Part shown: piece by piece, positions 1 to 64,000 of the stretch
Layout: every line of letters begins with the position of its first letter
How positions within the stretch are numbered: position 1 is the first letter of the stretch
Assembly: GCA_947589075.1 (NCBI GenBank)
Contig: CANQBS010000002.1
Location: 37,656 to 101,655 of the forward strand
From: an uncultured Acetatifactor sp.
GTDB lineage: Bacteria; Bacillota; Clostridia; Lachnospirales; Lachnospiraceae
Length of the DNA: 64,000 nt
Direction of reading: 5' to 3'
Notes under the pieces: model-generated
Told to the model about the DNA's origin: nothing
What the model saw: only the letters and a program-made list of their open reading frames with translations
Databases searched by the model: none
Position numbers and translations under genes: made by a program

Positions 1-1
1 C

Positions 2-490
2 ATCAGCAGGAAATATCAGGTCAGCGCCGATGTTTACAGGAAGAATGATTTCCACATCCATATACCGGAGGGGGCGGTGCCGAAGGACGGTCCCAGCGCA
101 GGCATCACGATGGCGACAGCTCTGCTTTCCGCCGTGACGGGCATTCCGGTCCGTGCCGATGTGGCCATGACCGGGGAGATCACCCTGCGGGGCAGAGTTC
201 TTCCCATCGGAGGGCTGAAGGAGAAGCTTCTGGCAGCAAAGACCGCCGGCATGAAAAAAGTGCTGGTGCCGGAGGAAAACCACAAGGATGTGGAGGAAAT
301 ATCCCGGGAGATCAAAAGCGGCATGGAGATCGTGTTCGTACAGAACATGAACCAGGTGCTGGAACACGCCCTGACCAGGCAGCCCCAGGAGGAGCAGCCC
401 CGCAAGAAGACGAAAGAAAAGTCCCGGGAGGAGCGGCCCCGCAAAAAGGCGGAGGAAAAGTCCAAGTCCCCGGAGACGCCCCAGTGGTAA
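2..490 (+). CDS. lon: Lon protease, C-terminal part (5' truncated by window edge)
   Basis: Open from window start; [20 protein letters not shown]...[27 protein letters not shown] is the Lon Ser-Lys proteolytic domain; charged repetitive C-tail. Confidence 0.95.
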
Positions 491-539
491 CAAGCCCGGG
501 CAGAAAGCAAAAAAATAAAAAGGAGTTACAGGAATCGTT

Positions 540-1169
540 ATGGTGATTAAACAGGTAAGCCTTGAGACAGTGTGCGGCGTTACAAGCAGATTCCCGGATT
601 CGCCCTATCCGGAGGTGGCCTTTGCCGGAAAGAGCAACGTGGGGAAATCTTCTCTGATCAACGCTCTGATGAACCGGAAATCCCTGGCGCGCACCAGCGC
701 CCAGCCGGGCAAGACCCAGACCATTAATTTCTACAATATCAACAACGAAATTTATTTTGTAGATCTTCCGGGCTATGGTTATGCGAGGGCCAACCAGGAA
801 GTAAAGGCTCAGTGGGGAAAGATGGTGGAGAGATATCTTCATCAATCTCAGATGCTGCAGGCTGTTTTCCTCCTGATCGATATTCGCCATGAGCCCTCCG
901 GAAATGATAAGATCATGTATAACTGGATCGTGGAGCAGGGCTTCCATCCCATTATCATTGCCACCAAGCTGGACAAGATCAACAGAAGCCAGATCCAGAA
1001 GCAGGTGAAGCTCATTAAAACGACCCTGCAGGCAGAACCGGATACGGTGGTCATTCCCTTTTCCGCCCTGAGCAAGCAGGGAAGGGATGAGATATATGCC
1101 CTGTTGGATCGCCTGCTGGAGGATGTCCGGGCTGAAGAAGGAAAGCAGCCGGAAGAGGTGAAAGATTGA
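540..1169 (+). CDS. engB: Ribosome biogenesis GTP-binding protein YihA/YsxC (EngB)
   Basis: FAGKSNVGKSSLINALMNRK, DLPGYGYA and TKLDK G motifs; directly downstream of lon. Confidence 0.93.
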   Translation: MVIKQVSLETVCGVTSRFPDSPYPEVAFAGKSNVGKSSLINALMNRKSLARTSAQPGKTQTINFYNINNEIYFVDLPGYGYARANQEVKAQWGKMVERYLHQSQMLQAVFLLIDIRHEPSGNDKIMYNWIVEQGFHPIIIATKLDKINRSQIQKQVKLIKTTLQAEPDTVVIPFSALSKQGRDEIYALLDRLLEDVRAEEGKQPEEVKD

Positions 1170-1238
1170 AAATAGCCATAAGGTTATCCTCAATCTTCAA
1201 ATCAAACGTCGCCTGATCGACGACAGAATGCGTGGAAT

Positions 1239-2429
1239 ATGGATTCATCAATGAAAAAATATTGGAAAGCGGCTGTAAATCTGGGAATTGCGGCAGCGGC
1301 GCTGGTGCTTGTCATCTGGGGACTGCCAAAACTGTTGTTTTTCTTCCTGCCCTTTGTGATCGGCTGGATCATTGCGTGGATCGCGGGTCCCTTCGTGCGG
1401 TTCTTTGAGGAAAAGGTGAAGATCCGCAGGAAGATCGGAAGCGCCGTGGTGATCATAGTGGTAATCGGTCTGGTGGTTCTTGTTTTGTACCTGATCGGAG
1501 CCAAGCTGGTGAATGAACTGGTGGATTTTATCAATGAGCTGCCGGAGCTCTGGCAGAGCACGGAGAAGGATTTTCAGGAAATCGGACAGAATCTTGGCAG
1601 CCTGTATGAGAAGCTGCCTGAGAGCATTCAGGAATCCTTAAGCAGCTTCACGGAGCGGGCAAACCAGTATGCAGGGGAACTGTTAAGCCAGATCGGCAAT
1701 CCCGCCATCACGGGGGTGGGAAACTTTGCAAAACAGCTGCCGACGATCATTATCGGCGTGATCATGTGTCTGCTGTCCTCCTATTTTTTTGTGGCGGACA
1801 GAGGTCTGGTCAATGAATGGTTCAGGGCGCATACGCCCCAGTCTCTGCAGCACAAATACCGTCTCATGCGCAAAAGCCTTGTATATTCCGTAGGCGGCTA
1901 CTTTAGGGCGCAGCTTAAGATCGAAGTCTGGATGTATATTCTGCTGGTGATCGGTCTGAGCATCCTGAAGGTAAATTATACCCTGCTGATCGCCCTGGGC
2001 ATTGCCATTATGGATTTTCTTCCCTTTTTTGGCACGGGCACCATCATGGTTCCCTGGGCCATTGTCAAGATCCTGAGCGCTGATTATCAGATGGCCATCG
2101 GCCTGCTGATCATCTGGGGAGTAGGGCAGCTTGCGAGGCAGATCATCCAGCCCAAAATTGTTGGGGATTCTGTGGGAGTTCCCCCCATTCCCACCCTGTT
2201 TCTCTTATTTATCGGATATCGCCTGGGGGGCGTGCTGGGCATGATCGCGGCGGTTCCTCTGGGTCTGATCCTGTATTCCATGTATGAAGAGGGAGCTTTT
2301 GATACGACGAAAAACAGCCTGAAGATCCTGGTGACGGGAATCAATCATTTCAGAGAGATCAAGGCGGAAGATATGCAGGAAATCCTTCAACAAGAAGATC
2401 ATAAAGAAAAAGATCATAAGGAAAAATAA
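1239..2429 (+). CDS. AI-2E family transporter (YtvI-like membrane protein)
   Basis: Multiple TM segments; C-terminal IIQPKIVGDSVGVPPIPTLFLLFIGYRLGGVLGMIAAVPLG typical of the family. Confidence 0.85.
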   Translation: MDSSMKKYWKAAVNLGIAAAALVLVIWGLPKLLFFFLPFVIGWIIAWIAGPFVRFFEEKVKIRRKIGSAVVIIVVIGLVVLVLYLIGAKLVNELVDFINELPELWQSTEKDFQEIGQNLGSLYEKLPESIQESLSSFTERANQYAGELLSQIGNPAITGVGNFAKQLPTIIIGVIMCLLSSYFFVADRGLVNEWFRAHTPQSLQHKYRLMRKSLVYSVGGYFRAQLKIEVWMYILLVIGLSILKVNYTLLIALGIAIMDFLPFFGTGTIMVPWAIVKILSADYQMAIGLLIIWGVGQLARQIIQPKIVGDSVGVPPIPTLFLLFIGYRLGGVLGMIAAVPLGLILYSMYEEGAFDTTKNSLKILVTGINHFREIKAEDMQEILQQEDHKEKDHKEK

Positions 2430-2461
2430 ATCAGGGGAAAACCTGTGATATGTGAGGAAAT

Positions 2462-3199
2462 ATGAGAAACATCAGGATGTTGATTCAATACGAGGGAACC
2501 AGATACCAGGGCTGGCAGAGGCAGGAAACCTCTGACAACACCATTCAGGGAAAGCTGGAGAAGCTTTTGAGCCAGATGTGCGAGGAGCCCATCGAGGTGA
2601 CAGGAAGCGGGCGCACGGATGCCGGCGTCCATGCGAAGGGACAGGTGGCGAATTTCCATACAAACTCCGATCTGTCCACAAAGGAGATGCTGGCTTACTG
2701 CAATCGGTATCTTCCGGAGGACATTGCGGTGCTGGAACTTACGGAAGTGTCGGAACGCTTTCACAGCCGTCTGAACGCCAGGGAAAAGTGTTATTGCTAT
2801 CAGGTGGTCAACAGTGAGGTGCAGGATGTTTTCCGGCGCAAATATGCGCTCTGGGTACCGGAAAAGCTGGATGTGGAGGCCATGCGCAAGGCAGCGGCGT
2901 ACTTCTGCGGAGAGCACGATTTCAGGGGATTTACCTCGAATAAGCGGACGAAAAAATCCACTGTCCGCCGGATTGACGAGCTTGTCATCGATCAAAAGGA
3001 CAATCTGCTTCTGTTCCGTTTCAGGGGAAATGGTTTCCTGTATCATATGGTCCGCGTTATCATGGGTACCCTTTTAGAGGTGGGAAGAGGGGAGCGGAGT
3101 CCGGAAAGCATGGAAGCCCTGCTGAAATCCGGGAAGCGGGAGCTGGCGGGTCCCCTGGTTCCTGCCAAAGGGCTGACGCTGATGGAAGTACATTATTGA
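2462..3199 (+). CDS. truA: tRNA pseudouridine(38-40) synthase TruA
   Basis: YEGTRYQGWQRQ, GSGRTDAGVHAKGQVANF and GNGFLYHMVRVIMGTLLEVG motifs. Confidence 0.95.
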   Translation: MRNIRMLIQYEGTRYQGWQRQETSDNTIQGKLEKLLSQMCEEPIEVTGSGRTDAGVHAKGQVANFHTNSDLSTKEMLAYCNRYLPEDIAVLELTEVSERFHSRLNAREKCYCYQVVNSEVQDVFRRKYALWVPEKLDVEAMRKAAAYFCGEHDFRGFTSNKRTKKSTVRRIDELVIDQKDNLLLFRFRGNGFLYHMVRVIMGTLLEVGRGERSPESMEALLKSGKRELAGPLVPAKGLTLMEVHY

Positions 3200-3202
3200 T
3201 GA

Positions 3203-3250
3203 GAACACACATAACATCGAGGCTGCAGGCAGATGTTATGTGTGTTTTTT
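3203..3250 (+). terminator. Rho-independent terminator after truA
   Basis: AACACACATAACATC / GATGTTATGTGTGTT perfect stem followed by TTTTTT. Confidence 0.85.
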
Positions 3251-3486
3251 GGCTTTTTTTCCGGACAATTGAAACATTTGCCGCTAAAAAACGGACTATA
3301 TATGAAAGAGAATAAAAAAAGTAAAAAATTGATGCAATTTTGAAACAAGTGGAGATTAGAATATAAAAATAAGAGGATGAATGGGACATGGAGCCTGAAA
3401 TATGAAGCGTGGGGTGTGAAGTGCGGAGCTTTGGGATCTGTCATCCTCGGGGGCAGGGGAAGTAAGGCGGGAAGGAGAGTATAAAT

Positions 3487-4182
3487 ATGAAGAATATTCT
3501 GGTGTATAATAACAACACGGGAATTGCAGAGGTTATGAGCCCATTGTTTGCGGGGGAAGGGTTTCATATGTCCGTTGCAGGGGATTACAATGAGATGCTG
3601 GACGCGCTGCAGGAGCAGGATGTGCATCTGCTGATCACGGATGTAAAGCTTCGGCAGAAGGGATTTGCAAATGGGATCGAACTGATCGCCGACATCAGAA
3701 AAAAAAGCAGCGTGCCGATCCTTGTGATATCGGCGGATGGAAAGGAAAGCTCAAAGATCATGGCTCTGAATGCCGGAGCGGATGATTACATTGTTTTGGG
3801 CTGCAATCCCCTGGAAATCCTGGCCAGGGTGAAGTCTCAGCTGAGACGGTATACCCAGCTGGTGAATATGTGCGCCAATATTGACAGGATCTATCAGGTG
3901 GGAGAGCTGGTGATCGATGATATTCACAGGAAGGTATCCGTGGACGGCAGGGAAGTGAAGCTGACTCCCATTGAGTACAAGATCTTAAGGCTGCTGGTGC
4001 AGGAAAGGGGAAGGGTGCTTTCCATCACCCAGATATATGAATCCATCTGGCACATGCAGGCCATCGGCGCGGATAATACCATAGCGGTACATATCCGTCA
4101 CATCCGTGAGAAGATCGAGCGCAACCCCAAAGAGCCCAGGTATCTTAAGGTGGTGTGGGGAACCGGTTATAAGGTTGGATGA
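3487..4182 (+). CDS. OmpR-family response regulator with atypical receiver
   Basis: Receiver domain (LLITDVKL...) plus winged-helix DNA-binding domain (LTPIEYKILRLLVQERGRVLSITQIYESIW...VHIRHIREKIE). Confidence 0.9.
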   Translation: MKNILVYNNNTGIAEVMSPLFAGEGFHMSVAGDYNEMLDALQEQDVHLLITDVKLRQKGFANGIELIADIRKKSSVPILVISADGKESSKIMALNAGADDYIVLGCNPLEILARVKSQLRRYTQLVNMCANIDRIYQVGELVIDDIHRKVSVDGREVKLTPIEYKILRLLVQERGRVLSITQIYESIWHMQAIGADNTIAVHIRHIREKIERNPKEPRYLKVVWGTGYKVG

Positions 4183-4248
4183 AGATTGACATTTTATGCC
4201 GAAAGGGGTATTGTATAGATATGTAGATCAAAACAGGAGATATCGGAC

Positions 4249-5112
4249 ATGGAAAATGACGGCGCTCTGAAAAGACGGGGGCTCAGCGGCAGTACCCTGA
4301 AGCTGGCGGCAATAACGGCAATGCTGATCGATCATATGGGGGCGACCCTGGTGACGGCCTATCTCACCACGCCCGGGAACTGGAGCGAAGAAGGATACGC
4401 TCTGTATTATGTGATGCGAATGATCATCGGCAGGACGGCTTTTCCGATCTTCTGTTTTCTTTTGACCCAGGGCTTTGAAAAAACCTCCAGCGTCTGGAAG
4501 TATGCTTTCAGACTGGGGGTCTTTGCTTTGATCTCAGAGATTCCCTTCAATCTTGCCATTAACGGAGCCCTTTTTGACTTTACATGGCAGAATGTTTTCT
4601 TTACCCTTTTCCTGGGGCTCCTTAGCCTGATCATCCTAAAAAAGGCGGAAGAAAGCAGCCTGAACCGGGTTTGCTCCTGGGCGTTTGGAGCTGCGGGAGT
4701 TGTCCTGTGCATGGCGGCTGCGGAACTTCTGAATACGGATTATGGCGCCTACGGCGTCCTATGCATGGTGGTGCTTTATCTGACCAGGCGCAGTCCCTGG
4801 CTGCAGCTGGTCGCCGGAACAGCGTCTCTCTGGCTGGGGGACGCCGCCATAGAGTTTGTGAAGCAGTTTGTGTTCTGTCTCCAAATCTGCCTGGAGGATG
4901 GAAGCCTGGCGAGGCTGCCTGCCCTGCTTAGTCTGGAGCTGCCGGGGCATGTGACCTTTGCCATGGGAGGCAATGAACTGTTAGCTCCCCTGGGGCTTGT
5001 ACTGGTGCCTTTTTATAACGGGAAAAGAGGACTCAGACTGAAATATTTCTTCTACTTGTTCTATCCGATCCATCTTCTTCTGCTCTATTTCCTGACGGAA
5101 GCATTGATATAA
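4249..5112 (+). CDS. TraX family protein
   Basis: LKLAAITAMLIDHMGA...RMIIGRTAFPIFCFLLTQGFEKT..., multi-TM. Confidence 0.85.
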   Translation: MENDGALKRRGLSGSTLKLAAITAMLIDHMGATLVTAYLTTPGNWSEEGYALYYVMRMIIGRTAFPIFCFLLTQGFEKTSSVWKYAFRLGVFALISEIPFNLAINGALFDFTWQNVFFTLFLGLLSLIILKKAEESSLNRVCSWAFGAAGVVLCMAAAELLNTDYGAYGVLCMVVLYLTRRSPWLQLVAGTASLWLGDAAIEFVKQFVFCLQICLEDGSLARLPALLSLELPGHVTFAMGGNELLAPLGLVLVPFYNGKRGLRLKYFFYLFYPIHLLLLYFLTEALI

Positions 5113-5139
5113 GGGACAGAGATTAGATCTGTCCCTTTT
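5111..5139 (+). terminator. Rho-independent terminator after traX-like gene
   Basis: AAGGGACAGA-gattaga-TCTGTCCCTTTT. Confidence 0.75.
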
Positions 5140-5181
5140 GATGTGTCCTTTTGAAGGGGATTTTGGGGAAAAAGATCCGCC

Positions 5182-5745
5182 CTATGGCAGGACCCCCAGG
5201 TGCTCCAGAAGAATTTCCAGCCCAATAAAGATCAAAATAACGCCGCCGGCCAGCTCCGCCCTGGACTTGTACCGCATCCCGAAGAGATTTCCTGCCTTGA
5301 CGCCCGCCATGGAGAGGGTAAAGGTGATGATGCCGATGAAGGAAACGGCCGGAAGGATGCTCACTTCCAGAAATGCAAAGGTAATGCCCGCGGCCAGGGC
5401 GTCGATGCTGGTGGCTACGGCCAGGACCAGCATATTCTTGAAATCCACGGAATCGTTGACGGAATTCTCTTCCCTGGAGAAGGATTCCCTGATCATGGAG
5501 ATGCCGATAAGAGCCAGCAGTATAAAGGCGATCCAATGGTCGATGGAAGTGATATAGCGCTGGAACTGGCTCCCCAGGAGATATCCCAGAAGGGGCATCA
5601 GCGCCTGGAACCCTCCGAACCAGAGGCCGATGATAATGGTATTTTTCAGGCTGAGCCTGCGCATGGCGAGTCCCTTGCAGACGGAAACCGCAAAGTCATC
5701 CATGGACAAACCCACCGCGATGGCAAATAAGCTGAATAGATTCAT
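5182..5745 (-). CDS. mntP: Manganese efflux pump MntP family
   Basis: [22 protein letters not shown]...[16 protein letters not shown], six-TM protein. Confidence 0.88.
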
Positions 5746-5906
5746 GATTTATCCTGTCAGTGTAATAGAGTTTCAGGTCATCTTCCCAAAGGGAAAAGTA
5801 TTTTAATAGTATTTTGCCGCACCTATGGATCCATAGGTGCGGCAATCTGTTTTGTGCGCTGCGCAGTCAGCTCATGTGAACCGTCCTCTGCAGAGTTCCC
5901 TTCCCG

Positions 5907-6122
5907 TCAGCCTACAACTGTTACGTTGGTAGCACGGATCTTGCTGGGATTCTGGGGATCGCACTCGGTATCAAAGGTAACCTTCTGGCCCTCTTCCAGA
6001 GACTTGAAGCCCTGAGCATTGATCGCAGAAAAATGAACAAATACTTCAGTTCCGTTTGCCTCGTTGGTGATGAAGCCGTAACCCTTCTGTGCGTTAAACC
6101 ATTTGACAGTACCGTGATTCAT
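5907..6122 (-). CDS. Cold-shock protein (CspA family)
   Basis: [50 protein letters not shown] with RNP1/RNP2; RBS upstream of ATG at 6122. Confidence 0.95.
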
Positions 6123-6330
6123 AACCTTACCTCCTTTAAAAATGGGGCATACGCCCATGTATTGTGAGTGCACAAACCGCCGCACGATATTTTATTTGTG
6201 TGTAGCAGTGGATAGGACCCTTATTCCCACCTGATACCAAAAACTCACATAACTTGTAAAACATCATTAAAAGTAACAATGACTTACAAAGATATGTGAG
6301 TTCAATGACTTTCATTGAGAATACATGTTA

Positions 6331-6360
6331 AGTATAGCATCAGTTGTTACAAAATGTCAA
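6331..6360 (-). promoter_or_regulatory. Sigma-A-type promoter for csp gene
   Basis: Minus strand TTGACA-N18-TATACT; implies a ~200-nt 5' UTR. Confidence 0.65.
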
Positions 6361-6410
6361 TGAATTTTTTAACATTTTTAAAAATTTTTTTGGGAACTTT
6401 TTGGACAAAT

Positions 6411-6944
6411 TCATTCAAAATCGTCATCTTCCTCTATGGGCTGCCAGGCCCTGCCGAATTCCACATCGCGGAAGAGGGCTGCCAGACCGGTGATCTGTTT
6501 CAGGCGCAGAATTTCATCCTTGTCCATGCCGAGATGCTTGGAGATCCAGGCGTCGGAACGTCCCAGTTCATGCAGCTCCTTAATGATGTTGCTCATGAGA
6601 TCCACATTATGGGAGCCTCTTGCCCGGTTATGGCGGATGGTGCTTGCCATACGGCAGTCCAGGGATTTGTTGATCACGGATACGGGAAGTTTTCCTTCTT
6701 CCCGATCGTAGATGTCCTGGTGCTCCAGCATCACCCGGTATCTGTGAAAGCCGTCCACGATGACGTATACATCCCTGGATCTGTCGTAATAGCAGACAAT
6801 GGGCATGGTATAACCATCCTCCTTTATGCTTTCGTACAAAAGACTCAGCTCGGGAGGCGCCACGGAATTGGGGTTATAGGTATTGGGCTCTATCTTTTCA
6901 ATGGGAACTGAAATAATATTGTAAACAGGGCTGCTATATGACAT
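6411..6944 (-). CDS. IbrB-like ParB/Srx-domain protein
   Basis: ISVPIEKIEPNTYNPNSV...IVDGFHRYRVM ParB-like core; 3' end of upstream IbrA-like ORF overlaps its start. Confidence 0.8.
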   Translation of the reverse strand: MSYSSPVYNIISVPIEKIEPNTYNPNSVAPPELSLLYESIKEDGYTMPIVCYYDRSRDVYVIVDGFHRYRVMLEHQDIYDREEGKLPVSVINKSLDCRMASTIRHNRARGSHNVDLMSNIIKELHELGRSDAWISKHLGMDKDEILRLKQITGLAALFRDVEFGRAWQPIEEDDDFE

Positions 6945-8247
6945 TCTTATATTTCTCCTTCAGAATATTGACATTCTGTTGCTGCTGCCTGGTGAGACCG
7001 AATCCCATGAAACGGCAGATATGGTCATTTTTCAGGATGCAGTAGCACATCCGTTTCCAGCTGGGCACGTCCTTGGTGGATTTGATATCGTCCGTCTGGT
7101 CAGGTATTTTGCCGATAAAAATGATCCGTGAGTTTTTCCCGATGGTATAATTGGAAACTCCGTTGCGCTGGATATGGTAGCCGTGATCCAGAAGCTCCTG
7201 GATGGTTTCTTCCTCCAGTCCCCCGCCGGTGGTGCGCCAAAAGCGGATGGAGGTTTTAAACTTCTGGACATAATTGTGGCGCAGCCTGGGCGGGAGAGTG
7301 TCCAGCAGAAACAGGGTGTAGGACTCCCAGCTGTGTCCCTCCGGAAGAGTGATATTTTTATAGCCCATGGCCTTGGTTTTGCCGTAAATAGCTCCGAAAT
7401 TGGCGCCGTGAACTCTTCCAACCAGTCTGGCCCAGATCTCGGGGTCGATCACGCGGTAGAGGTTCAGGCTGTCCTTGGCATAGTCGTTAAAAGGAGAAGC
7501 CACCCGCATCTGATCCGGCTGCAGACCGGCCATATAATATAAATCATAAAGCTTATTATAGTCATATTGGAATAAATAGTTGGCGTGCCATACGTCGCTC
7601 AGGGACCAGTCGTAGATGGGGGATGCGCACCATACATCCTTAAACTGCCGGGTGATCCAGCAATTATCCTTGTATCCGTATTTTTTATTGAGGATGCCGC
7701 TGTATCGCTGCAGGGATTCCTCCGCCCGGATACCCAGCAGGCAGACAGTTTTCTTCCCTCCATGGGACAGACGGTACCATCGGCCGAACTGCTTCGCCAG
7801 ATCCTCCTGGTGCATCTTATACTTGTAGGTGGTGACCGGGTTATTCTGGAGATTGACCACATAGGGATGCTTCGGCATGGGACGCACCCAAATATCTTCC
7901 TTTGTATCGTCCCAGGGATACCAGAACATCTCATAGCTGCTTAAGGCAGTGCGGGTGGCGATGGGGAGGCATACCCAATAGGGTTCCACATCCTTCTCGA
8001 TCCTTTCAAAGGTTCGCTCCACATATTCAGTTGTAACGGTGTACTGGGCTTCAAAGTCCTCGTGAAAAACGCCGATCTTCCTGTCAGGATAATTCCTTTT
8101 CTGAAATTCCAGGACCAGATTCAGAAGCAAACCGCTGTCTTTTCCGCCGGAAAAGGAGACGAAGATGTTGTCGAATTCCTGAAACAGGTAATGAAGGCGT
8201 TCCTGGAGGGCATCATAAACATTGGGAGCAAGATATCTCCGCTTCAT
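6934..8247 (-). CDS. IbrA-like phosphoadenosine phosphosulfate reductase family protein (DUF3440-type)
   Basis: FDNIFVSFSGGKDSGLLLNLVLEF PP-loop; LLGIRAEESLQRYSGI; start chosen at MKRRYLAPNV, ORF open further upstream. Confidence 0.8.
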   Translation of the reverse strand: MKRRYLAPNVYDALQERLHYLFQEFDNIFVSFSGGKDSGLLLNLVLEFQKRNYPDRKIGVFHEDFEAQYTVTTEYVERTFERIEKDVEPYWVCLPIATRTALSSYEMFWYPWDDTKEDIWVRPMPKHPYVVNLQNNPVTTYKYKMHQEDLAKQFGRWYRLSHGGKKTVCLLGIRAEESLQRYSGILNKKYGYKDNCWITRQFKDVWCASPIYDWSLSDVWHANYLFQYDYNKLYDLYYMAGLQPDQMRVASPFNDYAKDSLNLYRVIDPEIWARLVGRVHGANFGAIYGKTKAMGYKNITLPEGHSWESYTLFLLDTLPPRLRHNYVQKFKTSIRFWRTTGGGLEEETIQELLDHGYHIQRNGVSNYTIGKNSRIIFIGKIPDQTDDIKSTKDVPSWKRMCYCILKNDHICRFMGFGLTRQQQQNVNILKEKYKNVI

Positions 8248-8546
8248 TCGATCACTGCTTTCTCGATATTGTTGCGCGGTGCTTCTTTTGCAGTACCGCA
8301 TTTGTTTTAAAGGTTTATGTTTAGAGATCTGTGTTTTATATGCCTGGGGCTTATGAGTTATCCTTAAAAATTGGTAAAATATGGAAACAAGTTTTATTAT
8401 ATGGCAAAAAACGGCAAATTTCAACTTTTTTCCAGTTGAATTTATTTTCAGCCGTTGTTCCCCAAAAGCCGCTGATTTCATTGTCTTTTGTATATTTTAG
8501 GACAATATGCAGAAACTACCATCAATCAGAGCGAGGAGGTCGTTTT

Positions 8547-9230
8547 ATGATAATGGATATTCTTGTGACAGGTACGACGGTGGCAGCAGCCTATAGCGCG
8601 GGTTTTTGGATCGGAAAAGCGGACAAACGCATGATGTCAGCAGCGGGAAAAGAGGAATCTGCGGATGAAGAGGTTGAGATTTCTGCAGGCTCTGCAGGAG
8701 AGCTGGAGGAAAACAATGGGATAAAGAGGGGACGTAAAAGAAAGGAATGGGGGAACAGGCATATCCAGGAGAAACTGCAGCCGGGAACGAAAAGGATCGT
8801 GCTGGGGCGGGCCATAGGGAGTCCGGCGACAGGTGAAGTGAGTTATTTTAAAGAAGGCGGGCGCAGGGGAGCCCTGATCCATTCGGGACAGGGAAAATTG
8901 TACGCCCCTGTTTCCGGAAAGATCGTTCGGCTTTTTCCCACGGGAAACAGTATGCTCCTTCGCACCGATTACGGGGTGGAGCTTATGATTCAGGCTGGAA
9001 TCGGGACGGAGGAACTTGAAGGTTTGTATTATCGTCCCAGGGTGGTACAGAACGAATTCGTCAGCAAGGGGAAGCTTCTGCTGGAGTATGATCCGGAGGG
9101 GATCAGACGGGAGGGCTTTGACCCCTCTGTGCTGATGAGCGTGGAGGATGCTCAGGAATTCCGCGATATCACAGTTTCGGATGCTCCTCATGTAAAAAAC
9201 GGGGAAGATATCATGTGGGTGAGGCGATAA
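8547..9230 (+). CDS. PTS EIIA(Glc)-like domain protein with N-terminal hydrophobic segment
   Basis: IHSGQGKLYAPVSGKIVRLFPTGNSMLLRTDYGVELMIQAGIGTEELEG; RBS gaggaggt before ATG at 8547. Confidence 0.75.
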   Translation: MIMDILVTGTTVAAAYSAGFWIGKADKRMMSAAGKEESADEEVEISAGSAGELEENNGIKRGRKRKEWGNRHIQEKLQPGTKRIVLGRAIGSPATGEVSYFKEGGRRGALIHSGQGKLYAPVSGKIVRLFPTGNSMLLRTDYGVELMIQAGIGTEELEGLYYRPRVVQNEFVSKGKLLLEYDPEGIRREGFDPSVLMSVEDAQEFRDITVSDAPHVKNGEDIMWVRR

Positions 9231-9392
9231 AACGGGGCAGAGAATTGGGGGGCGGCACAGCAGGAAAAGCTGTACCGCTTTCCGGCAGAGGACGCGCAGC
9301 TTAGAGGCATCAGCGGCGAAGACTGCAGCGGATCTGTGGTATAGATGCCGCAAAGACAGGGCGACAGAAGCCCCAGGGTAAAGAAAAAGTCC

Positions 9393-9422
9393 TTGACAGT
9401 GGAAAGTGTTAAGGTATATAAT
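9393..9422 (+). promoter_or_regulatory. Promoter of tRNA-Pro
   Basis: TTGACA-N18-TATAAT upstream of tRNA. Confidence 0.75.
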
Positions 9423-9449
9423 ACATCAAGCGTCAAAAAGATGCGGCGT

Positions 9450-9524
9450 CGGGGTGTGGCTCAGTTTGGCTAGAGCGCCTGGTTTGGGACCAGGAGGCCG
9501 CAGGTTCGAATCCTGTCACCCCGA
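9450..9524 (+). tRNA. tRNA-Pro (anticodon UGG)
   Basis: CGGGGTG...CACCCCG acceptor stem; CCTGG-TTTGGGA-CCAGG anticodon arm; GGTTCGAATCC T-loop; CCA not encoded. Confidence 0.96.
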
Positions 9525-9540
9525 CTTGCTGAAAAAGGCT

Positions 9541-9593
9541 TAAAATGGCAGCAAATCCACTAAATAAGCGGGTTGCAGCCATTTTATTTTTCC
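9541..9593 (+). terminator. Terminator after tRNA-Pro
   Basis: AAAATGGCAGCAA ... TTGCAGCCATTTTATTTTT stem with T-tract. Confidence 0.7.
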
Positions 9594-9788
9594 GATTTTA
9601 TAACCATCATTTATGAAAATTTGTCATATTTATAGAATTTTTTGTCATGAATTTCAGTACCCTGCCGGGAAGGTGTTCCTTTGTCAATTGTTGTGTCGGT
9701 TACGCTGTTCACAAAACTTTAAAGGTTATCCGCTTGTAAAAACAGAAAGTCGGTGCTATAATGGGTGCTTGAAAAGAAGGTGGTCAGC

Positions 9789-10103
9789 ATGGAAAGTGAT
9801 TTTTTCGGCGCATTTCTTGCATTTTGCATCGGGGCATTGATCGCTGCATTAAATTATGGGATATCCCGGCGCCTGCTTCGGGAAAATGCTTCCAGGTATG
9901 TGATGCTGCAGTCCTTAAAGCAGCTGATCCAGGTGGCGTTCCTGATCCTTATTTTCCTTCTGGGGGATCGTACTCCCTGGGATAAGGTGTGGCTTCTTGT
10001 GGGAGGCGCCCTAGGGATCACGCTGCCTATGTTTTATTTCACATACCGGCTTGTGAAGCTCAATGATTCCCTGCGGGGAAAGGAGGATTCCACAGATGGG
10101 TGA
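9789..10103 (+). CDS. atpI: ATP synthase subunit I-like membrane protein
   Basis: Small multi-TM ORF directly upstream of atpB; start at MESDFF. Confidence 0.7.
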   Translation: MESDFFGAFLAFCIGALIAALNYGISRRLLRENASRYVMLQSLKQLIQVAFLILIFLLGDRTPWDKVWLLVGGALGITLPMFYFTYRLVKLNDSLRGKEDSTDG

Positions 10104-10770
10104 GGAATCGAAGGTTTTATTTCACCTGTTCGGGATATTGGATGTGACGGGCGAGGTGGTCATGATGTGGATCATTCTCGGGGTCATTACGGTAATATCC
10201 CTTATTGTAAAGCATAATCTGAAGGAACGTCCCGGAGTGTTCCAGAACATGATCGAGACAGGGGTGGAGTATCTGGACAATTTCTTTAAGGACCTTTTGG
10301 GACAGGAAAAGTCCAGAAAATATTTTTCCTTCCTGGCATCCCTGTTTATTTTCATTATTTTTGCCAATTATTCCGGTCTGTTTCCCGGAGTAGGGCTTAC
10401 GGATTATGCGAAGGCGCCTACGTCTTCCCTTTCCGTGACAGCAGGCCTGGGAGTCCTGACCTTTGTCTTTCTCCAGGCAGCAGGGCTTAGATGCGGCGTG
10501 AAGCACTATTTCAAACGATTTGTGAGTCCCATGTTTTTTATGCTTCCCCTGCTTCTTCTGGACGAGGTGATCAAGCCCGCCTCCCTGGCGCTGCGTCTCT
10601 TCGGCAATGTTTTCGGGGAAGAGATGGTGACGGAGGAGCTCTACAGTATTTTTCCCATCGGCGTTCCCATCGTGATGATGGTGCTTTCCCTGCTGTTCTG
10701 CGCACTGCAGGCTCTGGTATTCACCATGCTCACCTCCATTTACCTGGATGAGGTTACGGAAGCCGAGTAA
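10096..10770 (+). CDS. atpB: F1Fo ATP synthase subunit a
   Basis: IKPASLALRLFGNVFGEEMV conserved Arg-containing motif; overlaps upstream ORF. Confidence 0.92.
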   Translation: MGEESKVLFHLFGILDVTGEVVMMWIILGVITVISLIVKHNLKERPGVFQNMIETGVEYLDNFFKDLLGQEKSRKYFSFLASLFIFIIFANYSGLFPGVGLTDYAKAPTSSLSVTAGLGVLTFVFLQAAGLRCGVKHYFKRFVSPMFFMLPLLLLDEVIKPASLALRLFGNVFGEEMVTEELYSIFPIGVPIVMMVLSLLFCALQALVFTMLTSIYLDEVTEAE

Positions 10771-10827
10771 AGCAGAGATTCAGAAATTTGAAATATCAAT
10801 AATCAGAAACAGAAAAGGAGAACAATC

Positions 10828-11055
10828 ATGAAATCAGAAATTATCGCACTGGCAGCCGCTCTGGCCATTTCCATCAGTACCCTTGGACCCGCTATCGCCC
10901 AGGGAATTACAGCCAAAAGCGCAATGGAAAGCATTGCCCGTCAGCCGGATGCGGCGAAGGATATCCGTTCGACGCTGATCATTTCCCTGGCTTTGATGGA
11001 GGCTCTTACGATCTATGGACTTTTGATCGCTTTTATGTTGATTTCCAGGATTTAA
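10828..11055 (+). CDS. atpE: ATP synthase subunit c
   Basis: 75-aa hairpin; [30 protein letters not shown] polar loop, [11 protein letters not shown] carboxylate helix. Confidence 0.95.
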
Positions 11056-11065
11056 TGCAGGGAGA

Positions 11066-11500
11066 TTGAATGGAACCATGACGATACAGATATCGGTTTT
11101 GATATGGACGATCATTTGTTTTCTGCTGCTTATGCTGGTCCTTCATTTTCTTTTGTTTCAGCCGGTTTTAAAGCTGCTGGACCAGCGCAGGGAGCGGGTC
11201 AGGAGCGCCGCCTCCAAAAAGGCGGAGTATGAGCGACTGTCGGCTGAATATGAGTCCATGCAGCGTGAAAAAGAGGCCGCCCTCGCAAAGGAGCAGAGCA
11301 GGCGGATGAAGGCAGAGATCGAGAAGATCCGGTCCGAGGGAAAAATAAAGCTGGAAGCGGCAAACGATGAAAGACTCCGCAGGGTGGATCAATACCGCGT
11401 CAATGCAGAAGCGGAATGCGCTGAGCTGTTGGGGGTATTGAGCGAGCATGGGGAGGAGCTTGCCGTTTCTTTTGCGGAAAGCTTGTTAAGGGAACAATAA
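11066..11500 (+). CDS. atpF: ATP synthase subunit b
   Basis: N-terminal TM followed by FQPVLKLLDQRRERVRSAASKKAEYERL... charged coiled coil. Confidence 0.88.
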   Translation: MNGTMTIQISVLIWTIICFLLLMLVLHFLLFQPVLKLLDQRRERVRSAASKKAEYERLSAEYESMQREKEAALAKEQSRRMKAEIEKIRSEGKIKLEAANDERLRRVDQYRVNAEAECAELLGVLSEHGEELAVSFAESLLREQ

Positions 11501-11501
11501 T

Positions 11502-13754
11502 ATGAAGATTCAATATGTGATCATAAATTTTATCCTTCTTGCCGGGATACTGGCGTTCTTTGGGCGCAAAACGGTTCTCCGCATCTTCAGGGACCGCAGG
11601 GAGAGGATCAACCGGGAGCTGGACGAGGCGGAGCAGATTGAAAAAAGCCTTCCCCCCAGGATGCCGGAACTGGATGACCCTGCAAAGGAGGCTTCTGTCG
11701 GCGAATCCTGGGGCAGCGCGGTTCGGGGGGAGGAGCAGACCTCTGAAAACGCTGCGGTTCTCCAGGAGAGAGCCCAGGCGGAGGCTAAGATCTCCCAGCT
11801 GGAAACCTTTGGAGAGCGGGAATGCCGCGAGGTTTACCGTGTCATGATCGAGAAGACGAAGCGGAAGTTTTTCCAGGTCATGAAGGGGAAGGTGCGGGAG
11901 ATTTTTTCCAGGGAGCCTTACCTGAGTAAGATGCGCGCCAGGGAAGGGGCGCAGATCGATGAGATCCTGGGGATGATCGCCCTGACCCCCGGGGATATGG
12001 CTTACCTGAAATATCATGATGTGCTGTACGTTACCCTGACGTCCGCTTATCCTTTGGAGGAAGAGCTGGTAAAAAAGGTGGACGAAGCCACCACCCGTCT
12101 GCTGCAGGCGGTAAAGGGCAAGACCTCTCTCTGGGTCAGGCAGGACGAGAGCCTGATCGGCGGCCTGATGCTGCGTATCGGCGATACGGTGTATGATTAT
12201 ACCGTAAAGGAAGAGCTGTACCATTTTGAAAAGAGCATCAGCAGGGAACCCATTACCACTGACGAGCCCACGAAGGAGGTCCTGGCCGAGTTTTTGGAGA
12301 AGGCGGAAAGCTTTGAACCCAAGATCCATGTTTATCAGCTGGGAAGGGTTATGCAGATTTCCGACGGTATCTGCTGGATGGATGGTCTGGCGGATATTAT
12401 GTACGGCGAAGTGGTGGAATTTGACTGCGGTGAGAGGGGTATGATCCTGGACATCCAGCCGGAGCGGATCGGCTGTGTGGTTTTTGGGGAATATGAGAAC
12501 ATTGAAAGCGGAAGCAGGGTCCGCCGTGTGGGCAGGATCGCTTCTGTTCCGGTGGGAGAGGCTCTGCTTGGGCGCGTGGTGGACGCCATCGGGAATCCCA
12601 TAGACGGAGAAGGTTATATCTATGCGTCGGCAAAGCGTCCCATTGAATGTGCCGCTCCCAGCATCCTGGACCGGGCTCCTGTCAGCAGACCGCTGCACAC
12701 CGGCATTAAGGCAATAGATGCCCTGGTTCCCATAGGAAGAGGGCAGAGAGAGCTGATCATCGGAGACAGGCAGACCGGCAAAACAGCCATTGCCCTGGAT
12801 GCCATCATCAACCAGAAAGGCAAGAATACGGTGTGTATCTATGTGGCCATCGGGCAGAAGGATACTACCATTGCGGAGATCAAGGACAGGCTGGAGCAGT
12901 ACGGGGCGATGGAGTATACCACCATTGTGGCTGCCAACGCTTCCGGTTCCGCTGCGACCCAGTATATCGCCCCCTTCTCCGGCACGGCGATGGCGGAGTA
13001 TTTTATGTATTCCGGCAGAGATGTGCTGATCATTTATGATGATCTTTCCAAACATGCGGTGGCTTACAGGGAGCTTTCCCTTCTGCTGCACCGTCCTTCC
13101 GGACGTGAGGCGTATCCGGGAGATATTTTCTACCTGCATTCCAGGCTCCTGGAGCGGTCGGCACAGCTGTCCCAGGAAATGGGGGGCGGCTCCATCACCG
13201 CTTTGCCGGTCATTGAGACCCTGGCGGGAGATATTTCCGCTTATATTCCAACCAACGTGATTTCCATTACGGATGGTCAGATCTTCCTGGAAGGGGAGCT
13301 GTTCCGTGAAGGTCAGCGTCCTGCCATCAATGTGGGACTGTCCGTTTCCCGTGTGGGAGGATCGGCACAGACAAAGCTGATGAAGCAGATGTCCGCCAGT
13401 CTTCGAACCAAGCTGGCACAGTACCGTGAGCTGGCTGATTTTACCCAGCTGGGAACGGATATCGATGAGGACACCAGGCGCATTCTGGATGCCGGCGCGC
13501 ATTTGATGGAGGCTTTAAGACAGGGAAGGTTCAAACCTCTGGAGGACTGGAAGCAGGCTCTTCTCCTATTCGCAGTATCGGAAGGGTATGCGGAGAAAAT
13601 CCCCTTAGATGGAATGAGCGCCTTTGAAAGCGGGCTGTTCCCCTTCTTTGAGGATCATCATCAAGAGCTTACGGCGGTTTTGAAGACCGGGAAGAAGGCG
13701 GACGCCCCTACCCTGGACGCTATCAGGACCGCACTTAAGGAATATGCGGAGTGA
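11502..13754 (+). CDS. atpA: Fused ATP synthase b'-like / delta C-terminal / alpha polypeptide (750 aa)
   Basis: N-term MKIQYVIINFILLAGILAFFGRKTVLRIFRDRRERINREL is b-like; LYVTLTSAYPLEEELVKKVDEATTRLLQAVKGK...DESLIGGLMLRIGDTVYDYTVKEEL is delta C-terminal; then full alpha (GDRQTGKTAIALD Walker A); no in-frame stop. Confidence 0.92.
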   Translation: MKIQYVIINFILLAGILAFFGRKTVLRIFRDRRERINRELDEAEQIEKSLPPRMPELDDPAKEASVGESWGSAVRGEEQTSENAAVLQERAQAEAKISQLETFGERECREVYRVMIEKTKRKFFQVMKGKVREIFSREPYLSKMRAREGAQIDEILGMIALTPGDMAYLKYHDVLYVTLTSAYPLEEELVKKVDEATTRLLQAVKGKTSLWVRQDESLIGGLMLRIGDTVYDYTVKEELYHFEKSISREPITTDEPTKEVLAEFLEKAESFEPKIHVYQLGRVMQISDGICWMDGLADIMYGEVVEFDCGERGMILDIQPERIGCVVFGEYENIESGSRVRRVGRIASVPVGEALLGRVVDAIGNPIDGEGYIYASAKRPIECAAPSILDRAPVSRPLHTGIKAIDALVPIGRGQRELIIGDRQTGKTAIALDAIINQKGKNTVCIYVAIGQKDTTIAEIKDRLEQYGAMEYTTIVAANASGSAATQYIAPFSGTAMAEYFMYSGRDVLIIYDDLSKHAVAYRELSLLLHRPSGREAYPGDIFYLHSRLLERSAQLSQEMGGGSITALPVIETLAGDISAYIPTNVISITDGQIFLEGELFREGQRPAINVGLSVSRVGGSAQTKLMKQMSASLRTKLAQYRELADFTQLGTDIDEDTRRILDAGAHLMEALRQGRFKPLEDWKQALLLFAVSEGYAEKIPLDGMSAFESGLFPFFEDHHQELTAVLKTGKKADAPTLDAIRTALKEYAE

Positions 13755-13762
13755 AGTAAGTT

Positions 13763-16047
<2,285 letters not shown>

Positions 16048-16117
16048 TTTCGTAGAGAGAAATGATCTGATGGAATTGATCTGATGGAGCAGATCTGGTT
16101 TTATAGAGAGGACCGCA

Positions 16118-16405
16118 ATGAGTGAGCTGACATTAAAAATCGTTACCCCCAAGGGTTCCATGCCCCCGGTTTCCTGCGATTCCATCCGCCTGATAGTTTG
16201 TGATGGTGCAAAAGGCAGGGAAGGAGGAAGCTATGGGATCAGAACCGGCCATACGAAGGCGCTGCTTTCCCTGGATCAGGGTGAGATCAAAGCCTTCCGG
16301 AAGGGGGAAGAGGTGTTTTCCGGAAAGGGCGGCGGTGGGTTCGCCACCGTTGACCGCAACATCGTGACGGTGGTGGTGGAGGATTTTAAACCTGCCGAAA
16401 ACTGA
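16118..16405 (+). CDS. atpC: ATP synthase subunit epsilon (beta-sandwich domain only)
   Basis: LKIVTPKGSMPPVSCDSIRL...GSYGIRTGHTKALLSLDQGEIKAF...GGGGFATVDRNIVTVVVEDF; 95 aa; position after atpD. Confidence 0.88.
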   Translation: MSELTLKIVTPKGSMPPVSCDSIRLIVCDGAKGREGGSYGIRTGHTKALLSLDQGEIKAFRKGEEVFSGKGGGGFATVDRNIVTVVVEDFKPAEN

Positions 16406-16407
16406 AA

Positions 16408-16475
16408 GACCGCCGGAGACCTGGAAACCGATCTGTTAACACAGTCTGTTTCCGGGTCTCCGGCGGTCTGTTTCT
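16408..16475 (+). terminator. Terminator of atp operon
   Basis: GACCGCCGGAGACC ... GGTCTCCGGCGGTC with nested GGAAAC/GTTTCC, then TGTTTCTTT. Confidence 0.8.
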
Positions 16476-16483
16476 TTCGGCGT

Positions 16484-17893
16484 TCAGCCCGTCTTTACAA
16501 TTTTCATATTGGGATAGATTCGCTCTATCCTCTCGTCATCAAAATGTTCGTCCAGCCAGTGATTCAAAGCAGTGATGATCTGGTTTTCCGAGGGCTTTTT
16601 GGCATCTTCCGTTTCAGTCCCATAAACCTCTTCTTCATAAGTGTTTGTTTCCTGCTGCATCTCTGAATGTCTGGCCGTATACCTTCCCAGTGCCAGTCCG
16701 GAGATGCCGATATCGAATACCATAAACAGGATCATCAGGTTACAGAGGACAGTCCCCAGGCGTATGGGGAGTTTCTCGATCCAGAAGGACAGGAAGGGGT
16801 AGCATAGTTTGAGCCATATCACCGCTGCAAATCCCCAGAAAAAGCAGTAAAGAAGGTTGATTCGTCCCCCCAGGTTGAAGGTGAAGCCGCTGTAATCCCA
16901 GAATATGGTCCCGAACATACGCTCGGTGAATACGCTGCAGATGTATTCGTACATACCGCCAAGCAGTGTGCCCGTAAAGAAAATAAAGCGGTCGCTTTTT
17001 TCCCTGTAACGGTAGAGCAGCGCGGTGAGCAGGGCACAGCCCAGCCCCCATACAAGGCTGAAAGGACCGTATACCACACTGCTCCGGCTCATCAGCCTGC
17101 CTGAGGTAATCAGGCAGAAGATGGTTTCCGTAAGATCTCCTAAAAACGCTCCTAATATAAACAGAGAAAACAGCTTATAAAAGCTGCATCCCTCTGCAAA
17201 TACCGCTTTTTCCCTTTTTTGCTGTCTCGTAATGATCTTGGCGTCGCTTAAGGTATGTAGGTCAATTGCCGGAAAAGAACGCACCATACGGGACTGTATT
17301 TTTTGGGTCATGGCATTTTCCAGAAAGTAGGAAGTATGTTGAAGCCCTTCTGTCAGTTGGGTGAAACGTTCCGCTTCTTTCTGTATCCCCAGAACGGCAA
17401 GGAGGCTGCTTAAGAAATCCAGGATCAGAAACGCGGTCAATGTCCACAGGATGATTGCGGATAAGAAAGAAGGGATAACCGACAGGATCCTGGTGAGGAA
17501 GGGATTTATGAACAACATGGTAAGTACAGCCAGGATGCCCCACAGGATAGAATATCTGGCACAGATATAACCGTCCAGGTTGAAGCGGTTGCCGGAATAA
17601 TCCCACAGCTTTTTATGAAAAATTTTTTCCAGAAGCTTTCCCGTGGAGAATTCCAGCACAGAGGCCAACAGGGTTCCCGCCAGAAAAAGAAAGAAGGGTT
17701 TGTCGGTCAGATCCGGAAGAAATAAAAGGAACAAAACCGAAGCGATGCCGTAAATAGGGCATAAGGGACCGTTTATAAACCCTCGGTTGACAAATTTCTT
17801 CTTATGGATCGCGGCGGCGCAGACTTCGGCTGTCCATCCTGCAAAAGAGTAGAGGAAAAACAACCAGGCAATATCAATGGTATTATATGTCAT
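16484..17893 (-). CDS. Putative ABC-transporter permease (CmpB/DUF1113-like), two tandem domains
   Basis: FFLYSFAGWTAEV...FINGPLCPIYGIASV...LASVLEFSTGKLLEKIFHKKLWDYSGNRFNLDGYICARYSILWG and second copy YEYICSVFTERMFGTIFWDYSGFTFNLGGRINLLYCFFWG. Confidence 0.75.
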   Translation of the reverse strand: MTYNTIDIAWLFFLYSFAGWTAEVCAAAIHKKKFVNRGFINGPLCPIYGIASVLFLLFLPDLTDKPFFLFLAGTLLASVLEFSTGKLLEKIFHKKLWDYSGNRFNLDGYICARYSILWGILAVLTMLFINPFLTRILSVIPSFLSAIILWTLTAFLILDFLSSLLAVLGIQKEAERFTQLTEGLQHTSYFLENAMTQKIQSRMVRSFPAIDLHTLSDAKIITRQQKREKAVFAEGCSFYKLFSLFILGAFLGDLTETIFCLITSGRLMSRSSVVYGPFSLVWGLGCALLTALLYRYREKSDRFIFFTGTLLGGMYEYICSVFTERMFGTIFWDYSGFTFNLGGRINLLYCFFWGFAAVIWLKLCYPFLSFWIEKLPIRLGTVLCNLMILFMVFDIGISGLALGRYTARHSEMQQETNTYEEEVYGTETEDAKKPSENQIITALNHWLDEHFDDERIERIYPNMKIVKTG

Positions 17894-17987
17894 AAAATAC
17901 AGCTCCCAAACAGGAAGCCCCTCCTTTCTATTTATCAACATTATATGGCCCGTCGCGGCAAAAAGCAATGGAAAGATGAAAACAGGT

Positions 17988-18146
17988 AACAGTTCAGCCG
18001 CGCCATTCGCAAAGCCGCGCTTACGCGCTTTCCGTCGCTCCGCGACTACCTTTGCTCATTGAATGGCGCTCCCTCAGCCGCCAGACATGATGGAAAATTC
18101 GTGCAAGCACGATTTCCCATCAAATCAGGCGGCTGGCTGAACTGTT
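17988..18146. repeat. Multi-hairpin repeat element, copy A
   Basis: 12-bp terminal inverted repeat AACAGTTCAGCC/GGCTGAACTGTT; internal core shared with 28505-28570. Confidence 0.8.
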
Positions 18147-18361
18147 ACGAAAACAGCAGGATTCCCCGGAATTTTCATTGTAAGATGGAAGCGGATGTTG
18201 TATAATGTGATTTATCAGCAGACGTACAAAACGCAGGGCGGCTGTGCAGCCCGCCAGATAGCGGACATTTGTCCGGAACTGATAAGTTATACACCAAATA
18301 TTGGCTGAGGGCGCGGCCGGGGAGATATTTTGCTGCGTATCCAGGCGGAATGCGAGGGAAA

Positions 18362-21300
18362 ATGTACACAGAAAAACAGCTGGAGAGAATGTTTGAAAAG
18401 TTGAAGCGTCTGGAGGATATGCTGGAGCCCCGGTTATTTTACCCTGTTGCCACCATACCCATGAAAGCATATCAGACGGACGGCCGTTATCATGAGATAC
18501 CGGAAGATTCCTGCTTTGAGCCCTGTGAGGACGGCAGGGTATTCGAGGGGGAGGGTATCTATTGCTGGTTTAAGGGAAGCTTCACTGTGCCGAAGGAGCT
18601 GGAGGGAAGAACCCTGTTTGTTTATCCCCGTTCCAGGGGTTATGAAGGAATGCTGTGGGTGAACGGAAAGCCTTACGGAAATTTCGCGTCCAAAATGATC
18701 GTACATAGCCACGGCAACCATTATTGCGATATGTTAAAGCAGGATGTCCGTGCCGGTGAAACCATTGAGATCGCCATAGAATATTACGACAATCACTACA
18801 TTAAGGGAACCCAGCCCTTTAAGATTGAAGCCCAGAGGTTTTATCGCATTCAGTATCATCCCACGGACATTTGTTTGAAGGATGAGGAGCTGGCGGAGTT
18901 TTATTTTGATCTGAAAACTGCCAACCAGATGGTGAAGGCCCTGGAAAAGAACAGCTTCCGGCGGGCTGATTTTGTACGCGCCCTGCTGCAGGTCCATGAC
19001 CTGATCTCCTATGATATTGACAATGAAGAGCCGGAGATTTTCAGAGAGCAGATCCGGCGTGGGGATGAGATCCTGAAAAAGGCGCTGCAGTCTCACAATT
19101 CCTCTTCTGCCCCTTATGCCGGCCTCATCGGTCATTCCCATATGGATACCGCATGGCTCTGGCACCGGGGAGAAACGGAGAAAAAATGCGCCAGGACCTA
19201 TGCCAATCAGATGAACCTTATGGATCAGTATCCGGAATATACCTTTGTGCAGAGCTCCGCCTACCACGGGGATATCATAAGACGCATGTATCCGGATCTG
19301 TTCGAGGATATGAAGAAACGGATCGCGGAGGGGCGCTACGAGCCCAACGGCGGCGTGTGGATCGAATGCGACTGCAATATCCCTTCCGGGGAGTATATGA
19401 TCCGTCAGTTCGTATGGGGTCAGAAATTTACCAGAAAATATTTTAATTATACGTCGGACGCCTTCTGGCTTCCGGATACCTTTGGATACAGCGCGTCCCT
19501 GCCCCAGATCATGCGGGGCTGCCGGATCCCGTATTTTTTGACCACGAAGATCGCCTGGAACGATACCAATGTGTTCCCTTACGATACCTTTTACTGGAAG
19601 GGCATCGACGGCTCCAGGGTGCTGGTGCATTTTAACCGCACCCATGTGTGGCCGGATCCCCTTACCCTTTCAAGCAATCTTCTGGAAGCAGGGGAGAATA
19701 CCATTAAGGAAAGGGCTGTTTCCAATATGCGCCTGATCTCCTATGGATTCGGCGATGGCGGCGGCGGACCGGAATTCGGCATGATCGAGATGGCAAGACG
19801 ATTGCAGGATCTGGAGGGAATGCCCAGGACAAGCCATACCACCGTAAGCCGTTTTATGCAGGAGCTGGAGAAGGAACTGGTGGAGCCTTCCACCTACAGC
19901 GGCGAGCTTTATCTGGAGCTGCACCGGGGCACCCTGACCAACCAGCACAGGATCAAGAGAAATAACAGAAAGGCGGAGTTTGCCCTTCATGATCTGGAAT
20001 ACCTGACAGTGCGGGATGCCCTGGAGCGGGGCATAGAAGCGGACAGCAGGGAGATTGAACCCCTGATGGGGGAGATGTTAGTAAACCAGTTCCACGATAT
20101 TCTGCCGGGCACCTGTATTCCCAGGGCTCATGATGAGGCTCTGCAGGCCGTTTCCCATATCATCGGAGAAGCGCAGGCAAAGAGCGGGGAGCTGTTAAAG
20201 AGGTGGGCTGACAGAAGTCCCGAAGGCAGCGAAGAACCTGCGGGAGACTGCAGCGATTGTAAGGCGGATTCCGAAAACACAGCCGCCCGGAAAACCGTAA
20301 CCCTTGTCAATACTCTTTCCTTCCCGAGAAATGACGCGGTATATCTGCCTTTTGAAGGCTATTACGCGGCGGGGGACTATCCCCAGCAGGTCATTACGGA
20401 TATGGATGGAAACAGGAAGCTTGTGGTTCTGGGGATTACGATCCCTGCCTTTGGAAGCAGGGTCCTGACCCTGACAAAGGAACGCCGGGAAAAGGCTTCC
20501 CCCTTCCATGCGGAGGGAATGACTCTGGAAACCCCGCTTTTTACGGTAAGGTTCCAGGAGAAGGGATACCTGGAATCCCTGGTGGATAAACGAAACGGCA
20601 GGGAGTTAAGGGGAGAAGGCTATGCTCTGAATACCCTGCTCATGGCGGAAGAAGTTTCCCTGGGCTGGGATAACTGGGACCTGGATGCGGACTGCGAAAG
20701 TAAATTCCGGGACTGCGCGGAGCTTCTGGAGCGTCAGGTGGCAGCGGACGGGGAAGCGGAATACAGGATCCGCTCCACTTACCGTCTGAGTCCCAAATCC
20801 ACCCTCACTCAGGATATGATCTTTTATGCTGACAGTCCGCTGATCCTGTTTGAGACCCGGATGGACTGGCAGGATGAGCACCGTTTCTTAAAGACGGCTT
20901 TTGATACCACGATCCATGCGGACAGCGCCAGCCAGGAGATACAGTTCGGCTATATCCGACGGCCCGTCAACCGCAATACAGAGATCGAAAAGGCAAAATT
21001 TGAGGTTTCCAACCATAAATATACGGATCTGTCAGAACCCCGTTACGGCGCTGCGGTGCTGAATGACTGCAAATACGGCATCAGCGTAAAGGATTCCCAG
21101 ATGCGCCTGTCCCTGCACAAGGGAGGATGTATGCCGGATTACAGGGGGGATAAGGGAATCCATGACTGTACCTACGCTTTTCTGCCCCATCTGGGAAGTC
21201 TTTCGGCAGAGACAGTGATCCGTCCCGCGTATCTGCTGAATGTGAAGCCCCTTCTGGTGGAAGGAAGTCTTCCCATGCAGAGTCTGGCAGAGCTGGACTG

Positions 21301-21538
21301 CGGCCATGTGATCATAGAGACGGTGAAGCCCATGGAGGAGAACGGAAGAGGTTTTGTGATGAGGCTGTATGAGGCGGAAGGCTCCGGGGATACAGCGCAT
21401 CTGAGCTTCCCCTTCCCTGTAAGAAAAGTTTCCCGGACTAACATGCTGGAAGAGACGGAAGAAGAGTACGGGGCGGTTCAGAGTCTTACCCTTTCTTTCA
21501 GGGCTTTTGAGATCAAGACGCTGGTGGTGGAGTACTAA
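18362..21538 (+). CDS. Alpha-mannosidase, GH38 family
   Basis: [70 protein letters not shown]. Confidence 0.93.
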   Translation: [1058 protein letters not shown]

Positions 21539-21636
21539 AAAATGAATCTGGACAGACATGCTGTTTTCAGAATCAGGAAGGCATGCCTGTCAATCTGAGG
21601 GAGGATCGCGCAAGCGCTCCGGAATAGGGGAAAATC

Positions 21637-22839
21637 ATGAATGATAAAAATTCTCATTACGTCAAATTAGGCATTACCTTAGCCCTGGGGCTTTCCGCGG
21701 CAGTGGTGATTTTTTTGCTGCTTTCGCATCTGGCGGGCATCCTGAGCTTTTTCAATGTCATTGTTTCCGCCCTGCAGCCTGTGATCGTAGGGGCGGTGCT
21801 GGCTTATCTTCTTTGTCCAATCGCAAAGTTTTTTGAAAGGCATATCGGGAGGGGAAAACCAAACCGTTTTGCAAGGCCGATTTCCACGTTTCTTACCATC
21901 CTTTTGGCCTTTGCTGTCATCGCTTTGTTCTGCGCTATGGTGCTTCCCCAGCTGGCGGAGAGCGCCATCAGCCTGGTCATGGGACTCCCTGATATGGTAA
22001 AGGCACAGCTGGCAAGGCTGGAAGGGTATCTGAAGGCGGACAGCGAAGCGGCTGCCGTAGCTATGCAGATGATAGAATCGGTGGAAAATTTCCTGGTGGA
22101 CTGGATCAAAAATCATCTCCTGTCCACGATCTCCACCCTGTCCAACAGCGTCTTGTCCTTCGGTTCCATGATCATCAATCTTGTGGTTGCCGTTATCGTT
22201 GCGATCTACCTGATCCTGGACCGGGAACGCTACATAGCCCAGTGCCGGAAGCTTTTCTTTTCCATCAGCAAAAATGAACGGGCAAACGGGGTGATCATGG
22301 AGACTCTGGCTCAGGTCGACAGGATCTTCGGCGGTTTTATCTCGGGAAAGCTTCTGGATTCCCTGATCGTGGGGCTGATCTGCTTCGCCTTCCTGACCAT
22401 TGTGCGGATGCCCTATGCGCTTTTGATCAGTGTCATCGTGGGCGTGACCAATATCATACCCATGTTCGGACCCTTTATCGGCGCCATACCCAGCGCTTTC
22501 CTTCTCCTTTTGGTTTCTCCCGGAAAGTGCGTGGTATTCCTGATCTTCATCATTATCCTGCAGCAGATAGACGGAAACATCATTGGTCCCCGTATCCTGG
22601 GCAATTCCACCGGTCTTTCGGCGCTTTATGTGACGGTGGCAATGCTTTTGTTTGGAAAGCTGATGGGATTCTTGGGAATGATCATCGGCGTGCCTCTTTT
22701 CGCAACCCTGTATTATATTGTGAAGAGACTGGCTGAAGCTTCCCTGGCAAAGCAGAAAAAGCCTGTGGAGACAGAGGCCTATGTGCTGAAGGAGGAAGTA
22801 CGGGAAGCTCCCGGGGCAAAGGAAGGAAAGAAAAAATAA
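21637..22839 (+). CDS. AI-2E family transporter
   Basis: FIIILQQIDGNIIGPRILGNSTGLSALYVTVAMLLFGKLMGFLGMIIGVPLFA; multi-TM. Confidence 0.87.
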   Translation: MNDKNSHYVKLGITLALGLSAAVVIFLLLSHLAGILSFFNVIVSALQPVIVGAVLAYLLCPIAKFFERHIGRGKPNRFARPISTFLTILLAFAVIALFCAMVLPQLAESAISLVMGLPDMVKAQLARLEGYLKADSEAAAVAMQMIESVENFLVDWIKNHLLSTISTLSNSVLSFGSMIINLVVAVIVAIYLILDRERYIAQCRKLFFSISKNERANGVIMETLAQVDRIFGGFISGKLLDSLIVGLICFAFLTIVRMPYALLISVIVGVTNIIPMFGPFIGAIPSAFLLLLVSPGKCVVFLIFIIILQQIDGNIIGPRILGNSTGLSALYVTVAMLLFGKLMGFLGMIIGVPLFATLYYIVKRLAEASLAKQKKPVETEAYVLKEEVREAPGAKEGKKK

Positions 22840-22882
22840 AAAACGCTGTTTTATTCTATATCATTGCCTTGGAAAGGAAACG

Positions 22883-23743
22883 ATGGGCGTCATGGCGGAC
22901 AGGGAAAAGATAATCGCAGAGGAAATGATCATAGAGGAAGGGGAAACCCCGGATGGAACCCCGGAGAGAATCTCGGAGAAAGAAACTCCGGGCAAAACCC
23001 CGGAGGAGCGGAAAAGGATCTGCGGCGTAGTGTACCGTCCGGCAGACGGGATGAAGCATCCGGCGGTGATCATGAGTCACGGATACAACGGTTCTTCCGC
23101 GGATTTTGAAGAGGACGGCAAATTCTATGCGGAGCATGGAATAGTCGCCTGTGCCTATGACTTCCGCGGCGGATCGGTCCGTTCCAGAAGCAGCGGAAAA
23201 AGCACGGAGATGAGCCTTTATACGGAAAAAGAGGATCTTTTAAGGGTTTATCGAACAATCGGCAGCCTGGAGTATGTGGAGAAAACAAAGATCTTTTTGT
23301 TAGGCGCAAGTCAGGGCGGCATGGTGACCGCCCTGGCCGCGGAGGAACTGGGAGAACAGGTTCCTGGCATCGTGCTCTATTTTCCTGCATTTTGTATTGC
23401 GGATGACTGGAGAAAAAAATTCCCATCTGAAAAAGCAATACCGGAAACGGTGGATTTCTGGGGCATGAAGCTGGGAAGGATTTATTTTTCCTCCATACGC
23501 GGGCTGCAGATTTTTGAGACCATCGGAAGCTATCCGGGGAATGTGCTGATCCTTCATGGAGACAGGGATCCGGTCATTCCCATGGATTATATGATCGAAG
23601 CTCAGAAAACCTATGCCCATGGGGAGCTTGTGGTCCTTCCCGGCGAGGGGCACGGCTTTTCCCCGGAAGGCGCAGGGACCTCCCGGGAACGTGTGCTCAG
23701 CTTTTTTAAGAAGAAAGTCCAGACTCTTCCTGATGATGTGTGA
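22883..23743 (+). CDS. Alpha/beta hydrolase (dienelactone hydrolase-like)
   Basis: PAVIMSHGYNGSSADFE, LGASQGGMVTALAA nucleophile elbow, LILHGDRDPVIPMDYM, GEGHGF. Confidence 0.87.
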   Translation: MGVMADREKIIAEEMIIEEGETPDGTPERISEKETPGKTPEERKRICGVVYRPADGMKHPAVIMSHGYNGSSADFEEDGKFYAEHGIVACAYDFRGGSVRSRSSGKSTEMSLYTEKEDLLRVYRTIGSLEYVEKTKIFLLGASQGGMVTALAAEELGEQVPGIVLYFPAFCIADDWRKKFPSEKAIPETVDFWGMKLGRIYFSSIRGLQIFETIGSYPGNVLILHGDRDPVIPMDYMIEAQKTYAHGELVVLPGEGHGFSPEGAGTSRERVLSFFKKKVQTLPDDV

Positions 23744-23754
23744 AAAGCTGAAAC

Positions 23755-24729
23755 TCAGGCTTCCTTTTCCAGGATATGAAGGAAACGTTCCCGAATGGCG
23801 GAGTCAGGAAAAGGTCCTAATTGCTCCAGATTTTCGTTGCCGATGGTTCCCCCCGCCATTTCCGCATGGCCGCCGCCTTCTCCAAGATCCTGGAGAGCCT
23901 GATTGATCAGCTTTCCCGCATGGACAGAAGGATTCTCCGAACGCACGGAGAACTTGATCTCTTTCTTGCGGTAGGAGTAAATGATAGCGATGGCCACTTC
24001 CTCCAGGCTGAGGATAAAGTCTGCCACCAGTGCGATCAGCGCGTCAGGGCAGTCGAAGGGAATGGAAGCGATTCCCACATTCCCGTATACCTCAATGTTT
24101 TCAATGGCTGAGCCGTAAGCCTTCAAGTCATTGAATTCCATGGTATTTTTTTCCAGGACGATGAGTTTTTGATGATCGACCAGGGGGAACAGATACTGGA
24201 ACATCTCAATATCCGGCATCGTGACTCCCCTTGTGAAATGAGCTGTGTCTATTTTCAAACCGTATAACAGAGCCGTGGCTACGTCCGCCGCAGGGGTAAT
24301 TCCCAGATCCCGGTAATATTGGGCGATCAGGGTAGCGCAGCTTCCCACCGTCCTGATATCCGAATAAAGGTAGGATTCCTCCTTATAGGTGGGATGGTGG
24401 TCGATGCAGGCGATCTCGTCGCCGATCAGATTCAGGATATTTCCGCCATTTTTCTGGGAGTCCACACAGATGATATAATCCTCGGGCCGCATATCCTCTT
24501 TTATTGCTGAATAAGGGAAAATCTCTATATGGAGCAGGTCTGTCATTTTCTTGGTGTTGATCTTATCGATCTTTTCATGGTAGCACAGGGTAGAAGAAAT
24601 TCCATAATGCTCCAGCAGCTTTTGAAGTCCGTAGGCGGATGCGATAGCATCCGGATCCGGGAAGTTATGTGTCTGGATGTATACCTTTTTCGTCTGACAT
24701 AGTTTTACCAGCTCCATAAATTTTTCCAT
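23755..24729 (-). CDS. DHH-family phosphoesterase (NrnA-like)
   Basis: HNFPDPDAIASAYGLQKLL, CVDSQ, CIDHHPTY, C-terminal GEGGGHAEMAGG (DHHA1). Confidence 0.9.
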   Translation of the reverse strand: MEKFMELVKLCQTKKVYIQTHNFPDPDAIASAYGLQKLLEHYGISSTLCYHEKIDKINTKKMTDLLHIEIFPYSAIKEDMRPEDYIICVDSQKNGGNILNLIGDEIACIDHHPTYKEESYLYSDIRTVGSCATLIAQYYRDLGITPAADVATALLYGLKIDTAHFTRGVTMPDIEMFQYLFPLVDHQKLIVLEKNTMEFNDLKAYGSAIENIEVYGNVGIASIPFDCPDALIALVADFILSLEEVAIAIIYSYRKKEIKFSVRSENPSVHAGKLINQALQDLGEGGGHAEMAGGTIGNENLEQLGPFPDSAIRERFLHILEKEA

Positions 24730-24876
24730 GTTGTCTTACCCTTCCTTTGTTCTTTTTATTTTCTGAATAAATTCTAATGCAGTTTTGGGCAAATATCAAT
24801 ATTTTTCAGGTAAATTCCCAAAAGTATGATCAGATATGTCTTTTAAAAGGAAGTATACACGATTTCCGGCGGTTTT

Positions 24877-25407
24877 TCAATCCTGGATTTTATAGTTCCG
24901 GCTTACAAAGTCGATCTCATCGATCCCGGCGTCGGCGTTGAGCCGCAGGGCAAGATAGAAGAAGTAATCTGACAGAAGGTTCGCAAGATCCAGAAGGAGC
25001 GGTTCCACGGCATGTCCCTGCCAGATATGGCGGTAAAGAAGCCGCACCAGTTCTTTCCCCTGAACCCGCAGGATATGGGCCATGCAGGTTTCTTCGCAGC
25101 CCTGGGGCGTTACAAAACGGCGGCATCTGTCCTTACACTGGGATCGGAGCTGTTGCGAGGCGGCAAAGAGGCGTTCCTTTTCTTCCTCTGTTACTTTAAG
25201 CTGTGTCCGCAGGGAAGGATTCATGTGGTAGATCAGTTGGCAAATCCACAATAGTTCGTTCCTGAGGTATTCATCCGATACCCGGGCGCGCAGCAGTCCT
25301 ACTCCGCTTGCCATTCTGTCGGTCATCAGTTCAAAATCACATCGCAGGTCGTCGGAGGCGTCGCTTAAAAACGGGTATGCTTCATAAGGGCTTCTGTAGA
25401 TTTCCAT
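24877..25407 (-). CDS. Cobalamin adenosyltransferase-like protein (PduO-type fold)
   Basis: RRFVTPQGCEETCMAHILRVQGKELVRLLYRH...ANLLSDYFFYLALRLNADAGIDEIDFVSRNY; last gene of B12-riboswitch cluster. Confidence 0.6.
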   Translation of the reverse strand: MEIYRSPYEAYPFLSDASDDLRCDFELMTDRMASGVGLLRARVSDEYLRNELLWICQLIYHMNPSLRTQLKVTEEEKERLFAASQQLRSQCKDRCRRFVTPQGCEETCMAHILRVQGKELVRLLYRHIWQGHAVEPLLLDLANLLSDYFFYLALRLNADAGIDEIDFVSRNYKIQD

Positions 25408-26203
25408 GTTGATCCTCCCTGTTGGTCAGCGTTTCCCACCGGAGCCGGGACTTTCGCATATATCCGGGGACGTCGATCCCGAAGACCCGGCTCAGTGCTT
25501 CCGGCTCCAGGTCCGCTGTCTTTCCCAGGAAAACGGTTTTGCCCTGATCCATTAAAAGAACCGTGTCCGCAAAGGAGAAGGCCAGGTCCAGGTCGTGGAA
25601 TACGCCTATGGCAGCCCGCCCGGGCTCCCCGGTCCATTTCTTCAGATCTTCCACCAGTTCCACCTGGTATTTCAGATCCAGATGGTTGGCCGGCTCATCC
25701 AACAGGATCAGACGGGGGGTCTGGGCAAAGGTTCTGGCTAACAGCACCCGCTGAAGCTGTCCCCCGGAAAGCTCCGTGATGGGCTTGTCCCGTTCCTGCC
25801 AGAGCCCCAGCTTTTTCAGCTGCTCCTCCGCTATCCTGCGGTCCTCAGCGTCCGGAGAAGAGAAGAGCCGGCTTTCCAGGTGGGGATATCTTCCCAGGAG
25901 TACCGTTTCCATCACCGTGTAGGAAAAGGAAACGGAATGCATCTGGGTCAGCATTGCCAGATTTCTCCCTCTCTCCCGTATTGTCATGGTCCGAAGGTTT
26001 TGTCCCTCCAGTTCTATATTGCCTGAGGAGGACAGGATCCCCATGATTCCCCGAAGCAGCGTGGTCTTGCCGCAGCCGTTGGGTCCAAGGAGCGCCAGCC
26101 GCTGCCCAGGCGACAGAGTAAAGGAGATATCTTTCACCACAGGCGCTTTCCCATATCCGCAGGAAAAAGAGTCGATACGAAACATCGGATGTTCGGAAGG
26201 CAT
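25382..26203 (-). CDS. btuD: Cobalamin/iron-type ABC transporter ATPase (BtuD-like)
   Basis: LLGPNGCGKTTLLRGIMG, ELSGGQLQRVLLARTFAQTPRLILLDEPANHLD. Confidence 0.88.
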   Translation of the reverse strand: MPSEHPMFRIDSFSCGYGKAPVVKDISFTLSPGQRLALLGPNGCGKTTLLRGIMGILSSSGNIELEGQNLRTMTIRERGRNLAMLTQMHSVSFSYTVMETVLLGRYPHLESRLFSSPDAEDRRIAEEQLKKLGLWQERDKPITELSGGQLQRVLLARTFAQTPRLILLDEPANHLDLKYQVELVEDLKKWTGEPGRAAIGVFHDLDLAFSFADTVLLMDQGKTVFLGKTADLEPEALSRVFGIDVPGYMRKSRLRWETLTNREDQHGNLQKPL

Positions 26204-26204
26204 T

Positions 26205-27200
26205 TCATTTCCTCCTTTTTCTGAAAAATACATAGAGAAAAAACGGCGCGCCGAGCAAAGCCGTGACCGCTCCCACGGGAATTTCCCTGGGGGAGGCCAG
26301 GGTTCTGGCTGCAAGGTCGCACAGGACCATAAAGCTGCCGCCCAAAACCATGCCGGCAGGCAGCGTCCGTCTGTGCCCCGCCCCGAAAAGCCTGCGGGCG
26401 ATATGGGGCGCCACCAGATCCACGAAGCCTATGATCCCGGAAAAGGATACAGCTGTGCCTGCGAGCACCGCTACAAGGGCGATCAGCCCCAGTCTGGACC
26501 GCTGTGGGTCTACGCCCATGCCCTGGGCCTGCTCATCCCCGAAGGTCATGACATCCAGCATGGATGCGCGCCTCATAAACAGGATAAAGCATAAAATCAG
26601 TACGGGACAAAGCACCGCTGGCCCTCTCCAGCCCTTTGCGGCAAAGCTGCCCATCTGCCACAGGCTGATGCGCTGGGCGTATTCTGGGAGCATGGCCGCC
26701 ATCAGGTCCATAATGGCGGAGAAAAAGAGGGAGATCACCATTCCTGTCAGCACCACTGTAACGCTGGAGAGCCTTTTGTCAAATGCCTTCGCAAGGGCAA
26801 GGGCTAGCAGCACAGTAACCAGTCCGCCTGTAAAACCGGCTGCAGGCAGAAGGAAGGTTCCGGCAAGTCCTCCGGTGAGGCCGGCGGTCATGACGGCTGT
26901 GGCTCCGAGTCCCGCCCCGGCGGAGACTCCCAGACCGAAGGGCGATGCCAGGGGATTATCCAGGGCGGACTGCATTACGGTTCCTCCCGCCGACAAAGCC
27001 GCTCCGGTTAAAAAGGCCAGCGCGACTCTGGGGAGACGAAGGCCCAGGACGAGGGCACGGATGCCCTCGTCCCCCCTTCCGGTCAGGGCTGTCAGGATCT
27101 GGACCGGAGATATGGGAACGCTCCCGACGCCGATGCCCAGAAGAACCGACAGGACAGCCAGGATCCCCAGGAGGATGGCGCCCCTCTTATACTTATTCAC
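26205..27200 (-). CDS. btuC: FecCD/BtuC-type ABC transporter permease
   Basis: LRLPRVALAFLTGAALSAGGTVMQSALDNPLASPFGLGVSAGAGLGA; FVDLVAPHIARRLFGAGHRRTLPAGMVLGG. Confidence 0.93.
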   Translation of the reverse strand: MNKYKRGAILLGILAVLSVLLGIGVGSVPISPVQILTALTGRGDEGIRALVLGLRLPRVALAFLTGAALSAGGTVMQSALDNPLASPFGLGVSAGAGLGATAVMTAGLTGGLAGTFLLPAAGFTGGLVTVLLALALAKAFDKRLSSVTVVLTGMVISLFFSAIMDLMAAMLPEYAQRISLWQMGSFAAKGWRGPAVLCPVLILCFILFMRRASMLDVMTFGDEQAQGMGVDPQRSRLGLIALVAVLAGTAVSFSGIIGFVDLVAPHIARRLFGAGHRRTLPAGMVLGGSFMVLCDLAARTLASPREIPVGAVTALLGAPFFLYVFFRKRRK

Positions 27201-28185
27201 TGTAATACTCCGGATAGATGGCGGCTGCCATTTCCTGGAGCGCTTTTACCACATTGTGGTCAGGCAGGGAGGATGCCATGTTGTCTATGTAATAGACTGC
27301 TCCTTCCTTAACGGCGGTAACCGCCTCCCATCCCGAACGGGACTTGATCTCCCCGATGGGATCGTCTATATAGTTTACATTGGTCAGGATGACATCCGGA
27401 TTGGCGTTTACCACAGTTTCTTCCGTAACTCCCAGCCAGCCGGATTCGGAAGCCAGAATGTTTTCCGCGCCCAGGAGCTCCAGCATTTCATTGAGGAAGA
27501 CTCCGCTGCCGAAGCTGTACATATACGGGGCGGCGGAGATTTCAAAATAGACGGACTTCTTATCCGTTATGGTTTTGCCGATGGCTGCGATCCGGTCTAT
27601 TTCCTCCTGCATGCTGTCGATGATCTCCTGTCCCTTTTCTTCCGCTCCGAATACCGATGCCACAAAGGCGATATCGCTTTCGATATCTGCGATGCTGTCG
27701 CTGGTGGGAACACATGCCACGCAGACCCCCAGGTCCATCAGAGACTGATAGGGATTTTCCTGGTCGTACAGGGTCATGTTGGTGACGAGCAGCAGGTCGG
27801 GTTTCAGATTCACCAGCTGTTCCATGTCCGGGGCGGACAGATCCAACACGATAGCGTCCTCCTTCAGCCCTTCGAGTCCTGCGCTGGAGGTGTCATAAGC
27901 TTCGATCTTGTCCCCGTATCCCAGGGCGACTACTGTTTCCGCCAGGGAGGGGGCCAATACTGCTATCGTGTCGATCTGAGCCGGCACCGTGATCTCGGCG
28001 CCACTGGGATCCGTAAGTGTGCGCGGAGAGGAGGGTTCTGACGTTCCGCTGTCTCCGCAGGCAGTCAGGCTCACAGCCAGGATCATGGCCATGAGCAGAC
28101 TGAATACTTTTGTCTTTGATCTTGCTTTGGATTTTGTGGTTGCTTTTGTTTTCGACTGGATTGTCGATTTGGGATTTTCCCGCAT
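27193..28185 (-). CDS. btuF: ABC transporter substrate-binding lipoprotein (BtuF-like)
   Basis: Lipobox AVSLTACGDS; periplasmic binding fold of BtuF/FhuD type; under cobalamin riboswitch. Confidence 0.88.
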   Translation of the reverse strand: MRENPKSTIQSKTKATTKSKARSKTKVFSLLMAMILAVSLTACGDSGTSEPSSPRTLTDPSGAEITVPAQIDTIAVLAPSLAETVVALGYGDKIEAYDTSSAGLEGLKEDAIVLDLSAPDMEQLVNLKPDLLLVTNMTLYDQENPYQSLMDLGVCVACVPTSDSIADIESDIAFVASVFGAEEKGQEIIDSMQEEIDRIAAIGKTITDKKSVYFEISAAPYMYSFGSGVFLNEMLELLGAENILASESGWLGVTEETVVNANPDVILTNVNYIDDPIGEIKSRSGWEAVTAVKEGAVYYIDNMASSLPDHNVVKALQEMAAAIYPEYYSE

Positions 28186-28208
28186 TTTTTAATCCTTCCT
28201 TTCTTCCG

Positions 28209-28246
28209 GTAAAAAAGAACACCCCTCCGCATACGAGGGGTGTTTT
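28209..28246 (-). terminator. Expression-platform terminator between riboswitch and btuF
   Basis: Minus strand AAAAACACCCCTCGTATGCGGAGGGGTGTTCTTTTTT. Confidence 0.8.
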
Positions 28247-28249
28247 TGC

Positions 28250-28460
28250 CGTCAGAAACCAGGCTCCGGGAAGTGGGTCCTCCGAAGACCGGCACAAAAA
28301 CACGCATAGGTTCATTCATCGTGGACCTATGCAGGACAGACTCAGCGATCTGGCTGAACGCAAATGGGCGTATCACAGTGGCGGGACCGTGCGGGATTCT
28401 CACCCGGCTTCTCTGAATAAATGCCTGACCCTTGTAGTGGAAAGCATTCAATTTTCCGGT
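28250..28460 (-). ncRNA. Cobalamin riboswitch
   Basis: Minus strand GAAGCCGGGTGAGAATCCCGCACGGTCCCGCCACTGTGA core, in front of btuFCD and followed by intrinsic terminator. Confidence 0.9.
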
Positions 28461-28468
28461 AATGTGTG

Positions 28469-28642
28469 AGTTCACTCAGCACCCAAGCCGAATAGATTCG
28501 GCTGGCAAAGCCGCGCTTACGCGCTTTCCGTCGCTTCGCGACTGCCTTTGCTCATGAAATGGCGCTCCCTTCGTCCGTTCAGCCAAGAGCAGATATTCGT
28601 GCCAGCACGAATCTGCTCCTTGGCTGAACGGACGAGTGAACT
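28469..28642. repeat. Multi-hairpin repeat element, copy B
   Basis: AGTTCACTC/GAGTGAACT ends; CGTCCGTTCAGCCAA/TTGGCTGAACGGACG arm; core GCAAAGCCGCGCTTACGCGCTTTCCGTCGCTTCGCGACTGCCTTTGCTCAT shared with copy A. Confidence 0.8.
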
Positions 28643-28771
28643 GTAGCGAGCATAGTATATCAGACCGCTTTTGCTCTGTCAAGATGTTGAAATCTCCATC
28701 ATTTGATGTTAGAATAAAGGATATCATTGCAAACTGAAATACGAAAGAAAAAGTGTTGTGGGGATGGCAGG

Positions 28772-31468
28772 ATGGCGGTTTTGGACGGATTAAATGAAAA
28801 GCAGGCGGAGGCTGTACTGGAGACGGAGGGCTATGTGCGCGTGATCGCAGGGGCGGGCAGCGGAAAGACAAAGCTTCTGGTGAGCCGTTACGCCTATCTG
28901 GTTCAGGATTATGGGATCGATTCCGCCAATATTCTCTGTGTGACCTTTACTAACAAGGCGGCGGGGGAGATGAAAAGGAGGATCCGTGCCTTAATAGGAC
29001 CGGAGCATGACACCACCCTGATCTGTACTTATCATGGCTTCTGTAACCGGCTTTTGCGGGAGAATCCTGAGAAGATCTTTATGACAAAGCAGTTTCAGAT
29101 CATCGATGAGCACCAGCAGAAGTCTATTTTGGAGGAGATCTATCAGAAGTTTGAACTGCAGCTGGATTATGCAAGCTATGAAAGCATCCTGCATAAGATC
29201 GCAAAAGTGAAGAGCAGGACGGATTATGTCCCGGCCATGTGCAGTCCGGCGGTTTGTCAGATCCTGCCTCAGATCCGGGATCAGGACGACCGTATCATAG
29301 AGGAATTCCTGCAAAGGCAGAAGGCTGTTTATGCCCTGGATTTCCATGATCTGCTTTCCTTTGCCCTGTATCTGCTGCAGACGGACAGGGAGATCCGGGA
29401 AAAATGGCAGCAGAGGCTGAATTATATTCAGGTAGATGAATTCCAGGACAGCGCAGGACCGGAAATGAAGCTGGTAGAGCTGTTGTCCGATTATTATCGG
29501 AATCTTATGATCGTGGGGGACCCGGATCAGAACATTTATGAGTGGAGAGGTTCCGATGTAAAGCTTCTGGTGGACTTTGACAAGAATCACGAGGGAACGA
29601 AAACCATTATCCTGAACCAGAATTACAGATCTACTCCGCAGATCCTGAAATGTGCCAACACTTTGATCGAAAAAAACAGGCTGCGTCTGAAAAAGGATCT
29701 TTTTACCCGCAATCCGGATGGGGCGAGGGTAGTGCATTTTCATTCGAAAAATGATTATGAAGAAATGGACGCCGTCATCGATAAGATCAAGGAACTGCAG
29801 AAGAATGAAAAATACCGATATTCTGATTTCGCAATCCTCTATCGTTCCGGCTTTTTATCCCGTATCGCGGAGAAAAAACTGGTGGAGAGGAATATTCCCT
29901 ATGAGATCTTTGGGGGAGTGAAATTTTATCAAAGGATGGAGATCCAGGATGTGATCGCTTATCTTCGTGTGATCGCATTTGACGATGATGCGGCGCTTCG
30001 GAGGATCATCAATAAGCCCAGGAGACAGTTTGGTCAGGCGAAACTGAATGGGCTTCTGGAATTGCAGGAGTCCAATGAGCTGCAGTATGGAAATAAGGAA
30101 AGTCTTTTTTCCACTTTGATCCTGGGGCTGGAGAAAAAGATGTTCCAGGGCAGCAATATGCGTCCCTTTGTGGATCTGGTGGAGAAAATGCGAGGGGAGC
30201 TTTCCGGAATGCGGATATCTGAAATCGTCAACAGGGTGACGGCGGATTCCGGTTATGAGGCGTATATCCGGGGGCTGGGAGACGAGGAGCGTTTGAACAA
30301 TCTTGCGGAGTTTAAGCGGATTGCCAACGAGTTTGAAAAGGATTTTGGAGAAAAGCTGACGCTGGCCGAATTTTTGCAGCAGCTGTCCCTGCAGTCAGGG
30401 GAAGACCGGGAAAAGGAACAGGATGCCGTGAAACTGATGACGATTCACTCCTCCAAGGGGCTGGAATTTCCGGCAGTGTTTATCCTGGGATTTTCGGAAG
30501 GGATCTTTCCGTCTGCCAAAACCATAGAAAACAGGAAAAATCTGGGGCTTGAGGAAGAGCGCCGTCTTTGTTATGTGGCGATCACAAGGGCGAAGGAATA
30601 TCTGTTCCTGCTGGATTCGGAGGGTCCTTCCCAGAACGGAAGCCGTAAGCTGCTTTCCAGGTTCCTGGAGGAGATCGGGGAAGAAAATTATGACAGGATG
30701 GGAAGTATTTCAGAAGAGCTGAAAAAAGAAAGCAAAGCCTATGCCGCCAAAATCGGTTTTCTTTTTGAAGAGGAAGCGGTGGAGCGCAGGATCGGGGATG
30801 AGGTGGAGCATCATATTTTTGGAAAGGGAAAAATCCTGTCTATAGATGAAAAAAGAGGGAGCTATCAAATCAAGTTTGAGGGCACGCCCCTTCCGAGGAC
30901 CATCTCCAGGAATTATTTCAATAAACCCCGGCAGCAGGCAGGGGGCGCGCCGGAACCCAAGGCGCCGGAGCACGGTGAACCAGAAAGAAAACTGGAAGAA
31001 TTGAGGAAAAACAGTGATAATCTCTGGAAGAGAGAGGATGTTCCTCATTCCGGCTGGGAATGCGAGGGTGTCTCCGATCTGGGTGAGCCGGTCGGCATCT
31101 GCGAGATGTGCGGTTATCAGATCATTCGCTATGCCCACCACATGTATCATAAGGATTATGGACGTCTTGTGGCGGGGTGTGTCTGCGCCGGCAAGATGGA
31201 GGGCGATGTCGATGCTGCCAGGAAACGGGAGAATGAATTTAAGAACCGTCAGAACAGACAGATTCATTTTTATCAGAAGAAATGGAAAAAATCCCAGAAG
31301 GGAAACGAATACCTTAAAATAGACGGGCACGTTATAGTGTTATACCGGATCCCAGATACTGGCAAATGGAAATATTCTATGGATAATGAATTCAGCGCCG
31401 CCGTTTATCCGTCGAGGGAGAAAGTGCTTGAGACCGTATTTGAAAAGCTGGAAAAGCTGAAGAACTAA
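28772..31468 (+). CDS. UvrD/Rep (PcrA-like) ATP-dependent DNA helicase with extra Cys-rich C-terminal domain
   Basis: VIAGAGSGKTKLLVSRYAYLV, QVDEFQDSAGPEMKLVELL, GDPDQNIYEWRGS, LMTIHSSKGLEFPAVFILGFSEGIFPS. Confidence 0.93.
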   Translation: MAVLDGLNEKQAEAVLETEGYVRVIAGAGSGKTKLLVSRYAYLVQDYGIDSANILCVTFTNKAAGEMKRRIRALIGPEHDTTLICTYHGFCNRLLRENPEKIFMTKQFQIIDEHQQKSILEEIYQKFELQLDYASYESILHKIAKVKSRTDYVPAMCSPAVCQILPQIRDQDDRIIEEFLQRQKAVYALDFHDLLSFALYLLQTDREIREKWQQRLNYIQVDEFQDSAGPEMKLVELLSDYYRNLMIVGDPDQNIYEWRGSDVKLLVDFDKNHEGTKTIILNQNYRSTPQILKCANTLIEKNRLRLKKDLFTRNPDGARVVHFHSKNDYEEMDAVIDKIKELQKNEKYRYSDFAILYRSGFLSRIAEKKLVERNIPYEIFGGVKFYQRMEIQDVIAYLRVIAFDDDAALRRIINKPRRQFGQAKLNGLLELQESNELQYGNKESLFSTLILGLEKKMFQGSNMRPFVDLVEKMRGELSGMRISEIVNRVTADSGYEAYIRGLGDEERLNNLAEFKRIANEFEKDFGEKLTLAEFLQQLSLQSGEDREKEQDAVKLMTIHSSKGLEFPAVFILGFSEGIFPSAKTIENRKNLGLEEERRLCYVAITRAKEYLFLLDSEGPSQNGSRKLLSRFLEEIGEENYDRMGSISEELKKESKAYAAKIGFLFEEEAVERRIGDEVEHHIFGKGKILSIDEKRGSYQIKFEGTPLPRTISRNYFNKPRQQAGGAPEPKAPEHGEPERKLEELRKNSDNLWKREDVPHSGWECEGVSDLGEPVGICEMCGYQIIRYAHHMYHKDYGRLVAGCVCAGKMEGDVDAARKRENEFKNRQNRQIHFYQKKWKKSQKGNEYLKIDGHVIVLYRIPDTGKWKYSMDNEFSAAVYPSREKVLETVFEKLEKLKN

Positions 31469-31827
31469 TTGTGGAAGAACGGCACTGCTCTGTATGAGAA
31501 GCATGGAAAGCAGAGTTGTGCCGTTTCCTGCCCCTTGGTTTGCTATTAATCCAGTGTCGTTTCTTGTCGATGAGTTTTGATTGACAAAAGATGACAAAAG
31601 AATTTATAGTGTAAGTGTTCCTGTGATTATCAATAGCGAACAGGCGGATTTTCTGTTGATCGAATGAACAGATCGTTCAATTTTCCCAAATAGAGTGCAG
31701 TTACCTTTGTTATTTTTTATCCAGATAAAAGGAAAGTTTTATATACTTTCAGAAGCAATTTTATACATAAATGGCGGATTATATTGCACTTTGGAAGCAT
31801 AAGTAATAAAATGAAAAGGAGGTTCAG

Positions 31828-32778
31828 ATGGCACAGAAGGATCTTACAGAGAAGAATCTGGAAGCATATAATGATGTTTTCGCTGACATTGTGAATGTAC
31901 TGCTTTTCCAAGGAAAAAGAACAATACATGCAGCCGATCTGGAGGACGGAGTACCAGGGAGTATTTATAAGTCAGGTACTCTTTTTCATGGTCAGGAAAG
32001 AGATATAGTAAAATACTGGAAGATGAATAATGTAAGAATTGCCTTGTATGGTATGGAAAACCAGACGGATCAGGATGAAGATATCACACTTCGTTTGTTA
32101 GGCTATGACGGTGCTGCTTACAGGGAACAGCTTCTTAAGAATAAAAAGCAATTACACAGATACCCTGTCATCACGCTGGTGCTCTATTTTGGAACGAAAA
32201 GGCATTGGAGAAAAAATCTTTCCCTGAAAGAACGACTGATCATGCCTGAGGAGTTGGATCCTTTTGTGAACGATTATCGGGTCAATCTGTATGAAATTGC
32301 CTGGCTTACGGAGGAGCAGATAAGACAGTTCCAGAGTGATTTCCGTATCGTGGCAGATTATTTTGTGCAGGTGCGAAAGAATAAACAGTATGTACCGGGA
32401 GAAGAGACCATGGAGCATGTTGATGCGGTTTTGAGTCTCTTGTCGGTATTGACACAAGATAATCGTTTTGAGGAAGTAGCTGATCTGGTAAAGAAAGGAG
32501 AACGGAGAAATATGTGTGAGGTTCTGGATCTGGTGGAAGAACGGGGATATAATCGCGGCGTTGAAATGGGAATTGAAAGAGGAATTGAAAGAGGAAGGCT
32601 TCTCTCATTAATTCATCAGGTATGCAGGAAGCTTCAAAAATATAAAACTCCTGATGAGATCGCCGAGGAATTGGAGGAAGGTATAGATGTGATCAAAAAA
32701 ATATGTGAGGCGGCAGGGGAGTCTGCGCCAGAGTATAACTGTGAAAAAATCTTGAGAACATTAAAAACAGGAAATTAA
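31828..32778 (+). CDS. Rpn family recombination-promoting nuclease/putative transposase-like (PD-(D/E)XK)
   Basis: YNDVFADIVNVLLFQGK...YPVITLVLYFGTKRHW...LYEIAWL architecture. Confidence 0.75.
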   Translation: MAQKDLTEKNLEAYNDVFADIVNVLLFQGKRTIHAADLEDGVPGSIYKSGTLFHGQERDIVKYWKMNNVRIALYGMENQTDQDEDITLRLLGYDGAAYREQLLKNKKQLHRYPVITLVLYFGTKRHWRKNLSLKERLIMPEELDPFVNDYRVNLYEIAWLTEEQIRQFQSDFRIVADYFVQVRKNKQYVPGEETMEHVDAVLSLLSVLTQDNRFEEVADLVKKGERRNMCEVLDLVEERGYNRGVEMGIERGIERGRLLSLIHQVCRKLQKYKTPDEIAEELEEGIDVIKKICEAAGESAPEYNCEKILRTLKTGN

Positions 32779-32873
32779 AAGTCTGATATTCTGAGAATGA
32801 TCTTTTTGACCGCCTTCCACAAATCTGGTATAATACTTTATATCTAAAATTTTTGAGAATGCGAGGAAATTTT

Positions 32874-34001
32874 ATGCCGCCGGTCAGTGTAATGCTCAAG
32901 CCATCCTCCAGCCTTTGCAATATGTCCTGTGATTACTGCTTCTATTGTGACGAAGCCCGAAAACGCAGGGAATCTTCTTATGGATTCATGTCGGAACAGA
33001 CTTTGAAAAATGTGATCCGCAAGACAATGCTGGCTGCGGAAGGGGCCGTTTCTTATGTATATCAGGGCGGCGAGCCCACACTCCGGGGGCTGGATTTTTT
33101 TGAAAAAGCTGTTGCATACCAAAAGCAGTATAATAAAAACAGGATCGTTGTCCGGAATTCCCTTCAGACCAATGGAATGTGCCTGGATGAAAGCTGGTGC
33201 GTTTTTCTGAAGGAGAATCATTTTTTGGTAGGTTTGTCTCTGGATGGGACAAAAGAGGTTCATGATGCCCTGAGGCATACGAAGCTGGGGGAGGGAACCT
33301 TTGACCGCATCCTCCGGTCTGCGAAGCTGATGGACCGTTATGGGGTGGATTACAATATTCTTACGGTGATCACCTCCCAGGCCGCTGAGCGTGTGGGGGA
33401 GATTTACCGTTTTTATGAAAAGAATGGGTGGCGCTACCAGCAGTATATCGCCTGCCTGGATCCGTTAGGGGAAGAGCATGGAGAATCGATTTATTCTTTA
33501 ACTCCGCCTGTTTACGGTCAGTTCCTGATCGATTTGTTTGATCTGTGGTATCGCGACTGGGAGAGAGGCCGCCAGCCTTATATCCGTCAGTTTGATAATC
33601 TGGTTGGAATGGCCGCCGGATATGTGCCGGAATCCTGCGACCAGAGGGGAGTCTGCAGCATTCAGAATGTTGTGGAGGCGGACGGAAGTGTGTATCCCTG
33701 CGATTTCTATATGATGGATGAGTACTGTCTGGGTAATTTTAATGTGGACCGTCTGGAACAGGTGGATGAGAGGCGCCGCGAGACGGGTTTCCTGGAACGT
33801 TCCCGCAGGATAAAGGAGGAGTGTCTGCAATGTCCCCATTACAGGCTTTGTCGGGGAGGCTGTCAGAGAAACAGGGATCTTAATGTCTCGACAGGTCTGT
33901 ATGAGAATTATTTGTGTGAAGGCCTGCGGAAATTTTTTGATGTGTGCGGAGAAAGAATCTGCCAGATGGGGAATGCCTTGGCGCAGAGAGGACAGAATTA
34001 G
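32874..34001 (+). CDS. Radical SAM/SPASM protein, anaerobic sulfatase-maturase-like (anSME)
   Basis: MLKPSSSLCNMSCDYCFYC (CxxxCxxC), YVYQGGEPTLRGLDFF, SPASM cysteines CDQRGVCSIQNVVEADGSVYPCDFYMMDEYCLGNF...CLQCPHYRLCRGGC. Confidence 0.88.
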   Translation: MPPVSVMLKPSSSLCNMSCDYCFYCDEARKRRESSYGFMSEQTLKNVIRKTMLAAEGAVSYVYQGGEPTLRGLDFFEKAVAYQKQYNKNRIVVRNSLQTNGMCLDESWCVFLKENHFLVGLSLDGTKEVHDALRHTKLGEGTFDRILRSAKLMDRYGVDYNILTVITSQAAERVGEIYRFYEKNGWRYQQYIACLDPLGEEHGESIYSLTPPVYGQFLIDLFDLWYRDWERGRQPYIRQFDNLVGMAAGYVPESCDQRGVCSIQNVVEADGSVYPCDFYMMDEYCLGNFNVDRLEQVDERRRETGFLERSRRIKEECLQCPHYRLCRGGCQRNRDLNVSTGLYENYLCEGLRKFFDVCGERICQMGNALAQRGQN

Positions 34002-34048
34002 CCAGGGGCAGTCCAGATTCTCAGCCCTTCCGGCCATAAAAGGTCCTT

Positions 34049-34303
34049 TTACAGAAATTCTGATGAATCCAGTCCCCGGAAGAAATCATCATAAGAACAG
34101 TAATATATTTTCTTCAGTTCTATCAATACGCTGATTTTAATGTTCAGTTCACCATTTTCATACTTTTCGTAGGTACTTCTGCCGATATCACAGCCCCGTC
34201 TCTGTAATTCGGCGCAAAGCTTTTCCTGGGATATGTTATGATTTAGTCTGAGCAGTCTGAGGTTATCTCCGATATTCCTGTCTCTTCTTATCTTTTGCTC
34301 CAT
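34049..34303 (-). CDS. XRE-family HTH regulator (paralogue of 56773-57024)
   Basis: NLRLLRLNHNISQEKLCAELQRRGCDIGRSTYEKYENGELNI HTH_3. Confidence 0.85.
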   Translation of the reverse strand: MEQKIRRDRNIGDNLRLLRLNHNISQEKLCAELQRRGCDIGRSTYEKYENGELNIKISVLIELKKIYYCSYDDFFRGLDSSEFL

Positions 34304-34474
34304 AGTCCACCCTGGTTACAATTTAGCCCGTTCTACTTGCAGTGCCGGTTAAAGTTCATGGATCTGTCAGCCGGATCTGTTCTGTCCGGGATCATACATG
34401 AAGGGAGTCTTATGTATGGTTAAATCAGTTATCAGTTGCAGCACTTATTATTGTATGATATACTTAGGAAAATG

Positions 34475-34494
34475 TTGACCGCGATATTGGTCAA
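34475..34494. promoter_or_regulatory. Candidate operator TTGACC-N8-GGTCAA upstream of XRE gene 1
   Basis: Same palindrome occurs upstream of paralogue at 57131-57150. Confidence 0.5.
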
Positions 34495-34634
34495 TATATG
34501 ATATGAAAAATCAGAAAAATGATGGGTGTCATGCTTTGTGCGTCATCTTCAAGTTTGTAAAACAACATCAAAACGTGTTGTCCTGATGTTGTCATGCTTT
34601 TATAACCGTATGGATATTATGGCACCATAATTTA

Positions 34635-34940
34635 TTATTCTATCGTGCGAAGAAATTTTAGAAGTGTTTCTGCCTGAACAGGGTCAAGTCTTCGAATTTC
34701 GCTGATGACTTCTCTTTCCAATTCAGTTGGATATAAAACCTTTTTGTCATTGTTGAAGAATTCGGCCAGATTAGAATCCAGCGCAGTAAGAAGGCGTTCC
34801 AGGGTCGCAACGGAAGGCTGTGATTCTCCGGCCTCAATACGATGTATATGGTTTTCTGAGATTTCAGTCAGTTTGGAGAGCCGGTATACGCTGAGTTCTC
34901 TTTTCTGCCGAAGTCGTGTTAATTCTATGCCCAGATTCAT
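34635..34940 (-). CDS. XRE-family HTH regulator
   Basis: LTRLRQKRELSVYRLSKLTEISENHIHRIEAGESQPSVATLERLLTAL. Confidence 0.85.
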   Translation of the reverse strand: MNLGIELTRLRQKRELSVYRLSKLTEISENHIHRIEAGESQPSVATLERLLTALDSNLAEFFNNDKKVLYPTELEREVISEIRRLDPVQAETLLKFLRTIE

Positions 34941-35094
34941 AGGAAACTCCTTTCTTCGGTTCCCTATAATTATGCTACATTCCGCACAAAAAATTAATAT
35001 ATCTAGATATAGTATACATAGAACTTTATTAATATAGTATACCAATACAATTTTTAAGAATACAGGAAGTATTATATTATTATCAACATATTGT

Positions 35095-35811
35095 ATGGAG
35101 GAAAGAATGGCAGAGATGGAAATAGATCGTAATAAAGGCCGTACTGTATCCGATGATGGAAAGGGAACTGCCAGGGAAAAGACATCTCATGGAAATATCC
35201 ATGGAAATACCCAGGGCAGGAAAACAAAAGTGCTCTTCTGTCTGATCTGTCTGATCTTTATTTTCCTGGCGGGTGTGGCAGGAGGGGCCTCGTGCCGGTA
35301 TTTATACGAGGTCAGTTTCCTGGACGGGATGGAGGAAAACTGTCCCCTCTGCAGATTGAAGGCAGAAGGGAAGTTGCAGGTAAAAAACGGATCTGGACTG
35401 GGAGTTTTGCAGCTTCATACGGGACAGTTCCTTGTGCTGGAGCGAAAGAAGGGTGAGGAAAACGGGTTTTCTGTTCTGCTGATGTACGCCGGAAAATATG
35501 GAAGCACTGTGGAGACAGAATCCGGCGGAAGGGTATCGGAAATAGATATCTTCCTGTCAGAAGAAAGTGTCTGGGACAGGGAGATTACAAAGAATATTCT
35601 GTGCGGGGATTGTATGAAGGAATTGAGTGAACTCCGGCAGACCTCAGATGACGGCATGATCTATGATGTCGCGCTGGTGGATCTGGGAAGCGGTGAACTT
35701 CTGCAGGTGAAGGAAGGAAGCCGCATTTGTTTTACAAGGGATTTTGTCCTGCATTTTGACCATTATGACAATCTTGTAGGTATTATCGCCGCATATGCAC
35801 CGGATCGATAA
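35095..35811 (+). CDS. Hypothetical single-TM membrane-anchored protein
   Basis: Intact ORF with TM segment VLFCLICLIFIFLAGVAGGASC; divergent from XRE gene. Confidence 0.6.
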   Translation: MEERMAEMEIDRNKGRTVSDDGKGTAREKTSHGNIHGNTQGRKTKVLFCLICLIFIFLAGVAGGASCRYLYEVSFLDGMEENCPLCRLKAEGKLQVKNGSGLGVLQLHTGQFLVLERKKGEENGFSVLLMYAGKYGSTVETESGGRVSEIDIFLSEESVWDREITKNILCGDCMKELSELRQTSDDGMIYDVALVDLGSGELLQVKEGSRICFTRDFVLHFDHYDNLVGIIAAYAPDR

Positions 35812-35911
35812 CACGGTTTCGCCGGGCAAAGCCTGGCAGAGCCGGGCTTAACCGGGCGAAAGCCTGGAAAAGCCAGGAAAGGACGATGGCAGCGAAATGA
35901 TGGAATGATGA

Positions 35912-35952
35912 GACAGGGGAATAAGAATCGCTTATTCCCCTGTCCTGCAATT
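35912..35952 (+). terminator. Terminator-like hairpin after 35095-35811
   Basis: GACAGGGGAATAAG/CTTATTCCCCTGTC stem, downstream T-rich tract slightly spaced. Confidence 0.5.
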
Positions 35953-35997
35953 ATTTTTTTTAACAATCCGTAATCAACTTTTGACGCCCGAATCATC

Positions 35998-36846
35998 TTA
36001 TGCTTTACAAATAATGGTTGTTTTGGAAGGATCGATCTTATCCGGTTCCAGGATCAGTTCATCGATATGCTCTGCCCGAATAGTGCCGCCGGAAGGATTC
36101 AGGACGCTGTCGATCTTGGTGGTGATATGGGCGTCTACGGTGGAATACTCGAAAGCCAGGGTGGTATTGATCAGCTTGCAGTTTTTCATGATCAGGTTGT
36201 CGATATAACACATTCCCTGAAGGCTTTCCACCGTGCAGTTGATGAGGGTCAGGTTTCTGGCGTTCCAGCCCAGGTATTCCCCGGAAATAAAGGAGTCGTA
36301 TACGGTTACATTTTCCGTGTTCCAGAAGGAGTCCTTGGAAAGCATATGTGCGTTGCGGATCACCACGTTGCGGGCGCCGTCAAAGGAATAATTGCCGTCC
36401 AGATGAAACCCGTCCAGCTCCATATTTTCACAGTTCATGGCAAAGTAATCGCCCTTCGCAGTGACATTTTCCATTTTTACGTCCCTGCAGCTCCAGAAGG
36501 TTTCGGCGGCATTGGGGAATACGACGTTTTTCAGCGTAACATCCCTGCAGCGCCGGAAATTCTTAGGAGCCTGGATGATGGTGTCCTCCACCGTGATATG
36601 ATCGGTGTACCAGACGCCTGCCCTTGCCATCTCAAACCATGTGGTTTTCCGGGCGAGGATATTGTGGCAGTACCAAAGGGGATATTTCCATTTGAACATG
36701 CTTCCGTCCAGGGTGATGTCATGGCTTTCCTTCAGGGGAGATTCCCCGTCTTCAAAGATGCAGTCGATGACATGCAGGTTTTCGCTTTGAAACAAGGCGC
36801 GTTCCCCTGTGAGGATCTGTTGCTGAATCGTGTTTTTGATTTCCAT
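35998..36846 (-). CDS. DUF3737 family protein (right-handed beta-helix-like)
   Basis: ERALFQSENLHVIDCIFEDGESPLKESHDITLDGSMFKWKYPLWYCHNI... Confidence 0.8.
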   Translation of the reverse strand: MEIKNTIQQQILTGERALFQSENLHVIDCIFEDGESPLKESHDITLDGSMFKWKYPLWYCHNILARKTTWFEMARAGVWYTDHITVEDTIIQAPKNFRRCRDVTLKNVVFPNAAETFWSCRDVKMENVTAKGDYFAMNCENMELDGFHLDGNYSFDGARNVVIRNAHMLSKDSFWNTENVTVYDSFISGEYLGWNARNLTLINCTVESLQGMCYIDNLIMKNCKLINTTLAFEYSTVDAHITTKIDSVLNPSGGTIRAEHIDELILEPDKIDPSKTTIICKA

Positions 36847-36889
36847 AAAACGCTTTCCTTTCTTGTGTCCTGATGCTATTGTTTCCGGT

Positions 36890-37129
36890 TTAGGATTTCT
36901 GTTGTTTTTGCTGCTCCAGCTGTCTGATCACATAGTCGATGCAGTCAATTTTTTTCTGCGCGTCATGCAGTTCGTTCATCAGCTTCTTCCGATGGCAATA
37001 TAAAAACTGAAGCTGTTCTGTGATGCTGTCGGACTGATGCAGTTTGAGATAGCGTCTGGCCTGTTCGTCGGTGCAGCCGCAGTCTTTCATGCATTGCAGT
37101 GTATCGTTAGATGGATTTTCCTGTTTCAT
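36890..37129 (-). CDS. Small hypothetical protein
   Basis: 79-aa ORF (MKQENPSNDTLQCMKDCGCTDEQARRYLKLHQ...) with charged coiled C-terminus. Confidence 0.5.
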   Translation of the reverse strand: MKQENPSNDTLQCMKDCGCTDEQARRYLKLHQSDSITEQLQFLYCHRKKLMNELHDAQKKIDCIDYVIRQLEQQKQQKS

Positions 37130-37238
37130 GCTAATCCCTCTTATATATGATAAAAGTCAAACCATAGTTTACTGTCTTCTGTATCATAGCGCAAATATCC
37201 TCTGATAGCAAATAGTTATAATTCATGGTGCACCATCG

Positions 37239-37267
37239 TTGACAGCGATGGATAAGCGTGCTATATT
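37239..37267 (+). promoter_or_regulatory. Promoter upstream of lysR-like gene
   Basis: TTGACA-N17-TATATT. Confidence 0.65.
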
Positions 37268-37287
37268 GGGAAGGAAAGGAGAAAGGT

Positions 37288-38154
37288 ATGATCGAAACCA
37301 GACTGCTTTATTATTTTCTGGCCATAGCCAGAGAGCAAAGCGTGACAAAGGCGGCGGAATCCCTCCATATTTCCCAATCCACCCTTTCGAAGCAGATGCA
37401 GGATTTCGAAAGGCAGATCGGAAAGCAGCTTTTTATCCGGGGCAACAGACAGATCACCCTGACAGAGAACGGAGCTTATCTGCGCAGCCGTGCCCAGGAG
37501 ATCATAAACCTGATCGACAAGACGGAGTCCGGGTTCCACGCGGGGGACAGCCTGGTGGAGGGGGATCTTTATTTCGGCTGCGGTGAAACGCCGGCCATGG
37601 ATTTTATCACCAGGATCTTTCAAAATCTCCAGAGCAATTATCCGGGTCTTAAATTCCATGTCTACAGCGGCAATGCGGACGATGTGGTGGAAAGGCTGGA
37701 AAAGGGGCTTCTGGATATGGGGCTTTTGCTGGGGCCTGCCCAGTATGAGAAATATGACTATTTGCCTTTAAAGCATACGGACGCCTTCGGGCTGCTGATG
37801 CCGGGGGATTGTCCTCTGGCAGAAAAAGAGGTGGTGGACCAGGAGGATCTGAAGGATGTTCCGCTGATCCTTCCTGCCCAGTCAGGCACTGTGGTGCCGG
37901 ATATTCATTCCCTGAATGTGGTGGCGACGTATAACTTAATTTATAATGCCACGTTCATGGTGGAGCATGGCATGGGCTGTGCCCTGTGTCTGGAGAATCT
38001 GTTGGATCTTGTGCCGGGGCGCAGCCTGGTATTCCGCCCCATCGACCCGCCTTTAAAGGTGGAAGCCTATATTGTGACGAAAAAATATCAGACCTTCAGC
38101 GCGGCGGCAAAGCTGTTTCTGGAGAGACTTAAGGAAGAATTGGAGGAAATGTGA
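37288..38154 (+). CDS. LysR family transcriptional regulator
   Basis: LLYYFLAIAREQSVTKAAESLHISQSTLSKQMQDFERQIGKQLFIRGNRQITLTENG. Confidence 0.92.
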   Translation: MIETRLLYYFLAIAREQSVTKAAESLHISQSTLSKQMQDFERQIGKQLFIRGNRQITLTENGAYLRSRAQEIINLIDKTESGFHAGDSLVEGDLYFGCGETPAMDFITRIFQNLQSNYPGLKFHVYSGNADDVVERLEKGLLDMGLLLGPAQYEKYDYLPLKHTDAFGLLMPGDCPLAEKEVVDQEDLKDVPLILPAQSGTVVPDIHSLNVVATYNLIYNATFMVEHGMGCALCLENLLDLVPGRSLVFRPIDPPLKVEAYIVTKKYQTFSAAAKLFLERLKEELEEM

Positions 38155-38684
38155 CCATGGAAAATGCGAAAAAAAAGCAGGAGATATATCTGGCGGGAGG
38201 ATGCTTTTGGGGCACCCAGCGCTATTTTGACTGTCTGGAGGGAGTCGTGGAGACAGAAGTCGGCTATGCCAACGGACGTACCGAGAATCCTACCTATGAA
38301 CAGGTAAAGCATGAAAATACCGGGCATGCGGAGACGGTGAAGGTGGTGTTCGATCCTTCCAGGATCACCCTGGAGGAGCTTTTGGACCAGTATTATAAGG
38401 TGATCGATCCCCTTTCTGTCAACAGGCAGGGAGGAGATGTGGGGATTCAGTACCGCACCGGCGTTTATTATACAGGGGAGGCGCAGAAAAAAGTTGTGGA
38501 ACATTCCTTGGCAGAGCTTCAGAAGAATTATCGGGAGCCCCTTGCAGTAGAAGCCTGTCCCCTTCAGAATTTTTATTCCGCAGAAGAGTACCATCAGAAA
38601 TACCTGGAAAAGAACCCGGGAGGCTACTGCCATATCGGCGCGGCTCATTTTGAGGAGGCAAGGAGATTCAGGGGAGGGAAGTAG
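38151..38684 (+). CDS. msrA: Peptide-methionine (S)-S-oxide reductase MsrA
   Basis: YLAGGCFWGTQRYFDCLEGVVETEVGYANG. Confidence 0.95.
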   Translation: MTMENAKKKQEIYLAGGCFWGTQRYFDCLEGVVETEVGYANGRTENPTYEQVKHENTGHAETVKVVFDPSRITLEELLDQYYKVIDPLSVNRQGGDVGIQYRTGVYYTGEAQKKVVEHSLAELQKNYREPLAVEACPLQNFYSAEEYHQKYLEKNPGGYCHIGAAHFEEARRFRGGK

Positions 38685-38719
38685 TGGATTCCAGAAGCTT
38701 TCCATATTTAGAAAATATA

Positions 38720-38760
38720 ATTCAGGAGCTTTGCCCGTTTAAAGGGAAAAGCTCCTGAAA
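38720..38760. terminator. Bidirectional terminator-like hairpin between msrA and Uma2 gene
   Basis: TTCAGGAGCTTT-gCCCgtttaaaGGGa-AAAGCTCCTGAA. Confidence 0.5.
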
Positions 38761-39281
38761 TCTATGGAAAAATCACTGTAGATACTGACCGGCACGGTAT
38801 CGGCAAAGGTATATTCTTCTGTGTCTTCGCCTTCAAAGTTCCAGACTGTGATCTTATTCTTGGCGGGATCTACGATCCAGTATTCCCTGACGCCGGCAGA
38901 ACGGTATTTGAACAGCTTAATAAAGTAATCCATTCGGATACTGCCAGGGGACACCACTTCGATGATCCAGTCCGGCGCGCCGTTACAGCCCTGGTCGTTC
39001 AGCTTGCGGGGATCGCAGATCACGGAGACATCAGGCTCCACATAATTCGTATCATCCTCATTCAGGAATACGGCAAAGGGAGCGGGGTATACCCGGCAGG
39101 AACCGCCGTTTTGGTCGATGTAATTAGCGATTAATTGATTGATCCGACCGACGATTCCCTGGTGTCTCCGGTTGGGAGGCGCCATGTAGAAAATTTGACC
39201 GTCGATCAGTTCTGCCCGTTCTCCCTCCGGAAGAGCGTAGATATCATCAAGGGTGTAAGTGATTTCTTTTGGCAATGGCAT
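38739..39281 (-). CDS. Uma2 family (DUF820) putative endonuclease
   Basis: YALPEGERAELIDGQIFYMAPPNRRHQGIVGRINQLI...VEPDVSVICDPRKL...PDWIIEVVSPGS. Confidence 0.88.
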   Translation of the reverse strand: MPLPKEITYTLDDIYALPEGERAELIDGQIFYMAPPNRRHQGIVGRINQLIANYIDQNGGSCRVYPAPFAVFLNEDDTNYVEPDVSVICDPRKLNDQGCNGAPDWIIEVVSPGSIRMDYFIKLFKYRSAGVREYWIVDPAKNKITVWNFEGEDTEEYTFADTVPVSIYSDFSIDFRSFSL

Positions 39282-39361
39282 AAGACATTTCCTCCTTTTT
39301 TTCAGTATAACAGGAAAACCGGATCAATGCAATCGTGAAATCGCCGTAACAGCCAGACTGC

Positions 39362-39931
39362 TCAGAATGCCATAACAGCCAGATTGATCAGAAGTCCTGC
39401 CGCACCGCACAGGCTCATGACAAGGATAGGATTCCATTTCCATCTGCGCAGCAGGAGAAAAGCGGATGCGAAGAGGAACAGGCCGATCCAGTTTATGTTT
39501 TCAAGAGCCATTTCTTCACCGCCGAAGGCGACTGTCTGGAGAATGGAAAGACCTGCGGAGGCAATCAAAGCCACTACGGCAGGCCGAAGGCTGGCCAGGA
39601 CGCTTTGGAGGGCGGAAAGCTTTTTATAGCGGTAGTAGATAAAAGCGAGCAGGGATACGATGAGGCAGGAGGGCAGGATACATCCGAAGGTGGCGATGAC
39701 GGCTCCCGGAAAGCCTGCGATGCGGATGCCCACGAAGGTGGCGGAGTTGACCGCGATGGGACCGGGGGTCATCTCGGCGATGGTGATCAGGTCGGTGAAC
39801 TCATTCATGGTAAGCCATCCGTGACGCTCCGCCACCTGGCTCTGGATCAGGGGCATGGCGGCGTATCCTCCGCCGATGCTGAACATCCCTACCTGCAGAA
39901 AGCTCCAGAACAGTTTCAGATAGATCATCAT
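39362..39931 (-). CDS. Chromate transporter half-protein
   Basis: LFWSFLQVGMFSIGGGYAAMPLIQSQVAERHGWLTMNEFTDLITIAEMTPGPIAVNSATFVG; ATGA overlap with upstream half. Confidence 0.9.
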   Translation of the reverse strand: MMIYLKLFWSFLQVGMFSIGGGYAAMPLIQSQVAERHGWLTMNEFTDLITIAEMTPGPIAVNSATFVGIRIAGFPGAVIATFGCILPSCLIVSLLAFIYYRYKKLSALQSVLASLRPAVVALIASAGLSILQTVAFGGEEMALENINWIGLFLFASAFLLLRRWKWNPILVMSLCGAAGLLINLAVMAF

Positions 39932-40503
39932 GATTTCTTTCCTCCCTTCCGGTTCCATACTTCCAGGATGATACCCATGACCGCTGCTGCCAGGATAATG
40001 TAAATGACGTTCACCTTCAGGAAAAAGGCGGCAAGAAAGGCAGCGGCCATGATGATCAGATAGACGGGCTTATGGAGCTTGATCACATTGTTTCCAAGGC
40101 TGCAGACCACATCCAGGATCACTGCGGCTACCCCGGCCTGCATCCCTTTTAGCACCAGCGCCACATAAAGATTGGCGGCAAAGGCAGTATAAAAAAAGGA
40201 GATCAAAGTCAGGATCGCCATGGGAGGGATAATGGTTCCCAGTACGGCTGTGAGCATTCCCGGAAAGCCTCCTACCCGCCATCCTACCAAAATAGCGGCG
40301 TTTACCGCAATGGCTCCGGGAGAAGACTGGGCCAGGGCCGTCAGGTCCAGCATTTCCTCTTCATCGATCCAGTGAAGCTCATCCACGAATTTTTTCTTCA
40401 TAAAGGTAATAATGACAAAGCCGCCTCCGAAGGTGAAGGCGCTGATATAGAGGGTGCTGAAAAAAAGCTTGGGCAGGTTCTTCCTGTTCGCTGTGATTTC
40501 CAT
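39928..40503 (-). CDS. Chromate transporter half-protein
   Basis: FFSTLYISAFTFGGGFVIITFMKKKFVDELHWIDEEEMLDLTALAQSSPGAIAVNAAILVGWRVGG. Confidence 0.9.
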   Translation of the reverse strand: MEITANRKNLPKLFFSTLYISAFTFGGGFVIITFMKKKFVDELHWIDEEEMLDLTALAQSSPGAIAVNAAILVGWRVGGFPGMLTAVLGTIIPPMAILTLISFFYTAFAANLYVALVLKGMQAGVAAVILDVVCSLGNNVIKLHKPVYLIIMAAAFLAAFFLKVNVIYIILAAAVMGIILEVWNRKGGKKS

Positions 40504-40668
40504 GATGAAGCTCCTTATATTAATATCATAGGTAGGATGTAACTTTTATTGTACCATGAAACCCAAAATCTGAAAATAGGGAATATGAAATTCCCGGAAG
40601 CTGTGCTATACTATTATTACAGGGCTGTTTTGGCAGTAAAAATTACAGCGGGAGGACGGAAAGGACCC

Positions 40669-41493
40669 ATGAGCCTTGAAAGAACCAATTACCATACACA
40701 CTGCAGCTATTGCGGGCATGCTTCGGGCAGGGCGGAGAATTATGCGGAAGAAGCGGTTCGAAAGGGTCTGACCAGACTGGGATTTTCTGATCACCTTCCT
40801 TTTCCGGAGGATGAGTATGGTTCCGGCATGCCTTATAAGGAGCTGGAAGACTATTTACAGGAGATTTCTGTCCTTAAGGAAAATTTTTCAGGGAAGCTTA
40901 AGATCTTTTGCGGCTTTGAGGGAGAATTCCTGGGAAAGCAGTGGCGCTATTACGAAAAGCTTCTTTCCAGGGACGAATGCGACTATCTGATCCTGGGTCA
41001 GCACTTCTATGAGAGAAAAAACGGAGAAATGGGATATGCGTACCGTATGGAGGACACCGCCCAGTATGAGGAGTATGCTGAAAATATGGTGGAAGCCATG
41101 AAGACAGGGTACTTCAGCCTGGCTGCCCATCCGGACATGTTTTTTGTGAACGATCTCCCCTGGGATATCCACTGCGAACGGGCGTGTGATATTCTGGTGG
41201 AAGGCGCCGTCAGATATCATTTTCCGCTGGAGTTCAATGCCAATGGTCTCAGAAAAGGAAAAAGGATGTATGGAGAAGGAGAACGATATCAGTATCCCTA
41301 CGGGAAGTTTTGGGATAAGGTCAGGGACGGGCTAAAAAGCGGCGGATCGGGGAAGGAACAGAATCCTCCGGAAATCCGGGTTTACGTGGGTTCCGACTGT
41401 CACAGCCCCGAAGCCCTTTGGGATGAACCGGTAGAACTGGCGTACCGGATCCTGGCGGAGAAGGGCATCGCCCCCGAAATCCACCTGCTCTGA
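40669..41493 (+). CDS. PHP-domain histidinol-phosphatase
   Basis: NYHTHCSYCGHASGRAENYAEEAVRKGLTRLGFSDHLPFP...AHPDMFF...VGSDCHSPEAL. Confidence 0.85.
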   Translation: MSLERTNYHTHCSYCGHASGRAENYAEEAVRKGLTRLGFSDHLPFPEDEYGSGMPYKELEDYLQEISVLKENFSGKLKIFCGFEGEFLGKQWRYYEKLLSRDECDYLILGQHFYERKNGEMGYAYRMEDTAQYEEYAENMVEAMKTGYFSLAAHPDMFFVNDLPWDIHCERACDILVEGAVRYHFPLEFNANGLRKGKRMYGEGERYQYPYGKFWDKVRDGLKSGGSGKEQNPPEIRVYVGSDCHSPEALWDEPVELAYRILAEKGIAPEIHLL

Positions 41494-41575
41494 GAAGATT
41501 GTTATCATCTACCGTTCCAAGCAGCTACAGTTCCGCAAAGTTCTGTTATTAATTTCTATGAAAGGAGTCAAAAAA

Positions 41576-42463
41576 ATGGGAAAAGCAAAGGTGTTTTTTA
41601 CAAAGGAGATCACGCCGGAAGCGGTGGTGAAGATGTATCAGGCTCTGGGCGTCGAACTGCCGGGAAAGGTGGCGGTAAAGGTGCATTCCGGTGAAGCCGG
41701 GAACCAGAACTATCTCCGCCCTGCTTTTATGAAGCCGATGGTAGAGTATGTAAAGGGGACGGTTGTGGAGTGCAATACCGCTTATGAGGGAGAGCGCAAC
41801 TCCACGGAAAAGCACAAAAAGCTGATTCAGGCCCACGGATGGAGCCGGTATTTTCAGGTGGACCTCATGGACGCGGAAGGACCGGACCTGAAGCTGGAGA
41901 TTCCCAACGGAAAGGTTTTGAAGGAAAATTATGTGGGGAAAAACATGGCGAATTATGATTCCATGCTGGTTCTGTCCCATTTTAAGGGGCATCCGGCGGG
42001 AGGTTACGGCGGGGCTTTAAAGCAGCTGTCCATCGGCTGCGCTTCCACGGTGGGGAAATGTCTGATCCACTCCGGCGGCACTGTAACGGACCAGAATATC
42101 GTATGGGATCATATGGCTGGACAGGATGTTTTCTGTGAATCCATGGCGGATGCGGCCCAGAGCGTGGTGGAATATTTTAAGGGCAGGATCGCTTTTGTCA
42201 GCATGATGTGTAATCTTTCCGTGGACTGCGACTGCTGTGCGGTGGCGGAGGATCCCTGTATGAAGGATATCGGAATCCTTTCCTCCCTGGATCCCGTGGC
42301 TTTGGATGAGGCCTGTATGGATCTGATCCGCAGCTCCAAGGATCCCGGCAGAGATCACTTCATGAATCGGGTGAATTCCCTGCATGGTACCCATACCATC
42401 GATGCGGCGCAGGATCTCGGTTATGGAACGAAGGAATATGAACTGATTTCTTTGGATAAGTGA
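41576..42463 (+). CDS. DUF362 domain-containing protein
   Basis: LPGKVAVKVHSGEAGNQNYLRPAFMKPMVEYV...SHFKGHPAGGYGGALKQLSIGCAS; SD aaaggag. Confidence 0.85.
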   Translation: MGKAKVFFTKEITPEAVVKMYQALGVELPGKVAVKVHSGEAGNQNYLRPAFMKPMVEYVKGTVVECNTAYEGERNSTEKHKKLIQAHGWSRYFQVDLMDAEGPDLKLEIPNGKVLKENYVGKNMANYDSMLVLSHFKGHPAGGYGGALKQLSIGCASTVGKCLIHSGGTVTDQNIVWDHMAGQDVFCESMADAAQSVVEYFKGRIAFVSMMCNLSVDCDCCAVAEDPCMKDIGILSSLDPVALDEACMDLIRSSKDPGRDHFMNRVNSLHGTHTIDAAQDLGYGTKEYELISLDK

Positions 42464-42487
42464 TGTCGGCAGGAGGTGAGCTGTCTT

Positions 42488-43477
42488 ATGAAGATCGGTA
42501 TTTTGGGCGCCGGCGGCATTGCCGGAGTATTGGCGTCCACTATGGCAGGGCTGGAGGAAGCGGAGACCTACGCCATTGCCTCCAGAACCCTTGAAAAGGC
42601 GGAAAGGTTTGCGGAAAAATACGGTTTCTCCAAGGCTTACGGCAGCTATGAGGAGCTGGCGGAGGATCCCTGTGTAGAGCTTGTTTATATCGCTACGCCC
42701 CATTCCAGGCATTATGAGGATATGAAGCTGTGCGTTACCCATGGGAAACCCGTGCTGTGCGAGAAGGCCTTTACCATGAACAGTCTGGAGGCAAGAAAGA
42801 TCATAGAGCTTGCCGCAGAAAAGAAGGTCTTTGTGGCGGAAGCCATCTGGCCCAGGTATATGCCCTCCAGAAAGCTGATCCAGGATGTCTTAAGCAGCGG
42901 CGTCATCGGAAAGGTGGGAGCGGTAACGGGGAACCTGTCTTATCCCATCAGCGAAGTGGAGAGGATCAAAAATCCTGCCCTAGCCGGCGGCGCCCTCCTG
43001 GACATCGGTGTCTACGGCTTGAATTTTGTGCTGATGCATTTTGGAAATCAGATCAAACGGCTCGAGTCCTCCGTGCAGATGATGGAGACCGGAGTGGACG
43101 GGATGGAGAGCATTACCATTTTCTTTGAGGACGGCAGGATGGCGGTTTTAAACCACAGCGCTTATGTGCGTTCTGACAGAAAGGGGATCTTTCACGGAGA
43201 CAGGGGCTATGTGGTGGTGGAAAACATCAACAATCCCCAGTCCATCTCCGTATATGATACGGATGACAGACTGGTGAAGACGGTAGAAATCCCAGAGCAG
43301 ATAAGCGGCTATGAGTATGAACTTAAGGAATGTATCCGGGCGATTCAGGAGAGAAAGCTGGAAGCTCCCTCCATGCCCCTTAAGGATACGTTGTTTGTCA
43401 TGGAGGTCATGGACCGCCTGAGAAAGCAGTGGGGCATGGTTTATCCCAAAGAGCGGCAGGGAAGCCTGGCCGGATGA
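42488..43477 (+). CDS. Gfo/Idh/MocA family oxidoreductase
   Basis: MKIGILGAGGIAGVLASTM Rossmann motif; CVELVYIATPHSRHYEDMKLCVTHGKPVLCEKAF. Confidence 0.93.
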   Translation: MKIGILGAGGIAGVLASTMAGLEEAETYAIASRTLEKAERFAEKYGFSKAYGSYEELAEDPCVELVYIATPHSRHYEDMKLCVTHGKPVLCEKAFTMNSLEARKIIELAAEKKVFVAEAIWPRYMPSRKLIQDVLSSGVIGKVGAVTGNLSYPISEVERIKNPALAGGALLDIGVYGLNFVLMHFGNQIKRLESSVQMMETGVDGMESITIFFEDGRMAVLNHSAYVRSDRKGIFHGDRGYVVVENINNPQSISVYDTDDRLVKTVEIPEQISGYEYELKECIRAIQERKLEAPSMPLKDTLFVMEVMDRLRKQWGMVYPKERQGSLAG

Positions 43478-43501
43478 GGATCAGGGAAACGCGATGTATC
43501 C

Positions 43502-44371
43502 TTAAAACAGTGCATTGATCACGTCGATGATCTTCCTGGTTGTTTTCGGACGGTTCATGGTGTAGAGGTGGATGCCGTCCACATCGTTGGAAAGCAGGTC
43601 GATGATCTGCTCCACAGCGTAGGCGATGCCGGCCTGCCTGAGGGCTTCCGGATTATCCTGGTATTTTGAAAGGATGCGCACAAATTTGGAGGGCATGGTG
43701 GCTCCCCCGGAGTTAATGACCATGCGCTGGATCTGGTTTAAGCTGGTAAGGGGCATGATCCCTGCGGTGATGGGAACATGGATGCCGCTTTTTGCCGCTT
43801 TGTCGCGAAAATGATAAAAGGCTTCATTGTCGAAAAACATTTGCGTCACCAGGAAATCTGCGCCGGCGTCCACCTTTTTCTTCAGATTCTCAATATCTGC
43901 CTCCAGGCTGGGAGAGTTGGGATGGCATTCCGGATAACATGCTCCCCCTACGCAGAAGCCGCCGAAGTCCCTGATGGCTCTGGTAAGTTCGCTGGCGTAC
44001 TGGTATCCGGGGAAAAGATCCTCTCCCGCAAAGTCTTTCGGCCTGTCCCCCCGGAGGGCGAGAATGTTCTCGATTCCAAGGGCTTTGTATTCTTCCAGCC
44101 TCTGCCTGATATCTTCCCTGGTATTGGTCACGCAGGTCAGGTGGGCCAGGGAAGGGGTGGAGAGATGGTCCTTTAAGTAAGAGGCTATGGCGGTGGTGTT
44201 TTTGGAATTGCTGCCGCCTGCCCCGTAGGTGACGCTCATATAATCGATGGGAAGAAGAGACAGCTCTTCCACGGCTGACAAAACCTTTTCAAGCTCCTGG
44301 TCCTGTTTCGGAGGGAAAACCTCGAAGGACAGCACCGGCTTTTTGGAGGCAAAGATATCCTTTATATACAT
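43502..44371 (-). CDS. metF: Methylenetetrahydrofolate reductase
   Basis: LSFEVFPPKQDQELEKVLSAVEEL, MSVTYGAGGSN, AHLTCV, LALRGDRPKDF, DFLVTQMFFDNEAFYHF. Confidence 0.94.
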   Translation of the reverse strand: MYIKDIFASKKPVLSFEVFPPKQDQELEKVLSAVEELSLLPIDYMSVTYGAGGSNSKNTTAIASYLKDHLSTPSLAHLTCVTNTREDIRQRLEEYKALGIENILALRGDRPKDFAGEDLFPGYQYASELTRAIRDFGGFCVGGACYPECHPNSPSLEADIENLKKKVDAGADFLVTQMFFDNEAFYHFRDKAAKSGIHVPITAGIMPLTSLNQIQRMVINSGGATMPSKFVRILSKYQDNPEALRQAGIAYAVEQIIDLLSNDVDGIHLYTMNRPKTTRKIIDVINALF

Positions 44372-44499
44372 CGCGTGAATCTCCTTATCTGATGGATAAA
44401 ATGGACGGAACAGGCCGATCCGTCGGTAAACAATGGAATTATAACATTTTTGAAGCCAATCTACAAGGAGTTTTGTTTTCCTTCTTCCTTTTTAGGATC

Positions 44500-44650
44500 A
44501 TATATGGTAAAATGATTCTGCTGACGCAGAATCTGCGCCGATTTCATCGGCTGGCGCTGCCCTGCAGCGCATTTTACCAGGCAATCCACCGCACGAAAAG
44601 TAAATGCCGCTTCGCGGCGCTTCCTTTTCTGTGCTTGTGGTAAAATACTC
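44500..44650. repeat. Composite hairpin repeat (shares core with 63043-63115)
   Basis: TGGTAAAATG...CATTTTACCA and CCACCGCACGAAAAG...CTTTTCTGTGCTTGTGG arms; GCAATCCACCGCACG and GTAAATGCCGCTTCGCGGCGCTTCC shared. Confidence 0.65.
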
Positions 44651-44693
44651 CCAGTATCTTCTGGGTAATGTGGAGGCTTCCGCTGTTTGGGAC

Positions 44694-44771
44694 GGTGGAA
44701 GTCAATATAGACAAAAACGGGCTCCGATGCGGTGGCAAGTCGCCCTTATTTTGTCTATATTGCCTTCCACC
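44694..44771. repeat. Near-perfect ~30-bp inverted repeat
   Basis: GGTGGAAGTCAATATAGACAAAAACGGGC ... GCCCTTATTTTGTCTATATTGCCTTCCACC. Confidence 0.85.
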
Positions 44772-44833
44772 TGCGTTCAAGAAAGTCGTTTTGTAATTGT
44801 CTCCAGTATTTTTAATATATAAGGAGCTGTGTC

Positions 44834-45349
44834 ATGACAAAGAAAGAGTTATGCTTTACAGGATTAGGATTTGGGCTGTGGTTTGTCAATATTAATGTGA
44901 TGGGGATGGATATTTTGCCGGATTTTCTGGGCATTATTTTCCTGGGATATGTGCTTTACGGCAGGTCCAAGAAGGAAAAGATCCATTGGCCCCTGATCCC
45001 TTTGCTGTTTATCTTATGTCTGGATCACCTGGCACACTGGCTGATCTCCTTTGAGATGCCTTTTGAATACCTGATCACACGGGTCATGATGGCTTATGTG
45101 ATCTTTATGTTCCTGGACATGATCATAAAAAGCTGCAGGGAAAGGAATCCGAAGATTGCCAAAGGAATTCATATCTGCAGGATCGCTTATGTGGCTTTGA
45201 TGGTTTTTGATTTTATTTCCCTGGAATCGGAAATCATAGTGCTGATGATGATCGAGGTATTTGCCGCCTGGATCATTACACTGGCATTCCTTATTCTTTT
45301 GTTCAGGATCACGCCGGCGGATAGGAGCGATTTCAGTACCACCGAGTAG
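44834..45349 (+). CDS. Hypothetical multi-TM membrane protein
   Basis: Intact hydrophobic ORF with RBS aaggagctg upstream. Confidence 0.65.
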   Translation: MTKKELCFTGLGFGLWFVNINVMGMDILPDFLGIIFLGYVLYGRSKKEKIHWPLIPLLFILCLDHLAHWLISFEMPFEYLITRVMMAYVIFMFLDMIIKSCRERNPKIAKGIHICRIAYVALMVFDFISLESEIIVLMMIEVFAAWIITLAFLILLFRITPADRSDFSTTE

Positions 45350-45443
45350 CGGTCCGTAATGATCTGGAGGAATATTGAAATCGTATTGGACAGCGGAAGA
45401 TCAGAGAAACAGGAGCGGACAGCTGTGGAAGAAGAGCAGAGAA

Positions 45444-46165
45444 TGAAAAAATCGAGTCTGGACAGGAAGGCGTTTGGAGAGGGCATGCGGGATGGAGTTC
45501 CCATCGGACTGGGTTACTTTGCCGTTGCCTTTTCCCTGGGGATCGCCGCCAGAAATGCGGGGCTGACGCCTTTTCAGTCCTTTTTGGCCAGCCTTTTGTG
45601 CAATGCGTCCGCCGGAGAATATGCGGGCTTTACTTCCATTGCGGCCCACGCCGCTTATCTGGAGATCGCCATCGTGACCCTGATCGCCAATGCCAGGTAC
45701 CTTCTGATGAGCTGTGCCATGAGCCAGAGGATGCGTCCTGGAATTTCCCTGGGGCACAGATTGTTTATGGCCTTTGATATCACGGATGAGCTGTTCGGCA
45801 TCGCCATCGCCAGACCCGGTTATCTGAATCCTTATTATACCTATGGAGCCGTGCTGGTGGCTGCGCCCTGCTGGGCTTTTGGAACGGCCCTGGGAACCCT
45901 GGCGGGCAATCTGCTGCCTTTGCGTCTGGTGAGCGCTTTTGGGGTAGCCCTCTATGGGATGTTCCTGGCGATCATCATTCCTCCCGGGCGGAAGAATCCT
46001 GTGATAGCCTGCCTTGTGGGGATCTGTTTCCTGGCAAGCTATATTTTTTCAGTTTGGCCGGTTACATCAGGCTGGTCGGAGGGAACCAGAACCATTGTCC
46101 TGACCCTGGTCATCGCTTCAGGGGCGGCGCTTTTATTTCCAAGAGATACCGAGGAGGAAGCGTGA
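45444..46165 (+). CDS. azlC: AzlC family branched-chain amino acid permease subunit
   Basis: GMRDGVPIGLGYFAVAFSLGIAARNAGLTPFQSFLASLLCNASAGEYAG; followed by AzlD. Confidence 0.88.
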
Positions 46166-46470
46166 TGCGGAACGCTTATGTATATATTCTGATCATGGCT
46201 GGAGTTTCCTACGCGATCCGTGTGCTTCCCCTGACTTTGATCAGAAAACAGATTAAAAACCGATTTATCCGTTCTTTTTTGTATTATGTTCCCTATGTGA
46301 CGCTGGCAGTCATGACCTTTCCCGCGATCCTTCATGCAACCCAAAGCCCCCTTTCCGGTTTTCTTGCCCTGGCGGCAGGGATCGGGGCGGCATGGCTGGG
46401 GGCGGATCTGTTTAAGGTGGCGGTTTTATGCTGCAGCGTGGTGCTTATTGCGGAGCTGTTTCCCCTTTGA
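46165..46470 (+). CDS. azlD: AzlD domain protein
   Basis: VSYAIRVLPLTLIRKQIKNRFIRSFLYYVPYVTLAVMTFPAI; ATG overlaps azlC stop. Confidence 0.88.
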   Translation: MRNAYVYILIMAGVSYAIRVLPLTLIRKQIKNRFIRSFLYYVPYVTLAVMTFPAILHATQSPLSGFLALAAGIGAAWLGADLFKVAVLCCSVVLIAELFPL

Positions 46471-46538
46471 GGCAGGGAAATCCGTTGGGTTCGGGGAGGA
46501 TTGTGATAGAAGGAATCATGGCAGGCAGGAGAAGAGAC

Positions 46539-49481
46539 ATGAAGATTCAGACCAAAAAAGGGAAAAAATATGTTTTTTTGGAGGCTGCGTTCATCAGCGT
46601 ACTGATCATATTTATTGCCCTGGCGTTCATTACTTTTATACGGGATAACAGGAGCCGTGTCCTGGAACAGAACGGCAGCTTTATTGAGGCTGCCACGCGT
46701 CAGACCGCCGCAAGGATGGACGATATCATAAATACCTATCAGAAAAACGTGGAAATGATGGCGCATCTGTACAGCTCTGTTATGGAGGAGCCGGTGGTGG
46801 ACTCGGAGCTTTTGCAGGATATGACAGAACGGTCCGGTTTTGATTATGTGGAATTTATTTCCACAGATGGGATCGATCTGACTGCGGACGGGCGAACCGC
46901 GGATCTTTCTGACAGAGAATATTTTAAACAGGGGATTCAGGGAAACAGCGGGAAGTGTGTAGTCTATAATTCCAGGATCACCAATGAAACCCTGCTGATC
47001 TTTTATACTCCCTTTTATTATGAAGACAGGATCATCGGAGTGCTGAGCGGCATTTTAAGAGGAGATACTGTTTCAGGAGTGCTTTCTGCCAACTATTTCG
47101 GGATGCAGGTGAGCACCTATGTGGTGGAACATGACGGACGGGTGATCCTTTCCTTTGGGGACGGCAATTCTCCTGAAAATCTCCTGGAATCCTTAAAGGA
47201 AAGGAACAAGCTTTCCGAAGCGGATCAGGATAAACTGGAACATGCCCTGAACCAGGGGGACTCTTCCAACTTTAACTATAAGGGAGCTAACGGCGCGGGC
47301 AGCGCTTATATCATGCCCCTCACCGACGGGGAATGGCTTCTGGTGCAGACTTTACCCTCCTCTCTGACCAGGCTTATGACCGAGACTGCCAACAGAGGGG
47401 GAATCGTGCTGGAGCTGAAGCTGCTGGCAGCTTTCCTGGCATATATTTTATATCTGGTGGTCAAGAACGGCCTCCAGAGGAATCAGCTGGTATCGGAAAA
47501 GCAGGAGATGTCCAGAATTGTGGAGGCAGTGCCCCAGCTCTTTACCCGGTTTGCCCTTGTGAACCTGGAAAAGAATACCTATGAATACCTGGAGGATAAA
47601 AAGAACAGCGCCCCGGAATCGGGAGCTTATACGGATCTGGTGGCTTATCTTGAGCCTCTGTACATATCTGAGGATGAAGGCGGGGAAAAGATGAGCCATA
47701 TCATATCCAAGGATTTTATAGAGGAGCATCTGACGCCTGAGGTGCCCTACCTCCAGTTTGAATACCAGATCAACATGGAAGGACAGCGTTGGGAAAATGT
47801 CTCCATGATCTGTCTGACCAGGGAGGAAGGGCGGCCGGTGGACGTTTTGTTCGCCATACAGGACGTAACCGCCTTAAAGGAGCGGGAGCAGGCCATCAGG
47901 CTGGCTCTTAAGAATGCTTCCGATGCGGCGGAGGCGGCGAACCGGGCCAAATCCGATTTCCTTGCCCGGATGTCCCACGACATCCGTACCCCTATGAACG
48001 CCATCATGGGAATGACCGCCGTTGCGGCGATGCATCTGGACGATCAGGAGAGGCTGACGGACTGCCTGAGCAAGATCACCATATCCAGCAGGCATCTGCT
48101 GGCGCTGATCAACGATGTGCTGGATATGTCCAAGATCGAAAGCGGCAAGATCGTGCTGTCGGAGGAACCCTTTGGCATGGCGGATATGGTGGAGAGCATC
48201 CTCACCATCATCCAGTCCCAGACAAAGAGCAGGCATCAGCAGCTTAAGGTCCATATTTCAGATATCGCTCATGAGAACGTGATCGGGGATACTCTGCGGC
48301 TGAGGCAGATTTTCGTGAATATCCTTGGAAACGCCGTGAAGTTCACGCCGGAAGGCGGCACCATTGTTTTCTCCATTAAGGAATGCGATTCCCAGATCCA
48401 CGGGATGGGCTGTTATGAGTTCATCTGTGAAGATACGGGAATCGGCATGGACGAGGAATTTATCAAGACTATTTTCGATCCCTTTACAAGGTCTTCCGCC
48501 TCTGTCAGCAAAAATATTGAAGGCACCGGTCTGGGAATGTCCATTACAAAGAATATTGTCCGCATGATGGATGGGGATATCCAGGTGGAGAGCAGGGTAG
48601 GGGTCGGTTCCAAATTTACGGTCCGCATTCACCTGAAGCTGCAGGAGCAGGAGACTGAGAACGTGGAAGACCTGGCGGATCTGAAGGTTCTGGTGGCGGA
48701 CGATGATCAGGATTCCTGTATCAGCACCTGCGAGATCCTGGACGGCATCGGCATGGATGCCTCCTGGGTGTTGACCGGGGAAGAAGCGGTGGAACGCACG
48801 GCGGCCGCCCATGAGGCAGAGGATGATTTCGCGGCGGTGATCCTGGACTGGAAGATGCCGGGAATGGACGGCGTGGAGACTGCAAAGGAGATCCGCAGGA
48901 AAGTGGGGGACGGGGTTCCCATCATCATTTTGTCCGCCTACGACTGGACGGAGGTGGAAGCCCAAGCCAGAGAGGCCGGTATTCAGGTGTTTATTGAAAA
49001 GCCCCTGTTCCGTTCCCGTCTTGTATATGCGCTGAAATCCGTTCTGGCACAGGAAGAGGAGGAGAAAAAACTGGATGTGGCGGAGCTGGAGGAGGCCAGC
49101 TTCGACGGCAAGAAGGTGCTTCTGGTGGAGGATAATGAGCTGAACCGGGAGATCGCGGATGAGCTTCTTACAGCCATGGGCGTTTCCGTGGAACAGGCTG
49201 AAGACGGAAAGGCTGCTGTGGAAAAGGTGGAAAGCAGTCCCCTGTACTATTATGATCTGATCTTTATGGATATCCAGATGCCGGTGATGAACGGGTACGA
49301 GGCTTCCCGACGGATCCGGGGGCTTGAGAGGGAGGACGCCGGCAGCATTCCCATCGTTGCCATGAGCGCCAATGCTTTTGAGGATGATATCCGGGAGACC
49401 AGAGAGGCCGGGATGAACGACCATGTGGCAAAGCCGGTGGAGGTATCGAAGCTTTTAGAGGCTCTGCATCGGTGGCTTTAA
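46539..49481 (+). CDS. Hybrid sensor histidine kinase with extracytoplasmic sensor, HisKA/HATPase and two receiver domains
   Basis: DFLARMSHDIRTPMNAIMGMT H-box; DTGIGMDEEFIKTIFDPF; receivers VLVADDDQD...VILDWKMPGMDG and VLLVEDNELNREI...IFMDIQMPVMNG. Confidence 0.94.
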   Translation: MKIQTKKGKKYVFLEAAFISVLIIFIALAFITFIRDNRSRVLEQNGSFIEAATRQTAARMDDIINTYQKNVEMMAHLYSSVMEEPVVDSELLQDMTERSGFDYVEFISTDGIDLTADGRTADLSDREYFKQGIQGNSGKCVVYNSRITNETLLIFYTPFYYEDRIIGVLSGILRGDTVSGVLSANYFGMQVSTYVVEHDGRVILSFGDGNSPENLLESLKERNKLSEADQDKLEHALNQGDSSNFNYKGANGAGSAYIMPLTDGEWLLVQTLPSSLTRLMTETANRGGIVLELKLLAAFLAYILYLVVKNGLQRNQLVSEKQEMSRIVEAVPQLFTRFALVNLEKNTYEYLEDKKNSAPESGAYTDLVAYLEPLYISEDEGGEKMSHIISKDFIEEHLTPEVPYLQFEYQINMEGQRWENVSMICLTREEGRPVDVLFAIQDVTALKEREQAIRLALKNASDAAEAANRAKSDFLARMSHDIRTPMNAIMGMTAVAAMHLDDQERLTDCLSKITISSRHLLALINDVLDMSKIESGKIVLSEEPFGMADMVESILTIIQSQTKSRHQQLKVHISDIAHENVIGDTLRLRQIFVNILGNAVKFTPEGGTIVFSIKECDSQIHGMGCYEFICEDTGIGMDEEFIKTIFDPFTRSSASVSKNIEGTGLGMSITKNIVRMMDGDIQVESRVGVGSKFTVRIHLKLQEQETENVEDLADLKVLVADDDQDSCISTCEILDGIGMDASWVLTGEEAVERTAAAHEAEDDFAAVILDWKMPGMDGVETAKEIRRKVGDGVPIIILSAYDWTEVEAQAREAGIQVFIEKPLFRSRLVYALKSVLAQEEEEKKLDVAELEEASFDGKKVLLVEDNELNREIADELLTAMGVSVEQAEDGKAAVEKVESSPLYYYDLIFMDIQMPVMNGYEASRRIRGLEREDAGSIPIVAMSANAFEDDIRETREAGMNDHVAKPVEVSKLLEALHRWL

Positions 49482-49489
49482 GATGCGGT

Positions 49490-50329
49490 TTATTGTATTC
49501 GATACTGGGAGGGCGTCATTCCAACCTTTGTTTTGAAGGAGGAACAGAAGACGCTTTCGCTGGAGAAGCCGGTCTGGTAGCAGATATCTTTTACTGCCAG
49601 ATCGGTATTTTTTAACAGATATTTTGCGGTGGCGATTCGGGTGTTCAGGAGATATTCATGGGGAGTGAGACCGGTTTCCCGTCTGAAGCAGCGGATAAAG
49701 TGAGCCTGGCTTAAGCCCGCTCGGTTCGCAAGAAACGGTATGTCCAGATCCTTTGCAAAATACTCGTTGATATAGGTCATGGTTTCCTCCGCAATTCCCT
49801 TGTACCTGTGGGAACCGGTTCTGACAGGGACAAAAAGCAGCAGCTCCGTCAGGATGTCGTTTAAGATTTTGGACAAAAGAGGTTCCCTGACGGTTTCCCC
49901 CTCCTGAAAGATTTTTAGGATGGTTTTCAGCCCGGGAAGCGCCTGGCAGGAATCCGGCAGACTGAAAACATTGCCCAGTCTGGCAGTAATATTTTCATAA
50001 AAAGGCTTTGCCGTGATCCCGTCAAAATGACACCAGAGGCAGCTGCATCCATCAGCCGTGGAGTAGGCGTGGCTGTGATAGCAGTCCATCAGGGCGAACT
50101 GTCCCGCTTTGACGCACAGAGTATGCTCCGGCAGCTCCAGCTTCATTTCTCCCTTTTGAAGATACAGGATCAAAAAGCTGTCGAAGGAATCTCTTTTCAG
50201 GGAATAGCCGGGTTCATAATAGAAAATCCCGCATTGCAGGGGATACAGCAGCATATCCTTTGCCATCCTGCTGGGGGAGTAAATATAATAATCCGATTTC
50301 GGAGAAATCAGTTTTTCTAAAGTTTTCAT
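49490..50329 (-). CDS. AraC family transcriptional regulator
   Basis: C-terminal DLDIPFLANRAGLSQAHFIRCFRRETGLTPHEYLLNTRIATAKYLLKNTDLAVKDICYQTGFSSESVFCSSFKTKVGMTPSQYR. Confidence 0.94.
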   Translation of the reverse strand: MKTLEKLISPKSDYYIYSPSRMAKDMLLYPLQCGIFYYEPGYSLKRDSFDSFLILYLQKGEMKLELPEHTLCVKAGQFALMDCYHSHAYSTADGCSCLWCHFDGITAKPFYENITARLGNVFSLPDSCQALPGLKTILKIFQEGETVREPLLSKILNDILTELLLFVPVRTGSHRYKGIAEETMTYINEYFAKDLDIPFLANRAGLSQAHFIRCFRRETGLTPHEYLLNTRIATAKYLLKNTDLAVKDICYQTGFSSESVFCSSFKTKVGMTPSQYRIQ

Positions 50330-50508
50330 AAAAATCTCCTTCCGGGCATCAGATTCTTTCTGCTCGCTTTTCTTTGTTTTATCCCGCCGCAGTCCTAAAA
50401 ATTAAAAGGTTTTCTCCTTTGTAATACAATTTTCCCTTCCTGTCAAGGGGTTTTGGGAGCGGGAAGCAAAAAGAGCATTTTTTCTAAATAATTGAGCAGA
50501 TTTTCTGA

Positions 50509-50560
50509 TTGAAGAAAAGCGGAAATGAGATATACTTAAGATATGAGATATACTTAAGAT
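50509..50560 (+). promoter_or_regulatory. Candidate promoter with duplicated 18-bp -10 region upstream of GH35 gene
   Basis: TTGAAG-N16-TATACT; ATGAGATATACTTAAGAT repeated twice exactly in tandem. Confidence 0.5.
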
Positions 50561-50623
50561 AAGAGGACGGGACGGCGGAATGTGAGGAGAATTAATCAGG
50601 AGAAAAGGAGCGGAGCAGGAAAG

Positions 50624-53017
50624 ATGGTATATGGATTTCGGGAGATGGAGCCCCATGAGCGGCTGACGGGGCATTTGCATATGGGAGGCAGGAATCCTCG
50701 GGGAGAGGAGATCAATGTAACCAGCGATTATCTGACCAGGGGAGGAAAGCCCTGGATCCCGGTGATGGGGGAATTTCATTTCTGCCGGTATGACAGAAAA
50801 AAGTGGAAGATGGAGCTCGCCAAGATGAAGGCGGGGGGAATTACATTGGTGTCCACCTACCTCTTCTGGATCTATCATGAAGAGATGGAGGGGGAGTTCG
50901 ACTTTTCCGGGGACAGGGATATCCGCAGTTTTGTGCTCGCCTGCAGGGATCTGGGGCTGGAGGTGGTGCTGCGGGTGGGTCCCTGGGCTCACGGGGAATG
51001 CAGAAACGGGGGATTCCCCGACTGGCTTCTCGCAAAACCATATCCGTTAAGAGAAAATAATGAAGGATATCTTGCACAGGTCCGGAAGTGGTACGGCAGG
51101 ATTTTTGAAGAGGTGCAGGGACTTTTTTATCAGGACGGGGGCAATATTGTCGCCGTTCAGCTGGAAAACGAGTATGTGGGAAATGAGAAGCATCTGGCGG
51201 CATTGAAGGAGATCGCCATCAGCTGCGGTTTGAAGGCTCCTCTTTATACGGTAACGGGATGGAACAGCGCGTCGGGGGCGCGAATCCCGGTGGATGAGGT
51301 GCTTCCGGTGTTCGGCGGCTATTGTGAGGCGCCCTGGGAAGGTCATACCAGGAGGCTGAAGCCTTCTCCCCATTATTTTTTTAACCGGATGAGAAATGAC
51401 TCAGCCATCGGCGCCGATCTGATGGCTGTGAAGGAAAAGGGAGAGGACGGGTGGCAGCTTCCTTATGAGCGGTATCCTTTCGCCACCTGTGAGCTGGGGG
51501 GAGGAATCCAGGTCACCCACCACAGGAGACCCATTATCAGGCCCATGGACATTTATGCGGTAGCCCTGGTGAAGCTGGGGGACGGCAACAATCTGCCGGG
51601 GTACTACATGTATCATGGAGGAACCAATAAGCTGGGCAGGCTGTCCACCCTCCAGGAATCCAGGGCAACAGGTTATCCCAACGATTATCCGATCCTGTCC
51701 TATGATTTTCAGACGGCGCTTTCGGAATACGGAGAGGTGAGGGAGCAGTACCGGCTTTTGAATCTGCTGCATCTGTTCCTCCAGGATTTCCAGGAAAGTT
51801 TTGCCCCTCTTGAAGCTGTGGACGCCGCAGAAGCGGTGCCCAGGGAGGATACCATTTCTCTGCGGTACGGGATGCGCACGGACGGAAAGAGAGGTTATGT
51901 GTTCGTGAATCATTATCAGAGGCTGACGGAGCTTGCGGATGTGGAAAACGCTGTGCTGGATACCGGCAGCGTGCGGTTTCCCCCTATCGATGTAAGGGGA
52001 GAGATCAGCTTTTTCTTCCCTTTTGGGATGGAGCTCGTGAAGTCTGCAGCGCACGATAAGGGGACGGTATTAAAATACGCCACCGCCCAGCCCATCTGCC
52101 GGATGGGAAACACCTTTTTCTTTGTGGAGATAACGGGGATCAGGGCGGCGTACTGTGTGGAAGCCGGCGGAGAAACCCGGGTGGTGGAGGCTGTCCCGGG
52201 GAAGGATCGTCTGATCAGGCTGGACTGGGGCGCGGAGGGCGTCGGGAGCGGCGATGCAGATCCCGGAAAAGGCTGCTGGGTAGACTGGGGCGAAGAGGAC
52301 GCTGAGAGCAGCGATGCAAATCCAGGGAAGAGTTGCAGGTCGGATCATGGCGCAGAAGGCGTCAGGATCGTTACTCTCACCTGGGAGGAAGCCAGGTTTT
52401 TGCGAAGGCTTTCCGTGGAGGGGGAGGAAGGGCTGTATTTGGGAAACGGATGGGATCTGTGCGCGATGGATGGAAAACTGTACAGCGCAGAGCCCGGGAT
52501 ACATACCTGTTATCGCTGGAACGGGGAGCGGTTTGAGGAGCTTCCTGCGGAAGCCCGGGCGGATGGTCAGGTATGCGTGCAGGCGGAAGCCCGGAAGGAT
52601 GGTCAGGTATGCCTGCAGGTGAAGGATCAGGCGGATGGACAGGAGAAAAACCAGTTAGAAGCTCATGCAAAGGATCAGACGGATGGTCTGGTGAACTTGC
52701 AGGAAGCCCCCCTGGTAAAATGGAGTTTTGTTCAGGAGCCGCCCTTTGAGCCTCCTTATGGGGAGGAACTGCAGATCGGCAGCCAGGAGAGCGGAAAGCG
52801 CGCCCTCACCTGGAAAAAGCTTGAGGTAACCGGAGAAAAGGGCTTTGTCACCATAGACGAGGATTATGATGTGGCTCAGATTTATGGGGACGGGGAGCTT
52901 TTGGCGGACAACTACTATATCGGTCTGCCATGGCGGGTTCCGGCACAGCTTTTGAGCGGAAAAGAATGTTATCTGGTCATGTCGGAGCGCAGGGATGATT
53001 TTTACAGAGAATTCTGA
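50624..53017 (+). CDS. Beta-galactosidase-like, GH35 family
   Basis: KPWIPVMGEFHFCRYDRKKWKMELAKMKAGGITLVSTYLFWIYHEEMEGEFDFSGDRDI...VVLRVGPWAHGECRNGGFPDWLL...NIVAVQLENEY. Confidence 0.9.
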   Translation: MVYGFREMEPHERLTGHLHMGGRNPRGEEINVTSDYLTRGGKPWIPVMGEFHFCRYDRKKWKMELAKMKAGGITLVSTYLFWIYHEEMEGEFDFSGDRDIRSFVLACRDLGLEVVLRVGPWAHGECRNGGFPDWLLAKPYPLRENNEGYLAQVRKWYGRIFEEVQGLFYQDGGNIVAVQLENEYVGNEKHLAALKEIAISCGLKAPLYTVTGWNSASGARIPVDEVLPVFGGYCEAPWEGHTRRLKPSPHYFFNRMRNDSAIGADLMAVKEKGEDGWQLPYERYPFATCELGGGIQVTHHRRPIIRPMDIYAVALVKLGDGNNLPGYYMYHGGTNKLGRLSTLQESRATGYPNDYPILSYDFQTALSEYGEVREQYRLLNLLHLFLQDFQESFAPLEAVDAAEAVPREDTISLRYGMRTDGKRGYVFVNHYQRLTELADVENAVLDTGSVRFPPIDVRGEISFFFPFGMELVKSAAHDKGTVLKYATAQPICRMGNTFFFVEITGIRAAYCVEAGGETRVVEAVPGKDRLIRLDWGAEGVGSGDADPGKGCWVDWGEEDAESSDANPGKSCRSDHGAEGVRIVTLTWEEARFLRRLSVEGEEGLYLGNGWDLCAMDGKLYSAEPGIHTCYRWNGERFEELPAEARADGQVCVQAEARKDGQVCLQVKDQADGQEKNQLEAHAKDQTDGLVNLQEAPLVKWSFVQEPPFEPPYGEELQIGSQESGKRALTWKKLEVTGEKGFVTIDEDYDVAQIYGDGELLADNYYIGLPWRVPAQLLSGKECYLVMSERRDDFYREF

Positions 53018-53110
53018 AGGATGACGGAAAGAACCTGCGGGAAGGACTCCGGAAAGGGATTGCAGTAAGGAATTACGGAAGGGAACTGCAGAAAGGGAAT
53101 TGCAGAGAGG

Positions 53111-56100
53111 ATGAATGCGATGAGCGAAGCGAAGGTCTGGATGGAAAAGGTCATGATCCCCACCTACGAGATCGGAGAGCCGGAGAAGGCTCCTATTTTC
53201 CTGGATAAGCGGGTATATCAGGGAAGCTGCGGCAAGGTATATCCTTATCCTACGGTGGAAAAGATAAGCGATGTGAAGCGGGATAAGGAATATGAGGCGG
53301 TTTTCCTGGAGAATGACTATATCAAGGTGATGGTGCTGCCCCAGCTGGGGGGCAGGATCCAGCGCGCCTACGATAAAACCAACGGATATGATTTCATCTA
53401 TTATAACCGGGTCATCAAGTCTGCGCTGGTGGGGCTGACGGGCCCCTGGATCTCCGGAGGAATCGAATTCAACTGGCCCCAGCATCACAGACCCACCACT
53501 TTTCTGCCGGTGGACTATGTTCTGGCAGAGCATGAGGACGGCAGCAGGTCTGTGCTTCTGCATGACGTGGATCAGATGTACGGCACCAAGGGTCTGATGA
53601 AGATCACGGTTTATCCGGATAAGGCTTATATCGAGATCACCGGACAGCTTTACAACAGGACTTCCCTGCCACAGACCTTTCTCTGGTGGGCCAATCCGGC
53701 GGTATCCGTGAACGAGAACACCCAGTCCATTTTCCCGCCCGACGTGCACGCGGTGATGGATCACGGCAAAAGGGACGTTTCCCGTTTTCCCATTGCAACG
53801 GGAGTATATTATAAGAAGGATTACAGTGAGGGCGTGGATATTTCCCGTTATAAGAATATTCCGGTACCCACCTCTTATATGGCGGAAAAGTCAAAATATG
53901 ATTTCGTGGGCGGATATGATTACGGCGTAGAGGCAGGGGTGCTCCATGTGGCAGACCACCATGTTTCTCCCGGAAAAAAGCAGTGGACCTGGGGCTGCGG
54001 AGACTTTGGGAAAGCCTGGGACAGGAACCTGACGGATGAGGACGGTCCCTATATCGAGCTGATGACGGGGATGTTTACGGACAATCAGCCTGATTTTTCC
54101 TGGCTGAAGCCCTTTGAAGAGAAAACTTTTACCCAATATTTCATGCCCTACAAAGCCTTGGGACAGGTGAAGAACGCCACCGCCGAGGCCGCGGTGCATC
54201 TGTCCTATGACGGAAAGGCTGCGAAGGTGAAGGTGTATGCCACCTCGGTTTATGAAGAGGCGCATATCCTGCTTACTGCCAGAGGAAAGGTGGTCCTGAA
54301 GGAGACCACCAGGCTTTCTCCTGTGGATGTTTATGAGCGGGAGGTGGCGCTAAATGGGATGGAAGCTACGGAAGAGGGAACCCTGTGCCCTGGGGAAAAG
54401 GCGTGGACCGGGTCGGACGCCCTGGAGGGATTGAAGGAGGAAGAGCTTCATGTGGCTGTCTATGCCGGAGGAGTTTGTCTGGTGGAATATCAGCCCGAGG
54501 CGCCGGAGATTCCGAGGCTGCCGGAGCCTGCTAAAGCCGCGAAGGATCCTGCCCTGATCCAGACCTGTGAGGAGCTGTATCTGACGGGGCAGCACATTGA
54601 GCAATACCGCCACGCCACTTATCTTCCGGATCCTTACTATCTGGAAGGGCTTAAGAGGGATCCCGGGGATATCCGTATCAATAACGCCTATGGAGAGCTT
54701 CTGATGCGCAGAGGCCAGTTTGCCCTGGCGGAAAAGTATTTCCGGAAGGCCCTGGAGCGGCTGACAGAGCGCAACCCCAATCCCTACAACAGTGAGAGTT
54801 ATTACCTTCTGGGACTGGATCTTTTTTATCTGGGACGGGAAAAGGAGGCTTACGACGCATTTTACAAGGCGACCTGGAGCAATGAGCAGCAGGAGATGTC
54901 CTTCTATTATCTTGCGGTCATAGCCAGCCGGGAAGGAAGCTATGGTAAGGCCCTCGCCCTGGCGGAGAAGGGGCTTGTGAAAAACGCCCACAATATCAAA
55001 GCCAGGGGCTTAAAGGCGTACCTGCTCAGGAAACTTGGGAAAAAAGAGCAGGCCAGGAGCTGGATTGCGGAAAATCTTGCCCTGGATCCCTTTGATTTTG
55101 TATCCTGCTTTGAAGAAATCCTGCTGGATGGTCCGGAGAACCTGACAGAGGTAATGTGCCGGTCCGGACTGACGGATCAGTGTTCTTCATCCGCTGTCGG
55201 CATGGGTGAAGCGGCGGCTGAAACGGCAGCTGAAGCGGCGGCTGAAGGTTTTTGTAAGCTGAACCATAAGATGCGGGATTTCCAGGAAAATTATCTGATG
55301 ACTGCCAGAGATTATGGGGAATTCGGGGCCTATGCGGAAGCGGTCATGGTGCTGGGACAGTGCACGAAGGCTTATCCTTTGCTGACTTATTATGAGGCGT
55401 TTTACCGTGACCGGCTTGGGGAAGGGGCGGATGTGGTGTCGGCTCTTTTGGCAAAGGCGGAGGAAGAATCTTCCGACTATTGTTTCCCCAATAAGCTGGA
55501 GGATATTGCCGTGCTGCGGTTCGCCATTCATTTTGGCGGGAAGGCGAACGGCGAGACGGCTGAAACGGTCGGAAAGGAAGAGGGCGCCGACTCTGTAGAA
55601 GTCCTGAATGGTATGCCGAAGGCATGTTATTACCTGGGAAATCTGTTCTATGATAAGCTGCAGTGGAAGGAATCTCTGGCGCTGTGGGAAGCATCTGCCA
55701 GGGCAGACGGCTCCTTCCCCCTTGTGTTCCGCAACCTGGCTCTGGTTTATTATAATAAGTGCAGGGATTCTGTCAAAGCAAAGGCGGCGATGGAACGGGC
55801 ATTTGCATTAAATCCTTCAGACCCCAGGATTTTCCTGGAACTGGATCAGCTTTATAAAAAGCTGGGCTGGAGCTTTGAAGAACGCTTAAAGAATTATGAA
55901 GCCCATAAGGATGTGATCGGCGGCAGGGACGACCTGTATATTGAATACATTACCCTGGTGAATCTGTGCGGAGATCATGAGAAAGCCTATCAGTGCATTA
56001 TGGGCAGACATTTCCATCCCTGGGAAGGCGGGGAAGGAAAGGTTACGACCCAGTACACCATTGCCCTTTTGGAGCTGGCGAAGCAGGCCAAACGCGAGGG

Positions 56101-56656
56101 ACGTTTTACAGATGCTGAGGAGCTTCTGCGCAAAGCCCTGGTTTATCCCGAGAATCTGGGTGAGGGCAAGCTGGAAGGAACAAAGGACAATCATATTTAT
56201 TATCATCTGGGGATTTCTCTGGAAGCCCAGGGAAGAACGGAAGAGGCGAAAGAATGCTTTGAGACCGCTACCGTCGGAACGGACGAGCCCGCAGGAGCGA
56301 TGTATTATAACGACCAGCCCGCAGATATGATCCTGTATCAGGGGCTCGCTTATCTGAAGCTGGGGAAGGTCAGGGAAGCCCGTTCCCGGTTCTACCGCCT
56401 GATCGATTATGGAGAAAGACATCTGAGGGATGAGGTGAAAATAGAGTATTTTGCAGTTTCCCTGCCGGAATTTTTGATCTTCGACGAGGATTACACCGCC
56501 AGGAACAGAGCCCACTGCTATTATCTCATGGCTTTGGGAAATATCGGGCTGGGAAATCGGGAAAAGGCCGCCGGATTTATCCGGGAAGCGGTATCCATCG
56601 AACCCTCCCATATGATGTGCAGGATCTACCGGGATACGGATCTGGGTCAGGAATAG
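53111..56656 (+). CDS. DUF5107 domain protein with TPR repeats
   Basis: VMVLPQLGGRIQRAYDKTNGYDFIYYN...GPWISGGIEFNWPQHHRPTTF...; C-terminal TPR-like repeats (ALAEKYFRKALERL, AYDAFYKATW). Confidence 0.85.
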   Translation: MNAMSEAKVWMEKVMIPTYEIGEPEKAPIFLDKRVYQGSCGKVYPYPTVEKISDVKRDKEYEAVFLENDYIKVMVLPQLGGRIQRAYDKTNGYDFIYYNRVIKSALVGLTGPWISGGIEFNWPQHHRPTTFLPVDYVLAEHEDGSRSVLLHDVDQMYGTKGLMKITVYPDKAYIEITGQLYNRTSLPQTFLWWANPAVSVNENTQSIFPPDVHAVMDHGKRDVSRFPIATGVYYKKDYSEGVDISRYKNIPVPTSYMAEKSKYDFVGGYDYGVEAGVLHVADHHVSPGKKQWTWGCGDFGKAWDRNLTDEDGPYIELMTGMFTDNQPDFSWLKPFEEKTFTQYFMPYKALGQVKNATAEAAVHLSYDGKAAKVKVYATSVYEEAHILLTARGKVVLKETTRLSPVDVYEREVALNGMEATEEGTLCPGEKAWTGSDALEGLKEEELHVAVYAGGVCLVEYQPEAPEIPRLPEPAKAAKDPALIQTCEELYLTGQHIEQYRHATYLPDPYYLEGLKRDPGDIRINNAYGELLMRRGQFALAEKYFRKALERLTERNPNPYNSESYYLLGLDLFYLGREKEAYDAFYKATWSNEQQEMSFYYLAVIASREGSYGKALALAEKGLVKNAHNIKARGLKAYLLRKLGKKEQARSWIAENLALDPFDFVSCFEEILLDGPENLTEVMCRSGLTDQCSSSAVGMGEAAAETAAEAAAEGFCKLNHKMRDFQENYLMTARDYGEFGAYAEAVMVLGQCTKAYPLLTYYEAFYRDRLGEGADVVSALLAKAEEESSDYCFPNKLEDIAVLRFAIHFGGKANGETAETVGKEEGADSVEVLNGMPKACYYLGNLFYDKLQWKESLALWEASARADGSFPLVFRNLALVYYNKCRDSVKAKAAMERAFALNPSDPRIFLELDQLYKKLGWSFEERLKNYEAHKDVIGGRDDLYIEYITLVNLCGDHEKAYQCIMGRHFHPWEGGEGKVTTQYTIALLELAKQAKREGRFTDAEELLRKALVYPENLGEGKLEGTKDNHIYYHLGISLEAQGRTEEAKECFETATVGTDEPAGAMYYNDQPADMILYQGLAYLKLGKVREARSRFYRLIDYGERHLRDEVKIEYFAVSLPEFLIFDEDYTARNRAHCYYLMALGNIGLGNREKAAGFIREAVSIEPSHMMCRIYRDTDLGQE

Positions 56657-56772
56657 ATAGGGCAGGCAATAATAGATTGAGTCGGCAATAATAGACAGGG
56701 CAGGCAGAAGGGATTTGACCGAACCGACTCGATATCAGGGAAAAAGTACGAAAGAATCCCTGAAAAAGCCGA

Positions 56773-57024
56773 TTAATCGTTTCCCTGATCCAGACCTGCA
56801 AAGAAGTCGTCGTAGGAGCAGACATAAATTTTCTTAAGCTCCATCAGAATGCTTGCCCGGATATTCAGCTCTCCGTTTTCATATTTGGCATAGGTGCTTC
56901 TGCCGATATCGCAGCCCCGTCTCTGCAGTTCGGCACAGAGCTTTTCCTGGGAGATGTGGTGCTGCTGTCTTAGGAGCTTCAGGTTATCCCCCAGATTGCG
57001 GTCCCTTCTGATCTTTTGTTCCAT
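56773..57024 (-). CDS. XRE-family HTH regulator (paralogue of 34049-34303)
   Basis: MEQKIRRDRNLGDNLKLLRQQHHISQEKLCAELQRRGCDIGRSTYAKYENGELNI. Confidence 0.85.
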   Translation of the reverse strand: MEQKIRRDRNLGDNLKLLRQQHHISQEKLCAELQRRGCDIGRSTYAKYENGELNIRASILMELKKIYVCSYDDFFAGLDQGND

Positions 57025-57130
57025 GGTTTATCCTTCTCTTTTGTAAATTCCTTTTTTATGGAGGGAAATAGATGGAATAATCATCTATTTCCCTCCATAA
57101 ATCTTATTGTATGCTATATGGTTCAAAATA

Positions 57131-57150
57131 TTGACCGCTATAATGGTCAA
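57131..57150. promoter_or_regulatory. Candidate operator TTGACC-N8-GGTCAA upstream of XRE gene 2
   Basis: Identical half-sites and spacing to 34475-34494. Confidence 0.5.
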
Positions 57151-57337
57151 TAAAGGGTGTGCTGGGAAAAATAAAGGGACTTTTTTATTTTTGCTTTTTA
57201 TTGAAAGAATATGCAGGCTGGAATATAATGATACAAGGGGATTTCGAGAGCACGAAGTGCGGAGAAATCCGTGTATCATAGGCGACCAAATACCTTTTGT
57301 CGCCCACATTATATAATACAAACAGGAAGGATAGATC

Positions 57338-60300
57338 ATGGGTATCAGGATTAAAAGGTATGCTTATGTCACATTAAAAGTATCGGAGCGGGAGAGCGAA
57401 GCGGTGAAGCTGGCGGCGGTAAACCTGAAGAGAGATCTGGTCAGAACCCTGGACTGTCGGGTGAATTCCGAAGCCGATGTGCCGAAGATACAGATCATAG
57501 CCGGAACTGCGGGAATATCGGAAGAGATAGGAGAAAAGGCGGATCTGGAGCAGTTAAAGGACGGGCAGGGACGATATCGCAGGGAAGCCTTCCTGATCCA
57601 GGAAAAGGACGGGGAGCTTTTGATCGCCGGAACGGACAGGCGGGGAACGATATACGGGATTTATGATTTCTGTGAATGGCTGGGAGTCTCTCCCTGGTAC
57701 TTTTTTGCGGATGTACCTGTGCGGGAGCGGAAGGAAGCCTGCCTGGAGACCGGTTTTTGCAGGACGGATTATCCTTCTGTGGAGTACAGGGGTATTTTTA
57801 TCAACGACGAGGAAGAGCTGGAGCACTGGGTACAGCGTTATATGGGTGAGGAAACCATCGGCGTAAAAACCTATGAAAAGATTTTTGAACTGCTGCTTCG
57901 GCTGAAAATGAACTATATCTGGCCTGCCATGCATGTGAATTCCTTTAATTTAAAACAGGAGAACGGGGCTCTGGCGGACCGGATGGGTATTGTGGTGGGA
58001 ACCTCTCACTGCGACATGCTCATGCGCAGCAACAACAGAGAGTGGAGACCCTGGCTTAGGAAAAAGGGATACACTGACGTAGAGTACGATTATTCCATGG
58101 AAGGGCGCAACAGGGAGATTTTGAAGGAATATTGGCGGGAAAGCATTGAACAGAACCGGGATTTTGAAGTGGCATATACCCTGGGGATGAGAGGTATCCA
58201 TGATTCAGGGATGGAAGGGCGGGCCATGAGGGGGCTTGCCGGAGAACAGCTTCTGCAGGCAAAAAAGGAGCTGCTGGAGCTGATCCTGCAGGATCAGGAG
58301 GAAATGCTTTCCCAGGTGCTGGGAAAAGATAACAGCAGGCAGGTTTTGAAGACCTTTGTCCCTTATAAGGAGGTCCTGGAGCTTTATGATCACGGTCTTC
58401 AGGTGCCGGAGGATCTGACCCTCATCTGGGTGAATGACAATTACGGCCATGTCCGGCGCTACCCCAATGATCAGGAAAAGAAAAGGGCAGGAGGCAACGG
58501 CATCTATTACCACAATTCCTACTGGGCGCCCTCCGGGAAATCCTATCTTTTTATCTGCTCCATCCCGCTGGCGCATACTCGCAATGAGCTGAAGAAGGCC
58601 TGGAAAGAAGGAATCCGCAAAATCTGGGTAACGAATTTCGGCGCCATGAAGCCCCTGGAAATGCAGATGAGCTTTTATGCCAGGCTGGCATGGGATGTGG
58701 GAAAAGAGAATGCCCTGACGGATGATGAAGAGTCCTTTATAGCCGGATGGATCGACAGCTGCTTCAGCGGCTCTCACGGCAGGGAGCTTGCGCCCCTGCT
58801 TCTGGAATTCGACCAGCTCACCAACGCAAGGAAGCTGGAGCAGATGGATGAGGACGCTTTTTCCCAGACAGCTTACGGGGATGAAGCGGCGGTCCGGATC
58901 CATCGCTATGAGAGAATCCTGAAAAAGGCCGATGAGGTTTATGGTTCTTTGCCCAGGCAGGAGAAGGACGCCTTTTTCCAGCTGGTGCTGATGAAGATCC
59001 ACGCCGCTTATTTTACCAACTGCATGTATTATTATGCAGACCGCAGCAATCTGTGCGTGGAACAGGGAAAATTCCCGGCGGCTGTTTCCTATGTGAAAAA
59101 ATGCAGGGAGTATGATCTGGCAAGACAGAAAATGCTGTATTACTATAACCATGTGATGTCCAACGGGAAATGGAACGGCATTCTCACCCCGGAGGATTTT
59201 CCGCCCCCAAGGACGGCCATGTTTCCTGCATGTAAGCTGCCTCTTTCGTCCGGGGATTTTCCCGGGGATTCCCCGGAGAAAGCCGATTCTTCTGGTGGAA
59301 AACAAAGGCTGTTGGTCACCCTCTGGAACGGGGGACGGGAAATTGTTTTTTACAGGAATCACAGGGTCTGGGGAACCGGGAGATTTACAGAAGCAGGTTC
59401 GGCAAAATGGATCGAGCTTGCCAATGCAGGGGAAGGAGAGCTTCAGGTAAAGCTGGAAGGGCCTGACTGGCTTCAGATCGAGGAAAAAGAGCTTGCGGTA
59501 AAGGAGGAGGTCCGGGTGCTTCTCCAGGCAAAGCCCGAAAATCCTGAAAATCCCGAAGGACCCAGAAAATTCGAAAGATCCGGAAAACCTGAAGAACCCG
59601 GAAAACCCGAAGAGCCCGAAGGGTTTGAAGAGCATACTGACAATAAGGCGCATATTCCTGTCCAACCTGAACAGACCAAAGCTGTCTTGCAGGTAACCTG
59701 CAGCGCCACGGGCGAAGTCCTGCAGATTCCCGTAAGGCTGGAGGAGCGGGAAATATCCTTGCCTGAGGGAGGGGGCGTGAGGATGCGCCATATTGCCTGG
59801 GAAGAGGACGGCCGCATTGTGGCGGAGGCGCAGGACGCCTTCCCGGAGGAAGAGGCAGCAGGGTTTGTGGAAACGAGATTATCCTCCCAGGTGGGCTGGG
59901 AGCGGATCCTCAACCTTGCCAGGGATCACGGCGCCCTGGCAGAAGCAAAGGAGCCGGGGGCAAGGCTGGATTACTGGTTTTTCAATCAGTCCGAAGGCAG
60001 TTTTGTCCTGGAGCTGCATCGCTTCCCTTCCTTAAATTCGGTAGGGGAGATCCGGGTCGGCGTGTCCCTGGATGAGGAACCCATGCAGGTGCTCGCTACA
60101 GCTTCCAATGATGAACACAAAGGAACCTGGGACGAAAATGTGAAAAATAATGTGGACAAGCTGTATCTGACCCTGCCTTATCTGACGGCCGGGCTTCACC
60201 GGATCAGCTTCCATGCCATAGACCGATATTTTGCTTTCAGCCGCTTTGTGATCTATACAGAGAACCGCAGGGAAAATTCCCTTGCCCTGAAGGAGGGCGA

Positions 60301-61168
60301 CCAGCATTTGCCAAAGGAGCTGGATGTTTTGAAATATGCAGATGATTTCTATGGGGAAATCGAGCTGCCGCTCCGTCCTGTATTGTATCTTCCGCAGGGC
60401 GCATCCAGGGACAGCTTATCCATGGAGGATATCTATCTGACTCCGGAATCAGCAGGACATCCGGTAACGCCGGCCCAGATCCTGGAGAAGGCAAGGGAAC
60501 CCTTTGCCAAAAGATCGGAGATGTCGGATGCGGAGGCAGAAAGAGTTCTCATCGACGCCGGCGCCGCCCTGGCTCAGACTCCCTTCGCCTATACGTCCTG
60601 CAGAAACTGGAATTATTGCTGTGGCGTCAGCCATGGAGGGACGAGCCTTGCCATGTATTTGAGGGGCGGCCACCCGGCGGGCAGGGTTCAATCTGCGGGC
60701 AGTGTCCCTTCGACCGACAGCGGCCAATTCGCTGGCAGTGTTTATCCGGCAGGCAGCATCCTGCCTACAGACAGAGCTCAATTCGCCGACAGCGCCTATC
60801 CGGCAGGCAATACCAAGTCAGCAGACGGCGCCCAGGCAGCAGTTCCTGAACTCCACTACCGGCTCAGGCTGGGGGGAGGAACCTATCATATCTGGATGCT
60901 GCTTTATATGTGGGGAGTGGAACATTCCCATTTCTATCTGGAAGTGGACGGAAAGAGGATTCCTGAGAAGGAGCTGATGGAAGGAAAGCCCATATGGCGT
61001 TATTCCTCCTGCCAGGTGTGGAAATGGGTGCCCGTTTACACCTGCGAACTGGGGGCAGGAGAGCATCTGCTGACAGTCGGATTCCTGTCCCATGGACTTA
61101 GACTGGACAGCATTTATCTGACCGATGGGGAAGAACTGCCCCCTGCGGATCCGGAAAGGGAGGAATAG
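57338..61168 (+). CDS. GH115 family glycosyl hydrolase (alpha-glucuronidase-type)
   Basis: YRGIFINDEEELEHWVQRYMGEETIGVKTYEKIFELLLRLKMNYIWPAMHVNSFN...MGIVVGTSHCDMLMRSNNREW...YTLGMRGIHDSGME. Confidence 0.88.
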   Translation: MGIRIKRYAYVTLKVSERESEAVKLAAVNLKRDLVRTLDCRVNSEADVPKIQIIAGTAGISEEIGEKADLEQLKDGQGRYRREAFLIQEKDGELLIAGTDRRGTIYGIYDFCEWLGVSPWYFFADVPVRERKEACLETGFCRTDYPSVEYRGIFINDEEELEHWVQRYMGEETIGVKTYEKIFELLLRLKMNYIWPAMHVNSFNLKQENGALADRMGIVVGTSHCDMLMRSNNREWRPWLRKKGYTDVEYDYSMEGRNREILKEYWRESIEQNRDFEVAYTLGMRGIHDSGMEGRAMRGLAGEQLLQAKKELLELILQDQEEMLSQVLGKDNSRQVLKTFVPYKEVLELYDHGLQVPEDLTLIWVNDNYGHVRRYPNDQEKKRAGGNGIYYHNSYWAPSGKSYLFICSIPLAHTRNELKKAWKEGIRKIWVTNFGAMKPLEMQMSFYARLAWDVGKENALTDDEESFIAGWIDSCFSGSHGRELAPLLLEFDQLTNARKLEQMDEDAFSQTAYGDEAAVRIHRYERILKKADEVYGSLPRQEKDAFFQLVLMKIHAAYFTNCMYYYADRSNLCVEQGKFPAAVSYVKKCREYDLARQKMLYYYNHVMSNGKWNGILTPEDFPPPRTAMFPACKLPLSSGDFPGDSPEKADSSGGKQRLLVTLWNGGREIVFYRNHRVWGTGRFTEAGSAKWIELANAGEGELQVKLEGPDWLQIEEKELAVKEEVRVLLQAKPENPENPEGPRKFERSGKPEEPGKPEEPEGFEEHTDNKAHIPVQPEQTKAVLQVTCSATGEVLQIPVRLEEREISLPEGGGVRMRHIAWEEDGRIVAEAQDAFPEEEAAGFVETRLSSQVGWERILNLARDHGALAEAKEPGARLDYWFFNQSEGSFVLELHRFPSLNSVGEIRVGVSLDEEPMQVLATASNDEHKGTWDENVKNNVDKLYLTLPYLTAGLHRISFHAIDRYFAFSRFVIYTENRRENSLALKEGDQHLPKELDVLKYADDFYGEIELPLRPVLYLPQGASRDSLSMEDIYLTPESAGHPVTPAQILEKAREPFAKRSEMSDAEAERVLIDAGAALAQTPFAYTSCRNWNYCCGVSHGGTSLAMYLRGGHPAGRVQSAGSVPSTDSGQFAGSVYPAGSILPTDRAQFADSAYPAGNTKSADGAQAAVPELHYRLRLGGGTYHIWMLLYMWGVEHSHFYLEVDGKRIPEKELMEGKPIWRYSSCQVWKWVPVYTCELGAGEHLLTVGFLSHGLRLDSIYLTDGEELPPADPEREE

Positions 61169-62025
61169 GTGTCCCTTATTACCAATGCGGTGCCCGCAGC
61201 CATAACTGCCAGGGCCGCCAGATACATGCCAGTCAGCGGCTCATGCAGGAAAACAAAGGAGAAGAAGGCTCCGATAAAGGGAGCCACCGCGTAATATGCG
61301 CTGGTTTTCGCCGCTCCCAGGGTATTTTGTGCGCGGATGTACAGGAAAATACTTAAACCATAGGCGACAAATCCCAAAAGCAGCGCAAGAAGGATATAGA
61401 TGGGCTGCGGCATGGTTTCCCTTTTGATACACGCAATGATCAGAGAACCAAGCCCGGAAAAGATGCCCTTCAGAAAGACGATTTCATAGGTGCTTTTGGA
61501 AGAAATGTTTTTTGTGCAGTTATTTTCAAAGCCCCAACAGACTGTTGCCAGAAGGACCAGCAGGGAGCCATAGGAAAAATGAAAGCTGTCCGTTCCCTCA
61601 AATGAAAGCAGGATACTGGATAAGGTGATCAGAGCTATGGCTCCCCAGAGCTTTCGGGATACGGCTTCCTTAAAGATTACCAGTGCAATGACCGTTGTGG
61701 CCACAATTTCAAAATTGCCCAGCAGAGACGCATTGGAGGAGGAGCCGTAACGGATTCCCAGCATGAGAAAAATAGGGGCGGCAATGTCCAGCCCGATCAT
61801 GCCGATCACGAAAGGCAGGTCTTTCCGGTCCAGCTTTGCGCTCTTCTCCTGTTTGTTGAACAAGGACATGATGCCAATCCCCGTTCCCGCTCCCAGATAA
61901 AGGAGGGCAGCCATTGTGGCGGCTCCCACATGGTTCAGAAGCAGCTTTGAAAAAGGTACGTTGATGGCGTAAAAAGCAGCGGCCAGCAAAGCATATAGGA
62001 TGGATTTCGCTTTTTGTATTTTCAT
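61114..62025 (-). CDS. EamA/DMT family transporter
   Basis: ALLAAAFYAINVPFSKLLLNHVGAATMAALLYLGAG...; ten TM-like segments, two EamA repeats. Confidence 0.88.
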   Translation of the reverse strand: MKIQKAKSILYALLAAAFYAINVPFSKLLLNHVGAATMAALLYLGAGTGIGIMSLFNKQEKSAKLDRKDLPFVIGMIGLDIAAPIFLMLGIRYGSSSNASLLGNFEIVATTVIALVIFKEAVSRKLWGAIALITLSSILLSFEGTDSFHFSYGSLLVLLATVCWGFENNCTKNISSKSTYEIVFLKGIFSGLGSLIIACIKRETMPQPIYILLALLLGFVAYGLSIFLYIRAQNTLGAAKTSAYYAVAPFIGAFFSFVFLHEPLTGMYLAALAVMAAGTALVIRDTYSSLSGSAGGSSSPSVR

Positions 62026-62389
62026 TTTTTGATCTGTTCTCCCTCAAATCAGTCTCTTCCCGTGAGCCGTAAAGCGCATGCTTTATGAACGAAAGAATCA
62101 AACGCCGCTGCAGCGCCACGCCTGCGCATTGGGCGAGTTCTGGAGTTTATTATACTCTATCTGTTAGGAAAAGGCAAATAATTCAATTATTCTGTTGTTT
62201 ATGGCGTTTCTGCCGTTTTCACCGGATTTTAGAGAAATTACATATTGACTGACCGAAAGCTGAGATGATTACTTGCAGCGTAAACGGGTGTATGCATGAA
62301 GGGTTTATTTTACATCAAATATCGGATTAAATAAAATAAATATATAAAATTAATCATTATAATTACAAATAAAAAAGGAGGGTGCCATT

Positions 62390-63034
62390 ATGAACAAGGA
62401 AGAAAAATGCACTGAAGGAGAGCATATGACAGGTAAAGAAAAACTCACTATGGAGGAGGCAATGCAGGCTCTGGAAGGGAAAAATCATACCCTGGACGAT
62501 TATTATGCCCTGCCGGATGATCTGCGGGTAGAGCTGATCGACGGGAAATTTTTCGTCATGGAATCTCCCACTTCGTTCCATCAGCTGGCAGCAGGAGAAA
62601 TCTACTATCAGATTCAGAATTTTCTCAAAGAAAATAAGGGAGATTGCATGGCGTTTATTTCTCCTGTGGATGTGCGTCTGGACTGCGATGACCGTACCAT
62701 GGTGGAGCCGGATGTGATCATTGTATGCGACCGGAAAAAGATTGAGCGTTGGGGGATCATGGGAGTGCCGGATTTTGTCCTGGAGGTGCTCTCTCCCTCT
62801 ACCAGCCGCAAGGACTCTGTTCTGAAGCTGAAAAAATACATCAATGCCGGAGTGAAGGAGTATTGGATGATCGATCCCAAGTCCATGAAGCTGGTGGTCT
62901 TTAACCTGACGGAGCGGGCGGAATATAATCCTGAGATCTATGGTCTGACCGGGAAAGCGCCGATTGCTTTATATGAAGGGAGGCTTCAGATTGATTTAGA
63001 AACCGTGGGAAATCTCATCCGGGAATTTTCCTGA
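62390..63034 (+). CDS. Uma2 family (DUF820) putative endonuclease
   Basis: YYALPDDLRVELIDGKFFVMESPTSFHQLAAGEIYYQI...VEPDVIIVCDRKKI...PDFVLEVLSPSTSRKD; SD aaaggaggg. Confidence 0.88.
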   Translation: MNKEEKCTEGEHMTGKEKLTMEEAMQALEGKNHTLDDYYALPDDLRVELIDGKFFVMESPTSFHQLAAGEIYYQIQNFLKENKGDCMAFISPVDVRLDCDDRTMVEPDVIIVCDRKKIERWGIMGVPDFVLEVLSPSTSRKDSVLKLKKYINAGVKEYWMIDPKSMKLVVFNLTERAEYNPEIYGLTGKAPIALYEGRLQIDLETVGNLIREFS

Positions 63035-63042
63035 CCGGGTGA

Positions 63043-63140
63043 GCAATCCACCGCACGCACGGCATAGCACGGCATAGCACGGCATAGCCGGGTAAATGCC
63101 GCTACGCGGTGCTTCCAGCATAGCGGGTAACGGCAAGGCC
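63043..63140. repeat. Repeat copy sharing core with 44581-44622, with CACGGCATAG tandem insert
   Basis: GCAATCCACCGCACG + (CACGGCATAG)x3 + GTAAATGCCGCTACGCGGTGCTTCC. Confidence 0.7.
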
Positions 63141-63252
63141 AACTTGAAAAATATGTCTGACATCTTCGGGAAAACACTGAAACCATCTTGATTTTGTTCG
63201 CAATATCGAGTATAATATATGAGTAGAAAAAGGTCGTCAGGGGGCGAGAATA

Positions 63253-63468
63253 ATGAAATATCTGTCCATTCGTCAGACAGCGGAACGCTGGGGAATCTCA
63301 ACCCGGCGCATACAAATTTTATGTGCGGAAGGGCGTGTGCCTGGCGCAGTCAGGATTGATTACTCGTGGGCAATACCAGACGATGAGCCGAAGCCAAAGG
63401 ATGCGAGGATCAAGAGTGGAAAGTATATAAAGCAGAAAAACGAGGCGAAAAACAGTGAAGCTAATTGA
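63253..63468 (+). CDS. Small HTH/excisionase-like DNA-binding protein
   Basis: MKYLSIRQTAERWGISTRRIQILCAEGRVPGAVRIDYSWAIPDD MerR/Xis-like winged HTH. Confidence 0.7.
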   Translation: MKYLSIRQTAERWGISTRRIQILCAEGRVPGAVRIDYSWAIPDDEPKPKDARIKSGKYIKQKNEAKNSEAN

Positions 63469-63624
63469 ATCGTCAAGGAGATCGCAAAGCGCAAGCCCCT
63501 CCGCGCCGTCTTCCGCGATTCCGGCTTTGCCTCCAGCCCGGAAAAAATCAATGTATTTGAGATCTTCAAGCTCTATATGCCGGAGGACGCTGGCGACATT
63601 CAAAAGCGCGTGAGAGTGATTTAA
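63469..63624 (+). pseudogene. C-terminal remnant of a restriction-modification-type DNA methyltransferase
   Basis: Frame reads IVKEIAKRKPLRAVFRDSGFASSPEKINVFEIFKLYMPEDAGDIQKRVRVI*, with no start or upstream catalytic domain. Confidence 0.6.
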
Positions 63625-63635
63625 GGGGGATAGAG

Positions 63636-64000
63636 ATGGACAACAACAGCTTAATACCAAAGAATTCTGATACTCCTACAATCAATATGAGTGCCCTATG
63701 CCGCAATTCGATTGAGTTGATTCGGTATGCCCGAAAGATTGCTGCCAATCAAGTGAATTTTGTGCAGCTCATGACGTACTATGTTCTTGGATATTGGATC
63801 GTTGAGGAACAGCAGTCCGGCAGGGAGCGTGCCGGTTACGGCAAGAAAGTCATTCAGACGCTCTCTGATGCGTTGAACGCAGAGTTTGGCAAGGGCTTCT
63901 CGGTTGATACCCTTGAAAATACAAGAAAATTTTACCTTAGCTATCAGAATCGAATTTCCGAAACAGTGCTTCGGAAATTCGTTGAGCAAAAATCCGATAC
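63636..64000 (+). CDS. DUF1016 (YhcG-like PDDEXK nuclease) N-terminal domain, truncated by window end
   Basis: RKIAANQVNFVQLMTYYVLGYWIVEEQQSGRERAGYGKKVIQTLSDALNAEFGKGFSVDTLENTRKFYLSYQN. Confidence 0.82.
   Translation, partial: MDNNSLIPKNSDTPTINMSALCRNSIELIRYARKIAANQVNFVQLMTYYVLGYWIVEEQQSGRERAGYGKKVIQTLSDALNAEFGKGFSVDTLENTRKFYLSYQNRISETVLRKFVEQKSD

Follow-up and report, generated by a model that had tools for sequence, protein, structure and literature searches.

What is the hairpin-rich element of about 160 bp that occurs twice in a 64,000-nt stretch of a contig from an uncultured Acetatifactor sp. (hereafter, the window)? A preliminary description, made from the sequence alone, offered two answers, a non-autonomous (MITE or REP-like) element or a structured RNA family, and took the divergent but complementary outer arms as a sign of selection on structure. 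The locus raises three questions: whether the element moves, what its conserved core represents, and how its long hairpin stays paired.

The two copies in the window and their family

Copy A is 163 bp long (Table 1). Its termini are perfect inverted repeats of 14 bp, GTAACAGTTCAGCC and GGCTGAACTGTTAC, confirming those of the preliminary description, which had given their length as 12 bp; the 8-bp direct repeat GAAAACAG that flanks them perfectly had been missed. On the minus strand, which is the H1-first strand, the parts follow in the order end, H1 (the long hairpin), GAGCGCC, ATGAGCAAAG, two small hairpins, CTTTGCGAAT, GGCGC and end. The core previously described as GCAAAG-[GCGC..GCGC]-[GTCGC..GCGAC]-CTTTGC and its second hairpin are both present, and a tandem G.A pair is possible in the ATGAGCAAAG/CTTTGCGAAT helix. 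Folding of this strand gave a z-score of −10.4 against dinucleotide shuffles, and the copy was scored with R1, a covariance model built from copies of its own genome. Copy A lies between divergent genes; the sole promoter-like site aimed at one of these neighbours (18178–18206, plus strand) is beyond the element and leaves it outside.

R1, with copy B among its training copies, recovered the sister copy at exactly the coordinates first proposed for it (E = 1.8e-25). The folding z-score of copy B is −7.5 on the minus strand, against dinucleotide shuffles. Its ends are decayed (end variant CAGTTCACTC/GAGTGAACT), its H1 arms differ, an additional hairpin (CAGCCGAATCTATTCGGCTTGG) is present, and no 8-bp duplication is recognisable beside it. 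Since a promoter-like site reads into copy B and an AdoCbl riboswitch lies downstream on the same strand, the copy is probably part of a B12-riboswitch operon leader, to which, from its position between these two features (28469–28682), it appears to add about 175 nt. Small extra hairpins (AAGTCGAAC..GTTCGACAT, TATGTCCGCTC..GAGCGGACTTGG and CAGCCGAATCTATTCGGCTTGG) occupy three fixed positions of the element in some copies and are lacking there in others, the loci concerned being L005, L007, L017, L018, L020, L021 and copy B (28469–28642).

Table 1. Positions of the element copies, their parts and neighbouring signals in the window.
Feature	Position	Strand	Basis or remarks
Copy A, assigned to the MITE family	17986–18148	−	Inverted ends; R1, 198.4 bits; sub-threshold RF01699 match on minus strand
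Target site duplication GAAAACAG, left	17978–17985	.	Same as 18149–18156
Target site duplication GAAAACAG, right	18149–18156	.	Same as 17978–17985
Terminal inverted repeat GTAACAGTTCAGCC	17986–17999	+	100% complementary to 18135–18148; resembles IS66 ends in congeners
Terminal inverted repeat, other end	18135–18148	−	Complement of 17986–17999
H1, long hairpin with conserved CGTGCTTGCACG apex; arms hypervariable yet complementary	18076–18134	−	Fold, alignment A3, pair counts, ortholog stem replacement
Conserved core: GCGCC/GGCGC stem, ATGAGCAAAG/CTTTGCGAAT helix and two small hairpins	18000–18069	−	Alignment A3, pair counts; shared with Clostridiales-1
Small core hairpins of copy A	18034–18046 and 18017–18028	−	Alignment A3, pair counts
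Copy B, assigned to the MITE family	28469–28642	−	R1, 120.7 bits; alignment A1
Promoter-like site TTGACA-17-TATACT reading into copy B	28654–28682	−	11/12 consensus, TG before second hexamer; consensus match only
AdoCbl (B12) riboswitch downstream of copy B, same strand	28299–28430	−	Rfam RF01482, 69.4 bits

The possibility, raised in the preliminary description, that only these two copies exist and that compensatory changes are lacking does not hold: about 24 sites of the 3.15-Mb draft genome match the core, and covariation is present (see below). This genome contains 67 instances of the end motif RTWACNGTTCAGC and a single one of the reversed control. Twenty-five copies with both ends were recovered from it, with lengths of 31 to 221 bp; the shorter copies resemble internally deleted forms, and perfect duplications persist around some of them (L055, 53 bp; L061, 96 bp). 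Of 138 genomes of the genus, 74 carry the family according to a model search, and deeper scoring of four congener genomes gave 45, 20, 51 (G147) and 70 (G029) copies. A pattern scan of GTDB returned, among the matches listed, Acetatifactor, Mediterraneibacter, Catenibacillus scindens, Eisenbergiella, Dorea, Roseburia and Coprococcus, together with several entries identified no further than as Lachnospiraceae or Eubacteriales bacteria. Copies A and B belong to a large, previously unnamed family of approximately 163-bp non-coding MITEs of gut Lachnospiraceae. No IMG/VR contig matched the core pattern, and a phage origin was discarded. At four loci of G029 (L285, L318, L316 and L305), extra full or core-only units (model positions ~75–149) stand in tandem with full copies, which suggests amplification of the core alone.

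Mobility and the candidate transposase

Perfect 8-bp repeats flank 36 of 134 copies, and repeats matching at 7 of 8 positions flank another 17 of the 134, where 0.31 and 0.49, respectively, are expected from flanks re-paired at random. A base-exact empty site was found for copy L454 of genome G159: the arrangement AAATACAT-165 bp-AAATACAT corresponds to an uninterrupted, single AAATACAT in the sister genome G001 (99%). The joined flanks of three further G159 copies (L463, L457 and L465) align across the junction in G001 at 97, 93 and 93%. These comparisons concern family members in G159 and G001, other than copy A; for copy A itself, the syntenic intergenic region of G144 lacks the element and is too diverged for base-exact alignment. 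Mobility of the family is well supported. A short non-coding unit with terminal inverted repeats, a fixed 8-bp duplication and insertion polymorphism at empty sites were all found. Given the paired terminal repeats, the 8-bp target duplications, the high copy number and the base-precise empty site, the element can be classified with high confidence as a miniature inverted-repeat transposable element (MITE), the first of the identities originally proposed. It inserts whole, for the most part into AT-rich stretches that lie between genes or at gene ends, and duplicates 8 bp of target. Genes end near both flanks of the element (57 versus 50 in a loose open-frame test), and orientation bias was uninformative.

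The second proposed identity, a REP/REPIN-type element mobilised by a RAYT (Y1) transposase, would account for a palindromic, extragenic sequence of high copy number. It is extremely improbable: the RAYT search suggested earlier yielded no Y1_Tnp (PF01797) match in the draft assembly, the unit is 163 bp long with DDE-type ends instead of short tagged hairpins, and the family carries 8-bp target duplications, which REP movement is not known to produce. The absence of a Y1 transposase and the 8-bp duplications led to its rejection.

The ends of the MITE point to a different enzyme. Congeners carry single-ORF IS66 elements (PF03050, NF033517) with ends GTAACTATTCAG, GTAACTGTTCAG or GTTACAGTTCAG. 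Intact elements with perfect 8-bp duplications were resolved in G006 (GTAACTATTCAG at both ends, 1817 bp) and in G017 (GTTACAGTTCAG/GTTACTGTTCAG, 2202 bp); ends of the same type occur in G003, G126, G024, G118 and G066 without a resolved duplication. The 485-aa protein of G006 is an IS66 transposase (PF03050, E = 1.2e-42; NF033517 above cut-off). The agreement between the IS66 and MITE ends spans about 12 bp, of which one or two differ, and falls short of the full 14 bp. Within the IS66 family, ISDge4, an active element of the ISBst12 group, carries one ORF between ends GTGACTACTCAGCA/GTAACTGCTCAGCA and shows an 8-bp repeat (PMC12898284). The GTAACAGTTCAGCC ends in the window fit this group. 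The features that mark this group as the parent, namely GTAA-type ends, an 8-bp duplication and a single-ORF DDE_Tnp_IS66 partner, were all found, and the MITE is very likely driven by a transposase of the IS66/ISBst12 type. The identification of the driver is indirect, because DDE_Tnp_IS66 is absent from the draft host assembly and only 11 of the 138 genomes of the genus encode a protein related to the tested IS66 transposase at E = 1e-20. Repeats are frequently missing from MAG assemblies. An ISBst12-type single-ORF transposase, acting in trans and encoded by an autonomous element that the assembly no longer contains, would recognise the GTAAC-N-GTTCAG ends and mobilise the GTAACAGTTCAG-ended copies.

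The core and Rfam Clostridiales-1

The minus strand of copy A matches the Rfam family Clostridiales-1 (RF01699) over its full length at 33.7 bits, below the gathering cut-off of 48 bits (E = 5e-6), with an alignment that skips the third 3′ hairpin (34 model positions). Ten of the 13 loci examined gave similar full-length matches, again on the H1-first strand (30.7–39.1 bits), copy A and the tested relatives all remaining under the cut-off. In the reciprocal direction, a model of the window family found one canonical Clostridiales-1 locus at E = 2e-4 and four others at weak or chance levels (E = 0.025–0.74); as this reciprocal search was weak, homology rests on the Rfam-side matches and the shared core. 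The similarity is consistent with the window family being a remote relative of Clostridiales-1 and not a member, and canonical copies also occur in the host genome. The proposal of a structured RNA family was half right, in that the minus strand appears to be a consistent, sub-threshold relative of such a family. Elsewhere in the window, an isolated hairpin at 57223–57285 (GGATTTCGAGAGCACGAAGTGCGGAGAAATCC within GATACA/TGTATC) resembles the third hairpin of canonical Clostridiales-1, and RF01699 matches at 38.3 bits over 57158–57280.

Canonical Clostridiales-1 was inspected by eye at 20 loci of G006 (L115–L134). Ends of the TGATGCC..CATCA type are present at eight of these (L115–L121 and L132; variants TGGTGCC in L118 and TATCA in L121), the others (L122–L131, L133 and L134) having different or variant ends. 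Outside GATG/CATC, an identical AT-rich repeat of 7 bp flanks L115 (ATTATAT), L117 (ATATAAT), L118 (ATTCTAT), L120 (ATATTAT) and L121 (ATTTTAT), and the flanks of L132 match over 8 bp (ATAAAAAT), giving exact insertion-like repeats at six of the eight; those of L116 (ATATGGAT/ATATAGAT) and L119 are imperfect. These repeats suggest that the canonical family is itself mobile. Six of the G006 copies (L126–L129, L133 and L134) start at or beside the stop codons of genes, and in several stop-codon copies the outer stem is formed by the gene's final codons and their inverted repeat at the opposite edge.

The relationship could mean that the element is a structured RNA gene or cis-regulator, its minus strand being transcribed and kept by selection as a Clostridiales-1-like RNA, with MITE mobility merely spreading it. 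The matches to RF01699, the common core sequence, the strong covariation (40 of 59 pairs) and the promoter-like site reading into copy B all speak for this, as does an excess, in other genera, of G.T over A.C mismatches when the H1-first strand is read (40 versus 15, p = 0.001). Against it, the score is below the Rfam threshold and the third hairpin is missing, copy A lies outside the only promoter-like site directed at a neighbouring gene, and Clostridiales-1 is listed as probably RNA but not cis-regulatory (Weinberg 2010, PMC2864571). The mismatch excess is also missing from Acetatifactor copies de-duplicated at 90% (35 versus 39), returns at 80% (21 versus 8) and is 81 versus 18 uncorrected; with so mixed an outcome across de-duplication levels, this asymmetry was set aside as a test of selection on the RNA strand. 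A selected RNA of this kind is rather unlikely.

Inside the MITE, H1 is followed by a stem-and-two-hairpin core distantly related to Clostridiales-1, and the balance tips modestly towards a core that folds passively in whichever transcript receives it. A more speculative view, which we consider doubtful, is that the ATGAGCA-[hairpin]-TGCGAAT core is a functional module with a dedicated factor, captured by unrelated transposon ends (IS66-type in the window family, TGATGCC/CATCA-type in some canonical Clostridiales-1 copies); the Rfam sRNA would be cargo of mobile elements and H1 an exchangeable cassette.

Turnover of H1 and comparison with known systems

That the outer arms differ and yet remain complementary, first noted from two copies, proved true throughout the family by alignment and pair counts. 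Among 55 diverse copies, two-sided changes were found in 40 of 59 pairs, with a covariation score of 0.327 compared with 0.134 for shuffled and 0.07–0.13 for slid controls. Such a pattern would arise if the arms stayed complementary solely because compensatory mutations had occurred independently, time after time, and the stem had been selected for, and G.U-type pairs are indeed present in H1. Comparison of orthologous sites argues against this. Twenty-four site pairs of G147 and G029, picked by similarity of their flanks, were combined with L176/L187 and L216/L219 to give 26 pairs, an incomplete sampling. At least eight H1 changes spread over both arms were found in 14 of these 26, one of which (L278/L298) may be an artefact of the arm boundary. 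Within alleles of the 14 replaced pairs, complementarity is 0.94; it falls to 0.79 with arms mixed between alleles. L176 and L187 differ by one base outside H1 and by 6–7 changes in each arm. The 24 G147/G029 pairs are alike in this respect: in about half, H1 has been replaced, and in about half it is unchanged or nearly so, while the flanks and ends are nearly identical.

Stepwise compensation as the sole cause is, on these comparisons, unlikely, and H1 is likely to have been renewed by block exchange. Replacement is all-or-little and two-armed while flanks and ends are nearly identical, a pattern that points to gene conversion or to template switching more than to stepwise compensation. At least four replaced G147/G029 pairs include an H1 allele that equals, or nearly equals (0.98–1.0), those of other copies of the same genome; for several other replaced alleles the sampled copies include no donor, so that gene conversion is not proven against template switching. 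Small-hairpin columns that alternate G-C with A-U, G-U not being observed, fit exchange at the DNA level and are not decisive. H1, and sometimes a small core hairpin, would be renewed in blocks, either by gene conversion from other copies or by replication template switching at the palindrome, and such exchange would keep the arms complementary amid fast sequence change. The complementarity from which selection on structure had been argued is real, and selection is one reading of it only, since at orthologous sites entire stems have been exchanged, both arms at once.

This MITE family of the IS66/ISBst12 type with a structured, Clostridiales-1-like core is new; no earlier account of an IS66-type MITE like it in Lachnospiraceae was found in the open-access literature. 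It adds to the common gut Lachnospiraceae a family of tens of copies, and it ties Clostridiales-1, an Rfam family of unknown function, to mobile elements, as the family found in the window moves and is remotely related to it; the insertion-like direct repeats at the ends of 8 of the 20 canonical G006 loci (6 exact) strengthen this tie. Orthologous copies in sister species form a natural data set in which covariation can be seen to arise in two-armed blocks, a caution when RNA selection is inferred from covariation in multicopy repeats.

Among known systems, the ISBst12 group of IS66 (e.g., ISDge4, PMC12898284) shares with the MITE its GTAAC..TCAG-type ends and 8-bp target duplication, and single-ORF IS66 elements with GTAACTATTCAG/GTAACTGTTCAG ends occur in the same genus; the MITE differs in having no transposase gene and in its length of 163 bp, keeping the terminal bases only, and the comparison of ends showed no internal resemblance to the IS elements. 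REPIN/RAYT systems (PMC3116915) are likewise extragenic palindromic repeats of high copy number, but the MITE has no RAYT, makes 8-bp target duplications and is a longer, multi-hairpin unit. Clostridiales-1 (RF01699) has the same succession of a long hairpin with TGCTTGCA apex and an ATGAGCA-[hairpin]-TGCGAAT core, from which the MITE departs in its sub-threshold score, missing third hairpin and other ends; the eight canonical G006 copies with TGATGCC..CATCA-type ends mostly have AT-rich direct repeats of 7–8 bp. Finally, the upkeep of RNA hairpins by template switching, in which multi-base compensatory changes arise at once and copies of multicopy genes recombine (PMC8794818), was described for RNA genes, whereas the present case is a mobile element compared at orthologous sites, with gene conversion not separated; H1 shares with that system its simultaneous, multi-base compensatory changes.
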